From a virus: a DNA stretch of 64,000 nucleotides. Shown here piece by piece: positions 1-64,000 of this stretch (its first letter is position 1; each line of letters starts with the position of its first letter). The position numbers were made by a program, and so were the translations under genes. The notes beneath the pieces were generated by a model, which had not been told where the DNA came from, searched no databases, and worked only from the letters and a program-made list of their open reading frames with translations. The stretch covers positions 1 to 64,000 of IMG/VR virus record IMGVR_UViG_3300021389_000018. One strand, 5' to 3'.

Positions 1-123
1 ACACTACTTGAGAATCACAACAAGTGGCGCAGAGGTGATGATACTTTAGAGATGGCAGAGCCTAAAGATTTAGGAATGGCGATTGAGTTGATTGTAGAAC
101 ATTTTAACACCAAAGAGAAATGA
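1..123 (+). CDS. 3' end of a small phage protein, function unknown (partial)
   Basis: The reading frame is open from the first base and ends in TGA at 121-123, so only the last 40 residues are visible. They are charged and mostly helical in character, with WRRGDD followed by EPKDLGMAIELIVEHF, which looks like an amphipathic helix. The TGA overlaps the next ATG as ATGA, which suggests translational coupling into the replication operon. I do not recognise the family from this fragment. Confidence 0.6.
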   Translation, partial: TLLENHNKWRRGDDTLEMAEPKDLGMAIELIVEHFNTKEK

Positions 124-182
124 AAGACATAATATCATTATGCAACCGAGACAAAGAAGATAACGGAATAGAGAATGATTAG
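120..182 (+). CDS. 20-residue coupled ORF, unknown
   Basis: This very short ORF has an ATG overlapping the previous stop (ATGA at 120-123) and a TAG overlapping the start of the next gene (ATG at 175). The product is hydrophilic with a single Cys. The support is only the double overlap, the arrangement used by the surrounding operon. It may be a leader that passes ribosomes between its neighbours and not a functional protein. Confidence 0.35.
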   Translation: MKDIISLCNRDKEDNGIEND

Positions 183-276
183 TATAGTACTAGTAGTAAT
201 TATGTGTGGCTACATAATCAGGAGAGAACAAAAGGCAATAAGAAAATTAAAAGAAGAGCTTAATCGCTATGACTAA
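175..276 (+). CDS. small single-pass membrane protein (33 aa)
   Basis: This short gene encodes one hydrophobic segment at about residues 2-15 (ISIVLVVIMCGYII) followed by a basic, charged helix containing RREQKAIRKLKEEL. That fits an N-terminal membrane anchor with a cytoplasmic tail. It overlaps the preceding ORF at its start and the following gene (start 269) at its end, so it belongs to the operon. Its role is unknown; the size and topology would suit a small inner-membrane effector or accessory lysis protein, but it lies with replication genes. Confidence 0.55.
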   Translation: MISIVLVVIMCGYIIRREQKAIRKLKEELNRYD

Positions 277-532
277 AAAAAACTTAATACTAGAACAATT
301 TGCAGATACAGAAGATGTTGTGTTTGCTGACGGATTTGATGATGCAATCATAGGTTTTGATCCAAATCTATGGAAAGTTGTCTATTCAAGAAACAGATGT
401 ATTGAGATTTTGATGAAGGAAGGTGATTCTGAATTAGATGCAATAGACTATTTAGAATACAACACTTTCAACGCTTATGTAGGGGAAAAAACTCCTGTTT
501 GGGTTGAAGATTTCCTTTGGGATTGTGAATAA
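269..532 (+). CDS. conserved phage protein of unknown function (87 aa)
   Basis: This is a small acidic protein with the pattern ADGFDDAIIGFD near residues 20-31, then VVYSRNRCIEILM and LEYNTFNAYVGEKTPVWVED. I recognise this DGFDxAIIG ... YSxxKCIExLM ... AYVGExTPxW pattern as a widespread phage family without an assigned function. It has no membrane segment. It starts inside the end of the small membrane gene and is followed by a 31-bp gap before the annealing-protein gene, so it probably shares the early or middle transcript. Confidence 0.7.
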   Translation: MTKKNLILEQFADTEDVVFADGFDDAIIGFDPNLWKVVYSRNRCIEILMKEGDSELDAIDYLEYNTFNAYVGEKTPVWVEDFLWDCE

Positions 533-563
533 TTATGTTAACTTGCACTATAAATTTAATTGA

Positions 564-1085
564 ATGAGCAACTACAAGTTTAAAACTACCAACATTAAAG
601 GTAAAGAGTACGTTGAAGTAAACGAACGTATTAAGTATTTCCGCACAGCAGATCAGTACAAAGGTTGGTCGCTGTCTACAGAGATTATAGATTTAAATTC
701 TGAGTCTTGTGTAATCAAAGCAACCATTGCGGATGCTTCAGGATATATACTAGCTACAGGCTATGCACAAGAAGAGAAGTCTTCATCTTACATTAATAAA
801 ACTAGCTATGTCGAAAACTGTGAAACCTCAGCGTGGGGAAGAGCATTGGCTAACTTGGGTATTGGGATTGACACATCCATCGCTTCTTCAAACGAGGTAT
901 CTATCGCTATTGCGAAACAAACAACCAAAGCCCCGGCACAAAAGAAAGAAGCTACACTCTTTGATAAGGCGGTTGAAAGGTTAACTGCAAAGCCAACTCA
1001 AGAGTACTATGATCAGATTATGAGCAAAGCAGGTGATAAGTTTACTGCTGCTCAGAAGAAAAAGCTAAAAGCTTTAGTGAAGTAA
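564..1085 (+). CDS. putative single-strand annealing protein (ERF/Sak-like)
   Basis: The 173-aa product has an N-terminal beta-rich part and the segment ENCETSAWGRALANLGIG at about residues 84-101. This resembles the 'E.S.T..A..RAL..LGIG' signature of ERF/Sak-type phage recombinases, which anneal complementary single strands. After about residue 110 comes a Lys/Ala-rich linker and a basic C-terminal helix. The next gene, one base downstream, is a PD-(D/E)XK exonuclease, and an annealing protein paired with an exonuclease is the standard phage recombination pair. The function is inferred from motif and neighbour; the exact family is uncertain. Confidence 0.6.
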   Translation: MSNYKFKTTNIKGKEYVEVNERIKYFRTADQYKGWSLSTEIIDLNSESCVIKATIADASGYILATGYAQEEKSSSYINKTSYVENCETSAWGRALANLGIGIDTSIASSNEVSIAIAKQTTKAPAQKKEATLFDKAVERLTAKPTQEYYDQIMSKAGDKFTAAQKKKLKALVK

Positions 1086-1086
1086 T

Positions 1087-1839
1087 ATGGGGCGTATACA
1101 CGAACCATTTAACGATGACTCACTGTATTATGCAGATAGAGAACACGTAAGTAACTCTATGCTTGGTAGACTTATGGAGTCGCCTCATCTATTTAATTTA
1201 TGGATGAAAGGGCAGTATGACTATCCTAAGAATCCTAATTTTACAATAGGTAGATACGTTCACACTATGATTCTAGAGCCTGAGAAAGTAGGTATGTTTC
1301 ACATCTCAGATTTTAGAACTAGAACCTCTGGTGGATTTAAAGAAGACATCAAGAAATACGGTTACGATTGGGTAGTTACTGCATCTGAACACGAGATGTC
1401 TGTAGCTATGCAAAAAGAAATAGATAAAAGAGAGAAGCTGGCGGAGTTGCTTCTCTTTGCTGACAAAGAAATTCCATTCGTTAGCGAGTGGAATGGAATA
1501 CCAATCAAAGGAAAGGTCGATGCGATCACAGAATTTGAGGGGATGAAGGTTATCGTGGATTTGAAGACAACGGGTAAAGAAGTGAGTAACTTCTCCAAGT
1601 CTGCACGATCTTTTGATTACGATAGGCAAGCTTATTTTTACCTAAACCTAACAGGTGCTGACGCATTTATGTTTGTTCCGGTCGAAAAAAGCTTTCCATA
1701 TACACCGGCTCTGTATACTGCATCAGATGAGTTTGTGAATAGAGGAAAGTATAAATTCGAGCAGGCAATGAGTAGATACAAGCAGTTGTTTGTTGATGGT
1801 AATTATGATGACTCTTATCTGATTGAAGAATACCTATAG
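1087..1839 (+). CDS. PD-(D/E)XK exonuclease (RecE / DUF3799-like)
   Basis: This 250-aa protein has the nuclease core of the RecE/Cas4-like exonucleases: GKVDAI with Asp145, then VIVDLKTT with Asp158-x-Lys160, then the QxxxY-type helix YDRQAYFYL at about 178-186. The N-terminus (HVSNSMLGRLMESPHLF, then GRYVHTMILEPE) matches the helical cap of this family. It would resect double-stranded ends to give single strands for the annealing protein encoded just upstream. The ATG follows the upstream stop by one base. A hairpin lies directly after its stop. Confidence 0.8.
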   Translation: MGRIHEPFNDDSLYYADREHVSNSMLGRLMESPHLFNLWMKGQYDYPKNPNFTIGRYVHTMILEPEKVGMFHISDFRTRTSGGFKEDIKKYGYDWVVTASEHEMSVAMQKEIDKREKLAELLLFADKEIPFVSEWNGIPIKGKVDAITEFEGMKVIVDLKTTGKEVSNFSKSARSFDYDRQAYFYLNLTGADAFMFVPVEKSFPYTPALYTASDEFVNRGKYKFEQAMSRYKQLFVDGNYDDSYLIEEYL

Positions 1840-1840
1840 T

Positions 1841-1859
1841 GTAACTACATTGTGGTTAC
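1841..1859. other. hairpin after the exonuclease gene
   Basis: GTAACTACATTGTGGTTAC can form an 8-bp stem including one G-U pair with a 3-nt loop. It sits two bases after the stop codon and is followed by a weak AATTTTA run. It may be a leaky terminator, an RNA processing site or an operator between the recombination genes and the SSB-like gene. Confidence 0.4.
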
Positions 1860-1884
1860 AATTTTAGAGAAAAACGAACATTAA

Positions 1885-1900
1885 TTTAAATGCATTTAAA
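1885..1900. promoter_or_regulatory. perfect 16-bp palindrome at a start codon
   Basis: TTTAAATGCATTTAAA is a perfect palindrome ending directly before the ATG at 1901. It could be an operator or an A/T-rich initiation enhancer. A palindrome this AT-rich can also arise by chance, so the call is tentative. Confidence 0.3.
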
Positions 1901-2191
1901 ATGTCAGAAGTAAAATACGACAGTGTATTGATGGGTTACGTAGAAGACCCACGTAAAGGTGAAAATGGTGAAATCCAATCTTGGGGTTTCTCTTTAAACC
2001 GTGAGCAGGTAGCAGACCTGACTAAGTATCAAACAGAGAAAGGTAACGTATCGTTTACTATGTTCTTCTCTAAAGCAGGAAAGCCTATGTGTCGTGTATA
2101 CGATCCAAATAGCGAAGCTGCTAAGGAAAACAGAGCGAAGCGTGCTGCAAAGCCTCAGCTTCAATCTGAAGAAGATCCGTTCAACGACTAA
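1901..2191 (+). CDS. small SSB-like protein (putative)
   Basis: The 96-aa product has a beta-rich body (VLMGYVEDPRKG, WGFSLNREQ, VSFTMFFSKAGKPMCRVYD), a basic stretch (KENRAKRAAK) and the acidic tip SEEDPFND. An acidic tail ending near a Pro-Phe is the hallmark used by bacterial SSBs to recruit partners, and the gene sits between recombination and primase-helicase genes. No OB-fold can be proven by eye, so the SSB role is an inference. Its TAA overlaps the next ATG (TAATG). It has its own 61-bp upstream gap with a hairpin and a palindrome. Confidence 0.45.
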   Translation: MSEVKYDSVLMGYVEDPRKGENGEIQSWGFSLNREQVADLTKYQTEKGNVSFTMFFSKAGKPMCRVYDPNSEAAKENRAKRAAKPQLQSEEDPFND

Positions 2192-2526
2192 TGAACGATT
2201 TTAAACTTAGTCAAACGCTAGGTTTATTGGTTGGTTTGGAATGGGGGGTCAAGGTCTACTTTGACTCCCCTCCTTATCTACAGGGTAAAAATAAAAACAA
2301 ACCGTTTAAGATACTCTGTAAGTCAGTTGAACACGCACACGGATATTTACCTCGTGTTGGTGGCGATAACGATACAACCAATTTGATGCTATACATTTCA
2401 AATAAGTCCGGTAACAATCTCGTGCTTCTCAATACAGCTACTACCAAAAAGCTAATGAGAAATCCATTAAAGATGAGAGAGGTTGCTCAGGGAATACTTT
2501 ACAAGAATGAAATCGAACTCAAATAG
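2191..2526 (+). CDS. unknown operon protein (111 aa)
   Basis: A mixed alpha/beta soluble protein with no motif I recognise. Aromatic and Gly residues cluster at LVGLEWGVKVYFDSPPYL, and the C-terminal half ends in a Lys-rich helix. The start overlaps the SSB-like gene by one base, and the next start (2507) lies inside this gene, so the three are translationally coupled. The position suggests an accessory replication role, with no direct evidence. Confidence 0.6.
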   Translation: MNDFKLSQTLGLLVGLEWGVKVYFDSPPYLQGKNKNKPFKILCKSVEHAHGYLPRVGGDNDTTNLMLYISNKSGNNLVLLNTATTKKLMRNPLKMREVAQGILYKNEIELK

Positions 2527-2752
2527 TACTATTTACCACGTAAAGGTTAACGTAGAGTATCAGCTTAGGAAAACTTGGATCAAGGAATCGGTATATATGA
2601 CCGCCTTAACTACTAATGTCTTTAAATTTATGAAGTTTCCGCATTCAATGGACTTCATAGAAAAGAAGCTTGGTAGTAATCGAAAGAACTTTAGATTTAG
2701 AATTAAATCTATTGATGCGATAAGTGAATTAGGAAAATCATTTTACTACTAA
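2507..2752 (+). CDS. unknown basic operon protein (81 aa)
   Basis: The frame could open at a TTG at 2483, but the first ATG at 2507 is the better start. It overlaps the upstream gene by 20 bp and gives MKSNSNSTIYHVKVNVEYQ. The product is basic, with SNRKNFRFRIKSIDAI near the C-terminus, which would suit nucleic-acid contact. It ends TAATG with the next gene. No family recognised. Confidence 0.6.
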   Translation: MKSNSNSTIYHVKVNVEYQLRKTWIKESVYMTALTTNVFKFMKFPHSMDFIEKKLGSNRKNFRFRIKSIDAISELGKSFYY

Positions 2753-3084
2753 TGGGAACAAAAGACAAAATAAAAAAAGTAGGTCAAGAAGTTATTGACT
2801 TACTATTGGAAAAGAACGAAAGCTATGGGGATTCAGCACTCAATCCTGCTGGTATATTCGCTTCAGGGAACGCTGTAGATAACCTTACAAGCCGTATTGA
2901 TGATAAGTTGATGCGTATCAAGACACAAGGATTTAGAGGCTATGGAGAGGATAATGTAAAAGACTTAATTGGATATCTTATACTGCTAAAGGTTGCCTTA
3001 GAGAACGAATCAACTACACTCAGTTCTTGGCAAGAAGAAATTTTAGACAAGGAAGTAGTGAACTATTATCAAACAACTACATAG
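2752..3084 (+). CDS. DUF1599/MazG-like all-alpha protein (putative nucleotide-related)
   Basis: The 110-aa product has KNESYGDSALNPAGIF, then SRIDDKLMRIKTQGFRG, then DNVKDLIGYLILLKVALEN. This order (K..YGDS, R.DDKL.RI, D..DLIGYL.LL) resembles the DUF1599 group of small helical phage proteins related to MazG-type NTP pyrophosphohydrolases, where the acidic residues would bind metal and nucleotide. The enzymatic role is inferred from family resemblance. It lies directly upstream of the primase-helicase, a sensible place for nucleotide-pool control. Confidence 0.55.
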   Translation: MGTKDKIKKVGQEVIDLLLEKNESYGDSALNPAGIFASGNAVDNLTSRIDDKLMRIKTQGFRGYGEDNVKDLIGYLILLKVALENESTTLSSWQEEILDKEVVNYYQTTT

Positions 3085-3086
3085 TT

Positions 3087-4913
3087 ATGATGGTATCTAT
3101 AGCAGAAACGCTATACACTAATGATATCCATCATATTGGTGTTGATTATGCATTAGAACGTATAGCTACAGGTAAATCAAAGGATAAGGTTGAGGAACTA
3201 AGAAGCCTTGATAAGTCTGAAAGAGGTAGGGTAAAGAAAAACCTACCTATCGTTATGTTCTCAGGAACATTTACCGGCAGAAAAGATGAGTTGCTTAAGG
3301 ACCACAGTGGATACATTGTGTTAGACTTTGACAACCTAGATAATCTCGACCAAGTAAAACAAAGTATTGGCTCTGACAAGTATGTATATTCTTGTTGGAC
3401 TTCACCATCTGGAAATGGGTTAAAAGCTTTAGTGCGTGTGACTAATCCCGAACGTCACCGTGATCACTTCCGCTCTTTAACATCTTACTTTGAAAAGCAA
3501 TATGGTATTGAGGTTGACCCTAGTGGTATCAATGAGTCTCGTGCGTGTTTTGAATCCTACGATCCGGACATAATAGTTAATTCAAGCTACGATAAGTTTG
3601 GTGGTATGCTTTCTGAGAAGTCTCAGAACCAAGTATTAGTACAAAAAGAAGAGGGTACTGATTACTACCGACTGAACCTAGCTGCTATTATGGTTCGTAA
3701 CGCTGCCGATGGTGAACGTCATCCTACGTTATTTAAAGCTGCAAGACTTTGTGGTGGATACATAGCGGCAGGTCGTATTGAAGAGGATGAAGCTTACAGA
3801 GTGCTTCTAAGAGAGTTTCAGCGTAGAGAGTATGATGAGCATTACTCACCTGAATCAACGATTAGAGACGGTTTTGAAGTGGGTAGACAGATGCCTATCT
3901 CAGAGATTGTGCAGGACGAAAAGGATGCTCGTAGAAAGCTACAAATTTCTGAAGGCGATATGTCATTCATATCATCTGGCGATGAGGATTTTAAATGGAT
4001 ATCTGCATTTGCAAATGGTGAGATACAAGTAGGTCTTGATACCGGTAACAAAGAGTTAGACAAACACTTTAGATACAAGAAAGACTTTACCATTATAAAC
4101 GGTCATAGTAACGTAGGTAAGACTACCCTAGCTATGTTTCTTATGGTTAATGCTTCAATCAGACACGGTTGGAAATGGGTTATATACTCCTCAGAGAACA
4201 GAACCGCCTCTATTAAAATGAAACTATTGCAGTTTCTTATTGACAAACCTGTCAGTCACATTGATTATCAAACAATGAAGCTCGCATACAAGTGGGTTGA
4301 AGAACACTTTGTAATTATTAGCAACAAGGAAGTTGTGAGTTACGCTGACTTAATTGTTTACGCAGAGATAATGATTGATAATGACGAGCATTTTGATGGA
4401 TTCTTTATAGATCCGTACAACTCGTTACGTATTAATATATCTAATAACAATATTGGGGTGCATCAGTATCACTACGAAGCAGCTTCAGAGTTCTTAACTT
4501 TTACCACAGCTCACGATAAGGCAGTGTGGTTGAATACTCACGCTGTTACAGAGGCGCAAAGACGTAAAGGTACTGATGGGTTGCCTATGGCTCCATACGC
4601 TGAGGACACTGAAGGAGGGGGGCTTTTCGTCAACCGTGCAGATAATTTCTTGACATTCCATAGAAAAATTCAACACGAGGATCACGAGATGCGTAGAACA
4701 ATGGAGTTCCACGTTAGAAAAATACGTGAGGTTGAAACCGGTGGGGGTCCAACAGCTTTAGAAAACCCTGTCTTATTTAAGATGAACACAAGTAATACAG
4801 GATTCTACTGCCTCAATGGTGATATGCAATTATTTGAGCCTAAAGAATTTAAAGCGAAACCTGAAGACCAAATGGATGTTCCATTTACTATTGACTTAGA
4901 AGATATATTTTAA
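3087..4913 (+). CDS. primase-helicase fusion (BT4734/VirE_N-type N-terminus plus DnaB-like ATPase)
   Basis: The start at ATG 3087 is preferred over an in-frame TTG at 3027 that would run through the previous gene. The 608-aa product has two halves. Residues about 50-170 carry the pattern of BT4734/VirE_N domains related to primases: VLDFDNLD (Asp80, Asp82), SPSGNGLKA at about 106 and VDPSGINESRACF. Residues 190-240 (RHPTLFKAARLCGGYIAAG) resemble a primase C-terminal helical region. From about 316 a RecA/DnaB-type ATPase follows: Walker A GHSNVGKTT at 339-347, Walker B FDGFFIDPYNS at about 436 and a sensor segment WLNTHAVTEAQRR. It should prime and unwind the phage fork. It is the only clear replisome enzyme in the window. 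Confidence 0.85.
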   Translation: MMVSIAETLYTNDIHHIGVDYALERIATGKSKDKVEELRSLDKSERGRVKKNLPIVMFSGTFTGRKDELLKDHSGYIVLDFDNLDNLDQVKQSIGSDKYVYSCWTSPSGNGLKALVRVTNPERHRDHFRSLTSYFEKQYGIEVDPSGINESRACFESYDPDIIVNSSYDKFGGMLSEKSQNQVLVQKEEGTDYYRLNLAAIMVRNAADGERHPTLFKAARLCGGYIAAGRIEEDEAYRVLLREFQRREYDEHYSPESTIRDGFEVGRQMPISEIVQDEKDARRKLQISEGDMSFISSGDEDFKWISAFANGEIQVGLDTGNKELDKHFRYKKDFTIINGHSNVGKTTLAMFLMVNASIRHGWKWVIYSSENRTASIKMKLLQFLIDKPVSHIDYQTMKLAYKWVEEHFVIISNKEVVSYADLIVYAEIMIDNDEHFDGFFIDPYNSLRINISNNNIGVHQYHYEAASEFLTFTTAHDKAVWLNTHAVTEAQRRKGTDGLPMAPYAEDTEGGGLFVNRADNFLTFHRKIQHEDHEMRRTMEFHVRKIREVETGGGPTALENPVLFKMNTSNTGFYCLNGDMQLFEPKEFKAKPEDQMDVPFTIDLEDIF

Positions 4914-5308
4914 TGAAGTCTGGATTAGAAAAGTACTGCTACAAAAGATTAGAAGAAGAAGGATTTGAGTTTGGTTACGAGACTCAGACATTTACAGTGA
5001 TTGAAGAGTTTTATTACGAGGGAACTTATCGTTCTATGACTAACGGAAGCGGTAATCTTCTAGACAAAACAGGTAAAAAAGTTCGGGGTATCAAGTATAC
5101 TCCGGACTTTATCCTACCAAATGACAAAATAATCATAGAAACTAAGGGTTATATACGAAGTCAACACAGTTTTCCTTTGAGATTTAAATTATTTTTATCA
5201 TATTTGAATAGAAACGGTATGGGCGATTGGGGAATTTTTCTTATAAAGAACCAAAAGCAGGTAAATGAGGCTATTCAAATTATAAAAAATGACCAGAGAG
5301 GAACTTAG
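4913..5308 (+). CDS. PD-(D/E)XK endonuclease, resolvase/T7 endo I-like
   Basis: The 131-aa product has YTPDFILP with Asp65 and IIIETKGY with Glu76-x-Lys78, the core D...ExK of small phage endonucleases (DUF1064, T7 endonuclease I and related resolvases). A basic helix with RFKLFLSYL follows. The likely job is cutting branched DNA before packaging or during recombination. The start overlaps the primase-helicase stop (TAATG), and the next ATG lies 20 bp inside its end. Confidence 0.7.
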   Translation: MKSGLEKYCYKRLEEEGFEFGYETQTFTVIEEFYYEGTYRSMTNGSGNLLDKTGKKVRGIKYTPDFILPNDKIIIETKGYIRSQHSFPLRFKLFLSYLNRNGMGDWGIFLIKNQKQVNEAIQIIKNDQRGT

Positions 5309-5504
5309 TAGATTATACTGTATATCTACATCAAATGCTCATAACGCATTAAATGAACTGTACGAGGCGGTACACGATTACAGTGGTAATCCTATTGATG
5401 ACCCGGCTCATATTAAATCCATAAAGCAATCTTTTATATTTAAGATCAGACAAGAATTAGATCTTATACAGACAGCTTGTGATGAGTTTTCAGAGTTGTT
5501 ATGA
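5289..5504 (+). CDS. small helical protein, unknown (71 aa)
   Basis: A mostly helical, mildly acidic protein. Its N-terminus, MTREELSRLYCISTSNAHNALNEL, could form a helix-turn-helix-like pair, but no confident DNA-binding motif is visible. It overlaps both neighbours (20 bp upstream, ATGA downstream) and is wedged between two nuclease genes, so it may regulate or partner one of them. Confidence 0.55.
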   Translation: MTREELSRLYCISTSNAHNALNELYEAVHDYSGNPIDDPAHIKSIKQSFIFKIRQELDLIQTACDEFSELL

Positions 5505-5899
5505 GCTGGAAGAAAAGAGAGATTGATCTTTTTGATCATTTAAAATCAAACTATATAGAAGATCTCTCTTGGTCTGAAGGCAATTACTCTCATCACGATT
5601 GTTACTCATTAGATTTAAAATGCGACATAGAACTCAAGTGCAGAAACAAGCATTATGACGACCTAGTTATTGAGCGATACAAATACGAAAAACTTATTTC
5701 AAGAGCAGATAAGTATGATACGATACCTGTGTACCTGTGTCAGACCCCGAAAGGCATATACGGATTTAATTTAAGTCTATTAAGTGAACCAGAGTGGTTT
5801 ATAAAAGGGATGCCTAAAACATCACACTTTTCCAGAAGAGAATTCGTAGACAAAGAAGTAGGTATGCTCCACATTAATCACGCAAAGCTTTATAAATAA
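5501..5899 (+). CDS. PD-(D/E)XK-like nuclease (putative)
   Basis: The 132-aa product carries LDLKCDIELKCRNKHYDD with Asp42, Glu44-x-Lys46 (D-x-E-x-K), followed by the helix VIERYKYEKLISRA. This is compatible with a minimal PD-(D/E)XK active site of the VRR/Holliday-resolvase type. Two neighbouring His (SHHD) precede it. It is the third such nuclease in the operon and its last gene; a terminator starts 3 bp after its stop. The target cannot be told from sequence. Confidence 0.55.
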   Translation: MSWKKREIDLFDHLKSNYIEDLSWSEGNYSHHDCYSLDLKCDIELKCRNKHYDDLVIERYKYEKLISRADKYDTIPVYLCQTPKGIYGFNLSLLSEPEWFIKGMPKTSHFSRREFVDKEVGMLHINHAKLYK

Positions 5900-5901
5900 A
5901 A

Positions 5902-5930
5902 AAGAGGGCTAACAGCCCCCTTTCTTTTTT
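5902..5930. terminator. bidirectional terminator between convergent operons
   Basis: GGGCT-AAC-AGCCC (5906-5918) is flanked by an A-run on the left and CTTTCTTTTTT on the right, so it can stop transcripts from both sides. It ends the rightward replication operon and the leftward late operon. The stop codon of the minus-strand mini-gene lies inside the hairpin. Confidence 0.85.
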
Positions 5931-6028
5931 CCTTTTGCGTATCTGCAAGATCCATCACATTCAACAGGTCTCACCTCGCAGTACTGACGTGATACATTAG
6001 TACTTTTCATCATTTTCTTTTTCGGCAT
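5909..6028 (-). CDS. 39-aa Cys-rich basic protein
   Basis: A short minus-strand gene starting at ATG 6028, 3 bp after the stop of the giant internal-protein gene. The product begins MPKKKMMKSTN and has four Cys in the second half (YCEVRPVECDGSCRYAKG, then GGC at the end), with many Lys. The Cys spacing could bind a metal ion, but this is unproven. Its TAG falls in the terminator hairpin, so the RNA that encodes its end also terminates the operon. It is probably the last late gene. Confidence 0.6.
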   Translation of the reverse strand: MPKKKMMKSTNVSRQYCEVRPVECDGSCRYAKGKKKGGC

Positions 6029-6031
6029 TGG

Positions 6032-9000
6032 CTATTTATATGTTTTAAGTTGTGCCATAAATCTACTTGAAGGCTTGAATCCAAGTGTCTTCTCCATATA
6101 TTTTAATTGTTCTATAGTAGGTCTAAGTGTTTCTTTAGACGTAAAGTCAGGCTCGCCAAAGTAGTGTACAAAGATCTTAGCCTGTGCCTCTGGATCTCTG
6201 GCGTACATCACATCTAAGATGTAAGAAGCTTTCTTCACTTGACTTAGGTCGGTTGTCGATATCTTCATATATCTATCGATAGCATACTTAACATCAGCAG
6301 GGTTATCTACAGTCTTTAAAAACTCTTTAAACTCTTCTTTATCTTTCTCTTTAGCAAATTGATCAGTAATCTTTTTGATGCGGTATCTTACACTACCCTC
6401 AGTCATCTCAATATCAGCGGCTTTATCCATAGAGGTATCCTTCCAATTAGGTCGTACACTTCTAATAACTCTTCGTTGAGCAGATTCTTTTATACCTGTA
6501 AGCGCTTCCATAACGCTACCATTATACATAGATTCCTGCTTGTCACTAGGCTTGTATAACATATTAGCAACAAAATCACCAATACTGTATCCTACAGCTA
6601 CCAACCCATTGGTAGAGGGTGAAGTTACAATTGTTTCAGTAGCTGCTTTTAATCTTCTAGGAGAAGCCCCCGTGACCTGTCCGATAGCCTTAAAGAAATA
6701 AGGTATAGACTTGTCATACAATCCTTCGTCTTTAGGTAAAATCTTTTCAAACTCAGTGTCTGGTGAAATTACTGATCTTCTGTAGGAATCGTAGTTTGTT
6801 ATATACTTGTTAGCTCCGGAAATACTAGGAGGCATTCTATTTAGTATATCTCTAATGCTTAATCCAACAGGAAGCGCATCTTTCATTGATTCGTAAACTC
6901 TAGATATCTTCTCTTCAGTAAGCATCGGGTCTTTTTTACCCATTGCATTGTAGTAAACAGATCTTGCTACCATCTCAGCTGCATTAATAAATGGAGCAAG
7001 CTGAGGGGACTTTCTAAGTCTAAAGTATCTTCTGTTACCTTCTTCATCCTTAAAAGGTAGTAAGAAAATAAAGTAAGCATCTTTCTCATAGTCTGGAATC
7101 TGATCGTACTCTTCCTCATCATCCCCAGCAGTAAGGTTGTACATCATTAAACCACCTACAAATACTGATACTTGAGCAAGCTTAGTCCCGAACTTAGCAG
7201 CGCCTCCCTTACTCATTAAGTACTCTCTAGATATTCTAAAACCTTGAACACCTGCATTGAGGTAGGGAATCCATCTATCTAACTTCTTAGCCGTTACACC
7301 ACCTTGGTTAAAGTCCATTGTCTTTCTAGCCTTAGATACTGCTATAGCTGCAATTTCAGCATCGGTAAATGAATTCTTACCAGCAGCACGTTCTTTGGTT
7401 AGCTTAGTCTTAACCTGACTATAAGATGATAGACGCATTGCTAATTCAGTTTTCTCTCCCGTGTAGGCTATCTTCTGACCAGCTGCCCTTAGTATTTTCT
7501 TTGTTTTGCTATTGATTTTTGATTCTATACCGGATCTTTCAGCAAGACCCTTGATACCTTCCTGTCCGTAAGTAGTAAAGAATTCCATCATACCACCGTT
7601 TTCTATGTACTCATCTAATAACTTAGATGCCTCTTCCGCCCTAGATGTTTTTAATCCAGCATCTGCTTCAACCAATCCTGCTGTGTACTTAGATATATTT
7701 CTAGTGACTTTGTAGAAACTTACAGGTAACAGTAGATTGTCATCGTATATATCTGTAAAGAACAATACGTGTGCGACATCCATAGGGACGTTAGACAGGA
7801 AGAACATAGGGTTGTAACCTGTTGCGGCAGCCTTTAGTACAGTAGCTCCAGAAGCTAAGTTAATAGCATCTTCTAGTTGACTGTGCTGATTTATAGAACG
7901 TAAAGAATCAGTCCACTCGGAATGAAGCTCTTTGTTTAACTGGAACGCTCTTTTCTTACCGCCTTCTCTGTAGAATACATTTTCAAACCCACCGCTTGCG
8001 GGTTTAATTAAATAGTCTCCAAACTGATTTGTCTTAATATTACCTTCTTTGTCTGTATCGTAGTTTCCCTCACGATACCAAGGGATGGCATCCTTACCCT
8101 TGAGTTCGTTAGCCAAAGCATTGTTCATCTCGTTGGTTGCGGCTCTGTTACTTAAGGAAACGGTCATTTTTTCTAGTAAAAATCTAGAGTCCATAATTAA
8201 TGCTCCCTCTGAACCACTACGCAATTGCTTTATCTGATCTGTACTTAGACCAGACTCTTTGTACATATCCCCAGCTTTGTAGTTTACTGCTACTATCTCA
8301 CCGTTAGCGTCTGTTTCAATCTCAAATATCTTATCTATAAAAGAACGGGTGATGTATTTGTCTTCAACAAATCTATTGTAAGTCTGCTCATCAATAAGCT
8401 CCTTATCATAAGCATACTTGAGCAAGTCATTCGTAGCACTAAAGTATTTATCCGCAGCTTCCTTTGATGTAGAGTAGTAAGAGTACCTTGGTGCTTTATT
8501 TTCTAGCCACCATTTAGCGTAATCCTCTGTAACACCTTGGGGGTGTTTCATTACTCCATTATCTTCAATTCTTTTTTTGAGCTGAGAAATTTTATCGTCT
8601 ATTTTCTTTAATACACTCTTAATCTCTTTAGTCTCATTAGATTTTAAACTGAGATTCAATCCTTCCTTAACAGCTTTTCTTTTTTCTTTAATACTTTCTA
8701 AAGAAGATTGAGCAGCGTTTCTTCTAGCTCTCCTGTTCTGCTCTATTTGAACTATACGTTCAAACTGTAATATCTTGTTAGTTAGCTTCTCCTGCTCACG
8801 AGTAAGACCATCATATATTTCATTCTCGTACTTGTGGAAACGGTTTACACCTCTAGCCTTAGATCCTGCTTTGTTCGTCATCAAAGATTCCGATATCTCA
8901 AATCCAGAGTCGATTAACTTTTTTCTAATATTCCCTTGTCTGTCAGACCATTGATTTTTAAACCTTTCACCGAACTTACCCTTACGGTCTTTCTCAGCCT

Positions 9001-12000
9001 GGGCTAGTTCTTTTTCTGACTCATTGTACATCTCATCTGCTAGATCTGGCATAGACTCAAAGTCCATATCACTCTGAAAAAGAGGACCGCTATCTCCAAT
9101 TTCTACAAACGCTCTTGCAGACTCCTCATTTACAACAGTAGAAGCCTCCATCATCTCATCGTAGTACTTGTACTTATGTTCCCCTGCCTCTAATCCTTTA
9201 TACTCAATGTATGACTCACCACCCAAACTTAGTCTTCCATTAGGTAGTTTTAGTGGATCGCCTGTTTCTTTTTTAGGTGCAGCTTTCTTCTTAGGAGCCG
9301 TTTTTGTTTTTGTGGGTGCTTTGGTTTTCTTAGCCATCTCTGCGGCTTCCTCAGCTTGTACAGCTTCTAATCTCTGTTTTATGCTTTCGTTTTCAGCAAT
9401 CTGAGCCTTCTCAGCCTCAGTCATAAGCATATTATCAAAGATGTTTCTAACTTCTGGAGTCAATTCTCTTTCAATAGATTTAAATCTTATAGCTGAATAG
9501 ATTTGCTTCAACCACTTTCTTAGGTTGTCAAATATCTTTTGTAGTGCAGGAACTGGCGCTTTACCATCGTGCAAGTATCTTTCAAATCCTCTGGCAAAAG
9601 CCTCCGACATATCAACAGTACCGTTTTTATATCCAGACCATTTTTCTACAACTTTGATTTCATCGTCAGTCAAGTATCTTTCGTATACGTGAGCAAACTC
9701 GTGAAGCGGTGTTGTTACATCTGGGTTGGTTAACGCATAAATCATAAACGCACCATCCTCGATAGCCATAGCGCCTTTTATATTGTACTTCTGATTCTTA
9801 TCACGTATTGCCTTGATCTTGTACTCACCCTTGTACTTATAAACTTTTAAATTCATAAGCTTGTAGCGATCACGAAGCTCTTTAGCTTTCTTATCAGCGG
9901 CAGATTTATCTTTTGACTTAAAGCTCTTTATCTCTTTAGAAAGTTCTGATACTTGAAATAGTACATCTATTTCGTTACCGGAAATCCAGTAGTCTTCAAA
10001 TTTAATTTTTGATCCAGGACCCAAATCTGTATGTGAGATTTGTTTTGGTTTAAAGAATCCTAGCGATAGTCCGGTGTCTGTTTTTTCTGTTTCAAAAATA
10101 TCTCCATACATAGCATAAAGAGAAGCTGGTGTTTCAACACCGTATGATTGTGTAGTACCGGTTCTGTTTATATAACCTCCATCTAAAACCTCTACATTCC
10201 ATATACCATTCTTTGTTTTTACGTGAAGAGTGCTATCTATCTTACCACTAACTTTAATGTTTGTAGTAGATATGAGGTTGTCCCAATCACTTTGCGTGCC
10301 ATTTGGAAAAATAGATATTACAGAAGTGCCAGATAAATCTGAGTCTTCATCTATGTATTCTTTATTAAAAACCTCAGATACATCTCCTATATTGACATCG
10401 TATACCTCTGTATTTGGAAGTTCTATGTTAATACGTTCTCTTTCCCTTAAATATACTTTTTCAATATTTACATCACTATCTCTGTATACTATATAAGGCT
10501 CTGGACCATCTGTATCTAAATTGAGTATTACTTTTATGTCGCTCTCTGGATAATAGTAAGTAGTGTCAGCTTCCAGATCAAATTTTATATTTAAATTACC
10601 GATCTCCTGCAGATAATTATTATGCTCATAAGTATCTTCAAATGGACTGATCAACATAACTTGCTCAGGAGTAACGCCTAGCATTTCCCATCCGCCTTTC
10701 TCGTTAAATTCTCTGATGAAATCATCACCATTAATTGGATTTCCACCTTGAAGGAATGATTTTATAGTTTGATCAGCTTTATCCTTGCTGTTAATTTCAG
10801 CAGGCATAGAGAATTCAGACTCAGCTAATAAAAGCTCTCTCTGAACAAATTTTGCTCCGTTATTTATTTCCCCAGAATTCTGTATAAAATCGTGTTCAAC
10901 ATCTTTATATTTTGCTATTCTGCTTTGAGTAGGTGTTTCTCCCTTTATTTGATTAATAGCTCTGGTTTCATTGTCAATATTGATAGCAGTTACAACCTTA
11001 CCGTCTTTTGTTAATAAATAGAAATCACCTCTATTTAGATGCTGTTTAGCATTGTATTTAGTACAAAAAATTGTGTCTTGAGTCATAATAACAAGATCAT
11101 CAATCTCTTGTGCTGCTGCTACTCCAAAAGTGTCTTCACTAATACCACTGAACTTGTACACTTTAAACCCGTCTTTATTGTATACAACCCTTTCGCTTTG
11201 ATTTAAAACCTCCTGCTTGGATTCACCAAGCATCTTGATATATGATTTTAGTGGATGCTCTTCTGATTTTTCAGAGATTACCCATTGCAAAGCAACTTTT
11301 TGTACCATAGGGGTGAAGTTTGCTGTACTTTTCTTGTCTCTTTTGTAATCCTTATTTGTGTTTAGGTCGTATCTAAAAGAGATTAGTTTTTCAAACAAGG
11401 TTAAGGCTCTTAGCTTTTGTTTGGGATCTGATAGCTTTTTTATAAGATTTGACCAAGCGTAAATTGTTGTATCTTGATCTGATTTTATATGGTTAGCGAC
11501 AGTTAACTTTGAGTTTTCAACAGAGTCTTGGTAATGTTCTTCAATCTGTAAGTCAGAAACCTGCTCAGACAAAGGCTTACCTTTTTCTAGATTTATACCA
11601 AGTCCACTAGCAGCTTCCAGCCTTACTAAAGAGTCTAAACTTTTGTTTTTTAATAAATCATCAAAATCGGTAGATATTGTTTTGTTTTGAGTTAACATTT
11701 CAAAAAATTCATTCTTTTCAAGAACTTCGTTTACAGCTTTTGAAAAGCTAATGCCCTCTTTTCTTCTAAGAATGTTTTTGCCAGTAACTCTATTTAAAAT
11801 ATTAATTCCTTCTACGACTATCGGGTCATCAATACCTTCCTTGGTATGCTTTTCTACAATCTTATGTTCGATAGGATTAAGCTGTGCAAGGGTCATAGAT
11901 TCATCGTGAATATCATTACTGTCCATAGCGCTATGCTTAGACTGCTTCAATAATCTTTCAGCATCACTCTGTGTGCCTTTCACGTACTTTATACCTTTGG

Positions 12001-14323
12001 CTACATCAGCCATAGGTATGCCTTTACGTGCTGCAAGAGTCTTCATACCTCTGTATATAATCTCTGTAGCAGCTTCTGATTGACTGTCTTTCAGACCAAA
12101 AGCCTTAGACATAGCATATCTTAAGCCTTTCTTACTCTTAGGTGTAAATATCTTTTGCTCTTTCTTAGTCTTGGTTTCTTTCTTAGTTTCAACCTCAACC
12201 ATTTCTTTTTTAGCAACTTCTTTGAATCGGTTGTAACTGGCTTTTTTCTTCTTCTTGAATACGTCAATCAAGCCTTTCGCATTACGTATAGTAACTGGCT
12301 TTCCGTTCTCAATAGTAGCTGTATAGTTACGCTTCTTATTTCCTTTGCTGTCAATTAGAGAAAACGCAACACGTTTCTTGTTACCCTCTTCAGTTACAGA
12401 TTGAACCACATAGTTTGCTCTGTCTATACTGAACCCATCACCTTGCTTTCCGTAGTTGCCTATGAATTCAGTAAGGGATGTTGCGTTATCTAAAGATTTT
12501 TTAAACTCGTCTGTGAGCTTTTTATTTGCCTTTGATTTTGTAGGCTCTGGTGATGTTTCCGTAACAGAGTCAGCTGCCGCTAAGTCAAATGCCTTAGTTG
12601 GCTTTACCACAGGTTGTGCAGGTAATTCTTCAGAAGGTTTTTCTAATGTAGTCTGAGGTTCTTGTACTTCAGATAGCTTTTCTTCTAGGACTTGAATTCT
12701 TTGATCTGCTTCGGTAGTGTCTTCTCCTTGCTCCGCCATTTGATCACGGAACTGTTTTGTAGTAGCAATAGCTTCACGAAGAGGCTGTACTATTTTTTCC
12801 GCACCAGCAGCAATAGCTTGACCTGTCTCTCCGGCTACTTTTTCTTTCTCAGCAAATTCTTTGAGTTTAGACTCAATCTCTTGTGATTTGTCTTGATATA
12901 TGTCCTGCTCTTGAGGAGCTAACTCCTCACCTTGTTTAATCTTTGTAGCAACCTCTTCAACAACTTCTGCTGACACTTCTCCAGTTTCTACAAACGCTTC
13001 ACTATCATCAGCTACGTATTTCTTTTCAACAGCTTTCTTCTTTTCTAAAAGTTTATCAGCTTCTTTCTCTAATACTTTTTTACCGTCTTCAGATTTGAAG
13101 CGGTCTATTTTGGTAAGCACACTGCCGATTTCAGCATCTAAGTCTTTTACCTCGTTGTAATCCTCATCGCTAAATTTATCGTAAAACTCTGTTTCTTTTT
13201 TCTGTACTTCTTTGTATTGCTCTACTTTTTGATCACGAATAGCCTTGTACTCAGCTCTTTCTTGTTCGTCTAACTCTTTGTCTTTAGAAAGCTCATCAAC
13301 TTTAAAAATTTCTTTCTTAAGTTCTGACTTAGCCTCTATATTTTCCGTACTTCCTATATTTGAGTGTCTGTTCAGCGCCTTACCGGCTCCAGTAACAATC
13401 CCACCACCAAATACGCCTAATAAAAAACTTTCAAATCCAGGCTTAGAAAAAATAAACTCTGCTTGTTTTTTAACAATTTCAAAACCTTCTGCCCCATTAG
13501 CAATAGCTCTGTTTGCTTCTTCCATACTGGATTGAAGAATTTCAGTAAACCCTTCTTTAAAACCAGCTTCAGCCATCGCCTTTGCTATTTCTTTTGTGCC
13601 TGTTTTTGCAAGCTGCTGATTTATAGCCTTTCCTATGCCTTTAAAGCCAATTTTTTCTAAAACACCTGCGGCAGCTCCTATTGTAGCAGGTACGAAGAAC
13701 TCATCTTCATCATCAAGATATAGTTGTTCTAAACTTTTTCCCTTTTGTTTTGCTATCTCTGAATTGTAATCCTGAAGGGCATAACCCATCATATCTGTGT
13801 ATACACCAATTCCTCCGGTCATCCCTCCTGCCAATGCTGTAGGTATTAACTGCATAACACCTCCAGATACAGTTGATGCTGCTTTGGCTACACTGTTGTA
13901 GCTCTCTATTTCAGCAACACTATTAACCGGCTTAAACTCTTCATCTATTTTTTTAAGTTCTTCAGCAGTTTGAGCTAATAGGAAATCTTGAGAATTCTCA
14001 AGAGCAGCCATACCAGATGTGATAGGATTTGAGCTATATATAGCATCAGTGACGAACTCACCAATCTCACGACCTAGTGTGTTTTTAGCCGTAGACACAA
14101 TTGTAGATGCGAATCTAGAGGGAATACCCTGGATTTGCAGACCTACATTAATAGCATTGTTTACAAAGTTCTCACCAGCTGATAGAGACGGTGATTCCGA
14201 AACAGCTGAAGGTTCTGGATCTTCTTTTTTTTTTACGTATGTACTGTAAATGTTGTCTAGCTGTTCAACGGTTGCTCCATTGGCTCTTGCCTCGTCAAGT
14301 AGTTGTTGAAGTTCTTTGTCCAT
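6032..14323 (-). CDS. giant internal virion / ejection protein (2763 aa) with zinc-metalloprotease motif
   Basis: This is the largest gene in the window. The N-terminus has hydrophobic, Gly/Ala-rich stretches (about residues 150-310), then a long charged Glu/Lys coiled region. Near 1150 there is a segment starting TIFCTKYNAKQHL that resembles domains seen in phage polyvalent proteins. HEFAH at 1541-1545, with Glu1574 in SEAFARGFE, is a gluzincin-like zinc site. The C-terminal third (AATGYNPMFFLSNVP; RRYFRLRKSPQLAPFINAAE) resembles large polyvalent-protein domains of the LPD38 type. Proteins of this kind are packaged and ejected with DNA in podoviruses. It is last in the order nozzle, internal protein, hydrolase, giant protein, and overlaps the hydrolase gene at its start. 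Confidence 0.75.
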   Translation of the reverse strand: MDKELQQLLDEARANGATVEQLDNIYSTYVKKKEDPEPSAVSESPSLSAGENFVNNAINVGLQIQGIPSRFASTIVSTAKNTLGREIGEFVTDAIYSSNPITSGMAALENSQDFLLAQTAEELKKIDEEFKPVNSVAEIESYNSVAKAASTVSGGVMQLIPTALAGGMTGGIGVYTDMMGYALQDYNSEIAKQKGKSLEQLYLDDEDEFFVPATIGAAAGVLEKIGFKGIGKAINQQLAKTGTKEIAKAMAEAGFKEGFTEILQSSMEEANRAIANGAEGFEIVKKQAEFIFSKPGFESFLLGVFGGGIVTGAGKALNRHSNIGSTENIEAKSELKKEIFKVDELSKDKELDEQERAEYKAIRDQKVEQYKEVQKKETEFYDKFSDEDYNEVKDLDAEIGSVLTKIDRFKSEDGKKVLEKEADKLLEKKKAVEKKYVADDSEAFVETGEVSAEVVEEVATKIKQGEELAPQEQDIYQDKSQEIESKLKEFAEKEKVAGETGQAIAAGAEKIVQPLREAIATTKQFRDQMAEQGEDTTEADQRIQVLEEKLSEVQEPQTTLEKPSEELPAQPVVKPTKAFDLAAADSVTETSPEPTKSKANKKLTDEFKKSLDNATSLTEFIGNYGKQGDGFSIDRANYVVQSVTEEGNKKRVAFSLIDSKGNKKRNYTATIENGKPVTIRNAKGLIDVFKKKKKASYNRFKEVAKKEMVEVETKKETKTKKEQKIFTPKSKKGLRYAMSKAFGLKDSQSEAATEIIYRGMKTLAARKGIPMADVAKGIKYVKGTQSDAERLLKQSKHSAMDSNDIHDESMTLAQLNPIEHKIVEKHTKEGIDDPIVVEGINILNRVTGKNILRRKEGISFSKAVNEVLEKNEFFEMLTQNKTISTDFDDLLKNKSLDSLVRLEAASGLGINLEKGKPLSEQVSDLQIEEHYQDSVENSKLTVANHIKSDQDTTIYAWSNLIKKLSDPKQKLRALTLFEKLISFRYDLNTNKDYKRDKKSTANFTPMVQKVALQWVISEKSEEHPLKSYIKMLGESKQEVLNQSERVVYNKDGFKVYKFSGISEDTFGVAAAQEIDDLVIMTQDTIFCTKYNAKQHLNRGDFYLLTKDGKVVTAINIDNETRAINQIKGETPTQSRIAKYKDVEHDFIQNSGEINNGAKFVQRELLLAESEFSMPAEINSKDKADQTIKSFLQGGNPINGDDFIREFNEKGGWEMLGVTPEQVMLISPFEDTYEHNNYLQEIGNLNIKFDLEADTTYYYPESDIKVILNLDTDGPEPYIVYRDSDVNIEKVYLRERERINIELPNTEVYDVNIGDVSEVFNKEYIDEDSDLSGTSVISIFPNGTQSDWDNLISTTNIKVSGKIDSTLHVKTKNGIWNVEVLDGGYINRTGTTQSYGVETPASLYAMYGDIFETEKTDTGLSLGFFKPKQISHTDLGPGSKIKFEDYWISGNEIDVLFQVSELSKEIKSFKSKDKSAADKKAKELRDRYKLMNLKVYKYKGEYKIKAIRDKNQKYNIKGAMAIEDGAFMIYALTNPDVTTPLHEFAHVYERYLTDDEIKVVEKWSGYKNGTVDMSEAFARGFERYLHDGKAPVPALQKIFDNLRKWLKQIYSAIRFKSIERELTPEVRNIFDNMLMTEAEKAQIAENESIKQRLEAVQAEEAAEMAKKTKAPTKTKTAPKKKAAPKKETGDPLKLPNGRLSLGGESYIEYKGLEAGEHKYKYYDEMMEASTVVNEESARAFVEIGDSGPLFQSDMDFESMPDLADEMYNESEKELAQAEKDRKGKFGERFKNQWSDRQGNIRKKLIDSGFEISESLMTNKAGSKARGVNRFHKYENEIYDGLTREQEKLTNKILQFERIVQIEQNRRARRNAAQSSLESIKEKRKAVKEGLNLSLKSNETKEIKSVLKKIDDKISQLKKRIEDNGVMKHPQGVTEDYAKWWLENKAPRYSYYSTSKEAADKYFSATNDLLKYAYDKELIDEQTYNRFVEDKYITRSFIDKIFEIETDANGEIVAVNYKAGDMYKESGLSTDQIKQLRSGSEGALIMDSRFLLEKMTVSLSNRAATNEMNNALANELKGKDAIPWYREGNYDTDKEGNIKTNQFGDYLIKPASGGFENVFYREGGKKRAFQLNKELHSEWTDSLRSINQHSQLEDAINLASGATVLKAAATGYNPMFFLSNVPMDVAHVLFFTDIYDDNLLLPVSFYKVTRNISKYTAGLVEADAGLKTSRAEEASKLLDEYIENGGMMEFFTTYGQEGIKGLAERSGIESKINSKTKKILRAAGQKIAYTGEKTELAMRLSSYSQVKTKLTKERAAGKNSFTDAEIAAIAVSKARKTMDFNQGGVTAKKLDRWIPYLNAGVQGFRISREYLMSKGGAAKFGTKLAQVSVFVGGLMMYNLTAGDDEEEYDQIPDYEKDAYFIFLLPFKDEEGNRRYFRLRKSPQLAPFINAAEMVARSVYYNAMGKKDPMLTEEKISRVYESMKDALPVGLSIRDILNRMPPSISGANKYITNYDSYRRSVISPDTEFEKILPKDEGLYDKSIPYFFKAIGQVTGASPRRLKAATETIVTSPSTNGLVAVGYSIGDFVANMLYKPSDKQESMYNGSVMEALTGIKESAQRRVIRSVRPNWKDTSMDKAADIEMTEGSVRYRIKKITDQFAKEKDKEEFKEFLKTVDNPADVKYAIDRYMKISTTDLSQVKKASYILDVMYARDPEAQAKIFVHYFGEPDFTSKETLRPTIEQLKYMEKTLGFKPSSRFMAQLKTYK

Positions 14324-15948
14324 TATTTTAGACCTTTAGATTGTAACCAGTTTTGATATTGTTCATCAGTCATAACTGGTCCTTTTGGTTCTTGCGAAGA
14401 TACAGAATTTTTAGACCCCATATCGTATATGCTTGATATGATGGAAGATAGAGTTTTCTCGTAGTTAGTGTCAGCAGCATATCTATTACCGTCATTATTT
14501 ACGAACTCTTCAAGAAGTTTATTCCAATCTCCATCGCTTGGGCGATACTTTCTAGCCATTAAATCTGCGTAAGATTCTAGACCATTTACCCAGTCACCCA
14601 TATCACGACTAAATTTCTTTTGCTCTGTAGAGTCTTTAGCCATAGTATCACCAGCGGTGACATTACCTACATTATAAATGTTTTTAGTTCTAGCTCCTCT
14701 ACCCTTAGTCCCGAAGTTAGACTCTAGTCTGCCCTGAGCCAATATAAATTCAACAGGAACTCCATATTTAGTAGATACATCCATTACATCTTGTGCTGTA
14801 ATAGGTGATTTACCATCTGAGTATTTATCAATAAAACCCTGTATGGTTGACTGATCCATAGAGAAGTTTTTATTCATAGACACTGGCGCTTGATTTAAAG
14901 CACCGTCCATATCTATTCTCCTCTCCTGTTCTAATATGTTTTCGGGAGTTATCTCGATAGGCTGTGTTTCTATTTGAGGTTCTGTGGTTTCTTCACCTGT
15001 GTCTGCACTTGACTCATCGCTATCACTCATAAACGCAGCGTATGGATCTTGGGATATGTACTCTGAGTAAACGCCATTAACTCTTTCGCCTACTGCTTGT
15101 TTGTAAACATTTATAGCATTTTGCAATTCCTCTGGTTCTTGTATTTTCAACATAGCCTCAGACACCTGTTTTCTTGATATAGGTTCTGTACCCTGTATAT
15201 GACCATTTGAAATTTCGTAGTAAACAGCAACGTCTTCTAAAAAATCTTTATCTGATTTTATTTTAAAATCAATTTGTTTATTGTATTTATCAATAGCATC
15301 GTTTACATTGGTAGACCTAGTCAATACACCAATGTTTTGGGAATCGGTAATGAATGATGTGGGAACTACGTACTTGCCTGTCTTTGCCTCTCTAGGGATT
15401 AAAAATGAGTTGTCTTGATTTACCTTATCAGAGAACATAGTGTGCTGGTCAAAACGAACATACCCTTCACCGCTTTGTAATAAAATGGTTCCATTTTGTA
15501 TTTTATACGGAACTTTTTTATTCATTGCAGCATCAAAGTTAGCGTCTACCCAATCTGAGTTTACTGCGTACCCTTCACCCTCTTTGCTGTAGAAACCTTT
15601 GTATTCCCCCACCATTTCTTGAGAAGCATTGACTCCAACGCTCACTATTTGATTTAGTTGTCTGCCCCAGTTTTCGTAATCTGCTTTTGCTTTAGAACTA
15701 CCGGTTTGTTCGTATTCAATAGCGGCTTTTCTAAACTCATTAAAAGCAGCGTCAGCAGGCTCTCCGTATCCTGCCTTTAGTTTAAAGGCGTTTTTAGAAT
15801 ACAATCTTTCTGCTCCAGTTGAATCTACTTCTCTGGATCTCATTTGCTGTTGACGTTGATCTTTAACCTCTTGTCTCTCTCTAAGTTGTCTTTCAACCTT
15901 GCCTAGCTCTGGTACTTTAAATACTACGTTTCCTAATGGTTCAGCCAT
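14323..15948 (-). CDS. virion-associated peptidoglycan hydrolase (541 aa)
   Basis: The N-terminal 300 residues are charged and helical, typical of an internal virion protein. An acidic linker (about 305-335) leads to a C-terminal glucosaminidase/lytic-transglycosylase-like domain with FILAQGRLESNFGTKG, in which Glu409 is the likely catalytic acid, followed by TKNIYNVGNVTAG. It would open the cell wall locally during DNA entry; the separate M15 enzyme at 53.4 kb would serve lysis. It overlaps the genes on both sides by one base. Confidence 0.75.
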   Translation of the reverse strand: MAEPLGNVVFKVPELGKVERQLRERQEVKDQRQQQMRSREVDSTGAERLYSKNAFKLKAGYGEPADAAFNEFRKAAIEYEQTGSSKAKADYENWGRQLNQIVSVGVNASQEMVGEYKGFYSKEGEGYAVNSDWVDANFDAAMNKKVPYKIQNGTILLQSGEGYVRFDQHTMFSDKVNQDNSFLIPREAKTGKYVVPTSFITDSQNIGVLTRSTNVNDAIDKYNKQIDFKIKSDKDFLEDVAVYYEISNGHIQGTEPISRKQVSEAMLKIQEPEELQNAINVYKQAVGERVNGVYSEYISQDPYAAFMSDSDESSADTGEETTEPQIETQPIEITPENILEQERRIDMDGALNQAPVSMNKNFSMDQSTIQGFIDKYSDGKSPITAQDVMDVSTKYGVPVEFILAQGRLESNFGTKGRGARTKNIYNVGNVTAGDTMAKDSTEQKKFSRDMGDWVNGLESYADLMARKYRPSDGDWNKLLEEFVNNDGNRYAADTNYEKTLSSIISSIYDMGSKNSVSSQEPKGPVMTDEQYQNWLQSKGLK

Positions 15949-17168
15949 TATTTCTTCTTTTTAGCGTTCTTTTCAAATCTCTTAAACAATTTTTTAGCAT
16001 AACTGCTTTCCTTAGCAATAGATGCTGCCTGTTTAGGATTTAATATATATTCCCCACCTGTAGCTTCTCCGACTTTCACACCGCCTTGAACTAAATTAAT
16101 AGGGTTTGTATTGTGATTAAAAGAACCCTCGGTCATCATACCTCCTTGCTCAAACATCATTTTAGCTGCTGTGCCTAAAATATTTGACGGAGAGAACATA
16201 TTTTGCACTCCCTTTCCAAGGTCTATGAGGTTTTCTTTTCTTTGATCGTACTCTTGTACTCTTGTTGATTCACTAGGTGGCGGAACTGCCGGATATTGTA
16301 CGCTCATTACATTTGGATTGGTAGACCTACCAAGTAACTCATCATACCTGCCTGGATCAGCAGACATACCCATTGCTTGTCTTTTAGCTGCTGGGAAATT
16401 CTGCATACCAAATCCTTTTTGAGGCTGGATATCAAGAGCTGGAAGCGGTTTTTCTCTGAATATCTTAGAGTAATTATCTGCAAAGTCCATTTCCGGGGAA
16501 GAAGGTAATGGTGTAAAAGGGCTTATACTTCCCTTTTGAGTAATAGCAGGTGCTTCTACGGTAGCGCCCTGTAGCAATCCACCATCTATTGGTTCATCCT
16601 TTCCATCATCGTCTTCTGGATCTTTCTTTTTTCTGTCAGACAAGGCTTCAGTAAGACCACTGCCGATAGAACTGACTCCTGCACCAATATTACCTAAAGC
16701 AGCGTTGTAAGCCTGAGTAGCTCTGTTCATATCCGCTTGACTTCTAGCTTCTTTTCTACCTAGAGATCTTTCTTCAGCTAAAGCTAATTGCTGACCAGTC
16801 TGTAGTCTAATGTTTCTTTCTTGAGCTAGCATTTGATTTCTCTGTGCCTGTGCCTGACCAGTAACTGCACCAAGACCTCCTACCAAAGCTCTGCCTCCTG
16901 CGCCTTGTAATGCTTGTACTGAAGTTGCGATATTTCTATCAATACTCTCAGATTCCATTCTGGCAATTTCAGCATCATAAGAATTTCTGTAGTTCTCATA
17001 AAACTGAGCCGGTGTCTCCAATGAAGGTGCTGCTGCTCTAGCTGCTTCAAATTCAGCTCTAGCCCTGGGTAGTTGTGACATACCATAGATGGCTTGAACA
17101 CCTCCTAGTGCAGCCTCTACGTAGCCCCCAACCGCATATTTTTTTGTATTATCCTTTTTTGCCTTCAT
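15948..17168 (-). CDS. internal virion protein, Ala/Gln-rich (406 aa)
   Basis: The product starts MKAKKDNTKKYAVGGYVEAA and has long Ala/Gln/Arg-rich helices (about 35-175), a Gly/Ser hinge, an acidic patch (PEDDDGKDEP), then a Pro-rich part and FEQGGMMTEGSF with a Lys-rich end. Long amphipathic helices and the position between nozzle and hydrolase genes point to an ejected core protein. The short Lys/Gly-Gly motif is shared with the basic protein at 52-53 kb. A TAAATTTG box ends four bases before the ATG, so this gene probably starts its own transcript, nearly leaderless. Confidence 0.65.
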   Translation of the reverse strand: MKAKKDNTKKYAVGGYVEAALGGVQAIYGMSQLPRARAEFEAARAAAPSLETPAQFYENYRNSYDAEIARMESESIDRNIATSVQALQGAGGRALVGGLGAVTGQAQAQRNQMLAQERNIRLQTGQQLALAEERSLGRKEARSQADMNRATQAYNAALGNIGAGVSSIGSGLTEALSDRKKKDPEDDDGKDEPIDGGLLQGATVEAPAITQKGSISPFTPLPSSPEMDFADNYSKIFREKPLPALDIQPQKGFGMQNFPAAKRQAMGMSADPGRYDELLGRSTNPNVMSVQYPAVPPPSESTRVQEYDQRKENLIDLGKGVQNMFSPSNILGTAAKMMFEQGGMMTEGSFNHNTNPINLVQGGVKVGEATGGEYILNPKQAASIAKESSYAKKLFKRFEKNAKKKK

Positions 17169-17172
17169 ATTG

Positions 17173-17180
17173 CAAATTTA
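17173..17180 (-). promoter_or_regulatory. TAAATTTG late promoter box
   Basis: On the minus strand TAAATTTG matches the Bacteroidota -7 element TAnnTTTG. It lies in the 18-bp gap before the internal-protein gene, and its last base is 4 nt from the ATG. No TTG -33 box is evident. Confidence 0.5.
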
Positions 17181-17186
17181 CTGTTT

Positions 17187-20100
17187 TTAGTTCACTCTAT
17201 CGTTGTGCAGCATTGACCTGTCGTAGCTCACAGATAAAGCGTGAACTTCAAATGGCGATGTATCGCTGCTCTCCATTTTAATTTTAAGGAATACATCTCT
17301 CATTGGGTCACCGTCAACAGAAGCTGAATGCTCTACTAATACGTGATCCCCAGCATTTACAGTTGGTGCAGACGTGCATTCAATAGTCTTTCTGTCCACA
17401 AGAGATGATACATCTACACCCAGTGACGTTATAGTACTTCCAGAAGCTGTTTTAAGTGTGTCTCCTACAACGAAAGGAAGTCTGTTTACAGGTGTGGTAA
17501 ACTTTATGTTATTACCTGTTACAGATTCTACTATACCGATAAATATCTTATGAGATGTTGATACAAGTGTATCTCTAGGAATCATAGCATATCTATTACC
17601 TTCTCTTACATCGTACTCAGAGATATTAGTTCTTTGATCAGATGTATTTACAACAGATGTCCAAGTACCATTACCCTCTATACCTATAGATTCAAAAACC
17701 TTAATCATAGAAGGATTGTAATTAGAAACCGATTCAAACATTGAAGTATATTGTGTGCCGTAGAAGTTGTTTCTAGTATCGTTTGCGTTATGCTCCCATA
17801 CAATACTGCCTCCATTTTCAAAGAAGCTATACATAGTATTGTTTATATGGACATAGTTAGAAGGTACGAAACTATACTTACTTCCCCAAACTCCCTCTTT
17901 ATGTTTATACGCTATAGTAGTGCTTCCTGAGCTAGAAGATGAACTTCCTATTGTAACTGCCGTCCCTGTACAAGTTGTAGAAGGAATTGTAAGAACCCCG
18001 GTAGACAAGTTTAACTGTGCGATTATCGTAAACGAGTAAGAAGAGTCAGTCAGAACGATATCTATAGTTGACGAGCTTCCTACAAAAGAAACATCTACCA
18101 GTACACCATTAGTCTGTAAAACGTTGTCTAAAAAGACAATACCATTACCTACATCGTCCCAATCACCACAGAATTCATCCCAGTTAGATCCGAACAAGTT
18201 CCATAATATTGTTTGAGATGTGTATGTCGGATTCAGCACAATGTTACCAGCTGAATCAGTAGGTAAGTCAAAATCGGTGTCGCCTACAGAAACTGTGGAT
18301 GCATTAGTCCCCTCTATAGATACAATGTACTCATCGTTGTCTGGATCAAAACCACCAATGACCATAGGATTAGTAGAATTCTCCAGTAAAGACTTAAATC
18401 TGTTCTCAAAGAAACTAGACATACCCTTCTCGCTAATAGGAGTTATTCCGTCAGCTGATATTCTAATCACCTTACCAGCCTTCGCATCAGTGTAATAAAG
18501 CACACCGAATCTCTCTACTACGGATTCTGGATTACCAGAACTACCATAATCTCCAGCATAATAGGAAGCGGTTCCTAACACGTTTGTAGATACTGAAACA
18601 CCTTTCTGACCAGAAGAGTATTCTATTAAGTTTCTGCCTATAGGTAACTGTGAAGCTTTACTATCTTGTAAAACAGTTAATGCGTCCCCTCTAGGTACTA
18701 ACGCATCAATCTGACCATAGGAAACATCCAAATCTGACCAGTTTGCTAGACTTAAGTTAAATGAGCTTAGACCAAGGTTGTCTGAGTCTGCTACAAATGC
18801 ATCTGAATACGTCACAGAAGACAGCCTGCGCATTGTTTTAGCATCTGGTATGTACGAGTATGGCTTGCCTGTAGATCTGTTCTTAGAATTAAAGAAATCA
18901 CAAATAGAGTAATCTTCGGTAAAGTCAACCACAGAAGGGGTTGATCCTGCTCCCTTGTAAGATATGTTATCTATTTGCTTATTAGAAACATAAAGTATCC
19001 TAGGTCTAAGATATACGTCTCCCTCCACTAGTGACACAACGGTGTCAGGATTATCTACTGTGTAAGTTACGTTTAAGAAATCAGTTGCGTTTAAGGTTGA
19101 TGTGGTCGTTCCGTAAGCTCTGTATTTACCAGCCACAACATCCGACTCATATACATTCCCTACGGTTATTGACTTTCCGGACTGGGATATGACATCACCC
19201 TTGAATAGCTGCTTGCTTGAGTGAAAAACTAATGGATTTATAGAATCTCCTGTTTCAAGAGTAAGCTGAACAGTGTTACCGTCTCTTTCCCCTACGTGGG
19301 AACCAGAGGTTACATCGTAAACCTTGCCCATATCATAATAAATAGCCTCTGTAGTCTGCTTTAAAGGTCTAAATACCTCAACTATACATTTCTGAAACCA
19401 TTTACTATTATTATTCAATACAGAAGAATAGCTAAACGGGAACACTCCGTTATCCTCTACTATAATAAAGTCACCAGAAGTGATGCTTATAGCATCCTCG
19501 TTCACCTTGTCTAGTATTGGGTTTGAGGTAACATCTTTAGTTAACCTTTCAAATCCTATTACTTTAAATTCGTCTGTATATCTCTGATTACCTTCGTACG
19601 ATATAACTCTAAGCCTATCGCCTTTTTCGTATTTGTACTCTAGGTCAGCGCCAAATGTCTTATTGTATCCGTTTTCCCCAAAAATAGAGTTTACAGATAT
19701 GTAAATCTTGTTTTTATTATCTAAGCTGGTTGAACGCTCTACGTTATTTATAGGTACAAAAGCTCCGTTTACTCCGTACATAAACTTAAGCTCTTCACTT
19801 CCTATACCTGTGTATACCGGTAGCCATTTTTTAGCCCAGCTTGGAGCGCTATGCTTAAGTCGCATAACTACAGAAGAATGACCGTATAGATCATTCTCTC
19901 CACCTCTTTTATTTAGTTTTTCTATAAAAGCACTACCAAGTTCTTGAACTCCGGACGCTCGACCTCTATCATCTAAGTACGCAATACCCATCCTGTGAGA
20001 AGCTCCAGACTTAAATGATCTGTAACCGTCAAGGCTTTTAAAAACACCAACTGCTCCAGATACAATCTCTACATCGTTGAAATACGGTGTGGCTTGTCTT

Positions 20101-21902
20101 GTGCCTGAAAATACATCTAGTTTAAATCTGTTTGTAGATATAATGTTTGTAGGCTTTACCGCATCTTTAAAGAATTCAAAAGGCTCTAGTTCGACATACT
20201 GCATATCTAGCCTAAGATAGTCTTGAGTATTAGTGGTAAAAAACTTCATTTTAGCTGTACCCTGGAAAGCCCCCTTTTCGCTAACTGCGTTGAGTAGCTG
20301 ATGCTGTAAAATGCTTAACCTTCGAACACCAGTAGTTGGATTTAAAAACAAATCAAATGTCTTGCTCGTAAGCCTGTTTTCTACTAGCGTTCTAATTCCA
20401 GCAACGTTGGTAGCGGTAGCTACATTTATAGTCTCCCTGACATACAAACCTTCAGTACGCATAGTCATAGCAGGAGTCCAACCTAATGGGAAAGTCCAAA
20501 AACTATATTGATTTAAATAAGCATAAAGTACTTGGCTAAAGAAACTTTGTCCTCTTATTCTTTCAACATTTATTGTATCTGTCTCTACAGTTCTTGTGTC
20601 GTCACGTCTTTCATACTCTATTTCTAACGTGCCATCATCTAGGTCTATATTTTCGTCACCGTAGTTAGCTCCTCCAATATGAACATCGTCCATATCTACT
20701 ACAAAATTTAATAAAATCTTAGATCCAGCATCTATAGTTGAAGGAAGGCTAGAGTAATCAAATATTAAAAAAGGTCTAGCTAATTCAGCTGTTGAAAGAG
20801 GCTCTCTTACAGTTACATCAATAGAATATATATCTTCTTTTTTGTGATAATTCGCTACAAGTTCAGCGTCCGTATCTACGTTTTCGTAACCTTCAGTATA
20901 GTTACCGTACATCAATCTTCCCCCTACAAAAGCCTGCGCTCTAGCCAGTTGAGGTACATTGTCATAAGTCTTGTTTAGCTCTGTATCAGATAACGCTTTA
21001 CCAATCGTATCGTTTCTAAAATTAATTGTTCTAGAATTAGTATTAGCGTCATTATTCTCAATCTTTGCTACCTCATAAAAAGCTCCTTCATCTCCCTCTC
21101 TAGCGTATAGTAGGATGTGCTTTACATCAGCGACTGTATTCTTTACGAATACATTTATTTGGTTAAAAAAGTTTTTAGACCCATCATCAATAAACCCGTA
21201 CTTAAGCTGATTTGATGCAAATGCAAGAGTACTATATGGGGATAGAGCTGAATGTTCACCATCACGATAAACATACTTGTAGGCAAACTGAAAACTTTTT
21301 TCATTTATCAAGTTGTACTTGTAAGATGGATTATTCACCAAATTATAAGAAGGTGGTGAAAGAGGCGGTTGTTTTGCTGCTGTTAACGAGAGTAATTTTT
21401 CTTCGTTTGTACCTACATAAAAAGAAGCAGGGTAATCAAAAGTCTCCAACCTGTTTATGTTAACCTTCATCGGTGGATTGACATTGTCTGTAAAATAGAG
21501 CAAAGTCTCCTCGTCCTGGTTAACTACTACATCGCACTTTACGTACGATTCTTTTTGAAAATTTAAAACAGAACCAAAGTGTAGTCTTCTAAACTTATTT
21601 GTAGTGAGATCTATCTTGTAGATTCCGTGGTTATTATTTGAATTCCATAATAAGAAAAGAACTTCTTTGTTTTTCTCATTTGCTACAGAACCTATAACTC
21701 TATTCTCTCCACTTGGTATAATATCAGCGCTTCCCTTGCCAGTGATTGCTGTAGTTCCTTTGACATTTTTAACTACACCGTAAGTACCCTCGTCATCGTT
21801 ACTTATTCTAACGTTGAGGTTATCTGTCATTTCAACAGACTTTATAAGCTTCTGGTCAGTATCTGAAGTTAAATACTGAGGTATGAGTTTGTCAATAGCC
21901 AT
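17187..21902 (-). CDS. tail nozzle / P22 gp10-like stabilization protein (1571 aa)
   Basis: The N-terminus has NLNVRISNDDEGTYGVVKN and KGTTAITGKG, the beginning typical of P22 gp10-like or crAss-type nozzle ('muzzle') proteins that close the portal channel and bind the DNA end. The rest is beta-strand-rich with many Asp/Asn/Ser/Thr and no membrane segment. It is far larger than P22 gp10 (under 500 aa), as in crAss-like phages where this position holds a large ring/nozzle protein. It follows the gp4-like connector gene by 3 bp, supporting a tail role. Confidence 0.7.
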   Translation of the reverse strand: MAIDKLIPQYLTSDTDQKLIKSVEMTDNLNVRISNDDEGTYGVVKNVKGTTAITGKGSADIIPSGENRVIGSVANEKNKEVLFLLWNSNNNHGIYKIDLTTNKFRRLHFGSVLNFQKESYVKCDVVVNQDEETLLYFTDNVNPPMKVNINRLETFDYPASFYVGTNEEKLLSLTAAKQPPLSPPSYNLVNNPSYKYNLINEKSFQFAYKYVYRDGEHSALSPYSTLAFASNQLKYGFIDDGSKNFFNQINVFVKNTVADVKHILLYAREGDEGAFYEVAKIENNDANTNSRTINFRNDTIGKALSDTELNKTYDNVPQLARAQAFVGGRLMYGNYTEGYENVDTDAELVANYHKKEDIYSIDVTVREPLSTAELARPFLIFDYSSLPSTIDAGSKILLNFVVDMDDVHIGGANYGDENIDLDDGTLEIEYERRDDTRTVETDTINVERIRGQSFFSQVLYAYLNQYSFWTFPLGWTPAMTMRTEGLYVRETINVATATNVAGIRTLVENRLTSKTFDLFLNPTTGVRRLSILQHQLLNAVSEKGAFQGTAKMKFFTTNTQDYLRLDMQYVELEPFEFFKDAVKPTNIISTNRFKLDVFSGTRQATPYFNDVEIVSGAVGVFKSLDGYRSFKSGASHRMGIAYLDDRGRASGVQELGSAFIEKLNKRGGENDLYGHSSVVMRLKHSAPSWAKKWLPVYTGIGSEELKFMYGVNGAFVPINNVERSTSLDNKNKIYISVNSIFGENGYNKTFGADLEYKYEKGDRLRVISYEGNQRYTDEFKVIGFERLTKDVTSNPILDKVNEDAISITSGDFIIVEDNGVFPFSYSSVLNNNSKWFQKCIVEVFRPLKQTTEAIYYDMGKVYDVTSGSHVGERDGNTVQLTLETGDSINPLVFHSSKQLFKGDVISQSGKSITVGNVYESDVVAGKYRAYGTTTSTLNATDFLNVTYTVDNPDTVVSLVEGDVYLRPRILYVSNKQIDNISYKGAGSTPSVVDFTEDYSICDFFNSKNRSTGKPYSYIPDAKTMRRLSSVTYSDAFVADSDNLGLSSFNLSLANWSDLDVSYGQIDALVPRGDALTVLQDSKASQLPIGRNLIEYSSGQKGVSVSTNVLGTASYYAGDYGSSGNPESVVERFGVLYYTDAKAGKVIRISADGITPISEKGMSSFFENRFKSLLENSTNPMVIGGFDPDNDEYIVSIEGTNASTVSVGDTDFDLPTDSAGNIVLNPTYTSQTILWNLFGSNWDEFCGDWDDVGNGIVFLDNVLQTNGVLVDVSFVGSSSTIDIVLTDSSYSFTIIAQLNLSTGVLTIPSTTCTGTAVTIGSSSSSSGSTTIAYKHKEGVWGSKYSFVPSNYVHINNTMYSFFENGGSIVWEHNANDTRNNFYGTQYTSMFESVSNYNPSMIKVFESIGIEGNGTWTSVVNTSDQRTNISEYDVREGNRYAMIPRDTLVSTSHKIFIGIVESVTGNNIKFTTPVNRLPFVVGDTLKTASGSTITSLGVDVSSLVDRKTIECTSAPTVNAGDHVLVEHSASVDGDPMRDVFLKIKMESSDTSPFEVHALSVSYDRSMLHNDRVN

Positions 21903-21905
21903 ATA

Positions 21906-22718
21906 TTAACCTTTAGGGCTTTGCTTAAAGTTCTTTCTGATTGTCTTAAGTGCCTCCTCTTTAGTAAAGGATTTAAGTCTAGCATTAGCCAATCGTTTTT
22001 CATTGTAATACTCCTGTCTAGCTCTCATCTTCTCTGCCATAGGCACGTTAGATTTACGCTCAACAAGCCTATAGTATATGTATGATCTTAATGCGTTTTC
22101 CGCATATACGTGTACGCTTGGATTGTTGCTTCTCGCCTCATCAGCAATGTATTCAATAACCACTTCGGAATATCCAGCTGTGCTAAAAAGCTCAATTCTG
22201 TTTTGCTCGTAATTGATACGGAATTCACCAGAATACTTACCGCCTCCAATCCCATAAGCACGACCTATGTTCCCCTCGTATAAGAAGTTTCTAAATGTGT
22301 AGCTTTCGTAATCAGAAAGAGAGGCTCTTGCAGCGGCTCCTCCTTTAGCGTCTACACGATCAAATACTCCATCGTTATCAGAATCTATAGGATTGTTGTT
22401 AGCGTCTAATACGTACTTCATAGACATATTCTGATTCTTGTTTTCTCCAAAAACATATATCAAACCGTCTCCACCAACAATACCTATTTTAGTGTAATCA
22501 ACAAAGTCATCAGGAAGCTCAACGGTGTCGTTTGCAGTATCTACAGTAAGCTTTAGGGATTTGATTCTTTTCATCATATCAAAACCCATCTCACGAATAC
22601 CTCTTAGAGCATAATTTCTAGCAACAACGCCATTTACATTGTTAACATAGTCGTCACCATCAGCGGTGAGCATAAAGTCGTTTACTATTTGTTCTACTGA
22701 AACTGTATCTCTAGCCAT
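21906..22718 (-). CDS. tail connector protein, P22 gp4 / T7 gp11-like (270 aa)
   Basis: Mixed helices and strands. The N-terminal helices (VEQIVNDFMLTADGDDY, then NYALRGIREMGFDMMKRI) and the C-terminal set (ALRSYIYYRLVERKSNVP, then RARQEYYNEKRLANARL) match the gp4-like head-tail connectors of podoviruses and crAss-like phages. It would form the ring below the portal. It sits 3 bp from each neighbour, between a second connector-like gene and the nozzle gene. Confidence 0.65.
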   Translation of the reverse strand: MARDTVSVEQIVNDFMLTADGDDYVNNVNGVVARNYALRGIREMGFDMMKRIKSLKLTVDTANDTVELPDDFVDYTKIGIVGGDGLIYVFGENKNQNMSMKYVLDANNNPIDSDNDGVFDRVDAKGGAAARASLSDYESYTFRNFLYEGNIGRAYGIGGGKYSGEFRINYEQNRIELFSTAGYSEVVIEYIADEARSNNPSVHVYAENALRSYIYYRLVERKSNVPMAEKMRARQEYYNEKRLANARLKSFTKEEALKTIRKNFKQSPKG

Positions 22719-22721
22719 TTC

Positions 22722-23462
22722 TTACTGCTTTTGTTGTTGTGCCTCTCCGGTAGTATAAGCAAATACGTCTTGGTCACGAAGATTGATGCCAACCATCTTG
22801 CCAATCTCCAATACTAGAGTCGGTATGTAGTGGTCTGGAAGTTCAAAATCTACAGAAGTAGTAGGGTCAAACACCTCGTTTGATCCACCAAGGTTTGTAG
22901 CGTTATATCTAGGTGACGAAGGTGTTCTAGCGCCCGTGCTTACATTTCTCCCTTCAGGATACTTATAGTATTTTACTTTAATTCTTTTTACAGATGTAGG
23001 AAAGACCTCAATGTCATTTGTTACTATTCCTACAGGATGTGTCTGACTTGGAGCCGATAAATCAGATTGTAAAATATATTCAATCTTAGATTCATCATAA
23101 AGGACATCAATAACTGTTGATGTTGAAGTACCAAAAACGTAAGAACCAGATGTTCTCATTGCTATAATTCTTGATAGATCATCAGGCTTTGCAAATACTC
23201 CGTTTGCTTGAGCGATAGTACTTTCTTTTGAGAAGTATGATAAATCCTCTTCTATACGCTTGATGTAGGATTGATGCGATTTTGCATCAACATTCCTAGC
23301 ACGAAAAGTTTGCGCCTTAGTCAACTCATTGAATAGGTCGTTAAATATCTTGTTCTGTGCGATTGTAGTAAAGGTGTTAAACACTTTTGGAGTGATAAAA
23401 CCACGCTCATCTTTATTCGCCAGATTTTTTAGTGCTGAATAAACTTCGTTTACAGATGCCAT
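22722..23462 (-). CDS. head-tail ring/adaptor protein (putative, 246 aa)
   Basis: The N-terminal helices (VNEVYSALKNLANKDERGFI, then VFNTFTTIAQNKIFNDLFNEL) and a beta-rich middle end in YIPTLVLEIGKMVGINLRDQD. This is the layout of adaptor proteins in crAss-like genomes, where it precedes the gp4-like gene. The gene has its own TATCTTTG box 20 bp upstream, right behind the terminator of the preceding unit, so connector and nozzle genes seem to form one transcription unit. Confidence 0.6.
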   Translation of the reverse strand: MASVNEVYSALKNLANKDERGFITPKVFNTFTTIAQNKIFNDLFNELTKAQTFRARNVDAKSHQSYIKRIEEDLSYFSKESTIAQANGVFAKPDDLSRIIAMRTSGSYVFGTSTSTVIDVLYDESKIEYILQSDLSAPSQTHPVGIVTNDIEVFPTSVKRIKVKYYKYPEGRNVSTGARTPSSPRYNATNLGGSNEVFDPTTSVDFELPDHYIPTLVLEIGKMVGINLRDQDVFAYTTGEAQQQKQ

Positions 23463-23481
23463 AATAATTCTGTTCTATGCA

Positions 23482-23489
23482 CAAAGATA
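23482..23489 (-). promoter_or_regulatory. TATCTTTG promoter for the connector operon
   Basis: A perfect TAnnTTTG box on the minus strand, with its end 20 bp from the ATG at 23462. It lies immediately downstream of a strong hairpin terminator. The same terminator-plus-box cassette recurs at 30.7 kb. Confidence 0.65.
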
Positions 23490-23490
23490 C

Positions 23491-23521
23491 AAAAAAGAAG
23501 GGGCTGCATTTCTGCAACCCC
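23491..23521 (-). terminator. strong terminator after the 280-aa structural gene
   Basis: On the minus strand a 9-bp stem (GGGGTTGCA with TGCAGCCCC, one G-U pair) with a GAAA loop is followed by TTCTTTTTT. It ends the transcript of the gene at 23549-24391. Confidence 0.9.
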
Positions 23522-23530
23522 CTCTTACAT

Positions 23531-23548
23531 AGTAACTTATAAGTTACT
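23531..23548. repeat. perfect 18-bp palindrome at a stop codon
   Basis: AGTAACTTATAAGTTACT is a perfect palindrome that directly abuts the TAG stop of the minus-strand gene and precedes its terminator. It may be a second hairpin stabilising the 3' end, or a protein-binding site. Confidence 0.5.
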
Positions 23549-24391
23549 CTAGATTTTTGATAACTGATTCTCTATTTCTTCAAGTACCAATGCTCCTTTT
23601 TCTGAGAGGCAGTATCTTGTTGCAATGTCAACAGTATCTTGTCCGGCTGGTGTAGCCACAATCAATCTATTGCTATCGTACCATTTTAATCCATCGTTAT
23701 CAACTCGTAATATTTGGAAGTCTACAGCGCTTATAATCGTGCTTTTGACTTTAACTACAGGGTTGTCAAACATCTCAATAAATCTTTTTGGATTAGACTT
23801 AGCTTGCATTAAAAGCTCACGTTTAATCTCCATATTTCTTTGATTTGTATCGATGCCTAAGTACATAGCTACAGGAAGTAACTCATCAATAGACTTGTCA
23901 CGAACCATACCTACAGCATCAAGCATAATAAACTCCTTATCAAGCTCTACAGTAGCTTTCTTTTCTGTATCTACTAGGTTAAATACCTTGCCTCCATTAG
24001 CAACATTGTCTGGATGAAGATCTAAATACTTCTGTAGATTCGGTTTAGTGTAGGGTACTAAAATGTTTTTTTGAATAAAAGCAACTTGCTCACGAATAAT
24101 GTTTTCTCCCTGCTCGTCTGCCCATACAGACATTTCATTTGGAGAATAACGTAGTTGACGCACTTTCTGTGTTTCCTGGTCAAATACAGTGATGTTGTTT
24201 TGCTTTAGTTTATACCAGATACCACCGCCTTTAGTAATAGTATATACTTTATCCTTTTTAGAGTCATCTACTAATTGTCTTTTTACTTTAGTAGAAGAGG
24301 AAGCTATAGTTGATACTGGTGCTGCTTTAGGTGCAGACTTTGGTGTGTTAGAACTGGTCGTGCCAGTTGTTTTTTTAGCAGTTGTTGCCAT
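23549..24391 (-). CDS. virion structural protein next to the capsid gene (280 aa)
   Basis: The first 40 residues are Ala/Thr/Ser/Lys-rich and look disordered. The rest is soluble alpha/beta with no enzyme motif (GGGIWYKLKQNNITVFDQ, ELLPVAMYLGIDTNQRNMEIKRELL). It lies between the capsid terminator and its own terminator, as a single-gene unit. The position between capsid and connector genes suggests a head protein such as an auxiliary capsid or head-completion protein. I see no upstream TAnnTTTG box, so it may depend on read-through of the capsid terminator. Confidence 0.55.
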   Translation of the reverse strand: MATTAKKTTGTTSSNTPKSAPKAAPVSTIASSSTKVKRQLVDDSKKDKVYTITKGGGIWYKLKQNNITVFDQETQKVRQLRYSPNEMSVWADEQGENIIREQVAFIQKNILVPYTKPNLQKYLDLHPDNVANGGKVFNLVDTEKKATVELDKEFIMLDAVGMVRDKSIDELLPVAMYLGIDTNQRNMEIKRELLMQAKSNPKRFIEMFDNPVVKVKSTIISAVDFQILRVDNDGLKWYDSNRLIVATPAGQDTVDIATRYCLSEKGALVLEEIENQLSKI

Positions 24392-24406
24392 TTTATTATG
24401 TATTAA

Positions 24407-24447
24407 ATAGAATTAAAAAAAAAAGGAAGGGGGCGAACCCCCTCCCA
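24407..24447 (-). terminator. terminator after the major capsid gene
   Basis: On the minus strand GGGAGGGGG-TTCG-CCCCCTTCC is followed by an uninterrupted run of ten T. It lies 13 bp after the capsid stop codon. This is one of the strongest terminators in the window, consistent with a highly transcribed scaffold-capsid unit. Confidence 0.92.
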
Positions 24448-24460
24448 ATATAAGCTATGC

Positions 24461-25813
24461 TTACGCCTTAATTAACATATGACGGTTAGCAGCACGAGTG
24501 ATTAAGTTACACTCAGAACGGTAGTGGAATTCCACGTTATCCTTAGTTGCGTTAGACGCACCAAGAACAGAACCGATCATCCAGTGTTCCATTTCACGAG
24601 AGTAGCCGTTAGCAGCTTTGTAGTTCATTTCCAAAGCTGGAGCTTTCTCACCAGTCTTAGCATCAGCGACCTGAGTCATTGGTACAGCAACACCGTAGAA
24701 GTCTGAATCAGCCAACAATGTTGGGTCATTCAACAATTTCCAGTCGTGCTTGTGGAATGTGTAACCACCACGAGCGAATGAGCGGAATCCTAAAGTCAAA
24801 GCAGTATCTGAACTGTTGTTGAAGCTACCAAATGCAGCAGCACCGACAGTAGTCGCAGAAGTACCAGAAGCTAATTGACCAGCAGCCAACATATCATCGA
24901 TAGCTAAGTCTTGCGCACGGTTTACGTAAAGAGCGTACTCAGAAGCAGCACCTTCTTTATCAAATACCTTAACGATGTCATCAACCTCACCGATTGTGTT
25001 GATAAGACCAGACTGTACGATACCACGGTCTTCGATAGCAGCGAAGTAACCTTCAGAACCATCAATATCAGTAATACCAGAAGCAGTTACTTTCTCACCC
25101 AATAACATCATCATTTCACGCTTGTCCATAAAGCGCTGACGAGTATCACCTTCTGATTTCAAGTACCAGCGGTAGTCACCGTTACCCAAGTTGATCCAAC
25201 CGATGTTGGTAGCTTGAGAACCAGTTACGCTGTATACCTCTTTCATAATCATAAAAGGATTCGTGCGCTTAGTGATACCGCTTTCGATGAACTCACCTGG
25301 TTGATCAGAACCTTGAGAGTACAAGTTACCAATAACCGGTACAGAAGCAGAAGCGTTCAATGAAGCAGCAGAGAAACCGTCAGAGCTTAATGCAGTAAGA
25401 GTGATAGCAGCACTAGAGATGCCTGTTACCAAAGCACGCTCAGAACCATTAACCAATACTACGTCTTGTAAGCGAACGATTACAGCAGCAGCAGAAGCAG
25501 CAGTTAAAACTACAGTTGCGTCAGCAGCAGTGATAGCAGCCATAGAACCAGCTTGCTTCTTGTGTAGACGCTCTTCTTCCCAGTACTGTACTTCATCGTT
25601 AGTAGCAACTGCTTTAGTAGCACCTACTAATTGAAGAAATCCAGTGATACCTTGATTTCCGTAAGTCTTAATAAGAGCATCACGGTTGTCTGGTTTGTTA
25701 ACCAAGTCATACAACGAAATATATTTCGCTGCGTCTAATTTTTGCAACTCAAAGTTGTTGCCAGCAGGGTTAGAACCAGCCAACCCATACGTTACATTTC
25801 CTAATGTAGCCAT
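24461..25813 (-). CDS. major capsid protein (HK97-type, putative)
   Basis: The 450-aa product begins with a flexible segment, has an Ala-rich inserted domain near residues 90-160 (AITAADATVVLTAASAAAV), and a C-terminal half with TFHKHDWKLLNDPTLL and NGYSREMEHWMIGSVLGAS. Size, position directly after an acidic scaffold gene and the Ala/Val-rich codon-biased sequence support the capsid call; the ending CNLITRAANRHMLI resembles crAss-type capsid proteins. The fold is inferred, not shown. It is transcribed with the scaffold gene and followed by a very strong terminator. Confidence 0.75.
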   Translation of the reverse strand: MATLGNVTYGLAGSNPAGNNFELQKLDAAKYISLYDLVNKPDNRDALIKTYGNQGITGFLQLVGATKAVATNDEVQYWEEERLHKKQAGSMAAITAADATVVLTAASAAAVIVRLQDVVLVNGSERALVTGISSAAITLTALSSDGFSAASLNASASVPVIGNLYSQGSDQPGEFIESGITKRTNPFMIMKEVYSVTGSQATNIGWINLGNGDYRWYLKSEGDTRQRFMDKREMMMLLGEKVTASGITDIDGSEGYFAAIEDRGIVQSGLINTIGEVDDIVKVFDKEGAASEYALYVNRAQDLAIDDMLAAGQLASGTSATTVGAAAFGSFNNSSDTALTLGFRSFARGGYTFHKHDWKLLNDPTLLADSDFYGVAVPMTQVADAKTGEKAPALEMNYKAANGYSREMEHWMIGSVLGASNATKDNVEFHYRSECNLITRAANRHMLIKA

Positions 25814-25826
25814 TTTGTTTTATTTT

Positions 25827-26924
25827 TTAAATCTTGAACGTAAGTCCGTTATCGTTTAATCCGAGAGCTTGACGTACTTGATCTTCTATACTTGGAACAT
25901 TACCATTACCATCCGTGTTCTGACTTGGTTGCGATGCTTGCACATTAGCAGCCTTGTTTACTAGTCCACGCTGTCCTTCTCCAATGCCTTGCTGATAAGC
26001 TGTCTTAACAATCGTTTCGATGTTATCTAAAACAGCTTGATGCATATTCCATTTTTCAAAGTCCCAGTTTCCGGTGGTGTCCACGTAAGAAGAGAAAAAG
26101 TCTTCAATATTCTCGTTTTTAGACTTGAGCTGAGATCTGTAGCTATCTTCAAGTCCGAATGTAAACGCCTTGTCTTTTGCCACCTCAAACTCGATACCCT
26201 CCAGGGCATCAACTTCGGCAGACATATTGCTTAACCATTCTTCATTTACGATACCTTCTACTTCTTCTTGAGGCTGATCCTGTCTTACAGGGGCAGCATA
26301 CTGAGAGCGTAGAGACTCAATATCTTGTCTAGCTTTGTCTGCATCCATTTTAAGCTGAATCTGCGCTAAACGAACTTCACTATCATCGTACAAATCTGCG
26401 TCCAGTTTGTATTTGTTATCAATGAGTAGATTTAAATCGCTATCAGACAAATCACCATACTGACTCTTAAGTTGATTCTTGACCGCACTAACATCATCCA
26501 TTTCGGATGGATTCATAGCTTGGTAAGCGAACCAGTCTTGAGGGTCACGACCTGTCTGTCTAACGAATTCGTTGATTGCAGCTACACGCTCATCAATTTC
26601 TACAGACGTATTTTGAGTTCCTCCGATTTCATCAAAACTACTTACTTCTCTACCCAGCCTTTCGCTTAAGTACTGAAGCATTGTAGATTCTAGTTCCTCA
26701 TCGGAAATCTCTTCTTCTTGTAAAGAACTTTGAGGCGGTGTTTCTACAGGCGCCTCTTCCTGTTGTATTTCTTGTACAGCTTCCTCTACAGGAGCTTCTT
26801 GAGGTTGTTCTACTTCCTGCGTAGGCTGTTCCTCGTTTACGGTTTCTGCGGTTGGAGCTTCGTCTGAAATAGACATACCCATATCACCAACCAATGATTC
26901 TAAATCTCTGTTTAAATCGCTCAT
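25827..26924 (-). CDS. scaffolding protein (365 aa)
   Basis: Strongly acidic and Glu/Gln/Pro-rich at residues 20-80 (repeats such as QEVEQPQEAPVEEAVQE), then helical with KMDADKARQDIESLRSQ and a C-terminal helix pair (IEDQVRQALGLNDNGL). This composition and the place 13 bp before the capsid gene are typical of phage scaffolds, which shape the prohead and are then removed. A TAATTTTG box 26 bp upstream probably starts the scaffold-capsid transcript. Confidence 0.8.
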   Translation of the reverse strand: MSDLNRDLESLVGDMGMSISDEAPTAETVNEEQPTQEVEQPQEAPVEEAVQEIQQEEAPVETPPQSSLQEEEISDEELESTMLQYLSERLGREVSSFDEIGGTQNTSVEIDERVAAINEFVRQTGRDPQDWFAYQAMNPSEMDDVSAVKNQLKSQYGDLSDSDLNLLIDNKYKLDADLYDDSEVRLAQIQLKMDADKARQDIESLRSQYAAPVRQDQPQEEVEGIVNEEWLSNMSAEVDALEGIEFEVAKDKAFTFGLEDSYRSQLKSKNENIEDFFSSYVDTTGNWDFEKWNMHQAVLDNIETIVKTAYQQGIGEGQRGLVNKAANVQASQPSQNTDGNGNVPSIEDQVRQALGLNDNGLTFKI

Positions 26925-26949
26925 TGTTATATAAATTCAATTAATGTTA

Positions 26950-26957
26950 CAAAATTA
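26950..26957 (-). promoter_or_regulatory. TAATTTTG promoter for scaffold and capsid
   Basis: On the minus strand TAATTTTG matches TAnnTTTG. It follows directly on the T-run of the upstream terminator and gives a short leader before ATG 26924. Confidence 0.5.
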
Positions 26958-26958
26958 A

Positions 26959-26988
26959 ATAAAAAAGGGATACAGTTTCCCGTACCCC
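26959..26988 (-). terminator. terminator after the DUF5872-like gene
   Basis: On the minus strand GGGGTAC and GTATCCC pair (one G-U) around an 8-nt loop, followed by TTTTTTATTT. A wider inverted repeat (GTTACAAA at 26946 and TTTGTAAC at 26989) encloses it. Confidence 0.8.
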
Positions 26989-27009
26989 TTTGTAACACAG
27001 TGTGTTAAA

Positions 27010-27399
27010 CTACTTTCTGTAACGACTTACTTTTTTAGCGATACTTTTAGGTTGTCTAACAAACTGTTTTCCTTTTTTGTTACCCGCTGCTTTAGCTCTA
27101 TTAGTAGCTCTTTTCTCTGCCGGACTTAACGCTTTCCAAGCTGCATCTGGTAAGTAACGCTTTTTGCCCTCTGACTTGCTTCCGTCTGAGGTTCTCCACT
27201 TTTGCTTACTCCATTTGCTTAGGCTGTTAGACGATTTCTTTGCCCCACTATAACCGCCTCCTGATTTTTTATAACGCTTAGTAGCAAGCTGTGCTTTACG
27301 AGCTGACCATTGCCCAGGTCTTCCTCCTTTTGACCCAGCCTTGACCGCTGCTACAATACGTTTCCACTTACCAGGATTTGATTTTTTTGCGCTACTCAT
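27010..27399 (-). CDS. DUF5872-like basic protein (129 aa)
   Basis: Very Lys/Arg/Ser-rich. The pattern WSKQKWRTSDGSKSEGKKRY, then LPDAAWKALSPAEKRATNRA and KGKQFVRQPKSIAKKV matches, as I recall it, the DUF5872 family found in phages, large viruses and some bacteria, usually without assigned function. The high positive charge suggests DNA contact, perhaps in the capsid. It ends in its own terminator, just before the scaffold promoter. Confidence 0.7.
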   Translation of the reverse strand: MSSAKKSNPGKWKRIVAAVKAGSKGGRPGQWSARKAQLATKRYKKSGGGYSGAKKSSNSLSKWSKQKWRTSDGSKSEGKKRYLPDAAWKALSPAEKRATNRAKAAGNKKGKQFVRQPKSIAKKVSRYRK

Positions 27400-27408
27400 A
27401 ATTTTTAT

Positions 27409-27510
27409 TTAGCTGCCACAGGCTTCACAATCTTCGGGGTTCTCCATTGAACAGGTTGGCTGTTCTGCTGTTTCTAATTCGTTGACGAAATCTGCGAAAC
27501 TGTCGCTCAT
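27409..27510 (-). CDS. 33-aa acidic Cys-containing protein
   Basis: Start ATG 27510, stop TAA at 27409. The product starts MSDSFADFVNELETAEQ and ends with three Cys in PTCSMENPEDCEACGS, which includes a CxxC. It is short and acidic, unlike the basic gene 9 bp downstream. A CxxC tail could bind a metal ion or be redox-active; nothing more can be said. Confidence 0.55.
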   Translation of the reverse strand: MSDSFADFVNELETAEQPTCSMENPEDCEACGS

Positions 27511-27561
27511 AATTTTTGATGTAAAGAGTTAGTAAAAAAACGAACTGCTAAATTACAATTT

Positions 27562-28104
27562 TTATCTATGCTGATTAAAGTATCCTATGATCTCACTCTC
27601 CAATTTTGAGTCCATTAAATAATTACCATCGTACTCTACACTAGTGAATGTATCCTCATCATCTTCTGTTATTTCAATCTTGTATTCTACATCATTGTAA
27701 ACAACTTTAAAATACTCACTACGCTTTATCATCTTGATATCTTCATTAGAATGAAAGACAGCCTCAACGTCTTTGTGGTCAAGCCCCGGTAAGTTTTTTA
27801 ATCTACATACATAACGAGCGTAGTTATTGCCTTGAGTGTCCACTATGAAGTTTTCTTTTAACGTGGTCATTATGTAAAATTGCTGTTTCTTATCTAACCC
27901 CCCGTAATCAAATCTACCTGTAAATTTAACTAGTGGGAAATCCATAATTACAGTTTTGACATCTTCGGATAACTCACCAAAGTCAACTTCTGATTTTACA
28001 GCTGAAGGCTTTGTGGGTTCTGAGTCGTATGGCAACAACATAATGTCGTAATACAACTTTAGACCTATTTTGTCTTTTATATTTTTAGTCTTTGTCCGTT
28101 GCAT
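27562..28104 (-). CDS. unknown protein of the kinase operon (180 aa)
   Basis: Soluble alpha/beta protein without a recognised motif. Acidic C-terminal half (YKIEITEDDEDTFTSVEYD), no membrane segment. Its start lies 20 bp inside the upstream membrane-protein gene, so it is translated as part of the kinase/regulator operon and is the last of the overlapping series. It is a candidate downstream partner of that module. Confidence 0.55.
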   Translation of the reverse strand: MQRTKTKNIKDKIGLKLYYDIMLLPYDSEPTKPSAVKSEVDFGELSEDVKTVIMDFPLVKFTGRFDYGGLDKKQQFYIMTTLKENFIVDTQGNNYARYVCRLKNLPGLDHKDVEAVFHSNEDIKMIKRSEYFKVVYNDVEYKIEITEDDEDTFTSVEYDGNYLMDSKLESEIIGYFNQHR

Positions 28105-28630
28105 ACTTTACACCCATAATTGTACCGACTATACTAAAGGCATTAGTAAGCAGTATACCGAACATATTAGACCAAGTACTTCCTATGATTTGCGTATCTG
28201 TACCAGAGCCTATTGCCCAAGCGTACATAACTGTAGTTAACACACCTACACCTACAATAACATATAAAGCAACCTTAACTATAGTGCTTATAAGCTCAAA
28301 CTGTGTGCGCTTCTGCATTACCTCTAAATCCTCTAATGCTTCGTCACGCAGCATCTTACTTTCTTCTAGTGAATTCTGAAGCTCTATAACTAAAGCTTCC
28401 TTAATTACAGCTGCCTCTTCAAGCTCTTTGTTTTGCTTCTGTACTTGCTTTGTTATCTGTAGTCTTTTCTTTCTAGAGGATATATCTTTACGCTTACACT
28501 CTTCAATGTATTCTTTAACAACAGGATCAGAGGTGTCTGAAAAAAGCTTAACGAAGTTTCCTTCTATATAAACCTTCTTAGCCTTAGCTTTTAGTATAGC
28601 CTCTTTTACTGTGTCCTTAGAACTTATCAT
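28085..28630 (-). CDS. coiled-coil protein with two C-terminal membrane segments (181 aa)
   Basis: Residues about 45-110 form a charged coiled coil (KKRLQITKQVQKQNKELEEA onward). Two hydrophobic segments follow, about 115-140 (VKVALYVIVGVGVLTTVMYAWAI) and 155-172 (MFGILLTNAFSIVGTIMG). The topology gives a long cytoplasmic N-terminal coil with a membrane hairpin, like a scaffold or signalling partner. Holin-like function is possible but the long coil is unusual for that. Start overlaps the response-regulator stop by 4 bp; the next gene starts inside its end. Confidence 0.6.
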   Translation of the reverse strand: MISSKDTVKEAILKAKAKKVYIEGNFVKLFSDTSDPVVKEYIEECKRKDISSRKKRLQITKQVQKQNKELEEAAVIKEALVIELQNSLEESKMLRDEALEDLEVMQKRTQFELISTIVKVALYVIVGVGVLTTVMYAWAIGSGTDTQIIGSTWSNMFGILLTNAFSIVGTIMGVKYATDKD

Positions 28631-29067
28631 CTATATATTTTAAAGGAATTTGTTTTGTCTTTGTACCCCTTATAGTCTTCTTTAAATTCTTCTAAGCGTG
28701 GCTCAATGTCATCAGACTTAATAATCCAAAACTGTGCGCCTGCTTTCTTAGCTTTTTCTATTTCTTGTTTGTCATCAGAAGATGAGATAATACCAATGAC
28801 ACAGCCATTACCGTATTCAAAATTAATCTTGCGAATCATCTCAATACCATCAAAACTGCTGCCTATAATGTTGAGGTCTACGAATACACATTCGGGTTTC
28901 TCATCGTTAGGGTCATCGGGAAACCACTCTTTAAATTTTTTATCTGCTTCATCAGAAGAGTCTAGAGCCTCTAATGAAAGCGTTATATCAAGGATGCTAC
29001 ACGCATCTTCAAATACCAAGTGGAATAGGTCTTCATCGTCTATAAGTAGTATAGAGTTTATCATCAT
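28627..29067 (-). CDS. response regulator, receiver domain only (146 aa)
   Basis: A complete receiver domain: acidic pair Asp10-Asp11 in LLIDDEDLF, phospho-acceptor Asp64 in CVFVDLNI, small hydroxyl residues in GIISSSDD (95-97) and Lys117 in FWIIKSDD. The protein ends about 25 residues later, so there is no DNA-binding or enzymatic output domain, as in CheY/Spo0F-type regulators that act by protein contact. It overlaps the histidine-kinase stop by 4 bp and the next gene by 4 bp. The kinase upstream is its likely phosphate donor. Confidence 0.88.
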   Translation of the reverse strand: MMINSILLIDDEDLFHLVFEDACSILDITLSLEALDSSDEADKKFKEWFPDDPNDEKPECVFVDLNIIGSSFDGIEMIRKINFEYGNGCVIGIISSSDDKQEIEKAKKAGAQFWIIKSDDIEPRLEEFKEDYKGYKDKTNSFKIYR

Positions 29068-30290
29068 TTTATTTTTATAAGTAGTTTAGTTCCTTGTTGT
29101 TGTTTTTCAGCTCTAATTGTAAATCCGTGTTCTTTCAATATGGCAAGACAGATATTTAACCCAAGTCCAGTACCGCCTTCATCTTGATTTTGTTTTCTAG
29201 TGTAAGGCTTTGACAATTCTACAAACTCTTCTTGAGTAATTCCCCTCCCGTTATCTTCAACGCATAGGGTGTAATCATTCTGCATATATATAGATACAAA
29301 TTTAGTGGAGCTATCGTTGTACTTTAAGCCATTGCGTATTAGGTTATCAATAGCTGTACAGAACAAGGGTTCATTAACTAATAATGATGGAAGCAGTCCT
29401 ATTTGAACTTGTTTTATATATGATGTGCTTTTTAAATAATCGTTTAGTATTTCTGTGATGTTGCACTTTTCTTTGTCTAGCTGTGCATCTTCTTTTACAA
29501 GGTTAGTAAACTCTTTAACGCCAGCATAAACTTTCTGTGTATGGCGCAGCCCCTCTTCAAGCATTCTTAATGGGGCTTGTATTTTTAGTTTTTTAATATC
29601 TTCTTCTGTAATCCTGCGTTTTAAGGAGCTTAAACCTCTAGGCATATATGTGTTGATGCCGCTATGCATATCGTGTCTTAGGATCTTTGCAGCGTGTTCT
29701 AGGTAAGAGTTTTTTTGATTTACTAGAGCTTCAGTCTCGTGTTGTAGCGTTACATCTGTTGCAATTTTTAGCACCCTAGTGTATTCTCCTTTTCTATTCT
29801 TTACTGGAGTGTAATGACCGAACAACCAAATCTCACTACCGCTTTTTGACACACGCTCAAACTCACCACTTAACGTTTTACCGCTTTTAAGCTTTTGCCA
29901 AAAGTTATGATATTCTAAGCTTTCGCTATAATCGGTAGGGACTAGCTTGCTGTGGTGTATACCTTTAGGGTTGTGGTAACCCATAAGATTACAAAACTTT
30001 TTATTCGCTGACTTGATAATACCATCCATATCCATAGTAACCACTATGTTAGAGCTGTCAATAGCTTTCATCTGCGTATTGATATTATCTTCTTTTATTT
30101 TTGCGGAGCTTATATAGCTGTAGACTACGTATCCAAATGGTGGCATAAACGCTATTACACAAGCGTACCCGAATTCAGCTAGTAAGTAAGAGGGTTCACA
30201 GAATCTAAATACAATACACGTTTGCACCGCAAAGAATGCAAACATTATTACAGCAGATACAGCTAGACATATTTTTGATATGCGATTCAT
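29064..30290 (-). CDS. membrane-anchored PAS histidine kinase (408 aa)
   Basis: Two N-terminal membrane segments (about 7-28 and 40-62) have a short external loop between them. A PAS sensor domain follows (about 75-190, with NIVVTMDMDGIIKSANKKFC and GEYTRVLKIATDVT). The dimerisation/phospho-acceptor helix has HAAKILRHDMHSGI with His206. The ATPase domain has an N box DNLIRNGLKYND at about 317, G1 VEDNGRGI at about 345 and G2 GGTGLGLNICLAIL at about 373. All catalytic boxes look intact. It is followed by a receiver-only regulator with a 4-bp overlap and preceded by a holin-like gene with an ATGA overlap. A complete two-component pair inside a phage late operon is unusual. Confidence 0.9.
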   Translation of the reverse strand: MNRISKICLAVSAVIMFAFFAVQTCIVFRFCEPSYLLAEFGYACVIAFMPPFGYVVYSYISSAKIKEDNINTQMKAIDSSNIVVTMDMDGIIKSANKKFCNLMGYHNPKGIHHSKLVPTDYSESLEYHNFWQKLKSGKTLSGEFERVSKSGSEIWLFGHYTPVKNRKGEYTRVLKIATDVTLQHETEALVNQKNSYLEHAAKILRHDMHSGINTYMPRGLSSLKRRITEEDIKKLKIQAPLRMLEEGLRHTQKVYAGVKEFTNLVKEDAQLDKEKCNITEILNDYLKSTSYIKQVQIGLLPSLLVNEPLFCTAIDNLIRNGLKYNDSSTKFVSIYMQNDYTLCVEDNGRGITQEEFVELSKPYTRKQNQDEGGTGLGLNICLAILKEHGFTIRAEKQQQGTKLLIKIK

Positions 30291-30442
30291 TCATTTTTCT
30301 TGCGAAGAAAATACCAGCGTTGTGCTGTATATCCAATAGATATTATAATTAATAACAGCTTTAGAGCCGTTTCAACTTGAGACATAGAAATGCTAAGAGT
30401 TGTAGCGTTTAATAGTAGTACTTTGATATCAGTTTCGTTCAT
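30287..30442 (-). CDS. small holin-like membrane protein (51 aa)
   Basis: Starts at ATG 30442, which shares one base with the upstream stop (TAATG), and ends in TGA overlapping the kinase start (ATGA). The product has a polar N-terminal helix (KVLLLNATTLSISMSQVETA), one membrane segment (LKLLLIIISIGYTAQRW) and a basic tail (RKKNE). This single-span layout resembles short class-III or accessory holins and small membrane proteins in marine podoviruses. A clearer holin exists at 54.3 kb, so this one may act in signalling with the kinase instead. Confidence 0.6.
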   Translation of the reverse strand: MNETDIKVLLLNATTLSISMSQVETALKLLLIIISIGYTAQRWYFLRKKNE

Positions 30443-30732
30443 TACCACTTAGCTTTATTTGCCCAATAAGCAGCAGACATTTTGCCTTTGGCGATATTCT
30501 TACGATGACGTGCTTTGAATGATGCACGTTTCTTCTTCATACGATCAGACTCACCTGCCTTTGGTTTACCAGCTGTGCTTGCACCTTGCTCTCCAAAGCG
30601 TATAGTCTTAATCTTGTCACCTACCTTAGCCACTACAATGTGTGACTTCTTAGGGTGATTGGGAGTACGCTTAGGTTTATTGAACCCGCTTACTCCTGCT
30701 CTTGCTAAACGTGAATCTTTCTTCGCTTTCAT
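30442..30732 (-). CDS. conserved basic phage protein (DUF6321-like, 96 aa)
   Basis: An in-frame GTG at 30738 overlaps the promoter box, so ATG 30732 is the preferred start, giving MKAKKDSRLARAG. The segment HIVVAKVGDKIKTIRFGEQG, then RMKKKRASFKARHRKNIAKG and MSAAYWANKAKW is a pattern I have met in many marine phages (I associate it with DUF6321). It is strongly basic, probably nucleic-acid or virion associated. It is the first gene of the kinase operon and is nearly leaderless. Confidence 0.65.
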   Translation of the reverse strand: MKAKKDSRLARAGVSGFNKPKRTPNHPKKSHIVVAKVGDKIKTIRFGEQGASTAGKPKAGESDRMKKKRASFKARHRKNIAKGKMSAAYWANKAKW

Positions 30733-30737
30733 AGACA

Positions 30738-30745
30738 CAAAGATA
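30738..30745 (-). promoter_or_regulatory. TATCTTTG promoter for the kinase operon
   Basis: Perfect TAnnTTTG on the minus strand, directly behind the T-run of a terminator. The ATG at 30732 begins 6 bases after its last base, so the mRNA would have almost no leader. Confidence 0.65.
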
Positions 30746-30776
30746 AATAAAAAAGGGGCTACATTTCTGTAACCCC
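30746..30776 (-). terminator. terminator, sister of the one at 23.5 kb
   Basis: On the minus strand GGGGTTACA-GAAA-TGTAGCCCC is followed by TTTTTTATTT. Compared with the terminator at 23491-23521 a stem base pair differs on both arms together (G-C against A-T), and loop and downstream TATCTTTGTG are shared. Confidence 0.9.
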
Positions 30777-30804
30777 TTAGTATTCAGTATAGTGTAAGCG
30801 AGTC

Positions 30805-31062
30805 CTACTCTTCTACTGTTTCAGCTTCTTCAACAACCTCTTCGTACTCACCTGTGGTAAGGTCTACAGAGATTGACCCGTATTTGTCTTCAAGTTCTTT
30901 CTGAGAAGTAGCCATAGCTTCTTCCATAGAGTTTACTTGGAGTTGAGCTTTGAAAGCTTGGTTAGTTGCATCACCAAGGATTGTCTTCGCTTGGTTTAGA
31001 TTAGATACAGCAGTCTGGATAGACTTTAGTTCCTCTTCTGTGAGTTTAGCCTTGTCAGCCAT
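30805..31062 (-). CDS. small coiled-coil acidic protein (85 aa)
   Basis: A helical N-terminal two thirds (LKSIQTAVSNLNQAKTILGD, then NQAFKAQLQVNSMEEAMATS) and a Glu/Val-rich tail (EEVVEEAETVEE). It is probably an oligomeric coiled coil. The gene has its own promoter box at 31.1 kb and its own terminator. A small virion or chaperone-like role is possible; no family is certain. Confidence 0.6.
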   Translation of the reverse strand: MADKAKLTEEELKSIQTAVSNLNQAKTILGDATNQAFKAQLQVNSMEEAMATSQKELEDKYGSISVDLTTGEYEEVVEEAETVEE

Positions 31063-31095
31063 AATGTTTAAATATTTAAGTTAATTAACGTATTG

Positions 31096-31103
31096 CAAAG
31101 ATA
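31096..31103 (-). promoter_or_regulatory. TATCTTTG promoter box
   Basis: Perfect TAnnTTTG on the minus strand, 34 bp before the ATG at 31062 and just after the upstream gene's stop at 31114. Confidence 0.6.
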
Positions 31104-31113
31104 ATACAATTAT

Positions 31114-31479
31114 CTATTCTTCTGACTCTTCGGCAGCTTCTGGTTCTGCAATTGTCAATGTTACAGATGATGGGGTTACAAGCTCGGCAATTTGACTGTC
31201 TAAGCTCGCTTCCATTTCAGTAACACGCTCTGCTGTTAATGCTGCTTTAGTCCAAGCAATCATATTTTCGTGAGTTACCGCATCAAAAGCTGTAAAGCCA
31301 GACAGGTCAGAAACCTCTAAAGTTTGCGTACCGATAGAGGTAGCACTGTGTGTTCCGTCTGTTCCTGTTACACGGTAGTGTACATTGTAGACAACTTGAG
31401 ATTCGGTTACTCCGCTCTCATCTGTGTGTGTTGGATACGCATCTACTGTGCGACAATTCCAAGAATAAGTGTTAGCCAT
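31114..31479 (-). CDS. conserved virion-associated protein (DUF7936-like, 121 aa)
   Basis: Beta-rich with YSWNCRTVDAYPTHTDESG, then VVYNVHYRVTGTDGTHSATS and TAFDAVTHENMIAWTKAAL, ending in a Glu-rich tail. The order (YSW..., V..VH.R..G.DG..., F..F...T.E..I.W....L) matches a small family I know from marine phages next to fibre genes. Function is unknown. A promoter box lies 27 bp upstream of the start. Confidence 0.55.
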   Translation of the reverse strand: MANTYSWNCRTVDAYPTHTDESGVTESQVVYNVHYRVTGTDGTHSATSIGTQTLEVSDLSGFTAFDAVTHENMIAWTKAALTAERVTEMEASLDSQIAELVTPSSVTLTIAEPEAAEESEE

Positions 31480-31505
31480 TTTAAATATTTTTTGTTATAA
31501 CGTTA

Positions 31506-31513
31506 CAAAGATA
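31506..31513 (-). promoter_or_regulatory. TATCTTTG promoter box
   Basis: Perfect TAnnTTTG on the minus strand in the 40-bp gap before the gene starting at 31479. Confidence 0.6.
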
Positions 31514-31519
31514 ATTAAT

Positions 31520-32008
31520 TTAATCACAAGCTGATACGCTCTCTATTACGCATTCGTTGCTATTCCCTTCAAGAAGATAAATGGCGTAAGGTACATTACC
31601 GCCTGGGACATCTTCATACTTGTACCAAACCCCAAAACCGTCCGCTGGAACTAAATTTGTAGATAGTCCTGAGTTTGTAAAAATATAATCTCCAGCAGCA
31701 GGAGTTGAAGAAGAGCCGTTCTTGTAAACAGTTGTCTCTACCTCTAAACCTCCACAAGCTTCGTTTGAATTAGAACTTGACCTTCCTGAAATTGTTCCTT
31801 CGTATCCAGACGCTGAACTATGGTCATAGCTGTACCACTCGCTCATAGAGGCAGGCTGTGCATTGTTAGGATAAGAAGCGGAGGCGGTATTTATGGTGGC
31901 GTATACCCCAGACTCAGCATCATCAAGAGATATGGTAGCGGTACTGGACCGCCCCAACTCTGTATTGATTTCACTCATCTTAATAGTTCCACTACTTTGT
32001 AAAGCCAT
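31520..32008 (-). CDS. small tail-fibre-associated protein (162 aa)
   Basis: The beginning MALQSSGTIKMSEINTELGR followed by SSTATISLDD is a common opening of phage fibre-related proteins. The body is Ser/Gly/Asn-rich and beta-structured; four Cys lie in the C-terminal half, two of them near the end (NECVIESVSACD). It overlaps the end of the S74 fibre gene by 17 bp, so it is made with the fibre. It may be a receptor-binding tip or a fibre accessory. Confidence 0.55.
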   Translation of the reverse strand: MALQSSGTIKMSEINTELGRSSTATISLDDAESGVYATINTASASYPNNAQPASMSEWYSYDHSSASGYEGTISGRSSSNSNEACGGLEVETTVYKNGSSSTPAAGDYIFTNSGLSTNLVPADGFGVWYKYEDVPGGNVPYAIYLLEGNSNECVIESVSACD

Positions 32009-35000
32009 TGATGATTTCTTTTAGTTCGTCAATTTGTTTTTGCTGTTCCTTTACAGCTTCAATAAGTACAGCTGTTAGTCTAGCGTAGTTTACTGTCTTG
32101 TAGTCTTCACCGGTTCTGCTTGTTGCCTTACCTTCTTCATCGCTACCGATATCAAACGGTGCTAGGTGTACTAGCTGTGGGAATACAGCTTCTACATCTT
32201 GAGCGATAACCCCTACGTCATTCGTCTTTGTTGATGGCTCAAAGCCAAGCTCCTGAGACTTCTCGTTCCAATCAAAGGTTACCCCCTTGAGTTGCTTGAT
32301 CTTGTCTACAGCGTTCTCTATAGGCTTGATATTTTCCTTGAGGCGCTCATCAGAGGAGTAAGCAACAACATCGCCTGTTGCACTAAGCTGTCCTGTCACC
32401 TTAACTCCACCTGTAGAGTCAGCCTCTAATACTGTAGAGCCATTGTAGTGAATCTCAACCCCGCCAGCACCATCGTACAATGCAATACCGTTAGACTGCT
32501 GCGTGTTGTAGATAGCGTAATCACCAGTGCCGATGTTTTTAATCTGTATAGAATCAGAGTCACCTACAAATTCTGCTATTACAGCTGCGGTGCTACTATT
32601 AGGGTTTTTAACGTATAGTGCAGGATTGTTTGTATTTAAGTCATCATTATCTACAGTTAGCTTGTATCCAGGACTAGTAGTCCCGATACCTACGTTTCCA
32701 GCAGAGGTAATGACCATCTTGTCGGTGTTATTGGTTCTAAATAATAACGAGCCAGCGCTTTGATTAGACAAATATGCACTTCCTCCAGAAAACTGAAGAA
32801 AACCAACATTAGTTCCGTTTTGAACAAATCTTACATATGGGTTTGCGTCAGCCTCAACCTTTATTACCTCACTTGTGGTTCCACCTTCAATATGTAGAGG
32901 AGCGGTTGGGGTAGTCGTTCCAATACCTAAGTTACCACTACCGTCAAGAGTCATAACCTGACTTAGCGTTGCAGCAGAGTCTACAGCTGCTGTTTGGTAA
33001 GCACCTGTCCACCATTGATGTGTAGAGCCGTGCTGTACGTATGCTGACCTCTCTAAGTTCGTTAGAGCTGAAGAGCTTAGGAATGCACCTGCTGCTGTTG
33101 TAGATGGCTTGACACCGTATCCAATAACAGCACCACCAGCAGAATAACCACCACCGATAGTAATGATGTTCCCGTTGCTGTACTTTCCTACAAGAATTAG
33201 AGATCCTGAAGTACTGTTAGCTGTACCTGCGGAGATAGCTCCCTCAACCTCTAGCTTATATCCTGGACTAGTAGTACCGATACCTACGTTTCCGCCACCA
33301 TCAAAGAACATTTCTGTTCTGTTATCAGTGAAGTTCTGTATTTGAAGACCTGTCCCGGCAGATTGCATAAAACCATAGTCATCGTATCCAGACCTAGACA
33401 TTTTAATAGGAGTGCCGCCAGAGGTGATGTGCAGGTTAGCTGTAGGGCTAGCTGTGCCTATACTAATGTTTCCGCCAAAGTAACCACCGCCACTAGACAT
33501 AGTGGTGAATTCATTTCTATTGCTATCGCTAATGTACAATACAGAGCTGCCTGTAGTTCCTGAAGGCTCTGTAGCTGTAGCTGACGCAGCGACATTCGTT
33601 GATGATTCAACAATAACGTTTGAACGATATACAAAAGATCCGCTTCCAGAAGCAATACCAGCAAGCTTAACCCATACATCCTGTACAGCTCCACTTGAGT
33701 TGATTACTTTTATCCCCAACACCTTACTTGTATTGTACTTGCTTCCTGGGAGTCGGTATATATGCGTCTGCATACCATAGCTAGAATGAGAGATCAAGTA
33801 CTCGTCATACATATTGGTGTTGTCTCCACCGTGGTTTAGCCATAGGCGAATACGTCTAGGTCCGCCATTGTATGAAATTACTTTAACCCACTCATCACTA
33901 GAGCTTGTACCAGCATCTCTAGTCCAAGTTCCTGTACGTGCTAATGGAGCTATGTATTCAGTACCCGATATCTGGTTTATCTCACCTATATAGAATCCTG
34001 TAGCGTTTATATTTCCATTAACATCAAGATTGTAAGATGGACTATTAGTCCCGATACCAACGTTGCCAGAACCAGTGGTTAGTGCGTAGTTAGTTCCAGC
34101 ACCCGAAGCATAAAAGTGTCCACCAACGTTAGTACCTCCTGTACGAGTTCCAGTTGATATACCAATAATGCCATAGTTTGTTCCAGTGCCAGAGGTAGCA
34201 TATCCGTTACCTAAAATTGCAGTACCGCTATCATTATATCCATAACCTGCGATAGCGTTACTACCAGCTATACTACCGTCACTCCTTACATCAAGTCTTT
34301 TACCAGCTTGTGGAGCAGTAGTTCCGATACCAACGTTGCCTGCGCTAGTGATGCGCATTCTTTCAGAACCATCGGTTCTAAAGGTTACATTACCATACGC
34401 AGAAGAGCCATTAGCATTTAGTTTAAGGTCATACCCACCACCGCTGCGTAGCTCTAATTCGTAATCATTCTCTAGAATAGTTACATTTGCAGTTGATTGA
34501 TTTACTTTAAAGTTTCTACCTGTAGCTGTGTATATGTTTAGCTTTTCAGCTGGACTCGTAGTCCCAATACCTACGTCACTTCCAAAGTATGTTCCTGTAG
34601 CACCTATATATGCGTAAGTTTCATCTAGTGGAGCTGTGCTGCTATCAATTGCTGTAGACCTGTTACCGTGTCTACCAAAGAATGTTCTCCCTCCACTGCC
34701 ATCTCCTATTAAAACAGTACCATTAGTTCCAGCCTGATTACCACTTGACTTCACCAATAAGTAATCCCCAGTCCCCGATGTCCAAGCATTGTATAATACA
34801 TAATGGTTTTCATTACCTGTCCAACCACTTTGATAAATACTTAGCAACTGATTGTTATCGGTGGTGAAATGACTTGATGAAAATACACCTCCAGCTACAT
34901 CCAGCGTGTAAGCTGGACTAGTAGTTCCGATACCTACGTTGCCGTCAGACTTTCTAATAGTAAGTACGTCTGACGAAGTTCCGTAAGAGTATATTGCTAA

Positions 35001-37652
35001 AGCGTCTGTTGTTGAACGATATCTGATTTGCATATCGTTAACATCGCTAGTATTAAAGTCTAGTCCTGGATCTCCCCCAGATATAGCATTTAATCTAATC
35101 ACACCCTGACCTCTTAATTCAAGCTGTCTGCTTGGACTCGTAGTACCAATTCCAACGTTTCCGCTAGAATCAATGACCATTCTTACAGCATCAGCTGTAG
35201 CAAAGCCCATACCCCCGTTAGAGTTAACCTCTTTGATACCTAGCTTCTGTGTATCGTCACTACGTCTCTTTTGGATTAACCAATCGTTATAGTTGTTATG
35301 CGTAACACGAATAGGGATTTGACTAGTGTGGTCTGTAGTGATATCTAACTTAGCCCCAGGACTAGTTGTCCCGATACCAACTCTAGGAGTCCCACTATTA
35401 CCTTGAACAGTAAGACCAGTTTGAATGCCCCCAGAAGTAGATTTAACATTAAAATCTAAAGAACTACGGACTCCGCTTAGTGAGTTAGCGTACATATCAA
35501 TGCTACCATAACTAATTGGTGAGCCTTGATAGTCTGCATTAAACTGTATTGTTCCAATAGCTGTCCCTGCTGATAAATTTGTACCGCCTCTAGATATTGT
35601 TAAAACACTTTCGGCATCTTCATAGTTAACGTGTAACTTAGAAGAAGGACTAGTCGTTCCAATACCAACGTTGCCATCGCTTTTAATATAGAAAGGCGTT
35701 GTGCTACCCTGTCTTATTCTATAAGCGTTACTTGCTGTTAAATCTAAAGATGTTAAAGCTGTTGTTTGTCCAAAAGTGAAGTTACCAGAATTATTACCGA
35801 ATCTAGCTATATCAGATACGGCTGCTGAATTTACATCTAATTTCCTTATTGGACCAGTAGTCCCGATACCTACGTTGCCTGAGGTATCTATACGAACTTT
35901 CTCAGTACCGCTAGTATACAAGCCCATATATGCTGCCCCACCGTCAATACCCATTTGTCTAACAGTACCATAAGATCTAGCCCAAACGCCAAACTCTGCA
36001 TTAATATGCTTGCCCTGAACCTTTAAGTCGTTTACTGCAAAGTCAATAATCTCACTGTTACTGTCTACAATGTAACCCGATAGTTTTATGTTGCCAGCTA
36101 CTTCTAGCTTTGAGGCAGGACTAGTAGTCCCAATACCAACGTTGCCTGAACCATCAATACGCATAGCCTCTCCAGAATCATCTCTGAATATCAGCTCATC
36201 CATATTGGTAGCTCCTATAATGATGTTATCTGTTGAGGTGTCCAGCATAATGGCGGATACAGGAGTACCATCATTACGTCTCATATAGAGTGTTGGGTCA
36301 GAAGTATCGTTAATAATTACACTTCCAGCAACATCTAGCTTTTGAGATGGACTAGCAGTCCCAATACCAACGTTGCCTCCATATCTTTGCAACGATAAAG
36401 GTATTACATTCACACCTCTTTCTACAGCTTGTATGAACGCAATACTGTTAGCTGTATCTACCCCAATGTTTAACATATCCCCAGTTGCTCCAGAAGCTGC
36501 TTTAACAACTAGTTGACCAAAAGTATCTACAGAAGAAAATGTAATTGCACCATTTACTTCAAGCTTAGCATTAGGACTTGTAGTACCAATACCTACGTTA
36601 CCTGTATTATTTACGTTAAGTCTCCAGGCTGAATTGCCCCTATCATATAAACCAAAATTATTTGCAGCATTGTCTAAATACCATTCGTATTTACTAACAC
36701 CTGATTTTGCAAAAATCAATGAAACATCAGTTGAGTTATCTATTGACGCATTACCTCCAAAAATGTGTAACTTTTGTGCTGGACTCGTAGTCCCAATACC
36801 AACGTTGCCACCTGATTTAATATAAATACCTTTAGCTGTTGTAGCGGTTATAGAAGATAGGGCTTCCGTTACAATTGCAATGTTTTGTTCTGCGTTCCAA
36901 GCACCTATTTGTATTAAATCTACAGAACCTCCATATGCAAATAAACTAGCGCTATTTTGACCTGCATTTACCCAGCGTTGTATTTCTTGCCTAGTCCCAT
37001 TACTTGATGTTGGTATTTCTAAGTGTAATTTTGAAGCTGGACCCGTAGTCCCAATACCAATGTTGCCACCTGAAGTGATAGCCATTTTAACACTAGAGTT
37101 CATCAAGAACCGAAGTGTATTCTTAGAGGTATTTATGTATGCGTAATTATCAGCGTTATTAGATACGCCTATATTTATGTACTTACCATCTTGAGATTGA
37201 GCTTGCCACCAAGCTTGATATGCGGTGTTTGTCTGAGATATCTTACCAACAAGATTAGAAGCCGATCCGCTAGATATTTCAAACTTTTCTGTTGGACTAG
37301 TCGTCCCGATACCTACGTTTCCCGTACCGGTAATCCTCATATACTCAGTAGCTGAATCATTACCAGTAAATAAGATTGCTGAACCGCTAGAAGAGTGTTG
37401 GCTATCAATTACTAAATAATTATTAGTAGAGTCCCACTTAATAGTAGCAGAGCTGTTATGCCAATCTCCAATAGTTATTGCAGGATTTGAAGACTCTCCT
37501 CCGTTTATTAATATACCATAGTATTGAGATGTACTTGCGTTAACAGAAAAATCTCCTACAACGTGAAGTTTTCTTAATGGATCGGATGCACCGATACCCA
37601 TTTTACCATCCTTTACGTATACCTGGTCGTTATGATTGAACGTGATTGCCAT
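31992..37652 (-). CDS. giant tail fibre with C-terminal S74 intramolecular chaperone (1886 aa)
   Basis: About 19 copies of the motif GNVGIGTTSPxxKLxV, spaced mostly 50-120 residues apart, form the shaft. Between the motifs the segments vary. From about residue 1765 comes SSDERLKENIKPIENAVDKI, the start of the peptidase S74 (endosialidase chaperone) domain with its Ser/Lys pair, running to the end with GVIAQDVEAVFPQLV and a trimeric coiled coil (LIEAVKEQQKQIDELKE). This domain trims itself off after folding the fibre trimer. It is the second of two consecutive fibre genes and overlaps the next gene. Confidence 0.85.
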   Translation of the reverse strand: MAITFNHNDQVYVKDGKMGIGASDPLRKLHVVGDFSVNASTSQYYGILINGGESSNPAITIGDWHNSSATIKWDSTNNYLVIDSQHSSSGSAILFTGNDSATEYMRITGTGNVGIGTTSPTEKFEISSGSASNLVGKISQTNTAYQAWWQAQSQDGKYINIGVSNNADNYAYINTSKNTLRFLMNSSVKMAITSGGNIGIGTTGPASKLHLEIPTSSNGTRQEIQRWVNAGQNSASLFAYGGSVDLIQIGAWNAEQNIAIVTEALSSITATTAKGIYIKSGGNVGIGTTSPAQKLHIFGGNASIDNSTDVSLIFAKSGVSKYEWYLDNAANNFGLYDRGNSAWRLNVNNTGNVGIGTTSPNAKLEVNGAITFSSVDTFGQLVVKAASGATGDMLNIGVDTANSIAFIQAVERGVNVIPLSLQRYGGNVGIGTASPSQKLDVAGSVIINDTSDPTLYMRRNDGTPVSAIMLDTSTDNIIIGATNMDELIFRDDSGEAMRIDGSGNVGIGTTSPASKLEVAGNIKLSGYIVDSNSEIIDFAVNDLKVQGKHINAEFGVWARSYGTVRQMGIDGGAAYMGLYTSGTEKVRIDTSGNVGIGTTGPIRKLDVNSAAVSDIARFGNNSGNFTFGQTTALTSLDLTASNAYRIRQGSTTPFYIKSDGNVGIGTTSPSSKLHVNYEDAESVLTISRGGTNLSAGTAIGTIQFNADYQGSPISYGSIDMYANSLSGVRSSLDFNVKSTSGGIQTGLTVQGNSGTPRVGIGTTSPGAKLDITTDHTSQIPIRVTHNNYNDWLIQKRRSDDTQKLGIKEVNSNGGMGFATADAVRMVIDSSGNVGIGTTSPSRQLELRGQGVIRLNAISGGDPGLDFNTSDVNDMQIRYRSTTDALAIYSYGTSSDVLTIRKSDGNVGIGTTSPAYTLDVAGGVFSSSHFTTDNNQLLSIYQSGWTGNENHYVLYNAWTSGTGDYLLVKSSGNQAGTNGTVLIGDGSGGRTFFGRHGNRSTAIDSSTAPLDETYAYIGATGTYFGSDVGIGTTSPAEKLNIYTATGRNFKVNQSTANVTILENDYELELRSGGGYDLKLNANGSSAYGNVTFRTDGSERMRITSAGNVGIGTTAPQAGKRLDVRSDGSIAGSNAIAGYGYNDSGTAILGNGYATSGTGTNYGIIGISTGTRTGGTNVGGHFYASGAGTNYALTTGSGNVGIGTNSPSYNLDVNGNINATGFYIGEINQISGTEYIAPLARTGTWTRDAGTSSSDEWVKVISYNGGPRRIRLWLNHGGDNTNMYDEYLISHSSYGMQTHIYRLPGSKYNTSKVLGIKVINSSGAVQDVWVKLAGIASGSGSFVYRSNVIVESSTNVAASATATEPSGTTGSSVLYISDSNRNEFTTMSSGGGYFGGNISIGTASPTANLHITSGGTPIKMSRSGYDDYGFMQSAGTGLQIQNFTDNRTEMFFDGGGNVGIGTTSPGYKLEVEGAISAGTANSTSGSLILVGKYSNGNIITIGGGYSAGGAVIGYGVKPSTTAAGAFLSSSALTNLERSAYVQHGSTHQWWTGAYQTAAVDSAATLSQVMTLDGSGNLGIGTTTPTAPLHIEGGTTSEVIKVEADANPYVRFVQNGTNVGFLQFSGGSAYLSNQSAGSLLFRTNNTDKMVITSAGNVGIGTTSPGYKLTVDNDDLNTNNPALYVKNPNSSTAAVIAEFVGDSDSIQIKNIGTGDYAIYNTQQSNGIALYDGAGGVEIHYNGSTVLEADSTGGVKVTGQLSATGDVVAYSSDERLKENIKPIENAVDKIKQLKGVTFDWNEKSQELGFEPSTKTNDVGVIAQDVEAVFPQLVHLAPFDIGSDEEGKATSRTGEDYKTVNYARLTAVLIEAVKEQQKQIDELKEIINGFTK

Positions 37653-37660
37653 ATGTTATT

Positions 37661-40600
37661 TTATAAAGCTGTTACTGTTATTGCTGTTGGTGATCCTCCT
37701 AAGAAGACGGTTGTTACTATGTCTGCGTTGATAGTAGTAGAGTTGTTTGTGATGGTACAGATAATTTTTTTGTTGTTATTTGTAAGCCCACCCGCTTCAG
37801 TTGCAAAGCTTGCATCAAAGTCGTGATTTCCAAAAGCACCTGTATCTACTACTTTAAAGAACACAGGGTCTGTTCCAAATGCGTGTACCACTTCAAATGT
37901 CTTGGCTACAGAATAACTAGTTGTACTACATACAAAGGTAACTCTAAATGCTTGCGCCCCGTGTTCGTTAGATATGCTAAAGATGTCTTCTGAAGAGCTT
38001 GCATCTACTGTATCGTTAAAGGTGTAGATACCTGCATCATTACCTCCAATGAAGTTATCTGCTTTTACATTACCGTTAACCTCTAGTTTTTCAGAAGGAG
38101 ATGTTGTCCCAATACCTACGTTACCAGTGCTAGTGATACTTAATCTTTCAGAAGATTCTCCAACGTCATATATAGAAAATCTATCGTTCCCAGAAATAGC
38201 TAATCTATAAGTACCTACAGAAGTTCTAGTTAAATCAATTAAATCAGCACCAGAATCCTCTACATCTAACTTAGCACTAGGACTCGTAGTCCCAATACCT
38301 ACGTTACCTAGGTAGTCAATCCCAAAGCGAGTTGTACTAGGGTCAAGTCCAACTCCTGTGGATGTTTTTATAGCTAAACCTCCCCAATTACCAGAACCAA
38401 AAGCGTTTGTATCAATACTCCAGTTTCTATTGCTAGAGTAAGAATGGTCTGAATACAATCCAATGTTTGAATAAACAGCTCCGTGAACCTGAAGCTTTTT
38501 AACAGGACTAGTCGTGCCGATACCTACGTTTCCAGATGCGTCTATAGCTACTTTGTCTGTACCTGCGGTTTTAAATGTAAGATATGAACCAGTACCAAAA
38601 GCACCTATAGAGTGCTGAACAGCGCTATCCATACCAAACTCCATATATCTTGAAGTAAGACCAGTTGCACTTATTCTAATGTCTGGATAAGATGAACCAC
38701 CGTTTACTTCTAATTTAGAACTAGGACTCGTAGTCCCAATACCAACATTACCTGATGAGGTGATGCGCATACGTTCAGCAGCATTAACTCCAAAGGTCAT
38801 AAAGTCTCCGTTGTTATCGTATGCTAATGCACCTACGTTTCTATCGTCTGTATCACCAAAGAATATGGTAGAGCTACGGGTCGGATCAGTTATGATTTGA
38901 ATTCTGGTATCTGATCCCAGTTGGTGGATGTGAAGTGCTTCTTCTGGACTAGTAGTTCCAATACCAACGTTACCATAATTTGAAAAGTATGCGTGTCCCG
39001 TGCTTCCATCTAACGTAAAATATGATTCATATCCACCAGCACCATCATCTGTTTGGAATACGATATCAGAATCATTAGCAAAGTTTCTTAGGTACATATG
39101 ACCCGTATAGTTGTACATATACGTGTACGAACCTGTGTGTCCTATTTTAAAGTCACTGCTTGTCCCTAGTCTAAGCTCTACATTATCATCTAGTAATACA
39201 TTTCCTGTATAGTGAGCTGTACCATTAACATCAAGCTTGTAAGCAGGACTCGTGGTCCCGATACCTACGTTACCTGCGTTATTAATACGCATACGTTCAG
39301 TAAGTGATTGACCCGTAGCATTAGCTGTAGTAAGCTGACTAAACATTAAGCTACCAGCCCCATCGGTAGTTATTACATTACCTTTAAATCCTCTAGTAGT
39401 AAATGTATTTACACTTGACTCACAGTCTGCACTTAACGCTATGTAAGGCATCCCATTATTGCCCTGTACACCTATAGTGCCGTAATATCCGCTAGTTCTA
39501 TTTCCGTGTCCAAACTCTATGTTAGCACCATTTCTGCGTACACTAAAGTCAGCAGATGTTTGTGGCACTACAGTTCCAACTCTTAGTTCACCGTTAACGT
39601 CTAGTGTATGAGAAGGACTTGTAGTCCCGATACCAATATTACCACTACTCTCTGTAATAACAGAATCGGTTAATGTACTTGAAGTATCCCACTTAGTAAG
39701 CTTACCTGCTGTACCACTACCACCTGTAGGAGAGCCTTGTACAGCTGTTTCAATGACGTTACCGCTACTATCTACAGCTAGCGCATATGCAGCTGTGCCT
39801 GTTTCAGTACCCGACCCATATGTAGTAAACTGAACACTTGTCTCTGCCGCAAATAAACCATTTGTAACATAAGCCGAAGAATCTCCATCAACTTGGAAAA
39901 CTATACGGCTAGAGCTTACAGTGTCTCCGTGGTCAGCAGTTAAGTAAACAAAGCTGTTAGCGGCTCTAAGTCTACCCACCAAATTATTAGTAGTATCTCT
40001 TACAGAAACGGTAGGTGTGTTTTCGGACTCAACCATAACATCGCCCCTAACGTCTAATGTAGTCGTTGGATTCGTAGTACCTAGACCAACATTACCACCG
40101 TCTTCAATGTAGAACACGCTAGTACCATCGTCCTGCACATCCATAATGTCCTGCGCACCTGTCTGATTGATAGTTACAGCTGGACCAGTACCATCGTTGG
40201 TTACGTTCCACTGCTCTGTAGTGTTTACATCTGTATCAATCTGTGTGTATGATCCGTTGACTGTAAGGTCACCTTCAATGCGTACATTGCCTACAACGTG
40301 TAGTTTCTCTGATGGGGAAGCAGTTCCTATACCAACGTTGCTACTAAAGTAAGCTGTCTTCAGGGTACTGATTAGGTTGTTAGCAATAGTAAACGCATTT
40401 GTTGTACCACCGTCTGCTCTAAATCTATGTTCCCCAGATTGAGATTTATGGTATATATTACCGCTTGAATCTCCATCTATTTGGTAATTACCAGAGGAGA
40501 CTGATACGTGAAGTTTGTCAGCAGGAGATGTAGTACCAATCCCTACATTACCAGCTACATACAAATCACTTGAACCTGTCTCTCCAATTGATACTGGATT

Positions 40601-43600
40601 AGATTTTCCGTACTGCAAGTACAAAGTACCGTTGTTAGTTGAATTGTTTGCAGCACCCGATAAAAACCTGGTTTTGATACCGTCTACATCTGTACTAGTA
40701 CTATACAGATTATCTGTAAACCTACCTGTACCAGCAACGTGCAAGGTTCTTGTAGGGTTTGTAGTTCCAATACCTACGTTACCACTACTGTCAATACGCA
40801 TACGTTCGGTACTACTTCCTGTTGCAAATAACATATTACCAGCATTAGCACGTACAGCAAGATCACCAACAGCAGAGTTAGAAATCATTTCGCCTGTGTT
40901 TAAGACGTGCTGAATACCTGATCTAAATGTATCACCCTCGTAAAACCTTAATCTAAGACTATCCGTTGAGCTTTCAATGTCAATACCAGAACCAGCTACC
41001 TTTAATCTAGCGTTAGTTCCTGGGTCTGTCGTTCCAATCCCAACATTACCTGTATGAGCAATACGCATTTTTTCAGAACCGTCTACAGAAAACTCAATAG
41101 TAGAGCTTCCGCTGATACTTTCTGAATCAGACATTATTTTAAGATTGTCAGAACTACCATCAATCTTGTTCTGACCGATTGTAACAACTCCAGAGGTAGA
41201 GGTTATATTTCCTACTGTAATATTATTAGTCGTAGTATTTCCTCTATCAGTAACCGAGTCTAGTGTATCCTCAATAGTATCTGAGTCTACTGTAATGTTA
41301 CCGCTAGCATCTGACTTTAGGTATCCCGTTCCGTATGCATTTAACTGAATGGTTTGGTCGTTCTTAACCGTCAATGCAGCAATGCTATTTGTAGCTAATG
41401 TGATTTCTCCATTACCAGAAGAAGCATTAATCTTATGACCTGCGTGGTCACTTACAGTATTATAAGAAGATAGTCTAAGCTGTCTTGTTGAACCTGATCC
41501 AAAGTAAGCGTACTCCCCAACAGCGGAATTGTTTACATCAAGTTTTGCGTTAGGAGAGGTTGTACCAATACCGACATCACCAGAGCTAGTGATACGCATA
41601 TGCTCATCTAGGGAGTCAGTACCATCGTATGTTTTAAAGACTAGGTTGTAACCACTGTTGATGATTTCAACGTCACCAGAACCCCATCTCAACGGCTGTG
41701 CAGAGGCGATGTTTACACTACCGTTAATGTCTAGCTTGTAGCCAGGACTGGTTGTGCCAATACCAACATTCCCTGTATTGGTAATACGCATTCTCTCGGT
41801 ATTGTTTGTACCTAAGAGTAAGCTTGTATCGTTAATGGCGTATATATATCTATTGTTGCCTGCAAGCTGTAAGCTCCCTGTTAGTCTTGCAAATCCAGCT
41901 ACTTCAAATTTTACAGATGGAGAGGTTGTACCGATACCAACATTACCATCGGCAGCAACAATCATACTTGTACTGCTAGCAGCTCCATTAAAACCAATGA
42001 ACTTAATAGTACCGTTAGAAGTGCCGTTCTGAGAAGTAAAGTTTAGACTGCCTTCTATCTCATCAATAAAGGCTAGTTGATTCGTACCGTCCGAATCTTT
42101 CATAGCAATACGAGCGTAGTTACCCGTAGCGCCTACAATCTGTAAATCAGCCGATCCGTGGATTGAGGAGGCAGTACCTATTAAAACCTTACCTCCCGTA
42201 AAATATGAGTCTTGGTATGAGCTGAGGTACAGCTTAACTGTTCCTCCAGACTTAGCGGACATCAACCCACCAGTACCGTTAGACTCTAGTTCACTATAGT
42301 TGTCTGTATCGTATTGACTGCGAACTACATTACCCCCGTTAGTGCGGATGTAGCTGTCGCCTATTATTTCGTTGGAAACTCTTAGGTTTCCGTTTACATC
42401 TAATTTATAAGCAGGTGAAGTAGTGCCGATACCGACATCGCCCCCGTTAAAGTAAGTATCACCGGCTCCATCAATTATAACAGCATCTGACTGACCCGCA
42501 CCACGAACTCTTAGTTTATCATCAGTAGTAATTAAGCTAGGAGAGTGTATTGTGCCATTTACGTGTAGTCTTGCCCAAGACAATGGTGTTGCTGTTCCAA
42601 TACCAACATTGCCACTATCATTCAAGAATATTCTCGTAGATGCATCAGCTGTATTGATATCTAAGAATCCTATCTCATCAACCCCGTCAACATCACCTAT
42701 CGTTACAGTGTTGTTACTCTTGTCAATAAGGGCTGCTCCGTCTACAGCAATAATGCCGTGTACATCAAGCTTGTCGCTTGGAGTGCCTGTTCCGATACCG
42801 ACATTACCGTCTTCATCCTGACGCATATACGGAGCGATAGGGAATCCACTAGGTTGTGGGTCTGTAACCGTTACCGTAGAGTCTGAAGCACGTACACGTG
42901 TCAATATATTAGTATCCGCACCGTCATCGCTGAGGTTACCAACGAAGAAGAAATGGTTTACCGATCCTCCACCGCTAGCTCTAGCTTTGAGTGCAAGGTA
43001 CTTAGTGCCGTCAATGTCAATCTCCTCAATCTGTGTGAAGAACAAGCTGTCGCCAACAATCTTAAATTCGCTAAGGTCAAAGTTGTTTACATTACCTGAG
43101 TCTTTAGACACCTGAGCAACGATATCTATATATCCGTTGTTGTTGAAAGACCCTGCGCTTCCTCGTGAGAAGTATATCCTACCTGTAACACCTGTGGCAT
43201 CTTGGTAATAGTCTGATTGGCTTTCGCCCTCACCTAGCTCTTCTACAGCCGGTATAGCTACCACCTGCTTGCAAATAACAAGGTATTCATCATTGACGCC
43301 ACCAGCTCCCATACTAAATGACGGTAAGCTTTTAGTGATGTAGTTTCCGTTTAAGAAATCAGAGTCTCCAGAGAACTTAGTATCCCCTGTTACGTCTAGC
43401 TCTACAGAAGGGCTGGTATTATTAATACCTACGTTAGTGCCGTCATCAGTAATTACCGTGTCTACTAACTGTCCATTAGTATCATCCCACTTAACTACTG
43501 TGTCGTCTGTGAGGCTGTCTGCATTCTTGAGTTTAATCTCGTCTGCATTTACAGTAATACCTGTACCCTGACCAATATCTAAAGTTACAGCTCCATCAGT

Positions 43601-43828
43601 GCCACCGCCTGTAAGACCAGCACCAGCAGTAACAGACTCAATGTCGCCACCCATACTCTCCCAGGTAGGAGCGGCAGCATCCACACAAACATAAATCTCA
43701 TTGTCTGTGGTGTTGAAATACAATTGACCCAATACGGGATCAGAAGGAGCTGCGGCTAGATTCTCAATAGCAGCATTCTGTAACTCGTTCTTTTTAAGAT
43801 TTATATCGGTATAGAACTTTTTAGCCAT
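37661..43828 (-). CDS. giant tail fibre, repeat-rich, without S74 domain (2055 aa)
   Basis: It has the same shaft motif as the following fibre (about 20 copies of GNVGIGTTSP or close variants). The N-terminal 60 residues (FYTDINLKKNELQNAAIENL; DPVLGQLYFNTTDNEIYVC) are typical of the part that attaches to the virion. The C-terminal domain differs: no S74 chaperone, but a beta-rich end (EHGAQAFRVTFVCSTTSYSV, then IICTITNNSTTINADIVTT). With its partner 8 bp downstream it could form one long two-part fibre or two separate fibres. Confidence 0.8.
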   Translation of the reverse strand: MAKKFYTDINLKKNELQNAAIENLAAAPSDPVLGQLYFNTTDNEIYVCVDAAAPTWESMGGDIESVTAGAGLTGGGTDGAVTLDIGQGTGITVNADEIKLKNADSLTDDTVVKWDDTNGQLVDTVITDDGTNVGINNTSPSVELDVTGDTKFSGDSDFLNGNYITKSLPSFSMGAGGVNDEYLVICKQVVAIPAVEELGEGESQSDYYQDATGVTGRIYFSRGSAGSFNNNGYIDIVAQVSKDSGNVNNFDLSEFKIVGDSLFFTQIEEIDIDGTKYLALKARASGGGSVNHFFFVGNLSDDGADTNILTRVRASDSTVTVTDPQPSGFPIAPYMRQDEDGNVGIGTGTPSDKLDVHGIIAVDGAALIDKSNNTVTIGDVDGVDEIGFLDINTADASTRIFLNDSGNVGIGTATPLSWARLHVNGTIHSPSLITTDDKLRVRGAGQSDAVIIDGAGDTYFNGGDVGIGTTSPAYKLDVNGNLRVSNEIIGDSYIRTNGGNVVRSQYDTDNYSELESNGTGGLMSAKSGGTVKLYLSSYQDSYFTGGKVLIGTASSIHGSADLQIVGATGNYARIAMKDSDGTNQLAFIDEIEGSLNFTSQNGTSNGTIKFIGFNGAASSTSMIVAADGNVGIGTTSPSVKFEVAGFARLTGSLQLAGNNRYIYAINDTSLLLGTNNTERMRITNTGNVGIGTTSPGYKLDINGSVNIASAQPLRWGSGDVEIINSGYNLVFKTYDGTDSLDEHMRITSSGDVGIGTTSPNAKLDVNNSAVGEYAYFGSGSTRQLRLSSYNTVSDHAGHKINASSGNGEITLATNSIAALTVKNDQTIQLNAYGTGYLKSDASGNITVDSDTIEDTLDSVTDRGNTTTNNITVGNITSTSGVVTIGQNKIDGSSDNLKIMSDSESISGSSTIEFSVDGSEKMRIAHTGNVGIGTTDPGTNARLKVAGSGIDIESSTDSLRLRFYEGDTFRSGIQHVLNTGEMISNSAVGDLAVRANAGNMLFATGSSTERMRIDSSGNVGIGTTNPTRTLHVAGTGRFTDNLYSTSTDVDGIKTRFLSGAANNSTNNGTLYLQYGKSNPVSIGETGSSDLYVAGNVGIGTTSPADKLHVSVSSGNYQIDGDSSGNIYHKSQSGEHRFRADGGTTNAFTIANNLISTLKTAYFSSNVGIGTASPSEKLHVVGNVRIEGDLTVNGSYTQIDTDVNTTEQWNVTNDGTGPAVTINQTGAQDIMDVQDDGTSVFYIEDGGNVGLGTTNPTTTLDVRGDVMVESENTPTVSVRDTTNNLVGRLRAANSFVYLTADHGDTVSSSRIVFQVDGDSSAYVTNGLFAAETSVQFTTYGSGTETGTAAYALAVDSSGNVIETAVQGSPTGGSGTAGKLTKWDTSSTLTDSVITESSGNIGIGTTSPSHTLDVNGELRVGTVVPQTSADFSVRRNGANIEFGHGNRTSGYYGTIGVQGNNGMPYIALSADCESSVNTFTTRGFKGNVITTDGAGSLMFSQLTTANATGQSLTERMRINNAGNVGIGTTSPAYKLDVNGTAHYTGNVLLDDNVELRLGTSSDFKIGHTGSYTYMYNYTGHMYLRNFANDSDIVFQTDDGAGGYESYFTLDGSTGHAYFSNYGNVGIGTTSPEEALHIHQLGSDTRIQIITDPTRSSTIFFGDTDDRNVGALAYDNNGDFMTFGVNAAERMRITSSGNVGIGTTSPSSKLEVNGGSSYPDIRISATGLTSRYMEFGMDSAVQHSIGAFGTGSYLTFKTAGTDKVAIDASGNVGIGTTSPVKKLQVHGAVYSNIGLYSDHSYSSNRNWSIDTNAFGSGNWGGLAIKTSTGVGLDPSTTRFGIDYLGNVGIGTTSPSAKLDVEDSGADLIDLTRTSVGTYRLAISGNDRFSIYDVGESSERLSITSTGNVGIGTTSPSEKLEVNGNVKADNFIGGNDAGIYTFNDTVDASSSEDIFSISNEHGAQAFRVTFVCSTTSYSVAKTFEVVHAFGTDPVFFKVVDTGAFGNHDFDASFATEAGGLTNNNKKIICTITNNSTTINADIVTTVFLGGSPTAITVTAL

Positions 43829-43836
43829 CTGTAATA

Positions 43837-44166
43837 TTAGTTAAAGTGGGCAGACCCTGTGATTGCCTCACTAAATGTTATTGTTACTGAGTTGTCAGAC
43901 AAATGCTCAATATCAGCCTCTATCTCAAATCCATCGTCATCTATAATGGTGACAGCTGGCTTCTTAGTTAAACTATGAGTTACATTCCATACCGAAGCAG
44001 CAGTGGTCTGGTTATGTACATAACTAAGATCACCACCTCCTTTTAATCCGGAAATGTCAATAGTATTTTTAACAGGTTGATTTACAACAGTTGATTTGTT
44101 ATACCCTGTCTGCTTTACCGATATGCTAGTAGTAGCACCGCTCTGTATTTCTATAGTATTACTCAC
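43837..44166 (-). CDS. fibre-adaptor-like protein (109 aa)
   Basis: Short beta-rich product ending in SVWNVTHSLTKKPAVTIIDD, then IEHLSDNSVTITFSEAITG. This WxxxHxLxKxPxVxxxDxxG ... V.I.FS..xxG pattern is a common fibre/baseplate beta-domain in phages. It overlaps the upstream gene by 8 bp and precedes the giant fibre gene by 8 bp, so it probably links the fibre to the tail. Confidence 0.65.
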   Translation of the reverse strand: MSNTIEIQSGATTSISVKQTGYNKSTVVNQPVKNTIDISGLKGGGDLSYVHNQTTAASVWNVTHSLTKKPAVTIIDDDGFEIEADIEHLSDNSVTITFSEAITGSAHFN

Positions 44167-44542
44167 TGACGTCTTCGTTTACTTTAAACACTCCATACAT
44201 CCAAGTCACAATAGTTGAACCTTGAACGGACTGTAAATCGTAAACGTAGATGCCACCATCTATAGTTGCCATAATAGACGCTGGAGAAGAAATCGTAAGC
44301 ACGCCATTGGCATCACTTACAAAACCAAAGTCGTTATCAGCTTCATCATTAGAGTCACCACTAAGAGCGAATGTTGTTGAGGTGTCAGACTCACGAACTT
44401 GCATCACCCAGTCATAACCGGTAGATAAATCAATAACCACTCCGTCTTCATCTTTAAATGTAAGCTCTAAGGTAAATGTATCGCCCTTTCTACAGGTTAT
44501 ATCTACTCTTGATGCTATGTCTAAGTTTACGCTGGTTGCCAT
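44159..44542 (-). CDS. BppU-like N-terminal adaptor domain protein (127 aa)
   Basis: Beta-rich with VDITCRKGDTFTLELTFKDE and DLSTGYDWVMQVRE, resembling the Ig-like N-terminal domain of baseplate upper proteins, followed by GGIYVYDLQSVQGSTIVTWM. It is the first gene of the fibre operon. A TACCTTTG box ends 5 bases before its ATG, so its mRNA should be leaderless or nearly so. Confidence 0.6.
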   Translation of the reverse strand: MATSVNLDIASRVDITCRKGDTFTLELTFKDEDGVVIDLSTGYDWVMQVRESDTSTTFALSGDSNDEADNDFGFVSDANGVLTISSPASIMATIDGGIYVYDLQSVQGSTIVTWMYGVFKVNEDVSE

Positions 44543-44546
44543 ATTA

Positions 44547-44554
44547 CAAAGGTA
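44547..44554 (-). promoter_or_regulatory. TACCTTTG promoter for the fibre operon
   Basis: Matches TAnnTTTG on the minus strand. The box ends 5 bases from the ATG at 44542. A TTG lies only 16 nt upstream, a short spacing. Confidence 0.5.
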
Positions 44555-44559
44555 CTAAT

Positions 44560-47004
44560 TTACTGGTTATCAAGAAGTTGACTTAAACCCGTATCACTAT
44601 CATCAGTAAGCTCACCACGCTTGCCTTGGCGTTGAGAGATCATCTTAGATTGCTGGGCTGCTTGCTTCTCTGTTCTCTTGTCTTTTCTGTCCTCTTTTTT
44701 CATTTCAAGAGACTCTTTGAAGTTCATATCCTGCGAGCGCTGATCCTGACCGGTCATCCCCTTTATAGATTCTAATTGAGACTTAAGTTGATATTCTAAT
44801 TGTAGCAACTGAGCCTTAGCTTGAGCGTCAGCTTGAATCTCAGCGATTTTACTTTGAGACTGCATTTGAATCTCTTGCATCTTGCCTTGCGAACTTGCCT
44901 GAGCTGTTGCTTGATTCATCTGAGCCTGCATCTGAGAGTTTTGCTGGGCAATCTCTTGTTGCTGACGCATACGTTTTTTGCGTCTAATAATTAGCAGTCT
45001 TTCGGCTTGATCAACATCTTTTAGTTGTCTTACAGCCATTGCATCTTCAAGATCTATTTCTTTTTGAGATAATGCAATTTGAATGTTTTGCTCTAGATAT
45101 GACTTTTCTGTGTCATCCATTTCTGTCTGAACCTTGACTCCGAAGTTATACATCGGTAAGTCTCCAAACGAAGAAAGAACATCCATATTATTCTTGCCTA
45201 TAGCCTTAGCATACACTTGATACAGTACGGATTCGGTAGGTAATATCTGTAGACATTTTACTATGTCTTCACATACTTTTGAGTATAGGTATATAGAAGC
45301 GTTTGTAATATCGTAGATTGCATTATTACCAGCAGCCATAGCTTGCTGACGAACGCCTACCAACTGCTCTCCTTTTGGAGAAGTCCCATCCATTACTTCA
45401 TTAATACCTGTCGTGTCACGAATGAGACGAAGATTATGATTGTAAATGCTAATAAGCTCGTTGATGTTTCTAATACTGTTATCTAAACTCCTGATTGGAG
45501 GATTTTGGAATCCACCTTCTGGGTTTTTACTGCGATAATAAAAAACACCGGTTTGCTCATAAATATCTTGGATGTCTAATGGCTGTAGCTCTCCGCCTTT
45601 ACCTAGCTGTACGTTTTCCAAACCTTCAATATCTACAATTAGACCATCTGGTTTAGCTTTAGCAATAGACTGCTGAAGCTTCAAATGAGACAATTGCAAC
45701 TGGTCAGCAAAACCTATTACAGACCCTACAAGAGACTTAGGCATCATTCTGCGCAGGTTTGTGGAAACCACAGAGTATGACAGTTTAGCTTTTGTTAAAT
45801 CGTGAATGTTTTTAGGAACGTTCTTTTTAAGACCGTAGTCATACATATAATCACATCCTACTATATAGTTACCACCGTAAACAGTGGCTACATTCATTGA
45901 TGAGGGTTTTCTATCAAATACCGATTCCTTTGGAGGAGTGTATTCAAATCCTTTGTAGTAGAAGTTGCTATTACCGAATCTAGACCCTTTCTCCTCAAAC
46001 ATCATATCGTCTACAGATAAGAACTCAAAGCTCATAACCTCAACAATAAACTCATCGTATCCGTATGTAGTGCGGTCTAAGGTTTCATCGTAGTACTTGT
46101 AAGAAAGCTTGTCTGCTCTGTTCTGATATTTGTTTTTTACAGATTGGGCTATTTTAGAATACTGCTCTTCTGTAAACTCATCACGAGCAATACGCTTAAG
46201 CTCAGAGATGCTAATCTTTTTGACGTGTCCTGCGTATATGAGGTCACTAAAAGTAGGGTCTTCGGTGTAGCTATGGAAGAAGAATGCTGGGTCAATGTAC
46301 TCTTCTGTGATTCCATAGTTTGGATCGTTGTTTCTTTTTATAACACCAATACCACAAGTAACTAAATCGTTTACTGCTCTACGGTATATGCGCTGATCAA
46401 AATCATTCCACTCTAGAGTTAAATTTGTACCAATCTGCGCAGCGATTTCAGCAGCTGTCTTAATATTGGCATCCATAAAGATTTCAGCTTCTTCTGGTGT
46501 TTCCGGTATGTCCTCTTCAGATATACCTGTGTTTACACCAGCTTGATTCATCTCTTGAATCATCTGCTTGTTTTTTACCTCAAACATTTTCTCTGCTCTC
46601 TTTCTGTCTTTTTCAGACTGAGACAGAGGGTCAATTGCAGCAACGTTTGGATACGGTTTTTTTGATAGAATGTTGTTTACAACAATCTTTACAAATTTAG
46701 GAATGATAGGAACTGGTGACCAGTCAAGATTTAATAACGTTCCGTCACCACTGTTCGGATCTAAAGAGTTTAATATTTGTTTATAGATAGAAGTATCTTG
46801 TGTACCGTTTGCGTAATCACGATTTGTCTCAAAGTCCTTAAGCCTGCGTCTGAACAAACTTCGTTCATCATCAGAATGACCCCATTGCTTCTCAATAGCT
46901 TTGGCGTATTTTAGACCGTAAGGTTTGGAGGTTTTTTGACCGTGTATGGCAAATGGGTCTGGAAAATTACCATACTTTCCGTTTTCATTATCTTTATTGT
47001 ACAT
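44560..47004 (-). CDS. portal protein (814 aa)
   Basis: Size and sequence fit a crAss-type portal: an N-terminal part with KFVKIVVNNILSKKPYPNVA and AAIDPLSQSEKDRKRAEKMF, a central beta/alpha core, and HLKLQQSIAKAKPDGLIVDI. The last 120 residues are a Gln-rich coiled coil (QEIAQQNSQMQAQMNQ; QSKIAEIQADAQAKAQ) that would line the barrel. The portal docks the terminase during packaging and the connector proteins afterwards. It has its own promoter with both boxes, downstream of TerL. Confidence 0.85.
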   Translation of the reverse strand: MYNKDNENGKYGNFPDPFAIHGQKTSKPYGLKYAKAIEKQWGHSDDERSLFRRRLKDFETNRDYANGTQDTSIYKQILNSLDPNSGDGTLLNLDWSPVPIIPKFVKIVVNNILSKKPYPNVAAIDPLSQSEKDRKRAEKMFEVKNKQMIQEMNQAGVNTGISEEDIPETPEEAEIFMDANIKTAAEIAAQIGTNLTLEWNDFDQRIYRRAVNDLVTCGIGVIKRNNDPNYGITEEYIDPAFFFHSYTEDPTFSDLIYAGHVKKISISELKRIARDEFTEEQYSKIAQSVKNKYQNRADKLSYKYYDETLDRTTYGYDEFIVEVMSFEFLSVDDMMFEEKGSRFGNSNFYYKGFEYTPPKESVFDRKPSSMNVATVYGGNYIVGCDYMYDYGLKKNVPKNIHDLTKAKLSYSVVSTNLRRMMPKSLVGSVIGFADQLQLSHLKLQQSIAKAKPDGLIVDIEGLENVQLGKGGELQPLDIQDIYEQTGVFYYRSKNPEGGFQNPPIRSLDNSIRNINELISIYNHNLRLIRDTTGINEVMDGTSPKGEQLVGVRQQAMAAGNNAIYDITNASIYLYSKVCEDIVKCLQILPTESVLYQVYAKAIGKNNMDVLSSFGDLPMYNFGVKVQTEMDDTEKSYLEQNIQIALSQKEIDLEDAMAVRQLKDVDQAERLLIIRRKKRMRQQQEIAQQNSQMQAQMNQATAQASSQGKMQEIQMQSQSKIAEIQADAQAKAQLLQLEYQLKSQLESIKGMTGQDQRSQDMNFKESLEMKKEDRKDKRTEKQAAQQSKMISQRQGKRGELTDDSDTGLSQLLDNQ

Positions 47005-47030
47005 ATAGCGTTTCGCAAAATACTTCCTTG

Positions 47031-47062
47031 CAAATATACTAAATTAAACCACTGCCTATCAA
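47031..47062 (-). promoter_or_regulatory. portal promoter with -33 and -7 boxes
   Basis: On the minus strand TTG (47062-47060), 21 nt, then TATATTTG (47038-47031), the full Bacteroidota arrangement. The TTG overlaps the TerL stop region. The leader to ATG 47004 is about 23 nt. Confidence 0.7.
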
Positions 47063-49185
47063 CGCCTTAACTCTTTGGTATATCGTCTAAAAAACTTCTT
47101 ATCATCAAAGCTAGATTCCTTCTTTTCTTTCTTAACTCTCTGAGCTGCAAGCAGAGCCAGCCCAGAGCTAATTGTAAGGTCAAACTTTGTACGATTATCT
47201 ATTTTATACCCAATCCAATCTTCCAGTGTGCGGTCAAAATACATCTTGCCCATCTCGCCTGTCTCACTATTTATACCTACGTGTTCTTCTATGTAAGCTT
47301 CTATAGCGTGGGCGTGCGCCTGTATAACATCTTGTGAGTTAGAGGGAATACCACGAGTCTTTGTGTTTACAGATCCAGGAGTCTTTAGATGCTCTGGTCT
47401 TTTCATAACATACTCTTCGTAACCTCTTGATTCAAAGTATCTTACAATACCGTACTTATTGTTTTCAATTAATAGCGGATAGCCATAAAAAAACGAAGCC
47501 ATAAGAACATCTTCATAGAATATTCTAGCCAGTGGCGGACGAGATGCATATTCAGCTACAAACATATTAGGTGGCGCTGCCATACTGAATTTGTTATAGA
47601 GATGACAAGCCCCCTTAGAACCCCTGTTGTCTGTAGTAGAATCTAAATCATAGCTATCGACTCCGCCAACGCCTATGTGGTCATTTCCTGGGTGCTTCTT
47701 GTTGTACTTAATTACGTACTTATTTCTAAGCTCATTTGGTGGCATCCAAGCTACCCTCCACCTACCTTGTGGGTTTGGACTGAAGACAACTTCTTTGTCG
47801 CTTACTCCGTCTTTCCATTGGAAGTTTCCACGTACTACTGGATTAGGGTAAAGCTCTTGGTTAAACTCAACCTGCTCATATATTTTACCAATGTTGAATG
47901 TAGAACCCTCAATAGAGTCACGCATAGCTTCATCTATTGTAAATGGGAACTGACGTATAAACTCATTAAGCTCACGAGCATCGTGCTTTAAAGCGTCTCT
48001 TTCGTTCTTTAGATACGTCTTAGCCCCTATATCTACATAATCTCCATCAATCGTTTGTACAGGATGTTCAGGGTCTTCAACAATAGGGTTTCCGTGCTTA
48101 TCGAAGAATCCTTCAAGCGCTTCATAGGCGGGTATAAATAGTCTATAAAGACCAGTTTTTGTTCTTCCATTTGCGTTTCTATCTTCTGGATCTGAATCTC
48201 TCCAAAGTTCTTTGTATTGATTTCCTCCCTTGTCCATAGGGTTTACAGTAGATCCTACTAAAGCCTTGCCTATAATTCTCCTACCAACAATGAGACAGGT
48301 TTTTTCAATCCTCCAGGCTTCTCGTATATCTGTAGGGCGCTCCCACTTACCGGCTTCATCTAAATACATAAGGTGAAGTTTCTCACCATCATATGCGTTA
48401 TTAGTGGTGTTCTTCCAGTTAATAATAGTATTGAGAGCTTCCCCTTTATTAGATGTTTTATTCTTCTTAGTGATACGCTTAGATGGCTCACGGAATGCTA
48501 ATTCCATACGTGGATTCGTAGTACCGTCTTGTATAGGCTTAAAGAAGAATGGATAGCTTTTAAACATAGGGACTACCTTCTTCATAAAGATGTTTTCCTG
48601 CGCATCTTTACCCGTCTTAGACTGTATACCCAGTAGCTTATCTTTTACTTGCGTACCTTCATCTACGAGTATAGCTGCTGACATATTAGTATATCCTGAG
48701 CGTCTACACTTAGTGTACATCTGTCCTATAGATCTAGCGTCTGCTTCGCAGGCAGCAAAGTGTATAAAAAGTCTTCTTTGAAACTCTAGGTAGGAGGCGT
48801 ATCCGATGTCCATTTTACTCCATTGGAGAAGCATATAGTGTCTCCCTGTAATGTAGACAGGCTCACCATTATTGTAGAACCAAACACCGTTACGCCTACG
48901 GTCAAACTCTTTTTCGATGTACGGAGAAAAACGCTTTTTGAAGTCGGATGGCATTTCATACCACTCATCCATAGAGCGAATCCTCTGCAATTCGATTGGC
49001 ACAGGAAGTCTTTCCCACATTTGCATATTGCGCTCCCTTTCATTAAAGAGTATTTCTTTTTTCGTAGGAGTTTTGGGAAGTTGAATATCAACCCCACCGA
49101 TGGTGACAACCTCACCCTCTGTATCGTTGGGGCATATGTTAATAACGTATTCATCGTACCCTTCAACTTTTTTAAGACCAGCCAT
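47059..49185 (-). CDS. terL: terminase large subunit (708 aa)
   Basis: The ATPase has a degenerate Walker A-like CRRSGYTNMSAA at about 159, Walker B with catalytic Glu in LHLMYLDEAGKW at about 270 and a coupling motif GSTVNP. The nuclease part has GVGGVDSYDLD at about 505, with the acidic residues expected of the RNase H-like fold. Length and the CRRSGYT form match terminases of crAss-like and Cellulophaga podoviruses. It packages DNA into the prohead through the portal encoded next. It follows the small helical gene at 49.2 kb. Confidence 0.88.
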   Translation of the reverse strand: MAGLKKVEGYDEYVINICPNDTEGEVVTIGGVDIQLPKTPTKKEILFNERERNMQMWERLPVPIELQRIRSMDEWYEMPSDFKKRFSPYIEKEFDRRRNGVWFYNNGEPVYITGRHYMLLQWSKMDIGYASYLEFQRRLFIHFAACEADARSIGQMYTKCRRSGYTNMSAAILVDEGTQVKDKLLGIQSKTGKDAQENIFMKKVVPMFKSYPFFFKPIQDGTTNPRMELAFREPSKRITKKNKTSNKGEALNTIINWKNTTNNAYDGEKLHLMYLDEAGKWERPTDIREAWRIEKTCLIVGRRIIGKALVGSTVNPMDKGGNQYKELWRDSDPEDRNANGRTKTGLYRLFIPAYEALEGFFDKHGNPIVEDPEHPVQTIDGDYVDIGAKTYLKNERDALKHDARELNEFIRQFPFTIDEAMRDSIEGSTFNIGKIYEQVEFNQELYPNPVVRGNFQWKDGVSDKEVVFSPNPQGRWRVAWMPPNELRNKYVIKYNKKHPGNDHIGVGGVDSYDLDSTTDNRGSKGACHLYNKFSMAAPPNMFVAEYASRPPLARIFYEDVLMASFFYGYPLLIENNKYGIVRYFESRGYEEYVMKRPEHLKTPGSVNTKTRGIPSNSQDVIQAHAHAIEAYIEEHVGINSETGEMGKMYFDRTLEDWIGYKIDNRTKFDLTISSGLALLAAQRVKKEKKESSFDDKKFFRRYTKELRR

Positions 49186-49222
49186 TTCATTTAATTAATA
49201 ATCCCAGTAACAGAATATCTGA

Positions 49223-49516
49223 TTACTTTGAGAACTTTTCTGCGAATCCTCCAGAGTAATCTTGTTCAGCTTCGAGTCCTCCTGTTTCTCTGAGTTCTCT
49301 AACCATTTGTTCAAGTCTTTGGTATTCAATAAGAAGTTCTTTTGCATCTGTTGCTGTTTGCTTAATACTTTGTAACTCAGCCTTTCTTTGAGATCCAGAT
49401 AGATCACTGTCTACAGGCTTTCTAATTTCGTCAATCATATTGTTGATTGCTACCTCCATTGAAGACAGTAATCTTGTTGATGCCTCTACTGTGGTGAATT
49501 TATGCTTCTTTGACAT
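49223..49516 (-). CDS. small helical protein, possible terminase small subunit (97 aa)
   Basis: Fully helical with a basic start (MSKKHKFTTVEAST) and coiled-coil heptads (TDAKELLIEYQRLEQMVREL). It sits directly upstream of TerL, the usual place of the small subunit, and its size suits an oligomeric coiled coil. No clear helix-turn-helix is seen, so the TerS role is positional inference. Start overlaps the GroES-like gene by 17 bp. Confidence 0.45.
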   Translation of the reverse strand: MSKKHKFTTVEASTRLLSSMEVAINNMIDEIRKPVDSDLSGSQRKAELQSIKQTATDAKELLIEYQRLEQMVRELRETGGLEAEQDYSGGFAEKFSK

Positions 49517-50081
49517 ACACCAACTCTGTTGTTCTCATACGATACACTTTTTCCCCATTTAAAAGCTCCATTTCGTATTCTGAATTTTTTGTGTAGCCCA
49601 CCAAATCACCAGGCTTCGCTCCAATCCACTCTGAATCCTGGGGTATCGTGAGTAGTTCTCCTTCCAGTTCTGGTTCTTTCTTGAGAGTAAGAATGATACC
49701 AGAATTACTTGTTTCCTCTTCCTTCTCAATAGGGGGTGTAACGAAACACCAATCCCCAAGCATAGCAATATCACCATCTTCGCCTTCAACTGCGATGGCG
49801 TGGTTTGAATATCCTCCAAGAGGCTCATAGTTGACGAGGTAAAGATCTTCTCCGATATCATACATTTGCTCCATTACTACGTGGTGATGGAAGTAAAGAG
49901 TTTTACCTGTACAATTATCTATTGGACAGTCTACAGGACATCCTACAATCTCTCCATAATTAAACCTATGCTCAAACTCGTTAAACTTCGTAACAAGCTT
50001 TAAAGTGGTTTTATCACCAAGTTTTATTTCTTCTTTAAACTTATTAGGTAATCTTACTATAAAATGATGAAGTGGTTTCAT
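49500..50081 (-). CDS. double GroES-like co-chaperonin (putative, 193 aa)
   Basis: An in-frame TTG at 50090 exists, but ATG 50081 gives MKPLHHFIVRLP, the usual opening of GroES (M.PLHDRV.V). The first half ends with GDIAMLGDWCFVTPP. The second half has SNSGIILTLKKEP, then AKPGDLVGYTKNSEYEMELL and VYRMRTTELVYV, which follows GroES (SGI.LP, VK.GD.V.Y.KY.G.E, E.Y.....ILA) closely. It may therefore contain two GroES-like units in tandem. It could help fold the capsid protein with host GroEL, as T4 gp31 does. Four Cys/Pro-rich residues (CPVDCPIDNC) form an odd insertion in the first half. Confidence 0.55.
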   Translation of the reverse strand: MKPLHHFIVRLPNKFKEEIKLGDKTTLKLVTKFNEFEHRFNYGEIVGCPVDCPIDNCTGKTLYFHHHVVMEQMYDIGEDLYLVNYEPLGGYSNHAIAVEGEDGDIAMLGDWCFVTPPIEKEEETSNSGIILTLKKEPELEGELLTIPQDSEWIGAKPGDLVGYTKNSEYEMELLNGEKVYRMRTTELVYVKEA

Positions 50082-50082
50082 A

Positions 50083-50313
50083 TCAATCAAAGTTTAGATC
50101 ATACTCAAGAATACAAGGCATAGAATCTACTGCTTTCCAAAGCATTGTTCCATCCCCGTTCTCTATGTATATAAGATACCGCTTTTGATTGTATTTGTGT
50201 AAATGCGCCTCATCTAGAAGGATTGCGCTCACTTTTCCGGTTCCTGCTCGCATACCGACATAGTACGCCATAGCGTCTTTCGGGTCACGCCCGATTACAA
50301 TTTTTCTGATCAT
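50083..50313 (-). CDS. small conserved protein, unknown (76 aa)
   Basis: Compact alpha/beta product starting MIRKIVIGRDPKDAMAYYVG, with KVSAILLDEAHLHKYNQKRY in the middle. The IGRDPKDAMAY pattern is one I associate with flavobacterial phages; its function is unknown. Its end overlaps the alternative TTG start of the GroES-like gene. Confidence 0.55.
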   Translation of the reverse strand: MIRKIVIGRDPKDAMAYYVGMRAGTGKVSAILLDEAHLHKYNQKRYLIYIENGDGTMLWKAVDSMPCILEYDLNFD

Positions 50314-50320
50314 TTTTTAT

Positions 50321-50647
50321 TTAATTAATGTCCCCGTTTCTGCGGGATAAATTTAACCAGTAATCAATTTTAGATGTATCTGGCTTGTTTTCCTCTCTGT
50401 ATGCTTCTACACAATAGGATAATAAGTCGTCTAATTCTTCTTCGTCTGAGACAGAAAAAGAAGATAGTAAACTCATATTTGCACGTTCAGCCCCTTCTTC
50501 GTCAACATAGGAGCTATCCATATCTAAAAAGCCCACTGCTAGACAAGCTATAAATTCGTCTTGAAGTTCGTGCTTCTTAACTATTTCATTTATAGCCAGT
50601 AGCATATCCTGTATCTCAAGAATGCAGTCTTTTTGTCTTTCGTTCAT
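50321..50647 (-). CDS. acidic helical protein, unknown (108 aa)
   Basis: Acidic and helical (QKDCILEIQDMLLAINEIVK; SVSDEEELDDLLSYCVEAYR). No motif recognised. It overlaps the fibre-like gene upstream by one base and belongs to the GroES/TerL transcript. Confidence 0.55.
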   Translation of the reverse strand: MNERQKDCILEIQDMLLAINEIVKKHELQDEFIACLAVGFLDMDSSYVDEEGAERANMSLLSSFSVSDEEELDDLLSYCVEAYREENKPDTSKIDYWLNLSRRNGDIN

Positions 50648-51378
50648 TAGTCAAGTTTAGTTAAAATAAATGTAGATGTGGTTAATAATCCTGCACCACC
50701 TCCAGCGTTTCTAATGGTGTAGTAAAGATCTGTATCTGCCGCAACGTGTCTAACTAGTGAGAACCCAATAGCTGTGTTTCCTGTTGATGCGTGAGATCTT
50801 GTTATAGACTGGATTATAGCCGCTGAACCACCGCTGGGCTTTTCTGTAACATCTATAATTATATCGGTATTACCCGATGTAACCTCTAGCATAAAGTTGA
50901 CATCTATTTTTACTAGCCCTTCTTGCTGAACGGTAACAGCTCCTGTTGTTGTTGAGCTTGTCTGAAAATGATTAGCGGTGTCGTTTACCTCGTGAGAAGA
51001 GGAATTGCTGCTATTGCTAACACCTGACTGAGTAGGGGTAGCTGCGGAAGCGGTTAACGTATATGCTAAGGGTCTAAGCACCCACATAGGGTTTGCAAAA
51101 ACAACAGTAGTTGAAGTAAACGCACTAGCGTCTAACTCACGTTTCACAACATTATTACTACCGTCTACAAGCAATACAGTAAGTTCTGCATCGTCTGTAG
51201 CCGGGGCGGAATTAAACGATAAAGCACCTACACCAACAGTCGTTGTAGATAGCTTTAGAGCTGAGGTAGTCCCAGAACCGTCTTCTACATCTTTCAATGT
51301 AGTAGTTACGCTGTTTGAACTCAATTTTAACAAAGATGAGTACGTGTCTTTTACTTTATTACCGCTTAGAGTAGCCAT
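50647..51378 (-). CDS. virion fibre/head-decoration protein (putative, 243 aa)
   Basis: Opens with MATLSGNKVKDTYSSLLKLS, a common N-terminus of phage fibre-like proteins, followed by Ser/Thr/Ala/Gly-rich beta sequence (TTTVGVGALSFNSAPATDDA) and a C-terminal domain with TDLYYTIRNAGGGAGLL. No enzyme motif. It is the first gene of the unit that continues to TerL and faces the MarR-like gene across a 39-bp divergent promoter region. Confidence 0.6.
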   Translation of the reverse strand: MATLSGNKVKDTYSSLLKLSSNSVTTTLKDVEDGSGTTSALKLSTTTVGVGALSFNSAPATDDAELTVLLVDGSNNVVKRELDASAFTSTTVVFANPMWVLRPLAYTLTASAATPTQSGVSNSSNSSSHEVNDTANHFQTSSTTTGAVTVQQEGLVKIDVNFMLEVTSGNTDIIIDVTEKPSGGSAAIIQSITRSHASTGNTAIGFSLVRHVAADTDLYYTIRNAGGGAGLLTTSTFILTKLD

Positions 51379-51384
51379 TTCCTG

Positions 51385-51392
51385 TATATTTG
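51385..51392 (+). promoter_or_regulatory. TATATTTG promoter for the MarR-like gene
   Basis: Plus-strand TAnnTTTG box 26 bp before ATG 51418. It overlaps the leader of the divergent leftward gene, so the two units share a 39-bp control region. Confidence 0.55.
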
Positions 51393-51403
51393 TGTATTAT
51401 ATG

Positions 51404-51411
51404 CAAATTTA
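51404..51411 (-). promoter_or_regulatory. TAAATTTG promoter for the TerL unit
   Basis: Minus-strand TAnnTTTG box 26 bp before ATG 51378, facing away from the MarR-like promoter. The two boxes lie back to back with 11 bp between them. Confidence 0.55.
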
Positions 51412-51417
51412 GTAAAA

Positions 51418-51852
51418 ATGAGGAAGCGTAATATGAGGTCTAAGTTTCGTGATTTTAGAATGCGAGACGAAACGACTATAAACAAGTCTTACTTAAAGTA
51501 TTTTACACTTGTTATGAGGGATGTCGTTGGAAACTACGATGTTACGGAGGCTCAAATGCGGTTTTTACTCTTTGCTTATGACTATCAGTTCTTCACTTTA
51601 GATCATATGTCTGAGTATTACTACTACAGCAAGGCTAAGTTAGGACAGCGCATTATATATCCACTTTCTCATAACGACTACGTATTCAAATACTTTGACA
51701 GACTGAGTCCTACTAACTACCAAGAGGCTATATTTGACGAGAAGAAGTTTAACTACCGTGTTCGGTACGCTATAACGCAGAAAGCTAGGCTTTTAGTCCA
51801 GCGTTTCTATAGAAAATTAGAGGGGGAAGAGGAAATTAATGTGCCGACTTGA
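51418..51852 (+). CDS. MarR-like winged-helix DNA-binding protein (putative, 144 aa)
   Basis: The only rightward gene in the late region. Residues about 40-115 fit a winged helix: VTEAQMRFLLFAYDYQFFTL, recognition-type helix YYSKAKLGQRIIYPLSHNDY, and a wing leading to YAITQKARLLVQRFYRKLEG, the long C-terminal helix seen in MarR proteins. The N-terminus is basic (MRKRNMRSKFRDFRMRDE). It could regulate the divergent late promoters next to it or the palindromes near 54.6 kb; neither link is shown. Its end overlaps the convergent small gene by 17 bp. Confidence 0.6.
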   Translation: MRKRNMRSKFRDFRMRDETTINKSYLKYFTLVMRDVVGNYDVTEAQMRFLLFAYDYQFFTLDHMSEYYYYSKAKLGQRIIYPLSHNDYVFKYFDRLSPTNYQEAIFDEKKFNYRVRYAITQKARLLVQRFYRKLEGEEEINVPT

Positions 51853-51994
51853 TCTTGAAGGCAGCTTTTAGCGATGCACCTTTGTGCGGAACGAACTTTC
51901 CCTCGTGTTTCATAAGGAAATAACGCCCCCCTTCGGACATCCAGTGATATCCAGAGGGAGCGTCTACCATTACTTTCTTTTTTTGAGCTTTCAT
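51836..51994 (-). CDS. small conserved phage protein (52 aa)
   Basis: Start ATG 51994 overlaps the upstream stop by one base (TAATG). The product MKAQKKKVMVDAPSGYHWMS continues with YFLMKHEGKFVPHKGASLKA. This GYHWM...G...LMKHEGKFVPHKGASL pattern is familiar from marine phages, function unknown. Its 3' end runs into the convergent MarR-like gene. Confidence 0.65.
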   Translation of the reverse strand: MKAQKKKVMVDAPSGYHWMSEGGRYFLMKHEGKFVPHKGASLKAAFKIKSAH

Positions 51995-53139
51995 TACTTC
52001 TTTTTAAGCATCTTGAAGTCTTGCCCGGTGATTTTACCGTCCTTGTTAGCATCAAGCTTTACTTGACCGCCTTTGAGGTACTTCTTTATCTTACCGCCCA
52101 TTTTGTATCTAAAGGCTTGCCCTCTTTTAGCTCTTTTTCTTGTATCCTTCTTTAGTTTTTCTTCAGATTCAAAAGCACCTTCAATGTCTCCCCGAGATTG
52201 GATGCCTTTTTTTCTAGACTTGTTTCCCACACTTTCTAACTGGTAGTACTGCTGCACAGCTGTATTAGGAAAGCCTAGCTTCAATTCACTTAGACCTTTG
52301 CTAAATTCCTTCGCTACCGCTTTTTCAGTTTTTGTTGGAGCCTTAGCTGTAACAGTAACCTCGTCAATCATTCCTCCCTTTTTAGGGGCTTTTGATTTTT
52401 TCAACATTGCTTTAATCTTCGGAGGAAACTTACCACCTTTTTTAAAACGGGGGCTTGCTCCGCCTGGGAGATTCTTACCTACATCACGATAGTTTGGCTT
52501 ACTGGTACTTTCACGCTTCTTACGCTTCTCAACGTCCTTAGCTAAAGCTTTAACAGCCTCTTTCTTCATTGGGAAACCATTGCTCTTCATACCGGTAGCA
52601 GCTTGTTTAGCTAACTTGTTTGTTACGTTAGCACTTTTGTCTAAATCACTACTGTGCTGCTTATCTACCATCTCCTTGGTAAGCTTCTTCCCTTTTGGTG
52701 GATCTACCTGCCCTCCTTTTTTATATTTCTTTGCTTTCATCTTTCCTCCGTTCTTAAAGAATTTATTTGCAGAAGCCTCAACCATATCACCCAAAGTTAT
52801 AGGGTCTATGTTTTTAATCTTCTTACCTCCAGAGGTAAGATTCATATCTTTATCAAAGCTAATGTACTTGCCTTTTCCAACGTCACCGTAAGTACCACCT
52901 TCACCAGCTGTACTCTGCATTTGTCTTAGACTCTGATTCCCCTTAGAATCTCTCTCATCTATAACTTTAGTATAACTAGGCTTACCTGTCTTTAGGTTTG
53001 TTACCTTAGCCTCAGATACACTCTCTATTTCGTTTCCGGACTCTCTGGTTCTAGTCTCCTGCTGTACACGAACGTCATCCAATTTTCGTTTCTTTTTTGA
53101 CTTATATATAGTCTTCCCTAGTTTTCTTTTAGCTTTCAT
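51994..53139 (-). CDS. basic virion protein with repeated Lys-Gly-Gly motifs and an EF-hand-like end (381 aa)
   Basis: Lys makes up a large share of the residues. Short motifs recur: FKNGGK, YKKGGQ, FKKGGK, PKKGGM, YKMGGK, LKGGQ. The last 20 residues hold DANKDGKITGQDF (Asp363, Asn365, Asp367, Asp374), the spacing of a dockerin/EF-hand calcium loop. The composition suggests a DNA- or capsid-bound protein. It lies between the lysis cassette and the TerL unit and overlaps both neighbours. A similar KK...GG motif occurs in the internal protein at 16-17 kb. Confidence 0.6.
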   Translation of the reverse strand: MKAKRKLGKTIYKSKKKRKLDDVRVQQETRTRESGNEIESVSEAKVTNLKTGKPSYTKVIDERDSKGNQSLRQMQSTAGEGGTYGDVGKGKYISFDKDMNLTSGGKKIKNIDPITLGDMVEASANKFFKNGGKMKAKKYKKGGQVDPPKGKKLTKEMVDKQHSSDLDKSANVTNKLAKQAATGMKSNGFPMKKEAVKALAKDVEKRKKRESTSKPNYRDVGKNLPGGASPRFKKGGKFPPKIKAMLKKSKAPKKGGMIDEVTVTAKAPTKTEKAVAKEFSKGLSELKLGFPNTAVQQYYQLESVGNKSRKKGIQSRGDIEGAFESEEKLKKDTRKRAKRGQAFRYKMGGKIKKYLKGGQVKLDANKDGKITGQDFKMLKKK

Positions 53140-53360
53140 TTTTTAGCTCTGTTTCGTTTTGCGCTTATAAATCTTTTCTCTCCGTGGTCATAGTCCATAC
53201 CGTCTCCATTACCGTACTTCCCTGCCTTACGTCTCATCTTATTTAAAAAGGCACGGTACTTCTTACGCTCCTCCGTAGAGTGGTACTTCGTATCGTACTT
53301 CTTTTTCTTCGCCTTCGCCTCTGGGTTGCTGGCGTAAAACTTTGCCGTCTTACCCTTCAT
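53136..53360 (-). CDS. small basic conserved protein (74 aa)
   Basis: Strongly Lys/Arg/Tyr-rich. The C-terminus has KYGNGDGMDYDHGEKRFISA followed by KRNRAKK; the GNGDGxDYDH pattern recurs in marine phage small proteins without known role. The start overlaps the endolysin stop and the end overlaps the basic virion gene by 4 bp, so it is in the lysis transcript. Confidence 0.6.
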   Translation of the reverse strand: MKGKTAKFYASNPEAKAKKKKYDTKYHSTEERKKYRAFLNKMRRKAGKYGNGDGMDYDHGEKRFISAKRNRAKK

Positions 53361-53817
53361 ACGGTAGGTATCTTGTTTTTCCGTTTACACGTACCGCTTT
53401 CAATACTTGATGACGGTTTCTACTGTCTTTCTTATGAGATATATGCACCCAGTCTGGATTCTCATCCGTACCAAACTCCCAAATCAATTGATCAAAGTCT
53501 AGTCTATCTAAAGCATAGTGGAATATATCTGCATTGGTAATCACACCGTATACATCTGCATCTAGGTCCAGCGCTTCACCCTTACTATGCTGAGAAGTTT
53601 TACTTCCACCAATCGCCTCGTTAAGCGCTTCGCTTCTGTAGCCTGAGCTGACAAAGATCGGACACATAAACTCCTCACGAATGGGCTGGAATATATTCTC
53701 AGCTACCGCTTTTAGATTCTCCAAATGATCCACTGTCGGCTCGTTGGCAATCCCTCGCCTCTTCGCAGTAGCAGACTTCGTCACTTCCGCAAGCGAAAGG
53801 TTCTTGGATAGATTCAT
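53350..53817 (-). CDS. M15-family peptidase endolysin (155 aa)
   Basis: Peptidase M15A-like: SSGYRSEALNEAIGGSKTSQ leads to His77 (SQHSKGEALDLD) with Asp84, and the third zinc ligand is His125 in PDWVHISH. These enzymes cleave D-Ala-containing peptide bonds in peptidoglycan. The protein has no signal peptide, so it would need a holin to reach the wall. It follows the u-spanin and holin genes, completing a lysis cassette. Confidence 0.85.
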   Translation of the reverse strand: MNLSKNLSLAEVTKSATAKRRGIANEPTVDHLENLKAVAENIFQPIREEFMCPIFVSSGYRSEALNEAIGGSKTSQHSKGEALDLDADVYGVITNADIFHYALDRLDFDQLIWEFGTDENPDWVHISHKKDSRNRHQVLKAVRVNGKTRYLPYEG

Positions 53818-53893
53818 AGTTGTAATCGCTTAAGTAGTAATGTGTTACAAAAGCAAAGGTAATGAATAAAACTAGAATTATGAGCGCCACCAT
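53699..53893 (-). CDS. possible small membrane ORF overlapping spanin and endolysin genes (64 aa)
   Basis: A different frame opens at ATG 53893 inside the spanin gene end and runs into the endolysin gene. Its first 20 residues are hydrophobic (MVALIILVLFITFAFVTHYY) and would span the membrane; the rest is Ser/Gly/Cys-rich read-through of the endolysin region. The real part may be just the membrane segment in the 60-bp spanin-endolysin gap. It could be an antiholin or an accident. Confidence 0.3.
   Translation of the reverse strand: MVALIILVLFITFAFVTHYYLSDYNYESIQEPFACGSDEVCYCEEARDCQRADSGSFGESKSGS
53854..53861 (-). promoter_or_regulatory. TACCTTTG box before the endolysin gene
   Basis: Minus-strand TAnnTTTG in the spanin-endolysin gap, 36 bp before ATG 53817. 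No -33 box is obvious, so it is weak support for internal initiation. Confidence 0.35.
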
Positions 53894-54294
53894 CTCCCTA
53901 CAATCAATATACACCCGAACAAAACACCGGCTGCTAGTATCAGATCCTTGAACTTATCCCAGAACGTTTTCTTCTCTACGTATACAATCTTATCGTAAGG
54001 AACCTCTACAATACTAATAATCGTATCCGAGTCGCAAATGGCGTCTATAGTAATCGTGTCGTTCACCTTTACTATCTTCACTCTCAGCCTGTCTTTCACT
54101 AGAGTAATAGTATCGTGTTGCTTCAAAGTCACAGTATCCGTGATAGCCACAGGTGGGCTGACAACCGTGTTCGTCACAACCAGCGTGTCTTTTACCAGAA
54201 TCATAGGGTCTTTCTGCACCGCTTTCTTTAAGTGCCATTGAGCGCTGCAACTCGTTAATAACAGCACTAGAGTTAACTTTACCAGCCATTTCAT
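53878..54294 (-). CDS. u-spanin lipoprotein (putative, 138 aa)
   Basis: N-terminal lipoprotein signal with lipobox LTSC (Cys16) after a hydrophobic stretch (LTLVLLLTSC), a Thr/Val/Ile-rich periplasmic middle, and a C-terminal membrane segment (LILAAGVLFGCILIVGRWW). An outer-membrane lipid anchor at one end and an inner-membrane anchor at the other is the diagnostic layout of unimolecular spanins, which fuse the two membranes in the last step of lysis. It lies between holin and endolysin genes. Confidence 0.75.
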   Translation of the reverse strand: MKWLVKLTLVLLLTSCSAQWHLKKAVQKDPMILVKDTLVVTNTVVSPPVAITDTVTLKQHDTITLVKDRLRVKIVKVNDTITIDAICDSDTIISIVEVPYDKIVYVEKKTFWDKFKDLILAAGVLFGCILIVGRWWRS

Positions 54295-54512
54295 TTCTTA
54301 GCAAACTTCTCCAACCCTGCAATACCAAAACTCCCAAGAGTTACTATAACAAAGCTGTTATATGTAAACTCATTGATCGGTAAATCTTTACCCCAAAATC
54401 CACTCATCACATCTGCAATCATTACAATCACCATAACAGCAAAAGAAAGAAAACCTATTACCGTCTTCTCATTGTAGCTATTGTCGTTTTTAAAAATCTC
54501 TAAGAAACTCAT
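54291..54512 (-). CDS. holin (two membrane segments, 73 aa)
   Basis: The frame extends upstream to 54551, but that part crosses the promoter box, so ATG 54512 is taken, giving MSFLEIFKNDNSYNEKTVIG. Two membrane segments follow, about 16-41 (TVIGFLSFAVMVIVMIADVM) and 48-66 (NSFVIVTLGSFGIAGLEKF), with a short charged tail. This fits a class II holin that opens the inner membrane for the M15 enzyme. It is the first gene of the leftward late arm, directly beside the control region. Confidence 0.7.
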   Translation of the reverse strand: MSFLEIFKNDNSYNEKTVIGFLSFAVMVIVMIADVMSGFWGKDLPINEFTYNSFVIVTLGSFGIAGLEKFAKK

Positions 54513-54531
54513 AATCTGTTGTTTAGTTATA

Positions 54532-54539
54532 CAAAGATA
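54532..54539 (-). promoter_or_regulatory. TATCTTTG promoter for the lysis operon
   Basis: Perfect TAnnTTTG on the minus strand, 19 bp from the holin ATG. The 19-bp palindrome (54565-54583) begins 25 bp upstream of the box, covering the place where a -33 element would lie. Confidence 0.65.
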
Positions 54540-54564
54540 CCTATTTCTCATATACCGATTCCCA

Positions 54565-54583
54565 CTTAAAGTGATACTTTAAG
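54565..54583. promoter_or_regulatory. operator-like palindrome, site A
   Basis: CTTAAAGTGATACTTTAAG is an 8-bp perfect inverted repeat around GAT. It lies between the leftward lysis promoter and a rightward promoter, so a protein bound here could control both. Three related sites occur at 54842, 54882 and 61851. Confidence 0.7.
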
Positions 54584-54584
54584 G

Positions 54585-54615
54585 TTGACAATGTCAAAAA
54601 AAAGTTGTAACTTCG
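54585..54615 (+). promoter_or_regulatory. rightward promoter of the candidate small RNA
   Basis: TTGACA at 54585-54590, 17 nt, then TAACTT at 54608-54613. Read as the Bacteroidota type this is TTG, 20 nt, then TAACTTCG (one mismatch to TAnnTTTG). TTGACAATGTCAA is itself a 13-bp inverted repeat, so the -35 region may be a second operator. Confidence 0.6.
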
Positions 54616-54619
54616 CTTT

Positions 54620-54775
54620 GTTCTAATACCACCGGTAATCATCTCGATTAGCGCTTGTAAAACAAACAATCTTAACACTTGCGGTGGGCAGACAGCCCCA
54701 TCCGCTCACTTCCAATCTTATCAGATTAACAATATAGGCGCACTATACCCTATTCCGCTAGAAGCGGTCTTTTTT
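54620..54775 (+). ncRNA. candidate structured small RNA, about 155 nt
   Basis: Between a promoter and an intrinsic terminator there is no convincing ORF but a series of hairpins: CTAAT/ATTAG (54623-54651), GCGGTGGG paired with CCCATCCGC (54681-54704, one bulge), AATCT/AGATT (54714-54727), TATAG/CTATA (54733-54747) and the terminator stem (54755-54767). This is the build of an autonomous regulatory RNA. It is not a tRNA or any RNA class I recognise. The transcript is inferred, not observed. Confidence 0.5.
54755..54775 (+). terminator. intrinsic terminator of the small RNA
   Basis: CCGCT-AGA-AGCGG followed by TCTTTTTT. The stem is short (5 bp) but GC-rich, and the T-run is good. Confidence 0.75.
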
Positions 54776-54803
54776 CTATCCGACTCCCTACAAAACACCG
54801 ATT

Positions 54804-54832
54804 TGTCACAATAATTCGTATATTTTGTGACA
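54804..54832. promoter_or_regulatory. inverted repeat TGTCACAA-N13-TTGTGACA
   Basis: An 8-bp perfect inverted repeat separated by 13 bases, between the small RNA and operator sites B and C. It resembles a dyad binding site. TATATTTTG in its spacer and right arm is near the promoter consensus. Confidence 0.45.
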
Positions 54833-54841
54833 TTAGATTAA

Positions 54842-54860
54842 CTTAAAGCTTTACTTTAAG
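54842..54860. promoter_or_regulatory. operator-like palindrome, site B
   Basis: CTTAAAGCTTTACTTTAAG has the same 19-bp length and half-sites as site A, with one arm mismatch and a changed spacer. Its centre is 40 bp from that of site C, close to four helical turns. Confidence 0.6.
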
Positions 54861-54863
54861 TAT

Positions 54864-54900
54864 GAAACAATATGTTCCACGGTTAAAGTGATACTTTAAG
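54864..54900. promoter_or_regulatory. composite operator, site C with adjoining dyad
   Basis: GAAACAATATGTTCCAC (a degenerate dyad) is followed by TTAAAGTGATACTTTAAG at 54883-54900. The 37-bp block aligns without gaps to 61833-61869 with 30 identities. The flanking dyad is thus conserved together with the palindrome. Confidence 0.65.
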
Positions 54901-54925
54901 CGAATGAATTCAATTGTCAGAATAG

Positions 54926-55021
54926 ATGAGTAATACAGGAGTGGGGGATTATATACTATTACAGACGCATCAGTTCTCTAACCCAAATGGATTATCTAAC
55001 CCTACCCCCTCTCTAGCTTAA
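54926..55021 (+). CDS. possible 31-aa ORF in the control region
   Basis: ATG 54926 to TAA 55021, product beginning MSNTGVGDYILLQTHQF and ending in a Pro/Ser-rich tail. It lies 25 bp after operator C, so it could be the first product of a rightward transcript. There is no supporting family or coupling, and it may be chance. Confidence 0.25.
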   Translation: MSNTGVGDYILLQTHQFSNPNGLSNPTPSLA

Positions 55022-55033
55022 CGAAATTTGGTA

Positions 55034-55041
55034 TACTTTTG
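55034..55041 (+). promoter_or_regulatory. TACTTTTG promoter-like box
   Basis: Plus-strand match to TAnnTTTG inside the control region, about 260 bp before the first sizeable early gene. No TTG lies at the right distance, so the evidence is weak. If used, it would give a long structured leader. Confidence 0.3.
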
Positions 55042-55133
55042 GGATATTCTGTTGCTAGTTTATAGTGGTTAGTGAGTAGAGTAGTTTAGTAACCTCTATC
55101 AATCACTTCCCTGTAAAACCCTAAAAGCCCTTT

Positions 55134-55216
55134 CTACCCCTTTGGGGTAGGCAGTTTCCCCTCAAACCCGGCAAACACTTTCAGATATCTTTTTCCCCTA
55201 AAGGGAAAAAATATCT
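55134..55216 (+). promoter_or_regulatory. structured leader of the first early gene
   Basis: Two strong hairpins: CTACCCC-TTT-GGGGTAG (55134-55150, perfect) and AGATAT(c)TTTTTCCC paired with GGGAAAAAATATCT (55183-55216, one bulge). GGGG of the first can also pair with TCCCC at 55157-55161, an alternative fold. There is no T-run, so these look like leader structures and not terminators. Confidence 0.5.
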
Positions 55217-55299
55217 TCCTTCGACATTTGGATTTCAACTTTCTTTTTCCGTTGTTAGTTGCCGTTCGACACCGAAGTCGGACAGAAAATATATGTGTT

Positions 55300-55692
55300 A
55301 TGAAAGAATACTCTTTCCAAGATACTCTAGTGTTTAGAGTAAAGCAAATCGAAAATGCTGTTTCTACGAAACAAGCTCAGTTCTTCTACTACAAGAAGTT
55401 TAAGAACTTATTGTACTGGAACCCTGATGTCAGCGAAGCTGATATTAAGAGCTTCAAAGAAGCTGAGGAGGCTATCAAGTTACGTATCTTCGGAGAAGAT
55501 ACTAAGAAACCTTCGAAGAAGGTTGAGTATAAGAAACCTACGGTTTCTAAGAAAGCCGTTTCGGAGCCTACCAAAGGTAGAAACGGAAGGTCTAACAATC
55601 AAGCTAAGCTTGATGCGATGCTGACCAATCTAGAAAACTCAGCAGAGCTGATTCTCGCTAGTGTTAACATTGGTAAGTCAATGAAGTTCTAG
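55300..55692 (+). CDS. first early gene, unknown basic protein (130 aa)
   Basis: The frame reaches back to a TTG at 55228, but ATG 55300 is the sound start, giving MKEYSFQDTLVFRVKQIENA. The N-terminal half is helical; the C-terminal half is Lys/Ser-rich (TKKPSKKVEYKKPTVSKKAV) and ends in a short helix. It stands alone between a structured leader and a strong terminator, so it is an isolated early transcription unit, possibly a takeover factor. No family recognised. Confidence 0.6.
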   Translation: MKEYSFQDTLVFRVKQIENAVSTKQAQFFYYKKFKNLLYWNPDVSEADIKSFKEAEEAIKLRIFGEDTKKPSKKVEYKKPTVSKKAVSEPTKGRNGRSNNQAKLDAMLTNLENSAELILASVNIGKSMKF

Positions 55693-55695
55693 TCT

Positions 55696-55722
55696 AGAAC
55701 CCCTTCGGGGGTTCTTTTTTTT
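55696..55722 (+). terminator. strong terminator after the first early gene
   Basis: AGAACCCC-TTC-GGGGGTTCT followed by eight T. It separates the first early gene from the following cluster. Confidence 0.93.
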
Positions 55723-55740
55723 AACTCTAATACGTAGTAT

Positions 55741-56013
55741 ATGATAGCTAATTGGAACAAGATTATTAACTCAGCGAGTTTATCTGAGGTTAATAAGACT
55801 CAGAACATACAAGAGTATGTTAAGCGTAAGGATTATAATAGGGATACTAAGTTGACTAAGGTAGCTTCACCTAGTATAGGTCATAAGACTAAGCAGGTTA
55901 AGAAGGCTAATGATACTCATCCTAGATGGAAGCAGTCTATTATAGCACCTCATAGTATAGAGGCTAAGGTAGATAGAATAGAGCGTTTGTGTTTAGAAAT
56001 ACTAAATAAATAG
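55741..56013 (+). CDS. unknown basic early protein (90 aa)
   Basis: Basic, with SVNKTQNIQEYV-like helices and a C-terminal helix IEAKVDRIERLCLEILNK that may form a coiled coil. Lys/Thr/His-rich middle (KTKQVKKANDTHPRWKQS). It starts 19 bp after the terminator run. Codons favour AGT, GCT and ACT. Confidence 0.5.
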   Translation: MIANWNKIINSASLSEVNKTQNIQEYVKRKDYNRDTKLTKVASPSIGHKTKQVKKANDTHPRWKQSIIAPHSIEAKVDRIERLCLEILNK

Positions 56014-56016
56014 GCT

Positions 56017-56319
56017 ATGAAGTTTAAGTTAAGTAAGGCACACGATGGTAGTCAGATAGTACTATCGTTAGATTGTTTTGATATAAGTATAGTGAGCCAT
56101 AAGTATAGCTATGGTGGTAAGCAAGGTCTATATGAGCTAGGTGTGTTTTGGACTGATGAACCTGTATACTATAATAGTAATGGTAATAGGACAGAGTTTG
56201 TTAATGATGTTAAAGGTTGGTTAGATGAGGATTCGGTAACTAACATAGTTGATAGACTAAGTTCATTAGATCAATCGAGTGATAGGTTAGTGTATAATAT
56301 ATTAGAAATACTGCAATGA
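56017..56319 (+). CDS. unknown early protein (100 aa)
   Basis: Beta-rich first half (IVLSLDCFDISIVSHKYSYG, YELGVFWTDEPVYYNSNGN) and a helical end. No motif recognised. It ends with an overlap into the next gene (ATGA type at 56316). Likely cytoplasmic. Confidence 0.5.
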   Translation: MKFKLSKAHDGSQIVLSLDCFDISIVSHKYSYGGKQGLYELGVFWTDEPVYYNSNGNRTEFVNDVKGWLDEDSVTNIVDRLSSLDQSSDRLVYNILEILQ

Positions 56320-56624
56320 CAATAAGAGATATTAATGAACTGCAACAGCAGTTTGAGGTAGACTATTATCAAGAGATAATAGAGAGCGGACTAGCTTGGA
56401 ATATGCAAGGTAGAATAGGCAGAAGGTGTATGGAATACCTTAAGTCTGGTGTATGTTATTTACCTCTAGTAGATCACTATGATTACTGGGGTAATGAAGT
56501 ACCGAGTCGGTCTAAGGTGGCTAATGGTTCACCGGGTAGTTTATCATTGGCTAAGAGTTTTTGGTCTGATGATACTAAGTATGAGAGTTATTTTGATTTT
56601 GAAACACAATTATATAATGAATAG
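56316..56624 (+). CDS. unknown early protein (102 aa)
   Basis: Starts inside the stop of the previous gene. Helical N-terminus (NELQQQFEVDYYQEIIESGL) followed by RIGRRCMEYLKSGVCYLP and an aromatic C-terminus (SYFDFETQLYNE). No family recognised; probably translated with both neighbours. Confidence 0.5.
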   Translation: MTIRDINELQQQFEVDYYQEIIESGLAWNMQGRIGRRCMEYLKSGVCYLPLVDHYDYWGNEVPSRSKVANGSPGSLSLAKSFWSDDTKYESYFDFETQLYNE

Positions 56625-56627
56625 GTT

Positions 56628-57008
56628 ATGGGATTAGATATGTATTTAATGAAGCGAGTTAGAGTTAATAAGAATGAGGACTCGGTTGATACTGAATTGG
56701 TTTATTGGAGAAAAGCTAATGCTATACATAATTTCTTTACTAGCTTAAAAGACCAACACGAAAGCTGTGAGTCTATTGAGGTTACTAAGGATATGTTAGG
56801 TATGTTATTAGATAGATGTACTATGGTATTAGAAGATAGGAGTAGGGCTGATGAGTTATTACCTACTACTAGTGGGTTCTTCTTTGGTAGTACTCAGTAT
56901 GATGAATGGTACTTTAATAAGTTAGAAGATACAATAAGAGATATAACTCCTATACTATCTGATGGTGATATAAAAGATGGAGACCTGTACTACTTCGGTT
57001 GGTACTGA
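56628..57008 (+). CDS. MGLDMYL-family phage protein (126 aa)
   Basis: The opening MGLDMYLMKRVRVNK, then ELVYWRKANAIHNFF, DELLPTTSGFFFGSTQYDEW and a helical end define a widespread phage family of unknown function; the match is clear over the full length. It is the last gene before the large inverted repeat at 57.0 kb. Confidence 0.75.
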   Translation: MGLDMYLMKRVRVNKNEDSVDTELVYWRKANAIHNFFTSLKDQHESCESIEVTKDMLGMLLDRCTMVLEDRSRADELLPTTSGFFFGSTQYDEWYFNKLEDTIRDITPILSDGDIKDGDLYYFGWY

Positions 57009-57013
57009 GAATC

Positions 57014-57068
57014 TACATTGAGAAGAATTTTGTTTGTACGTAGTACAAACTAAATTCTTTTCAATGTA
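57014..57068. repeat. 26-bp near-perfect inverted repeat before the RadC-like gene
   Basis: Arms 57014-57039 and 57043-57068 match at 24 of 26 positions around the spacer GTA; the inner 8 bp (GTTTGTAC) are perfect. The transcript would form a very long hairpin. It is followed by AAAAAGGG, not by T, so it is not a rightward terminator. An RNase processing site, translational switch or protein-binding dyad are possible. Confidence 0.7.
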
Positions 57069-57104
57069 AAAAGGGAAGAAAGTTTGCCCTACCTTGAATG
57101 GAGA

Positions 57105-57121
57105 TGTCCGAGAGACGGACA
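57105..57121 (+). promoter_or_regulatory. hairpin in the RadC-like leader
   Basis: TGTCCG-AGAGA-CGGACA forms a 6-bp GC-rich stem 26 bp before ATG 57147. The loop AGAGA is purine-rich. With the long hairpin upstream it makes a structured 5' leader. Confidence 0.45.
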
Positions 57122-57146
57122 ACAATACACAAATAAATTATATGTT

Positions 57147-57605
57147 ATGGAATTAAAGAAAGTATTTTTAGGTGAGTCGGTTGTTAAGTATGTAAAGGCT
57201 AAAGAGCCGGAAGATTATGCAGTTCGCAGTTCCCGTGATGCTTATCAAATGTTTAAAGATATTATTGGTAATGAAGTACACGAAAGAGAATTGTTCTGCG
57301 TTGCTTATCTAAACAGAGCTAATAAGGTATTGTGGACTGAGATAATGTTTATGGGTGGTATCACAGGTACACTAGTTGATAAGAGATTGATTATAAAGAA
57401 GGCTTTAGCAGGTAATAGTACCTCTATTATTGTATGCCACAATCATCCAAGTGGTGCTAAAAATCCTAGTGAGAATGATAGAAGGATGACTAAAGAACTC
57501 AAGGAAGCCTGTAAGTTATTAGATATATCATTGCTCGACCACATAATAGTAACTGATGATGGTTACTATTCCTTCTCTGATCACGGAGAAAGAAGTTTAT
57601 CATAA
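57147..57605 (+). CDS. RadC-like JAB/MPN-domain protein (152 aa)
   Basis: An upstream TTG at 57084 would add residues covering the leader hairpin, so ATG 57147 is preferred. The product has the full JAB motif: Glu65 in TEIMFMGG, His98-x-His100-Pro-Ser in VCHNHPSG and Asp111 in PSENDRRM, in the order of the RadC family; the helix-hairpin-helix DNA-binding part of cellular RadC is missing. RadC-like genes are common on phages and plasmids, with unproven function. It has its own leader and terminator, so it is a separate unit. Confidence 0.85.
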   Translation: MELKKVFLGESVVKYVKAKEPEDYAVRSSRDAYQMFKDIIGNEVHERELFCVAYLNRANKVLWTEIMFMGGITGTLVDKRLIIKKALAGNSTSIIVCHNHPSGAKNPSENDRRMTKELKEACKLLDISLLDHIIVTDDGYYSFSDHGERSLS

Positions 57606-57613
57606 TTAAGTAC

Positions 57614-57640
57614 AGCCTCACCATTTTGGTGGGGCTTTTT
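57614..57640 (+). terminator. terminator after the RadC-like gene
   Basis: AGCCTCACC and GGTGGGGCT pair (one G-U) around ATTTT, followed by TTTTTATT. Confidence 0.88.
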
Positions 57641-57663
57641 ATTAACCCTGTAAATTAAATTAT

Positions 57664-58539
57664 ATGACACAGCAGGAAAAAGTCTTTCAAGTGTTGGAAG
57701 CAACAGGATTGAATTGGACTGTTAACAAGAAAGAACTTGTATCAGTCGATGGATTAAACACTGACTCATTCGGTATCTTCCGTAATGATAACGACAAATG
57801 GTTAGGTACTGTTGGTAAAAGATACGAGCCGTATCAGAACCATCAGCTAGTATCTAATATGGTAGACATTACCAATGAGGTAGGTCTTGATGTAACTAGA
57901 GGCGGTACTCTAAATAGTGGTAGTAAGGTGTACTTACAAGCTAGTTTACCGGATGATATTGTAGGTAATAGTGGTATCAAGCGTTGGCTTACTACTACTA
58001 ACAGCCACGATGGTACTAGTGCTATAACACTAGGGTACTCTAATATGGTGATTGCTTGTAGTAATTCATTCCACGCTGCTAGTAAGGGTAGTAATAGATA
58101 CCGGCATACTATCAATGCAGAGTCTAATATACAGGAGAATGTCAAGCAGATTAAGATGACCTTAGCTAATGAGATGAGGCTTATTGAGACATTCAAAGCG
58201 ATGCAGTCTACTGATATTAAAGATGAGGCTATTGATAAAACTGTTAGGGCTTTGTTCAGCATCGGGTTAGATACTATACAGGATGACATCAGTACTCGTA
58301 AGCGTAATCAAGTAGAGACCTTTAGTGATAACCTTGTTACAGAGATTAATACTCACGGCAAGACTATGTGGTCGCTGTTCAATGCGGTTACTAGATATAC
58401 TAATCACGAGGCTTCACCTATTGATGATGATGCTAAGAATAACTACCTAATGAATGGTGGTGGGTTTAAACTTAATAACATTGGATACAATGAGATTATG
58501 AAATTTGTTGATGCTAATACCGAGGGCATCTTAATCTAA
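57664..58539 (+). CDS. DUF932-like phage/plasmid protein (291 aa)
   Basis: Matches DUF932 (TIGR03299-type): FGIFRNDNDKWLGTVGKRYE near residue 38, YEPYQNHQLV, GGTLNSGSKVYLQASLPDDI, GYSNMVIACSNSFH and a helical C-terminal half. These proteins are frequent on mobile elements and phages, often in large amounts early in infection, but their role is not settled; DNA-binding has been suggested. It is insulated by terminators on both sides. Confidence 0.8.
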   Translation: MTQQEKVFQVLEATGLNWTVNKKELVSVDGLNTDSFGIFRNDNDKWLGTVGKRYEPYQNHQLVSNMVDITNEVGLDVTRGGTLNSGSKVYLQASLPDDIVGNSGIKRWLTTTNSHDGTSAITLGYSNMVIACSNSFHAASKGSNRYRHTINAESNIQENVKQIKMTLANEMRLIETFKAMQSTDIKDEAIDKTVRALFSIGLDTIQDDISTRKRNQVETFSDNLVTEINTHGKTMWSLFNAVTRYTNHEASPIDDDAKNNYLMNGGGFKLNNIGYNEIMKFVDANTEGILI

Positions 58540-58559
58540 CTCGGTAATTGGTTTGGTTT

Positions 58560-58590
58560 GCCCTGTCCCCTTCGGGGGGCGGGGCTTTTT
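58560..58590 (+). terminator. very strong terminator with UUCG loop
   Basis: An 11-bp GC-rich stem including two G-U pairs, closed by TTCG, then TTTTT. It follows the DUF932-like gene by 20 bp. Confidence 0.93.
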
Positions 58591-58604
58591 AATTTAAATG
58601 TTTT

Positions 58605-58958
58605 ATGAAAAAGATTTATACAGAGAAAGACATAGTTCGTAAGTGGGCTAGGAAATGTAACATTACCGGTGAAGGTATGAATGAAGGTTGGTGTTGGGGT
58701 GATGGAAGCTTCTACACTAAGTATAAGAAAGATACCATAGAAGAAATAAGATATAGAGATACATCATTAGACCTAAACCTAGACTATAGTAAGATGAGTG
58801 ATGATGAACTGCTTGATCTATACTTTGAGAATGATATATTTTATTGGACTGAATGGTATGATGATGAGTATATTATCTATGCTGAGATGAGTGATGGTAA
58901 TGTAATAGAGATAAATGAAATAGAATCTGAACCAACGTATTTTAATTTAAATAAGTGA
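58605..58958 (+). CDS. conserved phage protein, unknown (117 aa)
   Basis: The opening YTEKDIVRKWARKCNITGEG continues MNEGWCWGDGSFYTKYKKDT, a sequence pattern I recognise from small phage proteins; the rest is acidic (FYWTEWYDDEYIIYAEMSDG). Function unknown. It starts behind the strongest terminator of the early arm, so it needs its own promoter, which I could not identify. Confidence 0.6.
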   Translation: MKKIYTEKDIVRKWARKCNITGEGMNEGWCWGDGSFYTKYKKDTIEEIRYRDTSLDLNLDYSKMSDDELLDLYFENDIFYWTEWYDDEYIIYAEMSDGNVIEINEIESEPTYFNLNK

Positions 58959-58959
58959 T

Positions 58960-59139
58960 ATGAGTAAGAGAGATGAAGTAGCTGAGTGGTATATATCTAA
59001 CATATACCCCGATGTAATGGACAAAGAGGCAGAGATTGAGTGGTTAATTACTCAATTAAAAGATGATGCCTTTACTACCATTGAGGAAATGTATGATGAA
59101 CAAATGTCTAACCTAGAAGCTGATGGCTTCTTTAAATAA
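58960..59139 (+). CDS. small acidic protein (59 aa)
   Basis: ATG 58960 lies 2 bases after the stop of the upstream gene (TGATATG). Helical and acidic, with AEWYISNIYPDVMDKEAEIE and WLITQLKDDAFTTIEEMYDE. The spacing to both neighbours and the clean start support it as a real gene. Role unknown. Confidence 0.6.
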   Translation: MSKRDEVAEWYISNIYPDVMDKEAEIEWLITQLKDDAFTTIEEMYDEQMSNLEADGFFK

Positions 59140-59148
59140 ATAAGTGTA

Positions 59149-59712
59149 ATGAAACAATTTATTATCAAGTTCTTGGGTCTTGACAAAATCCAACAAGAGT
59201 TAGAGTCTGTGAAAGCACAGTCTTACAAGTTAGAACAACAACTAATAGATGTTGATTGGACCGATGAAGCTAGTAGAGGTATTGACTATGATACACTGTC
59301 TGGTTATATAGATGAGGGCGATGTTGCTAATTGCTTTGATGCAAATGATATAGCTTCTAGAATTGATGTAAGTGATATAGCTTATGAGATTGACACTAGA
59401 GAGTTAGCACAAGGTATTGCCGATGAGCTTAGTTACTCTGATATAGCTGATAACATTAGCGAACAACACATTGCTGATTGTTTAGATATGGATGAGCCTA
59501 TTACCAATATAATAAATGAATTGGATTGGGAAACTATACTATCTAATATCAATGTGGGTGATAGACTTGCTGAAACATCTAGTGATACTGAAGAAGATAC
59601 TACTCGTAACATTAGTATGGATGCGGTTGAGTCTATGATAGATGCTAAGGTACAGCAGTTTGCTGATAGCCTTGAGGTAATGGTAAGTGCTAAATTAAAT
59701 ATCAATAAGTAA
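59149..59712 (+). CDS. acidic helical-repeat protein (187 aa)
   Basis: An N-terminal coiled coil (KIQQELESVKAQSYKLEQQL) leads to repeats of about 9-12 residues with the pattern D..DIA..ID (GDVANCFDANDIASRIDVSD; IADELSYSDIADNISEQHIA), roughly residues 55-115, then an acidic linker and a C-terminal helix. The repeats would stack as short helices. Proteins with similar DIA/DLA repeats occur in other phages without known role. It ends TAATG with the next gene. Confidence 0.55.
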   Translation: MKQFIIKFLGLDKIQQELESVKAQSYKLEQQLIDVDWTDEASRGIDYDTLSGYIDEGDVANCFDANDIASRIDVSDIAYEIDTRELAQGIADELSYSDIADNISEQHIADCLDMDEPITNIINELDWETILSNINVGDRLAETSSDTEEDTTRNISMDAVESMIDAKVQQFADSLEVMVSAKLNINK

Positions 59713-59906
59713 TGTTAGAGGTAAGTAAAGATATGCTAGATGCTTTAGCTTGGTTCAGAGATAATGATATCCCTGCAACTATAGATGATGGTAGCCTATT
59801 CATTGAAGTGAATAGCTATGAGATTATGGTAGACTCATCAGAGGTTTCGTACCGAGCTGAGTTATGGAAAGAGTATAACAACGAGGGGGCTGATAACCCC
59901 TCTTAA
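59712..59906 (+). CDS. small acidic protein (64 aa)
   Basis: Helical start (MLEVSKDMLDALAWFRDNDI) and a beta-rich remainder (GSLFIEVNSYEIMVDSSEVS). The last codons form a weak terminator stem. Coupled to the helical-repeat gene by a one-base overlap. Role unknown. Confidence 0.55.
   Translation: MLEVSKDMLDALAWFRDNDIPATIDDGSLFIEVNSYEIMVDSSEVSYRAELWKEYNNEGADNPS
59883..59902 (+). terminator. weak terminator-like hairpin
   Basis: GAGGGG and CCCCTC pair around an 8-nt loop, followed by TTAAATTTTC. It overlaps the end of the 64-aa gene. The poor T-run makes it leaky at best. Confidence 0.4.
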
Positions 59907-59913
59907 ATTTTCA

Positions 59914-60300
59914 ATGACTATGAAAACAAAAGAATTAATACCTATGGAATTTATCAGTAGCCACGGCACTCTCTATGTTAACGAAGATGGAACTATCCAT
60001 CCCGATACTGACATAGATGATGGTTGGCTACTCGATGTAGAACGAGTAGACATAGAAGAACTAGATAACTATCTAAGCTACTATGACCTACCCCTCGCTC
60101 AAGGTGGCGATGTACTTGACTTTGCTTATTGGGATAAAAAAGGTGTATACCATTTACCTTCTAGGCAATGGCGAGAGGATACCTTTCACAGAGTGAGTGT
60201 TGACTCTGACCCCGATGAAGCTAAGGCTTATTGGACTAAGGAAAGAATCAATGAGTTTATTGATAAGAGTTTTGAATGGATTAAAAACAATAGACTATGA
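59914..60300 (+). CDS. unknown acidic early protein (128 aa)
   Basis: Acidic with HGTLYVNEDGTIHPDTDIDD, WLLDVERVDIEELDNYLSYY and FAYWDKKGVYHLPSRQWRED. Compact soluble protein, no enzyme motif. A second ATG at codon 3 (MK...) is an alternative start. It overlaps the following gene by 4 bp. Confidence 0.55.
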   Translation: MTMKTKELIPMEFISSHGTLYVNEDGTIHPDTDIDDGWLLDVERVDIEELDNYLSYYDLPLAQGGDVLDFAYWDKKGVYHLPSRQWREDTFHRVSVDSDPDEAKAYWTKERINEFIDKSFEWIKNNRL

Positions 60301-60524
60301 AAAATGATTTAAAAGTTACAGGTGTTAGATACTATGACACTCGTAGAGGTATTGGATATGAATGCACTACTAATGTAGATGGTGTAAGAATATGGAACGA
60401 TGGTATGGGTGGTATTACTTTTATTGAAGGTACTTGGTCTCTTATCAAATCTTATCAGCACCTTAATGATAATGATTTAGAAAAATTAATAGACGCTTAT
60501 GAAAATAGTTTGGTTACAGGATGA
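60297..60524 (+). CDS. small conserved phage protein (75 aa)
   Basis: TGVRYYDTRRGIGYECTTNV and RIWNDGMGGITFIEGTW form a beta-rich pattern (TRRGxGYxCxTN ... IWNDGxGG) I have met in phage small proteins. No function is known. It overlaps both neighbours (4 bp and 26 bp). Confidence 0.55.
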   Translation: MKNDLKVTGVRYYDTRRGIGYECTTNVDGVRIWNDGMGGITFIEGTWSLIKSYQHLNDNDLEKLIDAYENSLVTG

Positions 60525-61200
60525 CAACATATTTGTTGTATCTAAATCTAAAACAACTAATAAGAAAATAAGTGATGGGTCTGCCTTAGTACAGACCTAC
60601 ACATTTAGTAAAGACCAATGGTTACTAGCTACTACTAGTAAGGGATTCGGTATGAAGAAGTTCTTTGCTATGGATGGTACTAATTGTTTGGACTGCCCTT
60701 ACTCTGGTAATCAAGGTAAGGGTGGCTGTTATACCCATAAGTTCAATCAGTATGTAGGCTTTCTTAGTATGCTTAGATCTATTAAGTTCTCAGACCTTAC
60801 ACCGCTTGATGCTGATAAGTATCTTGATGTGGTATTAATGTGTAAAGATTCTTATGTAAGGTTCGGTACTTATGGCGAGCCAAGTCTACTGAACTTTAGT
60901 TTGGTAAAGAATATGGCTTATGCTTCTAAGTCTTGGACAGGTTACACTCATCAATGGAATAAAGAGTGGGCAGATGAGTATAGTAAATACTTTATGGCTA
61001 GCACTCACAACAAGGAGGAAACCTATAAGGCAAGACAAAAGAACTACCGCTCGTTCATTGCTAGTACTACCGGTACTGAAGAAGCGGTTACTTGTCCAGC
61101 TAGTGCTGAGGCAGGATTCAAATCAAACTGTGCAAGCTGTGGCTTGTGTAGTGGTACGTTAGGTAAAGGAAGTAAGGATGTTAAAATCTTAGAACATTAG
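60499..61200 (+). CDS. Cys-rich conserved phage protein (DUF7227-like, 233 aa)
   Basis: An N-terminal beta part is followed by NCLDCPYSGNQGKGGCYTHK at about 55-74, then YVRFGTYGEPSLLNF and SWTGYTHQWNKEW, and a C-terminal Cys cluster TCPASAEAGFKSNCASCGLC. The order (CxxCP...GCY, R.GxYGxP, TGYTHQW, C..C..C) defines a phage family I associate with DUF7227. The Cys groups should hold zinc or an Fe-S cluster; the YGEP part recalls radical-SAM-like proteins. No catalytic role can be stated. Confidence 0.65.
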   Translation: MKIVWLQDDNIFVVSKSKTTNKKISDGSALVQTYTFSKDQWLLATTSKGFGMKKFFAMDGTNCLDCPYSGNQGKGGCYTHKFNQYVGFLSMLRSIKFSDLTPLDADKYLDVVLMCKDSYVRFGTYGEPSLLNFSLVKNMAYASKSWTGYTHQWNKEWADEYSKYFMASTHNKEETYKARQKNYRSFIASTTGTEEAVTCPASAEAGFKSNCASCGLCSGTLGKGSKDVKILEH

Positions 61201-61202
61201 TA

Positions 61203-61502
61203 ATGAAGACTAAATATACAGATGAGCAACTGCGAGAGCATAGCCTAAAGAAAGCTAAGGCTCTAGAGCAGATATGGATTAACATACGAATGCTAGATGA
61301 GTATGATCGTATGATGTTGACCGAAGAGATAGAAAGATTAAATACAAAAGAATTAGGTGGCGGACCTTATGACCACCTTGAATATGTAGAGGTGCAATAC
61401 GGTAATGAGGTAGAGATATGGGAAGATCCTAATACAGGGGATGCTTATGAAGTACCCATTGATATAGACAGACACTTTCACATTGCTAAGAAACTAAATT
61501 AA
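61203..61502 (+). CDS. unknown early protein (99 aa)
   Basis: Helical and charged in the first half (LREHSLKKAKALEQIWINIR; LDEYDRMMLTEEIERLN), acidic in the second (VEIWEDPNTGDAYEVPIDID). No motif recognised. It follows the Cys-rich gene by 2 bp. Confidence 0.55.
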   Translation: MKTKYTDEQLREHSLKKAKALEQIWINIRMLDEYDRMMLTEEIERLNTKELGGGPYDHLEYVEVQYGNEVEIWEDPNTGDAYEVPIDIDRHFHIAKKLN

Positions 61503-61508
61503 ATAATT

Positions 61509-61829
61509 ATGTCATCAATTTACAAGGATCAGTACAAAGAAGGGGATCATTTTAAATCCTACAAAAAAGTAACAACATTAGATGAAGCATTAAAGCATCC
61601 GCTAGTCCATCGTGAGGGTATTGAATTTTACGGACCCAGAGAGGGCTGGCAAGAAGATGGTTATATGTACCGAGTAAATCTGTCAAGCGAGGCAATGAAT
61701 TATTGGGTTAGCTGTGAGATTGGCGAGCATATGTCTGCTATAAATCTATATGGAGAAACAGAGAAAGAAGCAAGGGAGCAAGTCCTTTGGTTGCTCAACG
61801 ATTCTTTTTCTTATATGGAATCACACTAA
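61509..61829 (+). CDS. unknown early protein (106 aa)
   Basis: Soluble, with YKDQYKEGDHFKSYKKVTTL, FYGPREGWQEDGYMYRVNLS and a C-terminal helix. It has no Cys cluster or membrane segment, only single Cys. It ends directly before the composite operator at 61.8 kb, so a new unit probably starts after it. Confidence 0.55.
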   Translation: MSSIYKDQYKEGDHFKSYKKVTTLDEALKHPLVHREGIEFYGPREGWQEDGYMYRVNLSSEAMNYWVSCEIGEHMSAINLYGETEKEAREQVLWLLNDSFSYMESH

Positions 61830-61830
61830 C

Positions 61831-61869
61831 GTGAAACAATTAGTTTCACACTTAAAGTAATACTTTAAC
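61831..61869. promoter_or_regulatory. composite operator, site D
   Basis: GTGAAACAATTAGTTTCAC (a perfect 7-bp dyad around AATTA) is followed at 61851 by CTTAAAGTAATACTTTAAC. It matches the composite site at 54864-54900 in order, spacing and 30 of 37 bases. It fills the 64-bp gap before the gene at 61894. Confidence 0.7.
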
Positions 61870-61893
61870 TAAACACACTTAAATTAAATAATT

Positions 61894-62118
61894 ATGCCTA
61901 CTAAAAAATTCAGTACCCCGGAAACAGAACTACTTGCTATGTACTTTAACTATGAGAAAAAAGGTTGGAAGACTACAGAGGAGGTAAAATCTTTTGTTGA
62001 TAACTACCTGCAAGAGCAGTTAAGTAAAGCTAAAAGAGGCTATATGCAATTTGCTGTTAAACAAATGATTAAGCAAGCAGACAAAGTAATCAAGTACGAA
62101 GAGTTAGTCAGTGAATAA
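61894..62118 (+). CDS. small basic protein behind operator D (74 aa)
   Basis: Helical and Lys-rich (ELLAMYFNYEKKGWKTTEEV; QEQLSKAKRGYMQFAVKQMI; KQADKVIKYEELVSE). No family recognised. It stands alone between the composite operator and a strong terminator, so the operator should control this gene in particular. Confidence 0.6.
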   Translation: MPTKKFSTPETELLAMYFNYEKKGWKTTEEVKSFVDNYLQEQLSKAKRGYMQFAVKQMIKQADKVIKYEELVSE

Positions 62119-62178
62119 ATACACTTGATAGTATCAATGATATTGTCTAACTTCGGACTATCATCTTGATGCCTAGAT

Positions 62179-62214
62179 GGGAGGGGCATCCCAAAGCCCC
62201 CTCCCTCGTTTTTC
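62179..62214 (+). terminator. strong terminator
   Basis: GGGAGGGGC and GCCCCCTCCC pair with one bulge around ATCCCAAA, followed by TCGTTTTT. GATAGT at 62127 and ACTATC at 62157 form a further inverted repeat upstream. Confidence 0.88.
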
Positions 62215-62242
62215 AATTAGGGCTAACTATATTTAAAAAATT

Positions 62243-62599
62243 ATGTTACGTAGATTACTACTATGGTTTAGGAAACCAAGAGTGTCCTATCTTATTACAG
62301 ATACAAATGTAGAAGAGATATGGTACAACCGATTAGGTCTAAAGACTCAGCGTTCAGCTGATACAGGTATGGTCTTGATTATTAAGAAGGATGTAAGGGG
62401 AAGCGGTATAGTATATTACCGTTTCCATAACCAACCATTTGATGGGTCAGAGATACTTAAGTATACCACTAGTAAACCTAATGGCGCTATATACATACAC
62501 CAAGGATATGATACCAAGGTATTGCTAGACAAAAAGTACCGTATCCTTTTTGGATACTACCCTTCAAGAATATATATAAAGAGATTGTATGACCAATGA
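62243..62599 (+). CDS. unknown basic early protein (118 aa)
   Basis: Basic N-terminus (MLRRLLLWFRKPRVSYLI) that could associate with a membrane, then beta-rich sequence (ADTGMVLIIKKDVRGSGIVY; GAIYIHQGYDTKVLLDKKYR) and a Tyr/Lys/Arg-rich end. No family recognised. Overlaps the following gene by 11 bp. Confidence 0.55.
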   Translation: MLRRLLLWFRKPRVSYLITDTNVEEIWYNRLGLKTQRSADTGMVLIIKKDVRGSGIVYYRFHNQPFDGSEILKYTTSKPNGAIYIHQGYDTKVLLDKKYRILFGYYPSRIYIKRLYDQ

Positions 62600-62936
62600 T
62601 TGTAATAGATGGCTGGAGCGCCTGCTTGAGGAAGGCGCACCTGCCAATGTGTTAAAAGAGTTTAAGATTCTTTACAGTGAGCTGATGCTAGGTATAGCAA
62701 CCAACGATTCCTTTACAAAGGATGAGATATTTGATGTGATAAAAAGTATTGGGGATTCAGATGCTGATGCTGTAGATGCTAAAATGTACTTAGCTTATGT
62801 TATAGGTAAGTTCCAAGCAGCTGATGCCTATGCTACAACTATAGGTGGTATCCTTAATGAGGATGCTACTGAAGATACTATGCTATTCATAGATAAGCTA
62901 ATGGATGAAGCAGTAAAAGAAATTATAAATCGTTAA
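62589..62936 (+). CDS. unknown helical early protein (115 aa)
   Basis: Helical and acidic (LERLLEEGAPANVLKEFKIL; DEIFDVIKSIGDSDADAVDA; DTMLFIDKLMDEAVKEIINR). No motif recognised. It starts inside the upstream gene and is followed after 3 bp by a small basic gene. Confidence 0.55.
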   Translation: MTNDCNRWLERLLEEGAPANVLKEFKILYSELMLGIATNDSFTKDEIFDVIKSIGDSDADAVDAKMYLAYVIGKFQAADAYATTIGGILNEDATEDTMLFIDKLMDEAVKEIINR

Positions 62937-62939
62937 GCT

Positions 62940-63116
62940 ATGAAGTTATTAAGAGTTACAAAGCACAAGGTATATGTCAATAGATACCTAACAGATCTAA
63001 GATGGACTATGATAAATAATTGTCTGTCTTCAGTAGAAGATAATAAGAAAAAGATAACCGCTTCTGCTAAGTTAATTAAGAAGTACGAGCGTAGACTTAG
63101 ACTATTAAAGTATTAA
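62940..63116 (+). CDS. small basic protein (58 aa)
   Basis: ATG 62940 to TAA 63116, with MKLLRVTKHKVYVNRYLTDL and a Lys/Arg-rich coiled end (KLIKKYERRLRLLKY). High charge suggests nucleic-acid contact. It is the last gene before the candidate structured RNA at 63.1 kb. Confidence 0.6.
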   Translation: MKLLRVTKHKVYVNRYLTDLRWTMINNCLSSVEDNKKKITASAKLIKKYERRLRLLKY

Positions 63117-63119
63117 AGA

Positions 63120-63203
63120 TGGGGCTATAACAGTTCTCCGAAGCCTTGGGGAATGAGGGAATACCTGCCGCATTCACTATCATCAGGTCAACACTACGCC
63201 CCA
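63120..63203 (+). ncRNA. candidate structured RNA (84 nt), class unknown
   Basis: Ends pair as TGGGGC (63120-63125) with GCCCCA (63198-63203). Inside are TTCTCC/GGGGAA (63134-63153) and ACCTG/CAGGT (63163-63188), which together suggest a three-way junction. The length is near that of a tRNA, but there is no T-loop, D-loop or anticodon stem. It lies in a 250-bp gene-free gap right after a stop codon. It could also be the 3' end structure of the upstream mRNA. Confidence 0.4.
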
Positions 63204-63309
63204 CACCACACTTGGTTTATTCAGTAGTTAAGGTATTCAAAGGCATTGAAGTATAGTAGACATCACTCAACAAGCTATCTTGTCGGAAACATATTTTTTT
63301 ATATGGGGC
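63204..63309. other. gene-free stretch, nothing recognised
   Basis: No ORF, palindrome or promoter box is evident here. Together with the candidate RNA and the promoter it makes the second-largest gene-free gap in the window. Confidence 0.5.
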
Positions 63310-63340
63310 TTGGATGTCTGCTTTGCTTCTCTTATATTTG
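63310..63340 (+). promoter_or_regulatory. complete Bacteroidota-type promoter
   Basis: TTG at 63310-63312, 20 nt, then TATATTTG at 63333-63340. Both boxes and the spacing fit the consensus. Together with the portal promoter it has the clearest -33 element, and it drives the last visible genes. Confidence 0.75.
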
Positions 63341-63366
63341 TTAACAGTAATTAACAATTCAATATA

Positions 63367-63573
63367 ATGGCTTATCACAACAACCCTGAACACAAGAAGG
63401 TTATTGACTGCGTGTTGAAACAAAATGCAGTTATGTTCGCTAACCTTGGATCTGATTGTTCTAAATCAGATTACGACAAAGCAAAGATAAAAGAGAGACA
63501 GAAGCTTCGTAAAATTCATCATTTAGATGAGGAAAAGATTAGCAGACTTATTAAGGATTCTTTAGATGACTAG
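63367..63573 (+). CDS. small conserved phage protein (68 aa)
   Basis: The product has MFANLGSDCSKSDYDKAKIK followed by ERQKLRKIHHLDEEKISRLI. The GSDCSKSDYDKAK ... LRKI..LDEEKI pattern is one I associate with flavobacterial phages; function unknown. It is the first gene behind the promoter at 63.3 kb, and the next ATG overlaps its end. Confidence 0.6.
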   Translation: MAYHNNPEHKKVIDCVLKQNAVMFANLGSDCSKSDYDKAKIKERQKLRKIHHLDEEKISRLIKDSLDD

Positions 63574-63718
63574 TTCATCTAAAGCATTGTATTACTTAGA
63601 GAAATACAATGAATCCGAAGCAATTTTACAAGCAACTCAATGTTTAATAATGGCTCCCCCCAGAGAAAAAGATTTCTGGTGGAATGTTATTGAAAAAATT
63701 AAGAATAATGGAAAATGA
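63566..63718 (+). CDS. small protein coupled to its neighbours (50 aa)
   Basis: ATG 63566 overlaps the previous stop by 8 bp, and the TGA at 63716 lies inside the next gene. Product begins MTSSSKALYYLEKYNESEAI and contains APPREKDFWWNVIEKI. The double overlap is the main support. Role unknown. Confidence 0.55.
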   Translation: MTSSSKALYYLEKYNESEAILQATQCLIMAPPREKDFWWNVIEKIKNNGK

Positions 63719-63989
63719 TATGATTAGATTCCGGAAAGCTGTTAAGTTAATCTTGTTGATGCAAGCTACTTTAGAGCAGATGGATGAATTAAAGACTACA
63801 GCTATCTATCAAAAGGATGTAAAGCATATTATGAATAATCTAGAGCGTAAGCTAGAGAGATTTATAAAGCCTCACATTCATCAGCTTGCTCAGACCGAAG
63901 AGTTTATGATGATGCAAATATCAAGAGGTGTAGATAAAATAGTTAAATCAACATTAGAAGACATACACAACTACTCGGATGAAAAATAG
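63708..63989 (+). CDS. small helical protein (93 aa)
   Basis: An earlier in-frame ATG at 63684 is possible, but ATG 63708 follows the local pattern of short overlaps, giving MENDMIRFRKAVKLILLMQA. Entirely helical with coiled-coil character (HIMNNLERKLERFIKPHIHQ), a common type of small early phage protein. The next gene starts at 63979, within its last codons. Confidence 0.6.
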   Translation: MENDMIRFRKAVKLILLMQATLEQMDELKTTAIYQKDVKHIMNNLERKLERFIKPHIHQLAQTEEFMMMQISRGVDKIVKSTLEDIHNYSDEK

Positions 63990-64000
63990 ATTCGTAAAAG
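63979..64000 (+). CDS. start of a further gene (partial)
   Basis: ATG 63979 overlaps the end of the preceding gene, and seven codons (MKNRFVK) are visible before the window ends. Joining the end to the first base of the window would give a stop within four codons, so this is not the missing part of the gene at 1-123. Confidence 0.45.

Follow-up and report, generated by a model that had tools for sequence, protein, structure and literature searches.

Most of what is known of environmental sensing by phages at lysis comes from T4-type lysis inhibition. Two accounts of T4 and ICP1 describe environmental control of lysis, with holin T, the antiholins RI and RIII and analogues of these; as portrayed there, T4 works by direct antiholin-holin binding, with no phosphorelay (PMC7182436, PMC11413866). 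Phage-borne histidine kinases are also on record: among the agr genes of Clostridioides phage phiCDHM1 is a host-derived AgrC histidine kinase, with no response regulator in the phage genome and no obligate membrane effector linked to it (PMC3901668). In the open-access literature on phage kinases, regulators and lysis, which leaves most subscription papers outside, this was the closest case to the genes described here; the trio itself is undescribed in that literature, and we found in it no complete two-component system with a described link to lysis.

The locus studied here encodes a histidine kinase (HK), a response regulator (RR) and a small membrane protein, TM181. Like bacterial two-component systems (CpxA/EnvZ-type kinases and CheY-like receivers), it has DHp and HATPase_c domains with H, N, G1 and G2 boxes, a receiver with D10/D11/D64/S95/K117, and adjacent, translationally overlapping genes; unlike them, it is phage-borne, has an obligate membrane partner and has a regulator that lacks a DNA-binding domain. 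With T4 and ICP1 it would share the setting of lysis time by the phage from sensed conditions, via inner-membrane proteins.

The window, i.e. the whole stretch of DNA analyzed, comprises 64,000 of the 65,029 bases of an IMG/VR virus record. Its capsid protein (24461-25813; phrog_13704) is about 33% identical to those of the Flavobacterium 'elemo' podoviruses, with Cellulophaga phages next closest, and the host is therefore probably a flavobacterium. The preliminary description of this DNA had placed a kinase and a regulator in an operon of six overlapping genes between fibre and capsid genes, and the coordinates, overlaps and neighbours all proved correct. The block lies on the minus strand and reads, in order, a 98-aa basic protein outside the trio (phrog_7595; 30442-30738), a 51-aa ATG-start ORF with one predicted transmembrane (TM) segment (30287-30442) that overlaps the HK start by 4 bp, HK, RR, the 181-aa TM181, and P180, a 180-aa accessory gene (27562-28104). 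The successive junctions are TAATG, three times ATGA, and a 20-bp overlap. Tail-fibre-type genes flank the block upstream, and scaffold-like and capsid genes downstream. A terminator-like hairpin, recognized by consensus match only, lies ahead of it (30753-30778, minus strand); a promoter scan gave matches no commoner than in shuffled sequence. Cultured elemo and Panino phages lack the six-gene block and have their portal, scaffold-position and capsid genes next to one another, so that the block looks inserted in the phage group of the window. The capsid/fibre context does not hold for the trio in general, being confined to this podovirus group.

Some neighbouring genes are worth recording in their own right. 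The 98-aa protein has counterparts in Roseobacter phages and cyanophages with identities reaching about 73%, an unusual conservation across phages of distant hosts. P180 occurs in only part of the loci, where it is conserved beside TM181; its AlphaFold model is of fair confidence, and a fold search with it gave no PDB match and only two viral models. Between 31992 and 43828 lie two giant fibre-like genes (1886 and 2055 aa) with many GNVGIGTTSP-motif repeats, the first of which ends, by eye, in a chaperone-like tail.

The HK (408 aa; 29064-30290, minus strand) has a membrane N-terminus, a PAS domain (residues 82-181), a DHp domain with H206 (codon 29673-29675, minus strand) and a HATPase_c domain (residues 310-407), assigned from Pfam and invariant residues. 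Pfam matched PAS_9 (6e-10) and HATPase_c (1.9e-16); the classical HisKA was absent from its matches to HK, and a generic PAS domain was the sole curated NCBIfam model at cut-off for the kinase/regulator pair. Positions H206, N316/N320, D346/G348/G350 and G373/G375/G377 were invariant in a 50-sequence alignment, which together with Pfam bears out the earlier reading of a membrane PAS kinase with all its catalytic boxes (His206, N, G1, G2). By hydropathy, the helix at residues 9-27 was above threshold, while a second one (about 40-62) was so only in relatives, many of which show two TM helices. Other relatives have the two TM helices only (about 293-318 aa), are soluble, or are larger, with GAF-like or extracytoplasmic regions (domain names by eye). 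The sensor region is thus freely swapped among trio loci while the catalytic core is kept, and four loci (L352, L369, L390 and L384) have two kinases with the same DHp beside a single RR and a single TM181.

The PAS domain of the window, compared by sequence with the PDB, matched only MmoS (1.1e-6) and Aer (1.4e-5), both flavin sensors. W131 aligns with a Trp in both proteins and is kept in 49 of 50 relatives. The match and the conserved Trp provide a lead, short of a demonstration, perhaps towards redox or energy sensing by this kinase; many HK relatives, however, carry other sensors.

The RR (146 aa; 28627-29067, minus strand) is receiver-only and matched Pfam Response_reg (PF00072) at 1.2e-7, over the curated cut-off. 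The codons of the predicted phosphorylation site D64 and of K117 lie at 28876-28878 and 28717-28719. D10, D11, D64, S95 and K117 were invariant in the alignment, and phospho-site motifs were present in 77-80 of 80 lineages. The protein is the slowest-evolving part of the trio, with a mean column identity of 84% in the alignment and a mean pairwise identity of 75% over 80 lineages; mean identities were 63% for the catalytic part of HK, and 47% and 67%, respectively, for the N-domain and the membrane part of TM181. The HK and RR genes overlap by 4 bp, as the preliminary description had it, are adjacent in all eligible loci and show correlated distances (r 0.53, p 0.001). Their residues, pairing and co-evolution argue for a two-component system in which phosphate would pass from HK to RR.

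Although the pair is real, its earlier description overlooked an obligate third component, TM181 (28085-28630, minus strand), our proposed effector. It comprises an N-terminal cytoplasmic domain, a coiled coil and TM helices at residues 113-131 and 156-174; in the AlphaFold model, a single long helix continues as TM1, followed by a turn and TM2. Hydropathy gave two TM helices for nearly every complete copy, almost no variation is seen in TM2 and its flank (WSNxFGILLTNxFSIxGTIMGVKY), and the charge distribution predicts an N-in/C-in topology. Because the RR carries no effector domain, for example for DNA binding, and TM181 is its only other universal partner among the trio loci, we propose TM181 as the output of the RR. 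The correlation of RR distances is closer with the N-domain of TM181 (r 0.52) than with the TM region (r 0.31).

To assess how widespread these genes are, we scanned 2.9 million viral contigs separately with HK, RR and TM181, which gave at least 597 confirmed relatives for HK, 295 for RR and 268 for TM181; alignment-based scans gave at least 564 for RR and at least 538 for TM181. The locus set assembled contained 420 sequences (419 fetched IMG/VR loci plus the window), 408 of them with an RR, which reduce to 183 distinct loci; lineages, separated at less than 88% identity, number 88. Every locus with 1.5 kb or more of upstream sequence has HK, and every one with 2.5 kb or more downstream has TM181. 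HK, RR and TM181 form an obligate trio carried by phages, and since the pair recurs in 183 distinct loci, the association is real and not due to chance. Related phages in hundreds of environmental samples keep all three genes, and a more diverse scan, seeded with a cell-borne RR, again recovered the trio. Contigs with the trio reach 430 kb, and among 20 long ones tested, of 32 to 430 kb, Pfam found a terminase on 9. There is therefore a clade specific to phages in which synteny is conserved, far beyond what had been guessed; such a clade had been named beforehand as what would support a dedicated system. Widely differing phages keep the trio, and none of the named ones searched has it: in 50,697 named phage records, RR, TM181 and the 51-aa ORF had no match, and HK had only weak general-kinase matches.

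The cassette has probably been exchanged between phages, as judged by sequence comparison. The window and locus L051 share 98% identity in RR, 99% in TM181 and 95% in P180, yet only 57% in the capsid; conversely, the window's capsid is 98% identical to that of L005, yet HK is 79% and P180 62% identical. In the HK+RR tree, podovirus-like and T4-like contexts are mixed within one supported clade of 18 rows.

Genes around the trio show a strong enrichment in lysis functions. Neighbour families were assigned with Pfam and PHROGs (PF05105 holin, Amidase_2 with PG_binding, Peptidase_M15_3, Glyco_hydro_19 and phrog_33083-type endolysin), and in 87 lineages 42 genes of lysis families lay at most three positions from the trio, vs. 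a mean of 21.8 in shuffled data (maximum 35 in 5,000). As these families had been chosen from the loci themselves, we ran a repeat that compared all 146 proteins encoded at most two positions from the trio with the 146 encoded at a distance of five to seven positions. The near set was headed by families of endolysins, chitinases and holins, none of which was in the 25 commonest far families. A GH19, M15_3 or PF05105 match was present in 20 of 40 whole records (52-430 kb); 14 of these 20 had a lysis gene at most 5 kb from RR (2.35 expected), or 10 of 16 after related records were merged (1.9 expected), statistics that are indicative as the records were picked mainly by length, partly with neighbours known, and include kin.

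Individual loci illustrate this linkage. In L345, L352, L378, L385 and L401, a distance of 0-15 bp separates the end of the TM181 gene from an endolysin gene that follows it, and in L352 (2166-8163) a GH19 endolysin and a Pam3 gp28-type holin (PF23987) come directly after kinases-RR-TM181. Locus L148, of a clade different from that of the window, has the gene order DUF5675-f6-f22-HK-RR-TM181, f22 being the family of the 51-aa ORF and f6 a family of small membrane proteins. In the cultured Flavobacterium phage immuto, a stretch without the trio carries f6, endolysin and holin genes of the same families, and annotation assigns the endolysin and the holin to lysis; homologues of f6 thus accompany endolysin and holin in immuto and neighbour the trio in other phages. 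The window itself is an exception in distance. Its recognized lysis cassette (53350-54551) is 24 kb from the trio, on the same strand, and consists of a Peptidase M15_3 endolysin (53350-53817; Pfam 9.9e-18, phrog_894), a probable u-spanin of 138 aa, read by eye, with a lipobox-like LTSC near its N-terminus and a C-terminal TM (53878-54294), and the 86-aa holin-like f6 (54291-54551), all on the minus strand. Several other trio lineages have no recognized lysis gene nearby. The early suggestion that the pair could time lysis gains genuine support from the enrichment of endolysins and holins around the trio.

TM181 resembles phage holins (PF05105 and the PF23987 Pam3 gp28 type) in its two TM helices and its frequent position directly before an endolysin, but differs in its long coiled-coil cytoplasmic domain, and true holins of those families occur beside it. 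It had no holin family match in Pfam, PHROG holins or the PDB, and a fold search matched nothing useful. The holin-like setting, a small two-TM protein near an endolysin, is found in part of the loci only. Many trio phages encode a separate holin, so that TM181 need not be one; it may be a holin, antiholin or trigger, and as it fits no described holin family we have not filed it as a holin.

We think it reasonably probable that phage-encoded phosphotransfer controls TM181 and, through TM181, the timing of lysis. The HK, tethered to the inner membrane, would sense the state of the infected cell (perhaps redox or energy for the PAS type of the window) and pass phosphate from H206 to D64 of the RR. 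Having no output domain of its own, the phosphorylated RR would bind the cytoplasmic N-terminal domain of TM181 and change its oligomeric state through the coiled coil. The two-helix membrane domain would then advance or delay permeabilization of the inner membrane, with TM181 being itself a holin under regulation or else an antiholin or trigger for a separate holin, and the phage could in this way tie lysis time to conditions.

Lysis genes and the trio could share the late region for other reasons. The trio might alter the envelope or behaviour of the host late in infection (surface, gliding, stress response), with TM181 as an inner-membrane signalling protein. This would account for loci that have no lysis genes nearby and where the trio's neighbours are genes for fibre, capsid, baseplate or nucleotide metabolism, and the unusual conservation of the RR is what one would expect if it also bound a conserved host protein. 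However, the enrichment is specific to lysis genes, rather than to late genes generally, and a universal phage partner in TM181 makes a host target unnecessary; we regard this explanation as rather unlikely. Superinfection exclusion or protection of the cell, where the kinase senses envelope damage or a second phage and TM181 changes permeability and blocks entry, appears quite improbable to us. Such a device would fit with the many kinase copies that are anchored in the membrane and expose little outside the cytoplasm, with an effector that is a small, conserved membrane protein, and with the link between exclusion and lysis delay in T-even phages. The linkage to endolysins and holins is nevertheless better explained by lysis, and known exclusion proteins show no similarity to the trio in Pfam or PHROGs.

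Recent capture of the pair from a host, as a two-component system with no phage function, can be considered extremely improbable. HK and RR domains as such are ubiquitous among bacteria, but hundreds of viral relatives exist, with RRs 77-98% identical to that of the window, and the active-site motifs are kept over deep divergence. By strict search patterns, 84,980 bacterial and archaeal species contained only two trio-type loci, and not the close host pair devoid of phage relatives that would have spoken for capture. One (L191) is a trio of the phage type, and its contig belongs to an unclassified MAG. The other (L192; 5709-9090), the only clearly cellular copy, is in a Bacteroidetes MAG with cellular-looking neighbours, and just 1 of 197 genomes of the same family has the locus. 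It is nested among viral rows in the HK+RR tree (midpoint-rooted for drawing only), as sister to L342 with 100/93 support. Scarcity in cells and viral nesting lead us to reject a host-derived pair, as far as the collections reach.

The cellular copy also bears on the role of TM181. It encodes a soluble multi-PAS HK, an RR and a third protein of 349 aa, in which the TM181 N-domain (residues 1-110) runs on into a histidine kinase domain that takes the place of the TM helices. Because the N-domain is here joined to a second kinase, we take it to receive the signal of the RR; the simplest reading of these sequences is that it is an RR-responsive input whose outputs are exchangeable. More tentatively, the trio could represent a widespread phage lysis clock run by His-Asp phosphorelay, in which swappable kinases, two in some phages, feed one strongly conserved receiver that gates TM181 as an effector of a new class, and from which a bacterium took the module, a kinase replacing the membrane output. 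If true, viruses would have a new means of timing host killing, through a complete phosphorelay equipped with a membrane effector. The three genes, with their defined active sites and swappable sensors, provide an experimental handle and make lysis-timing theory testable in environmental phages.

Small membrane ORFs are found directly 5′ of HK, often overlapping it, in two families, f22 (11 lineages) and f4 (23 lineages; e.g. L026:9707-9991). Neither matched any known protein family, including DUF2892, for which Pfam gave f4 no support; they may be part of the sensor or of the lysis machinery. Among the genes at most two positions from the trio, two matched Pfam Bac_rhodopsin (E 3.7e-14). A neighbour that is driven by light or senses it, if real, would be of interest; the two proteins read as candidates for rhodopsin input turned out to be a glycosyltransferase-like protein and a kinase. 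Lastly, in L123, L125 and L131 the gene directly 5′ of HK encodes a protein of 123-129 aa with a signal-like N-terminus, a coiled coil and a C-terminal TM, spanin-like by eye.
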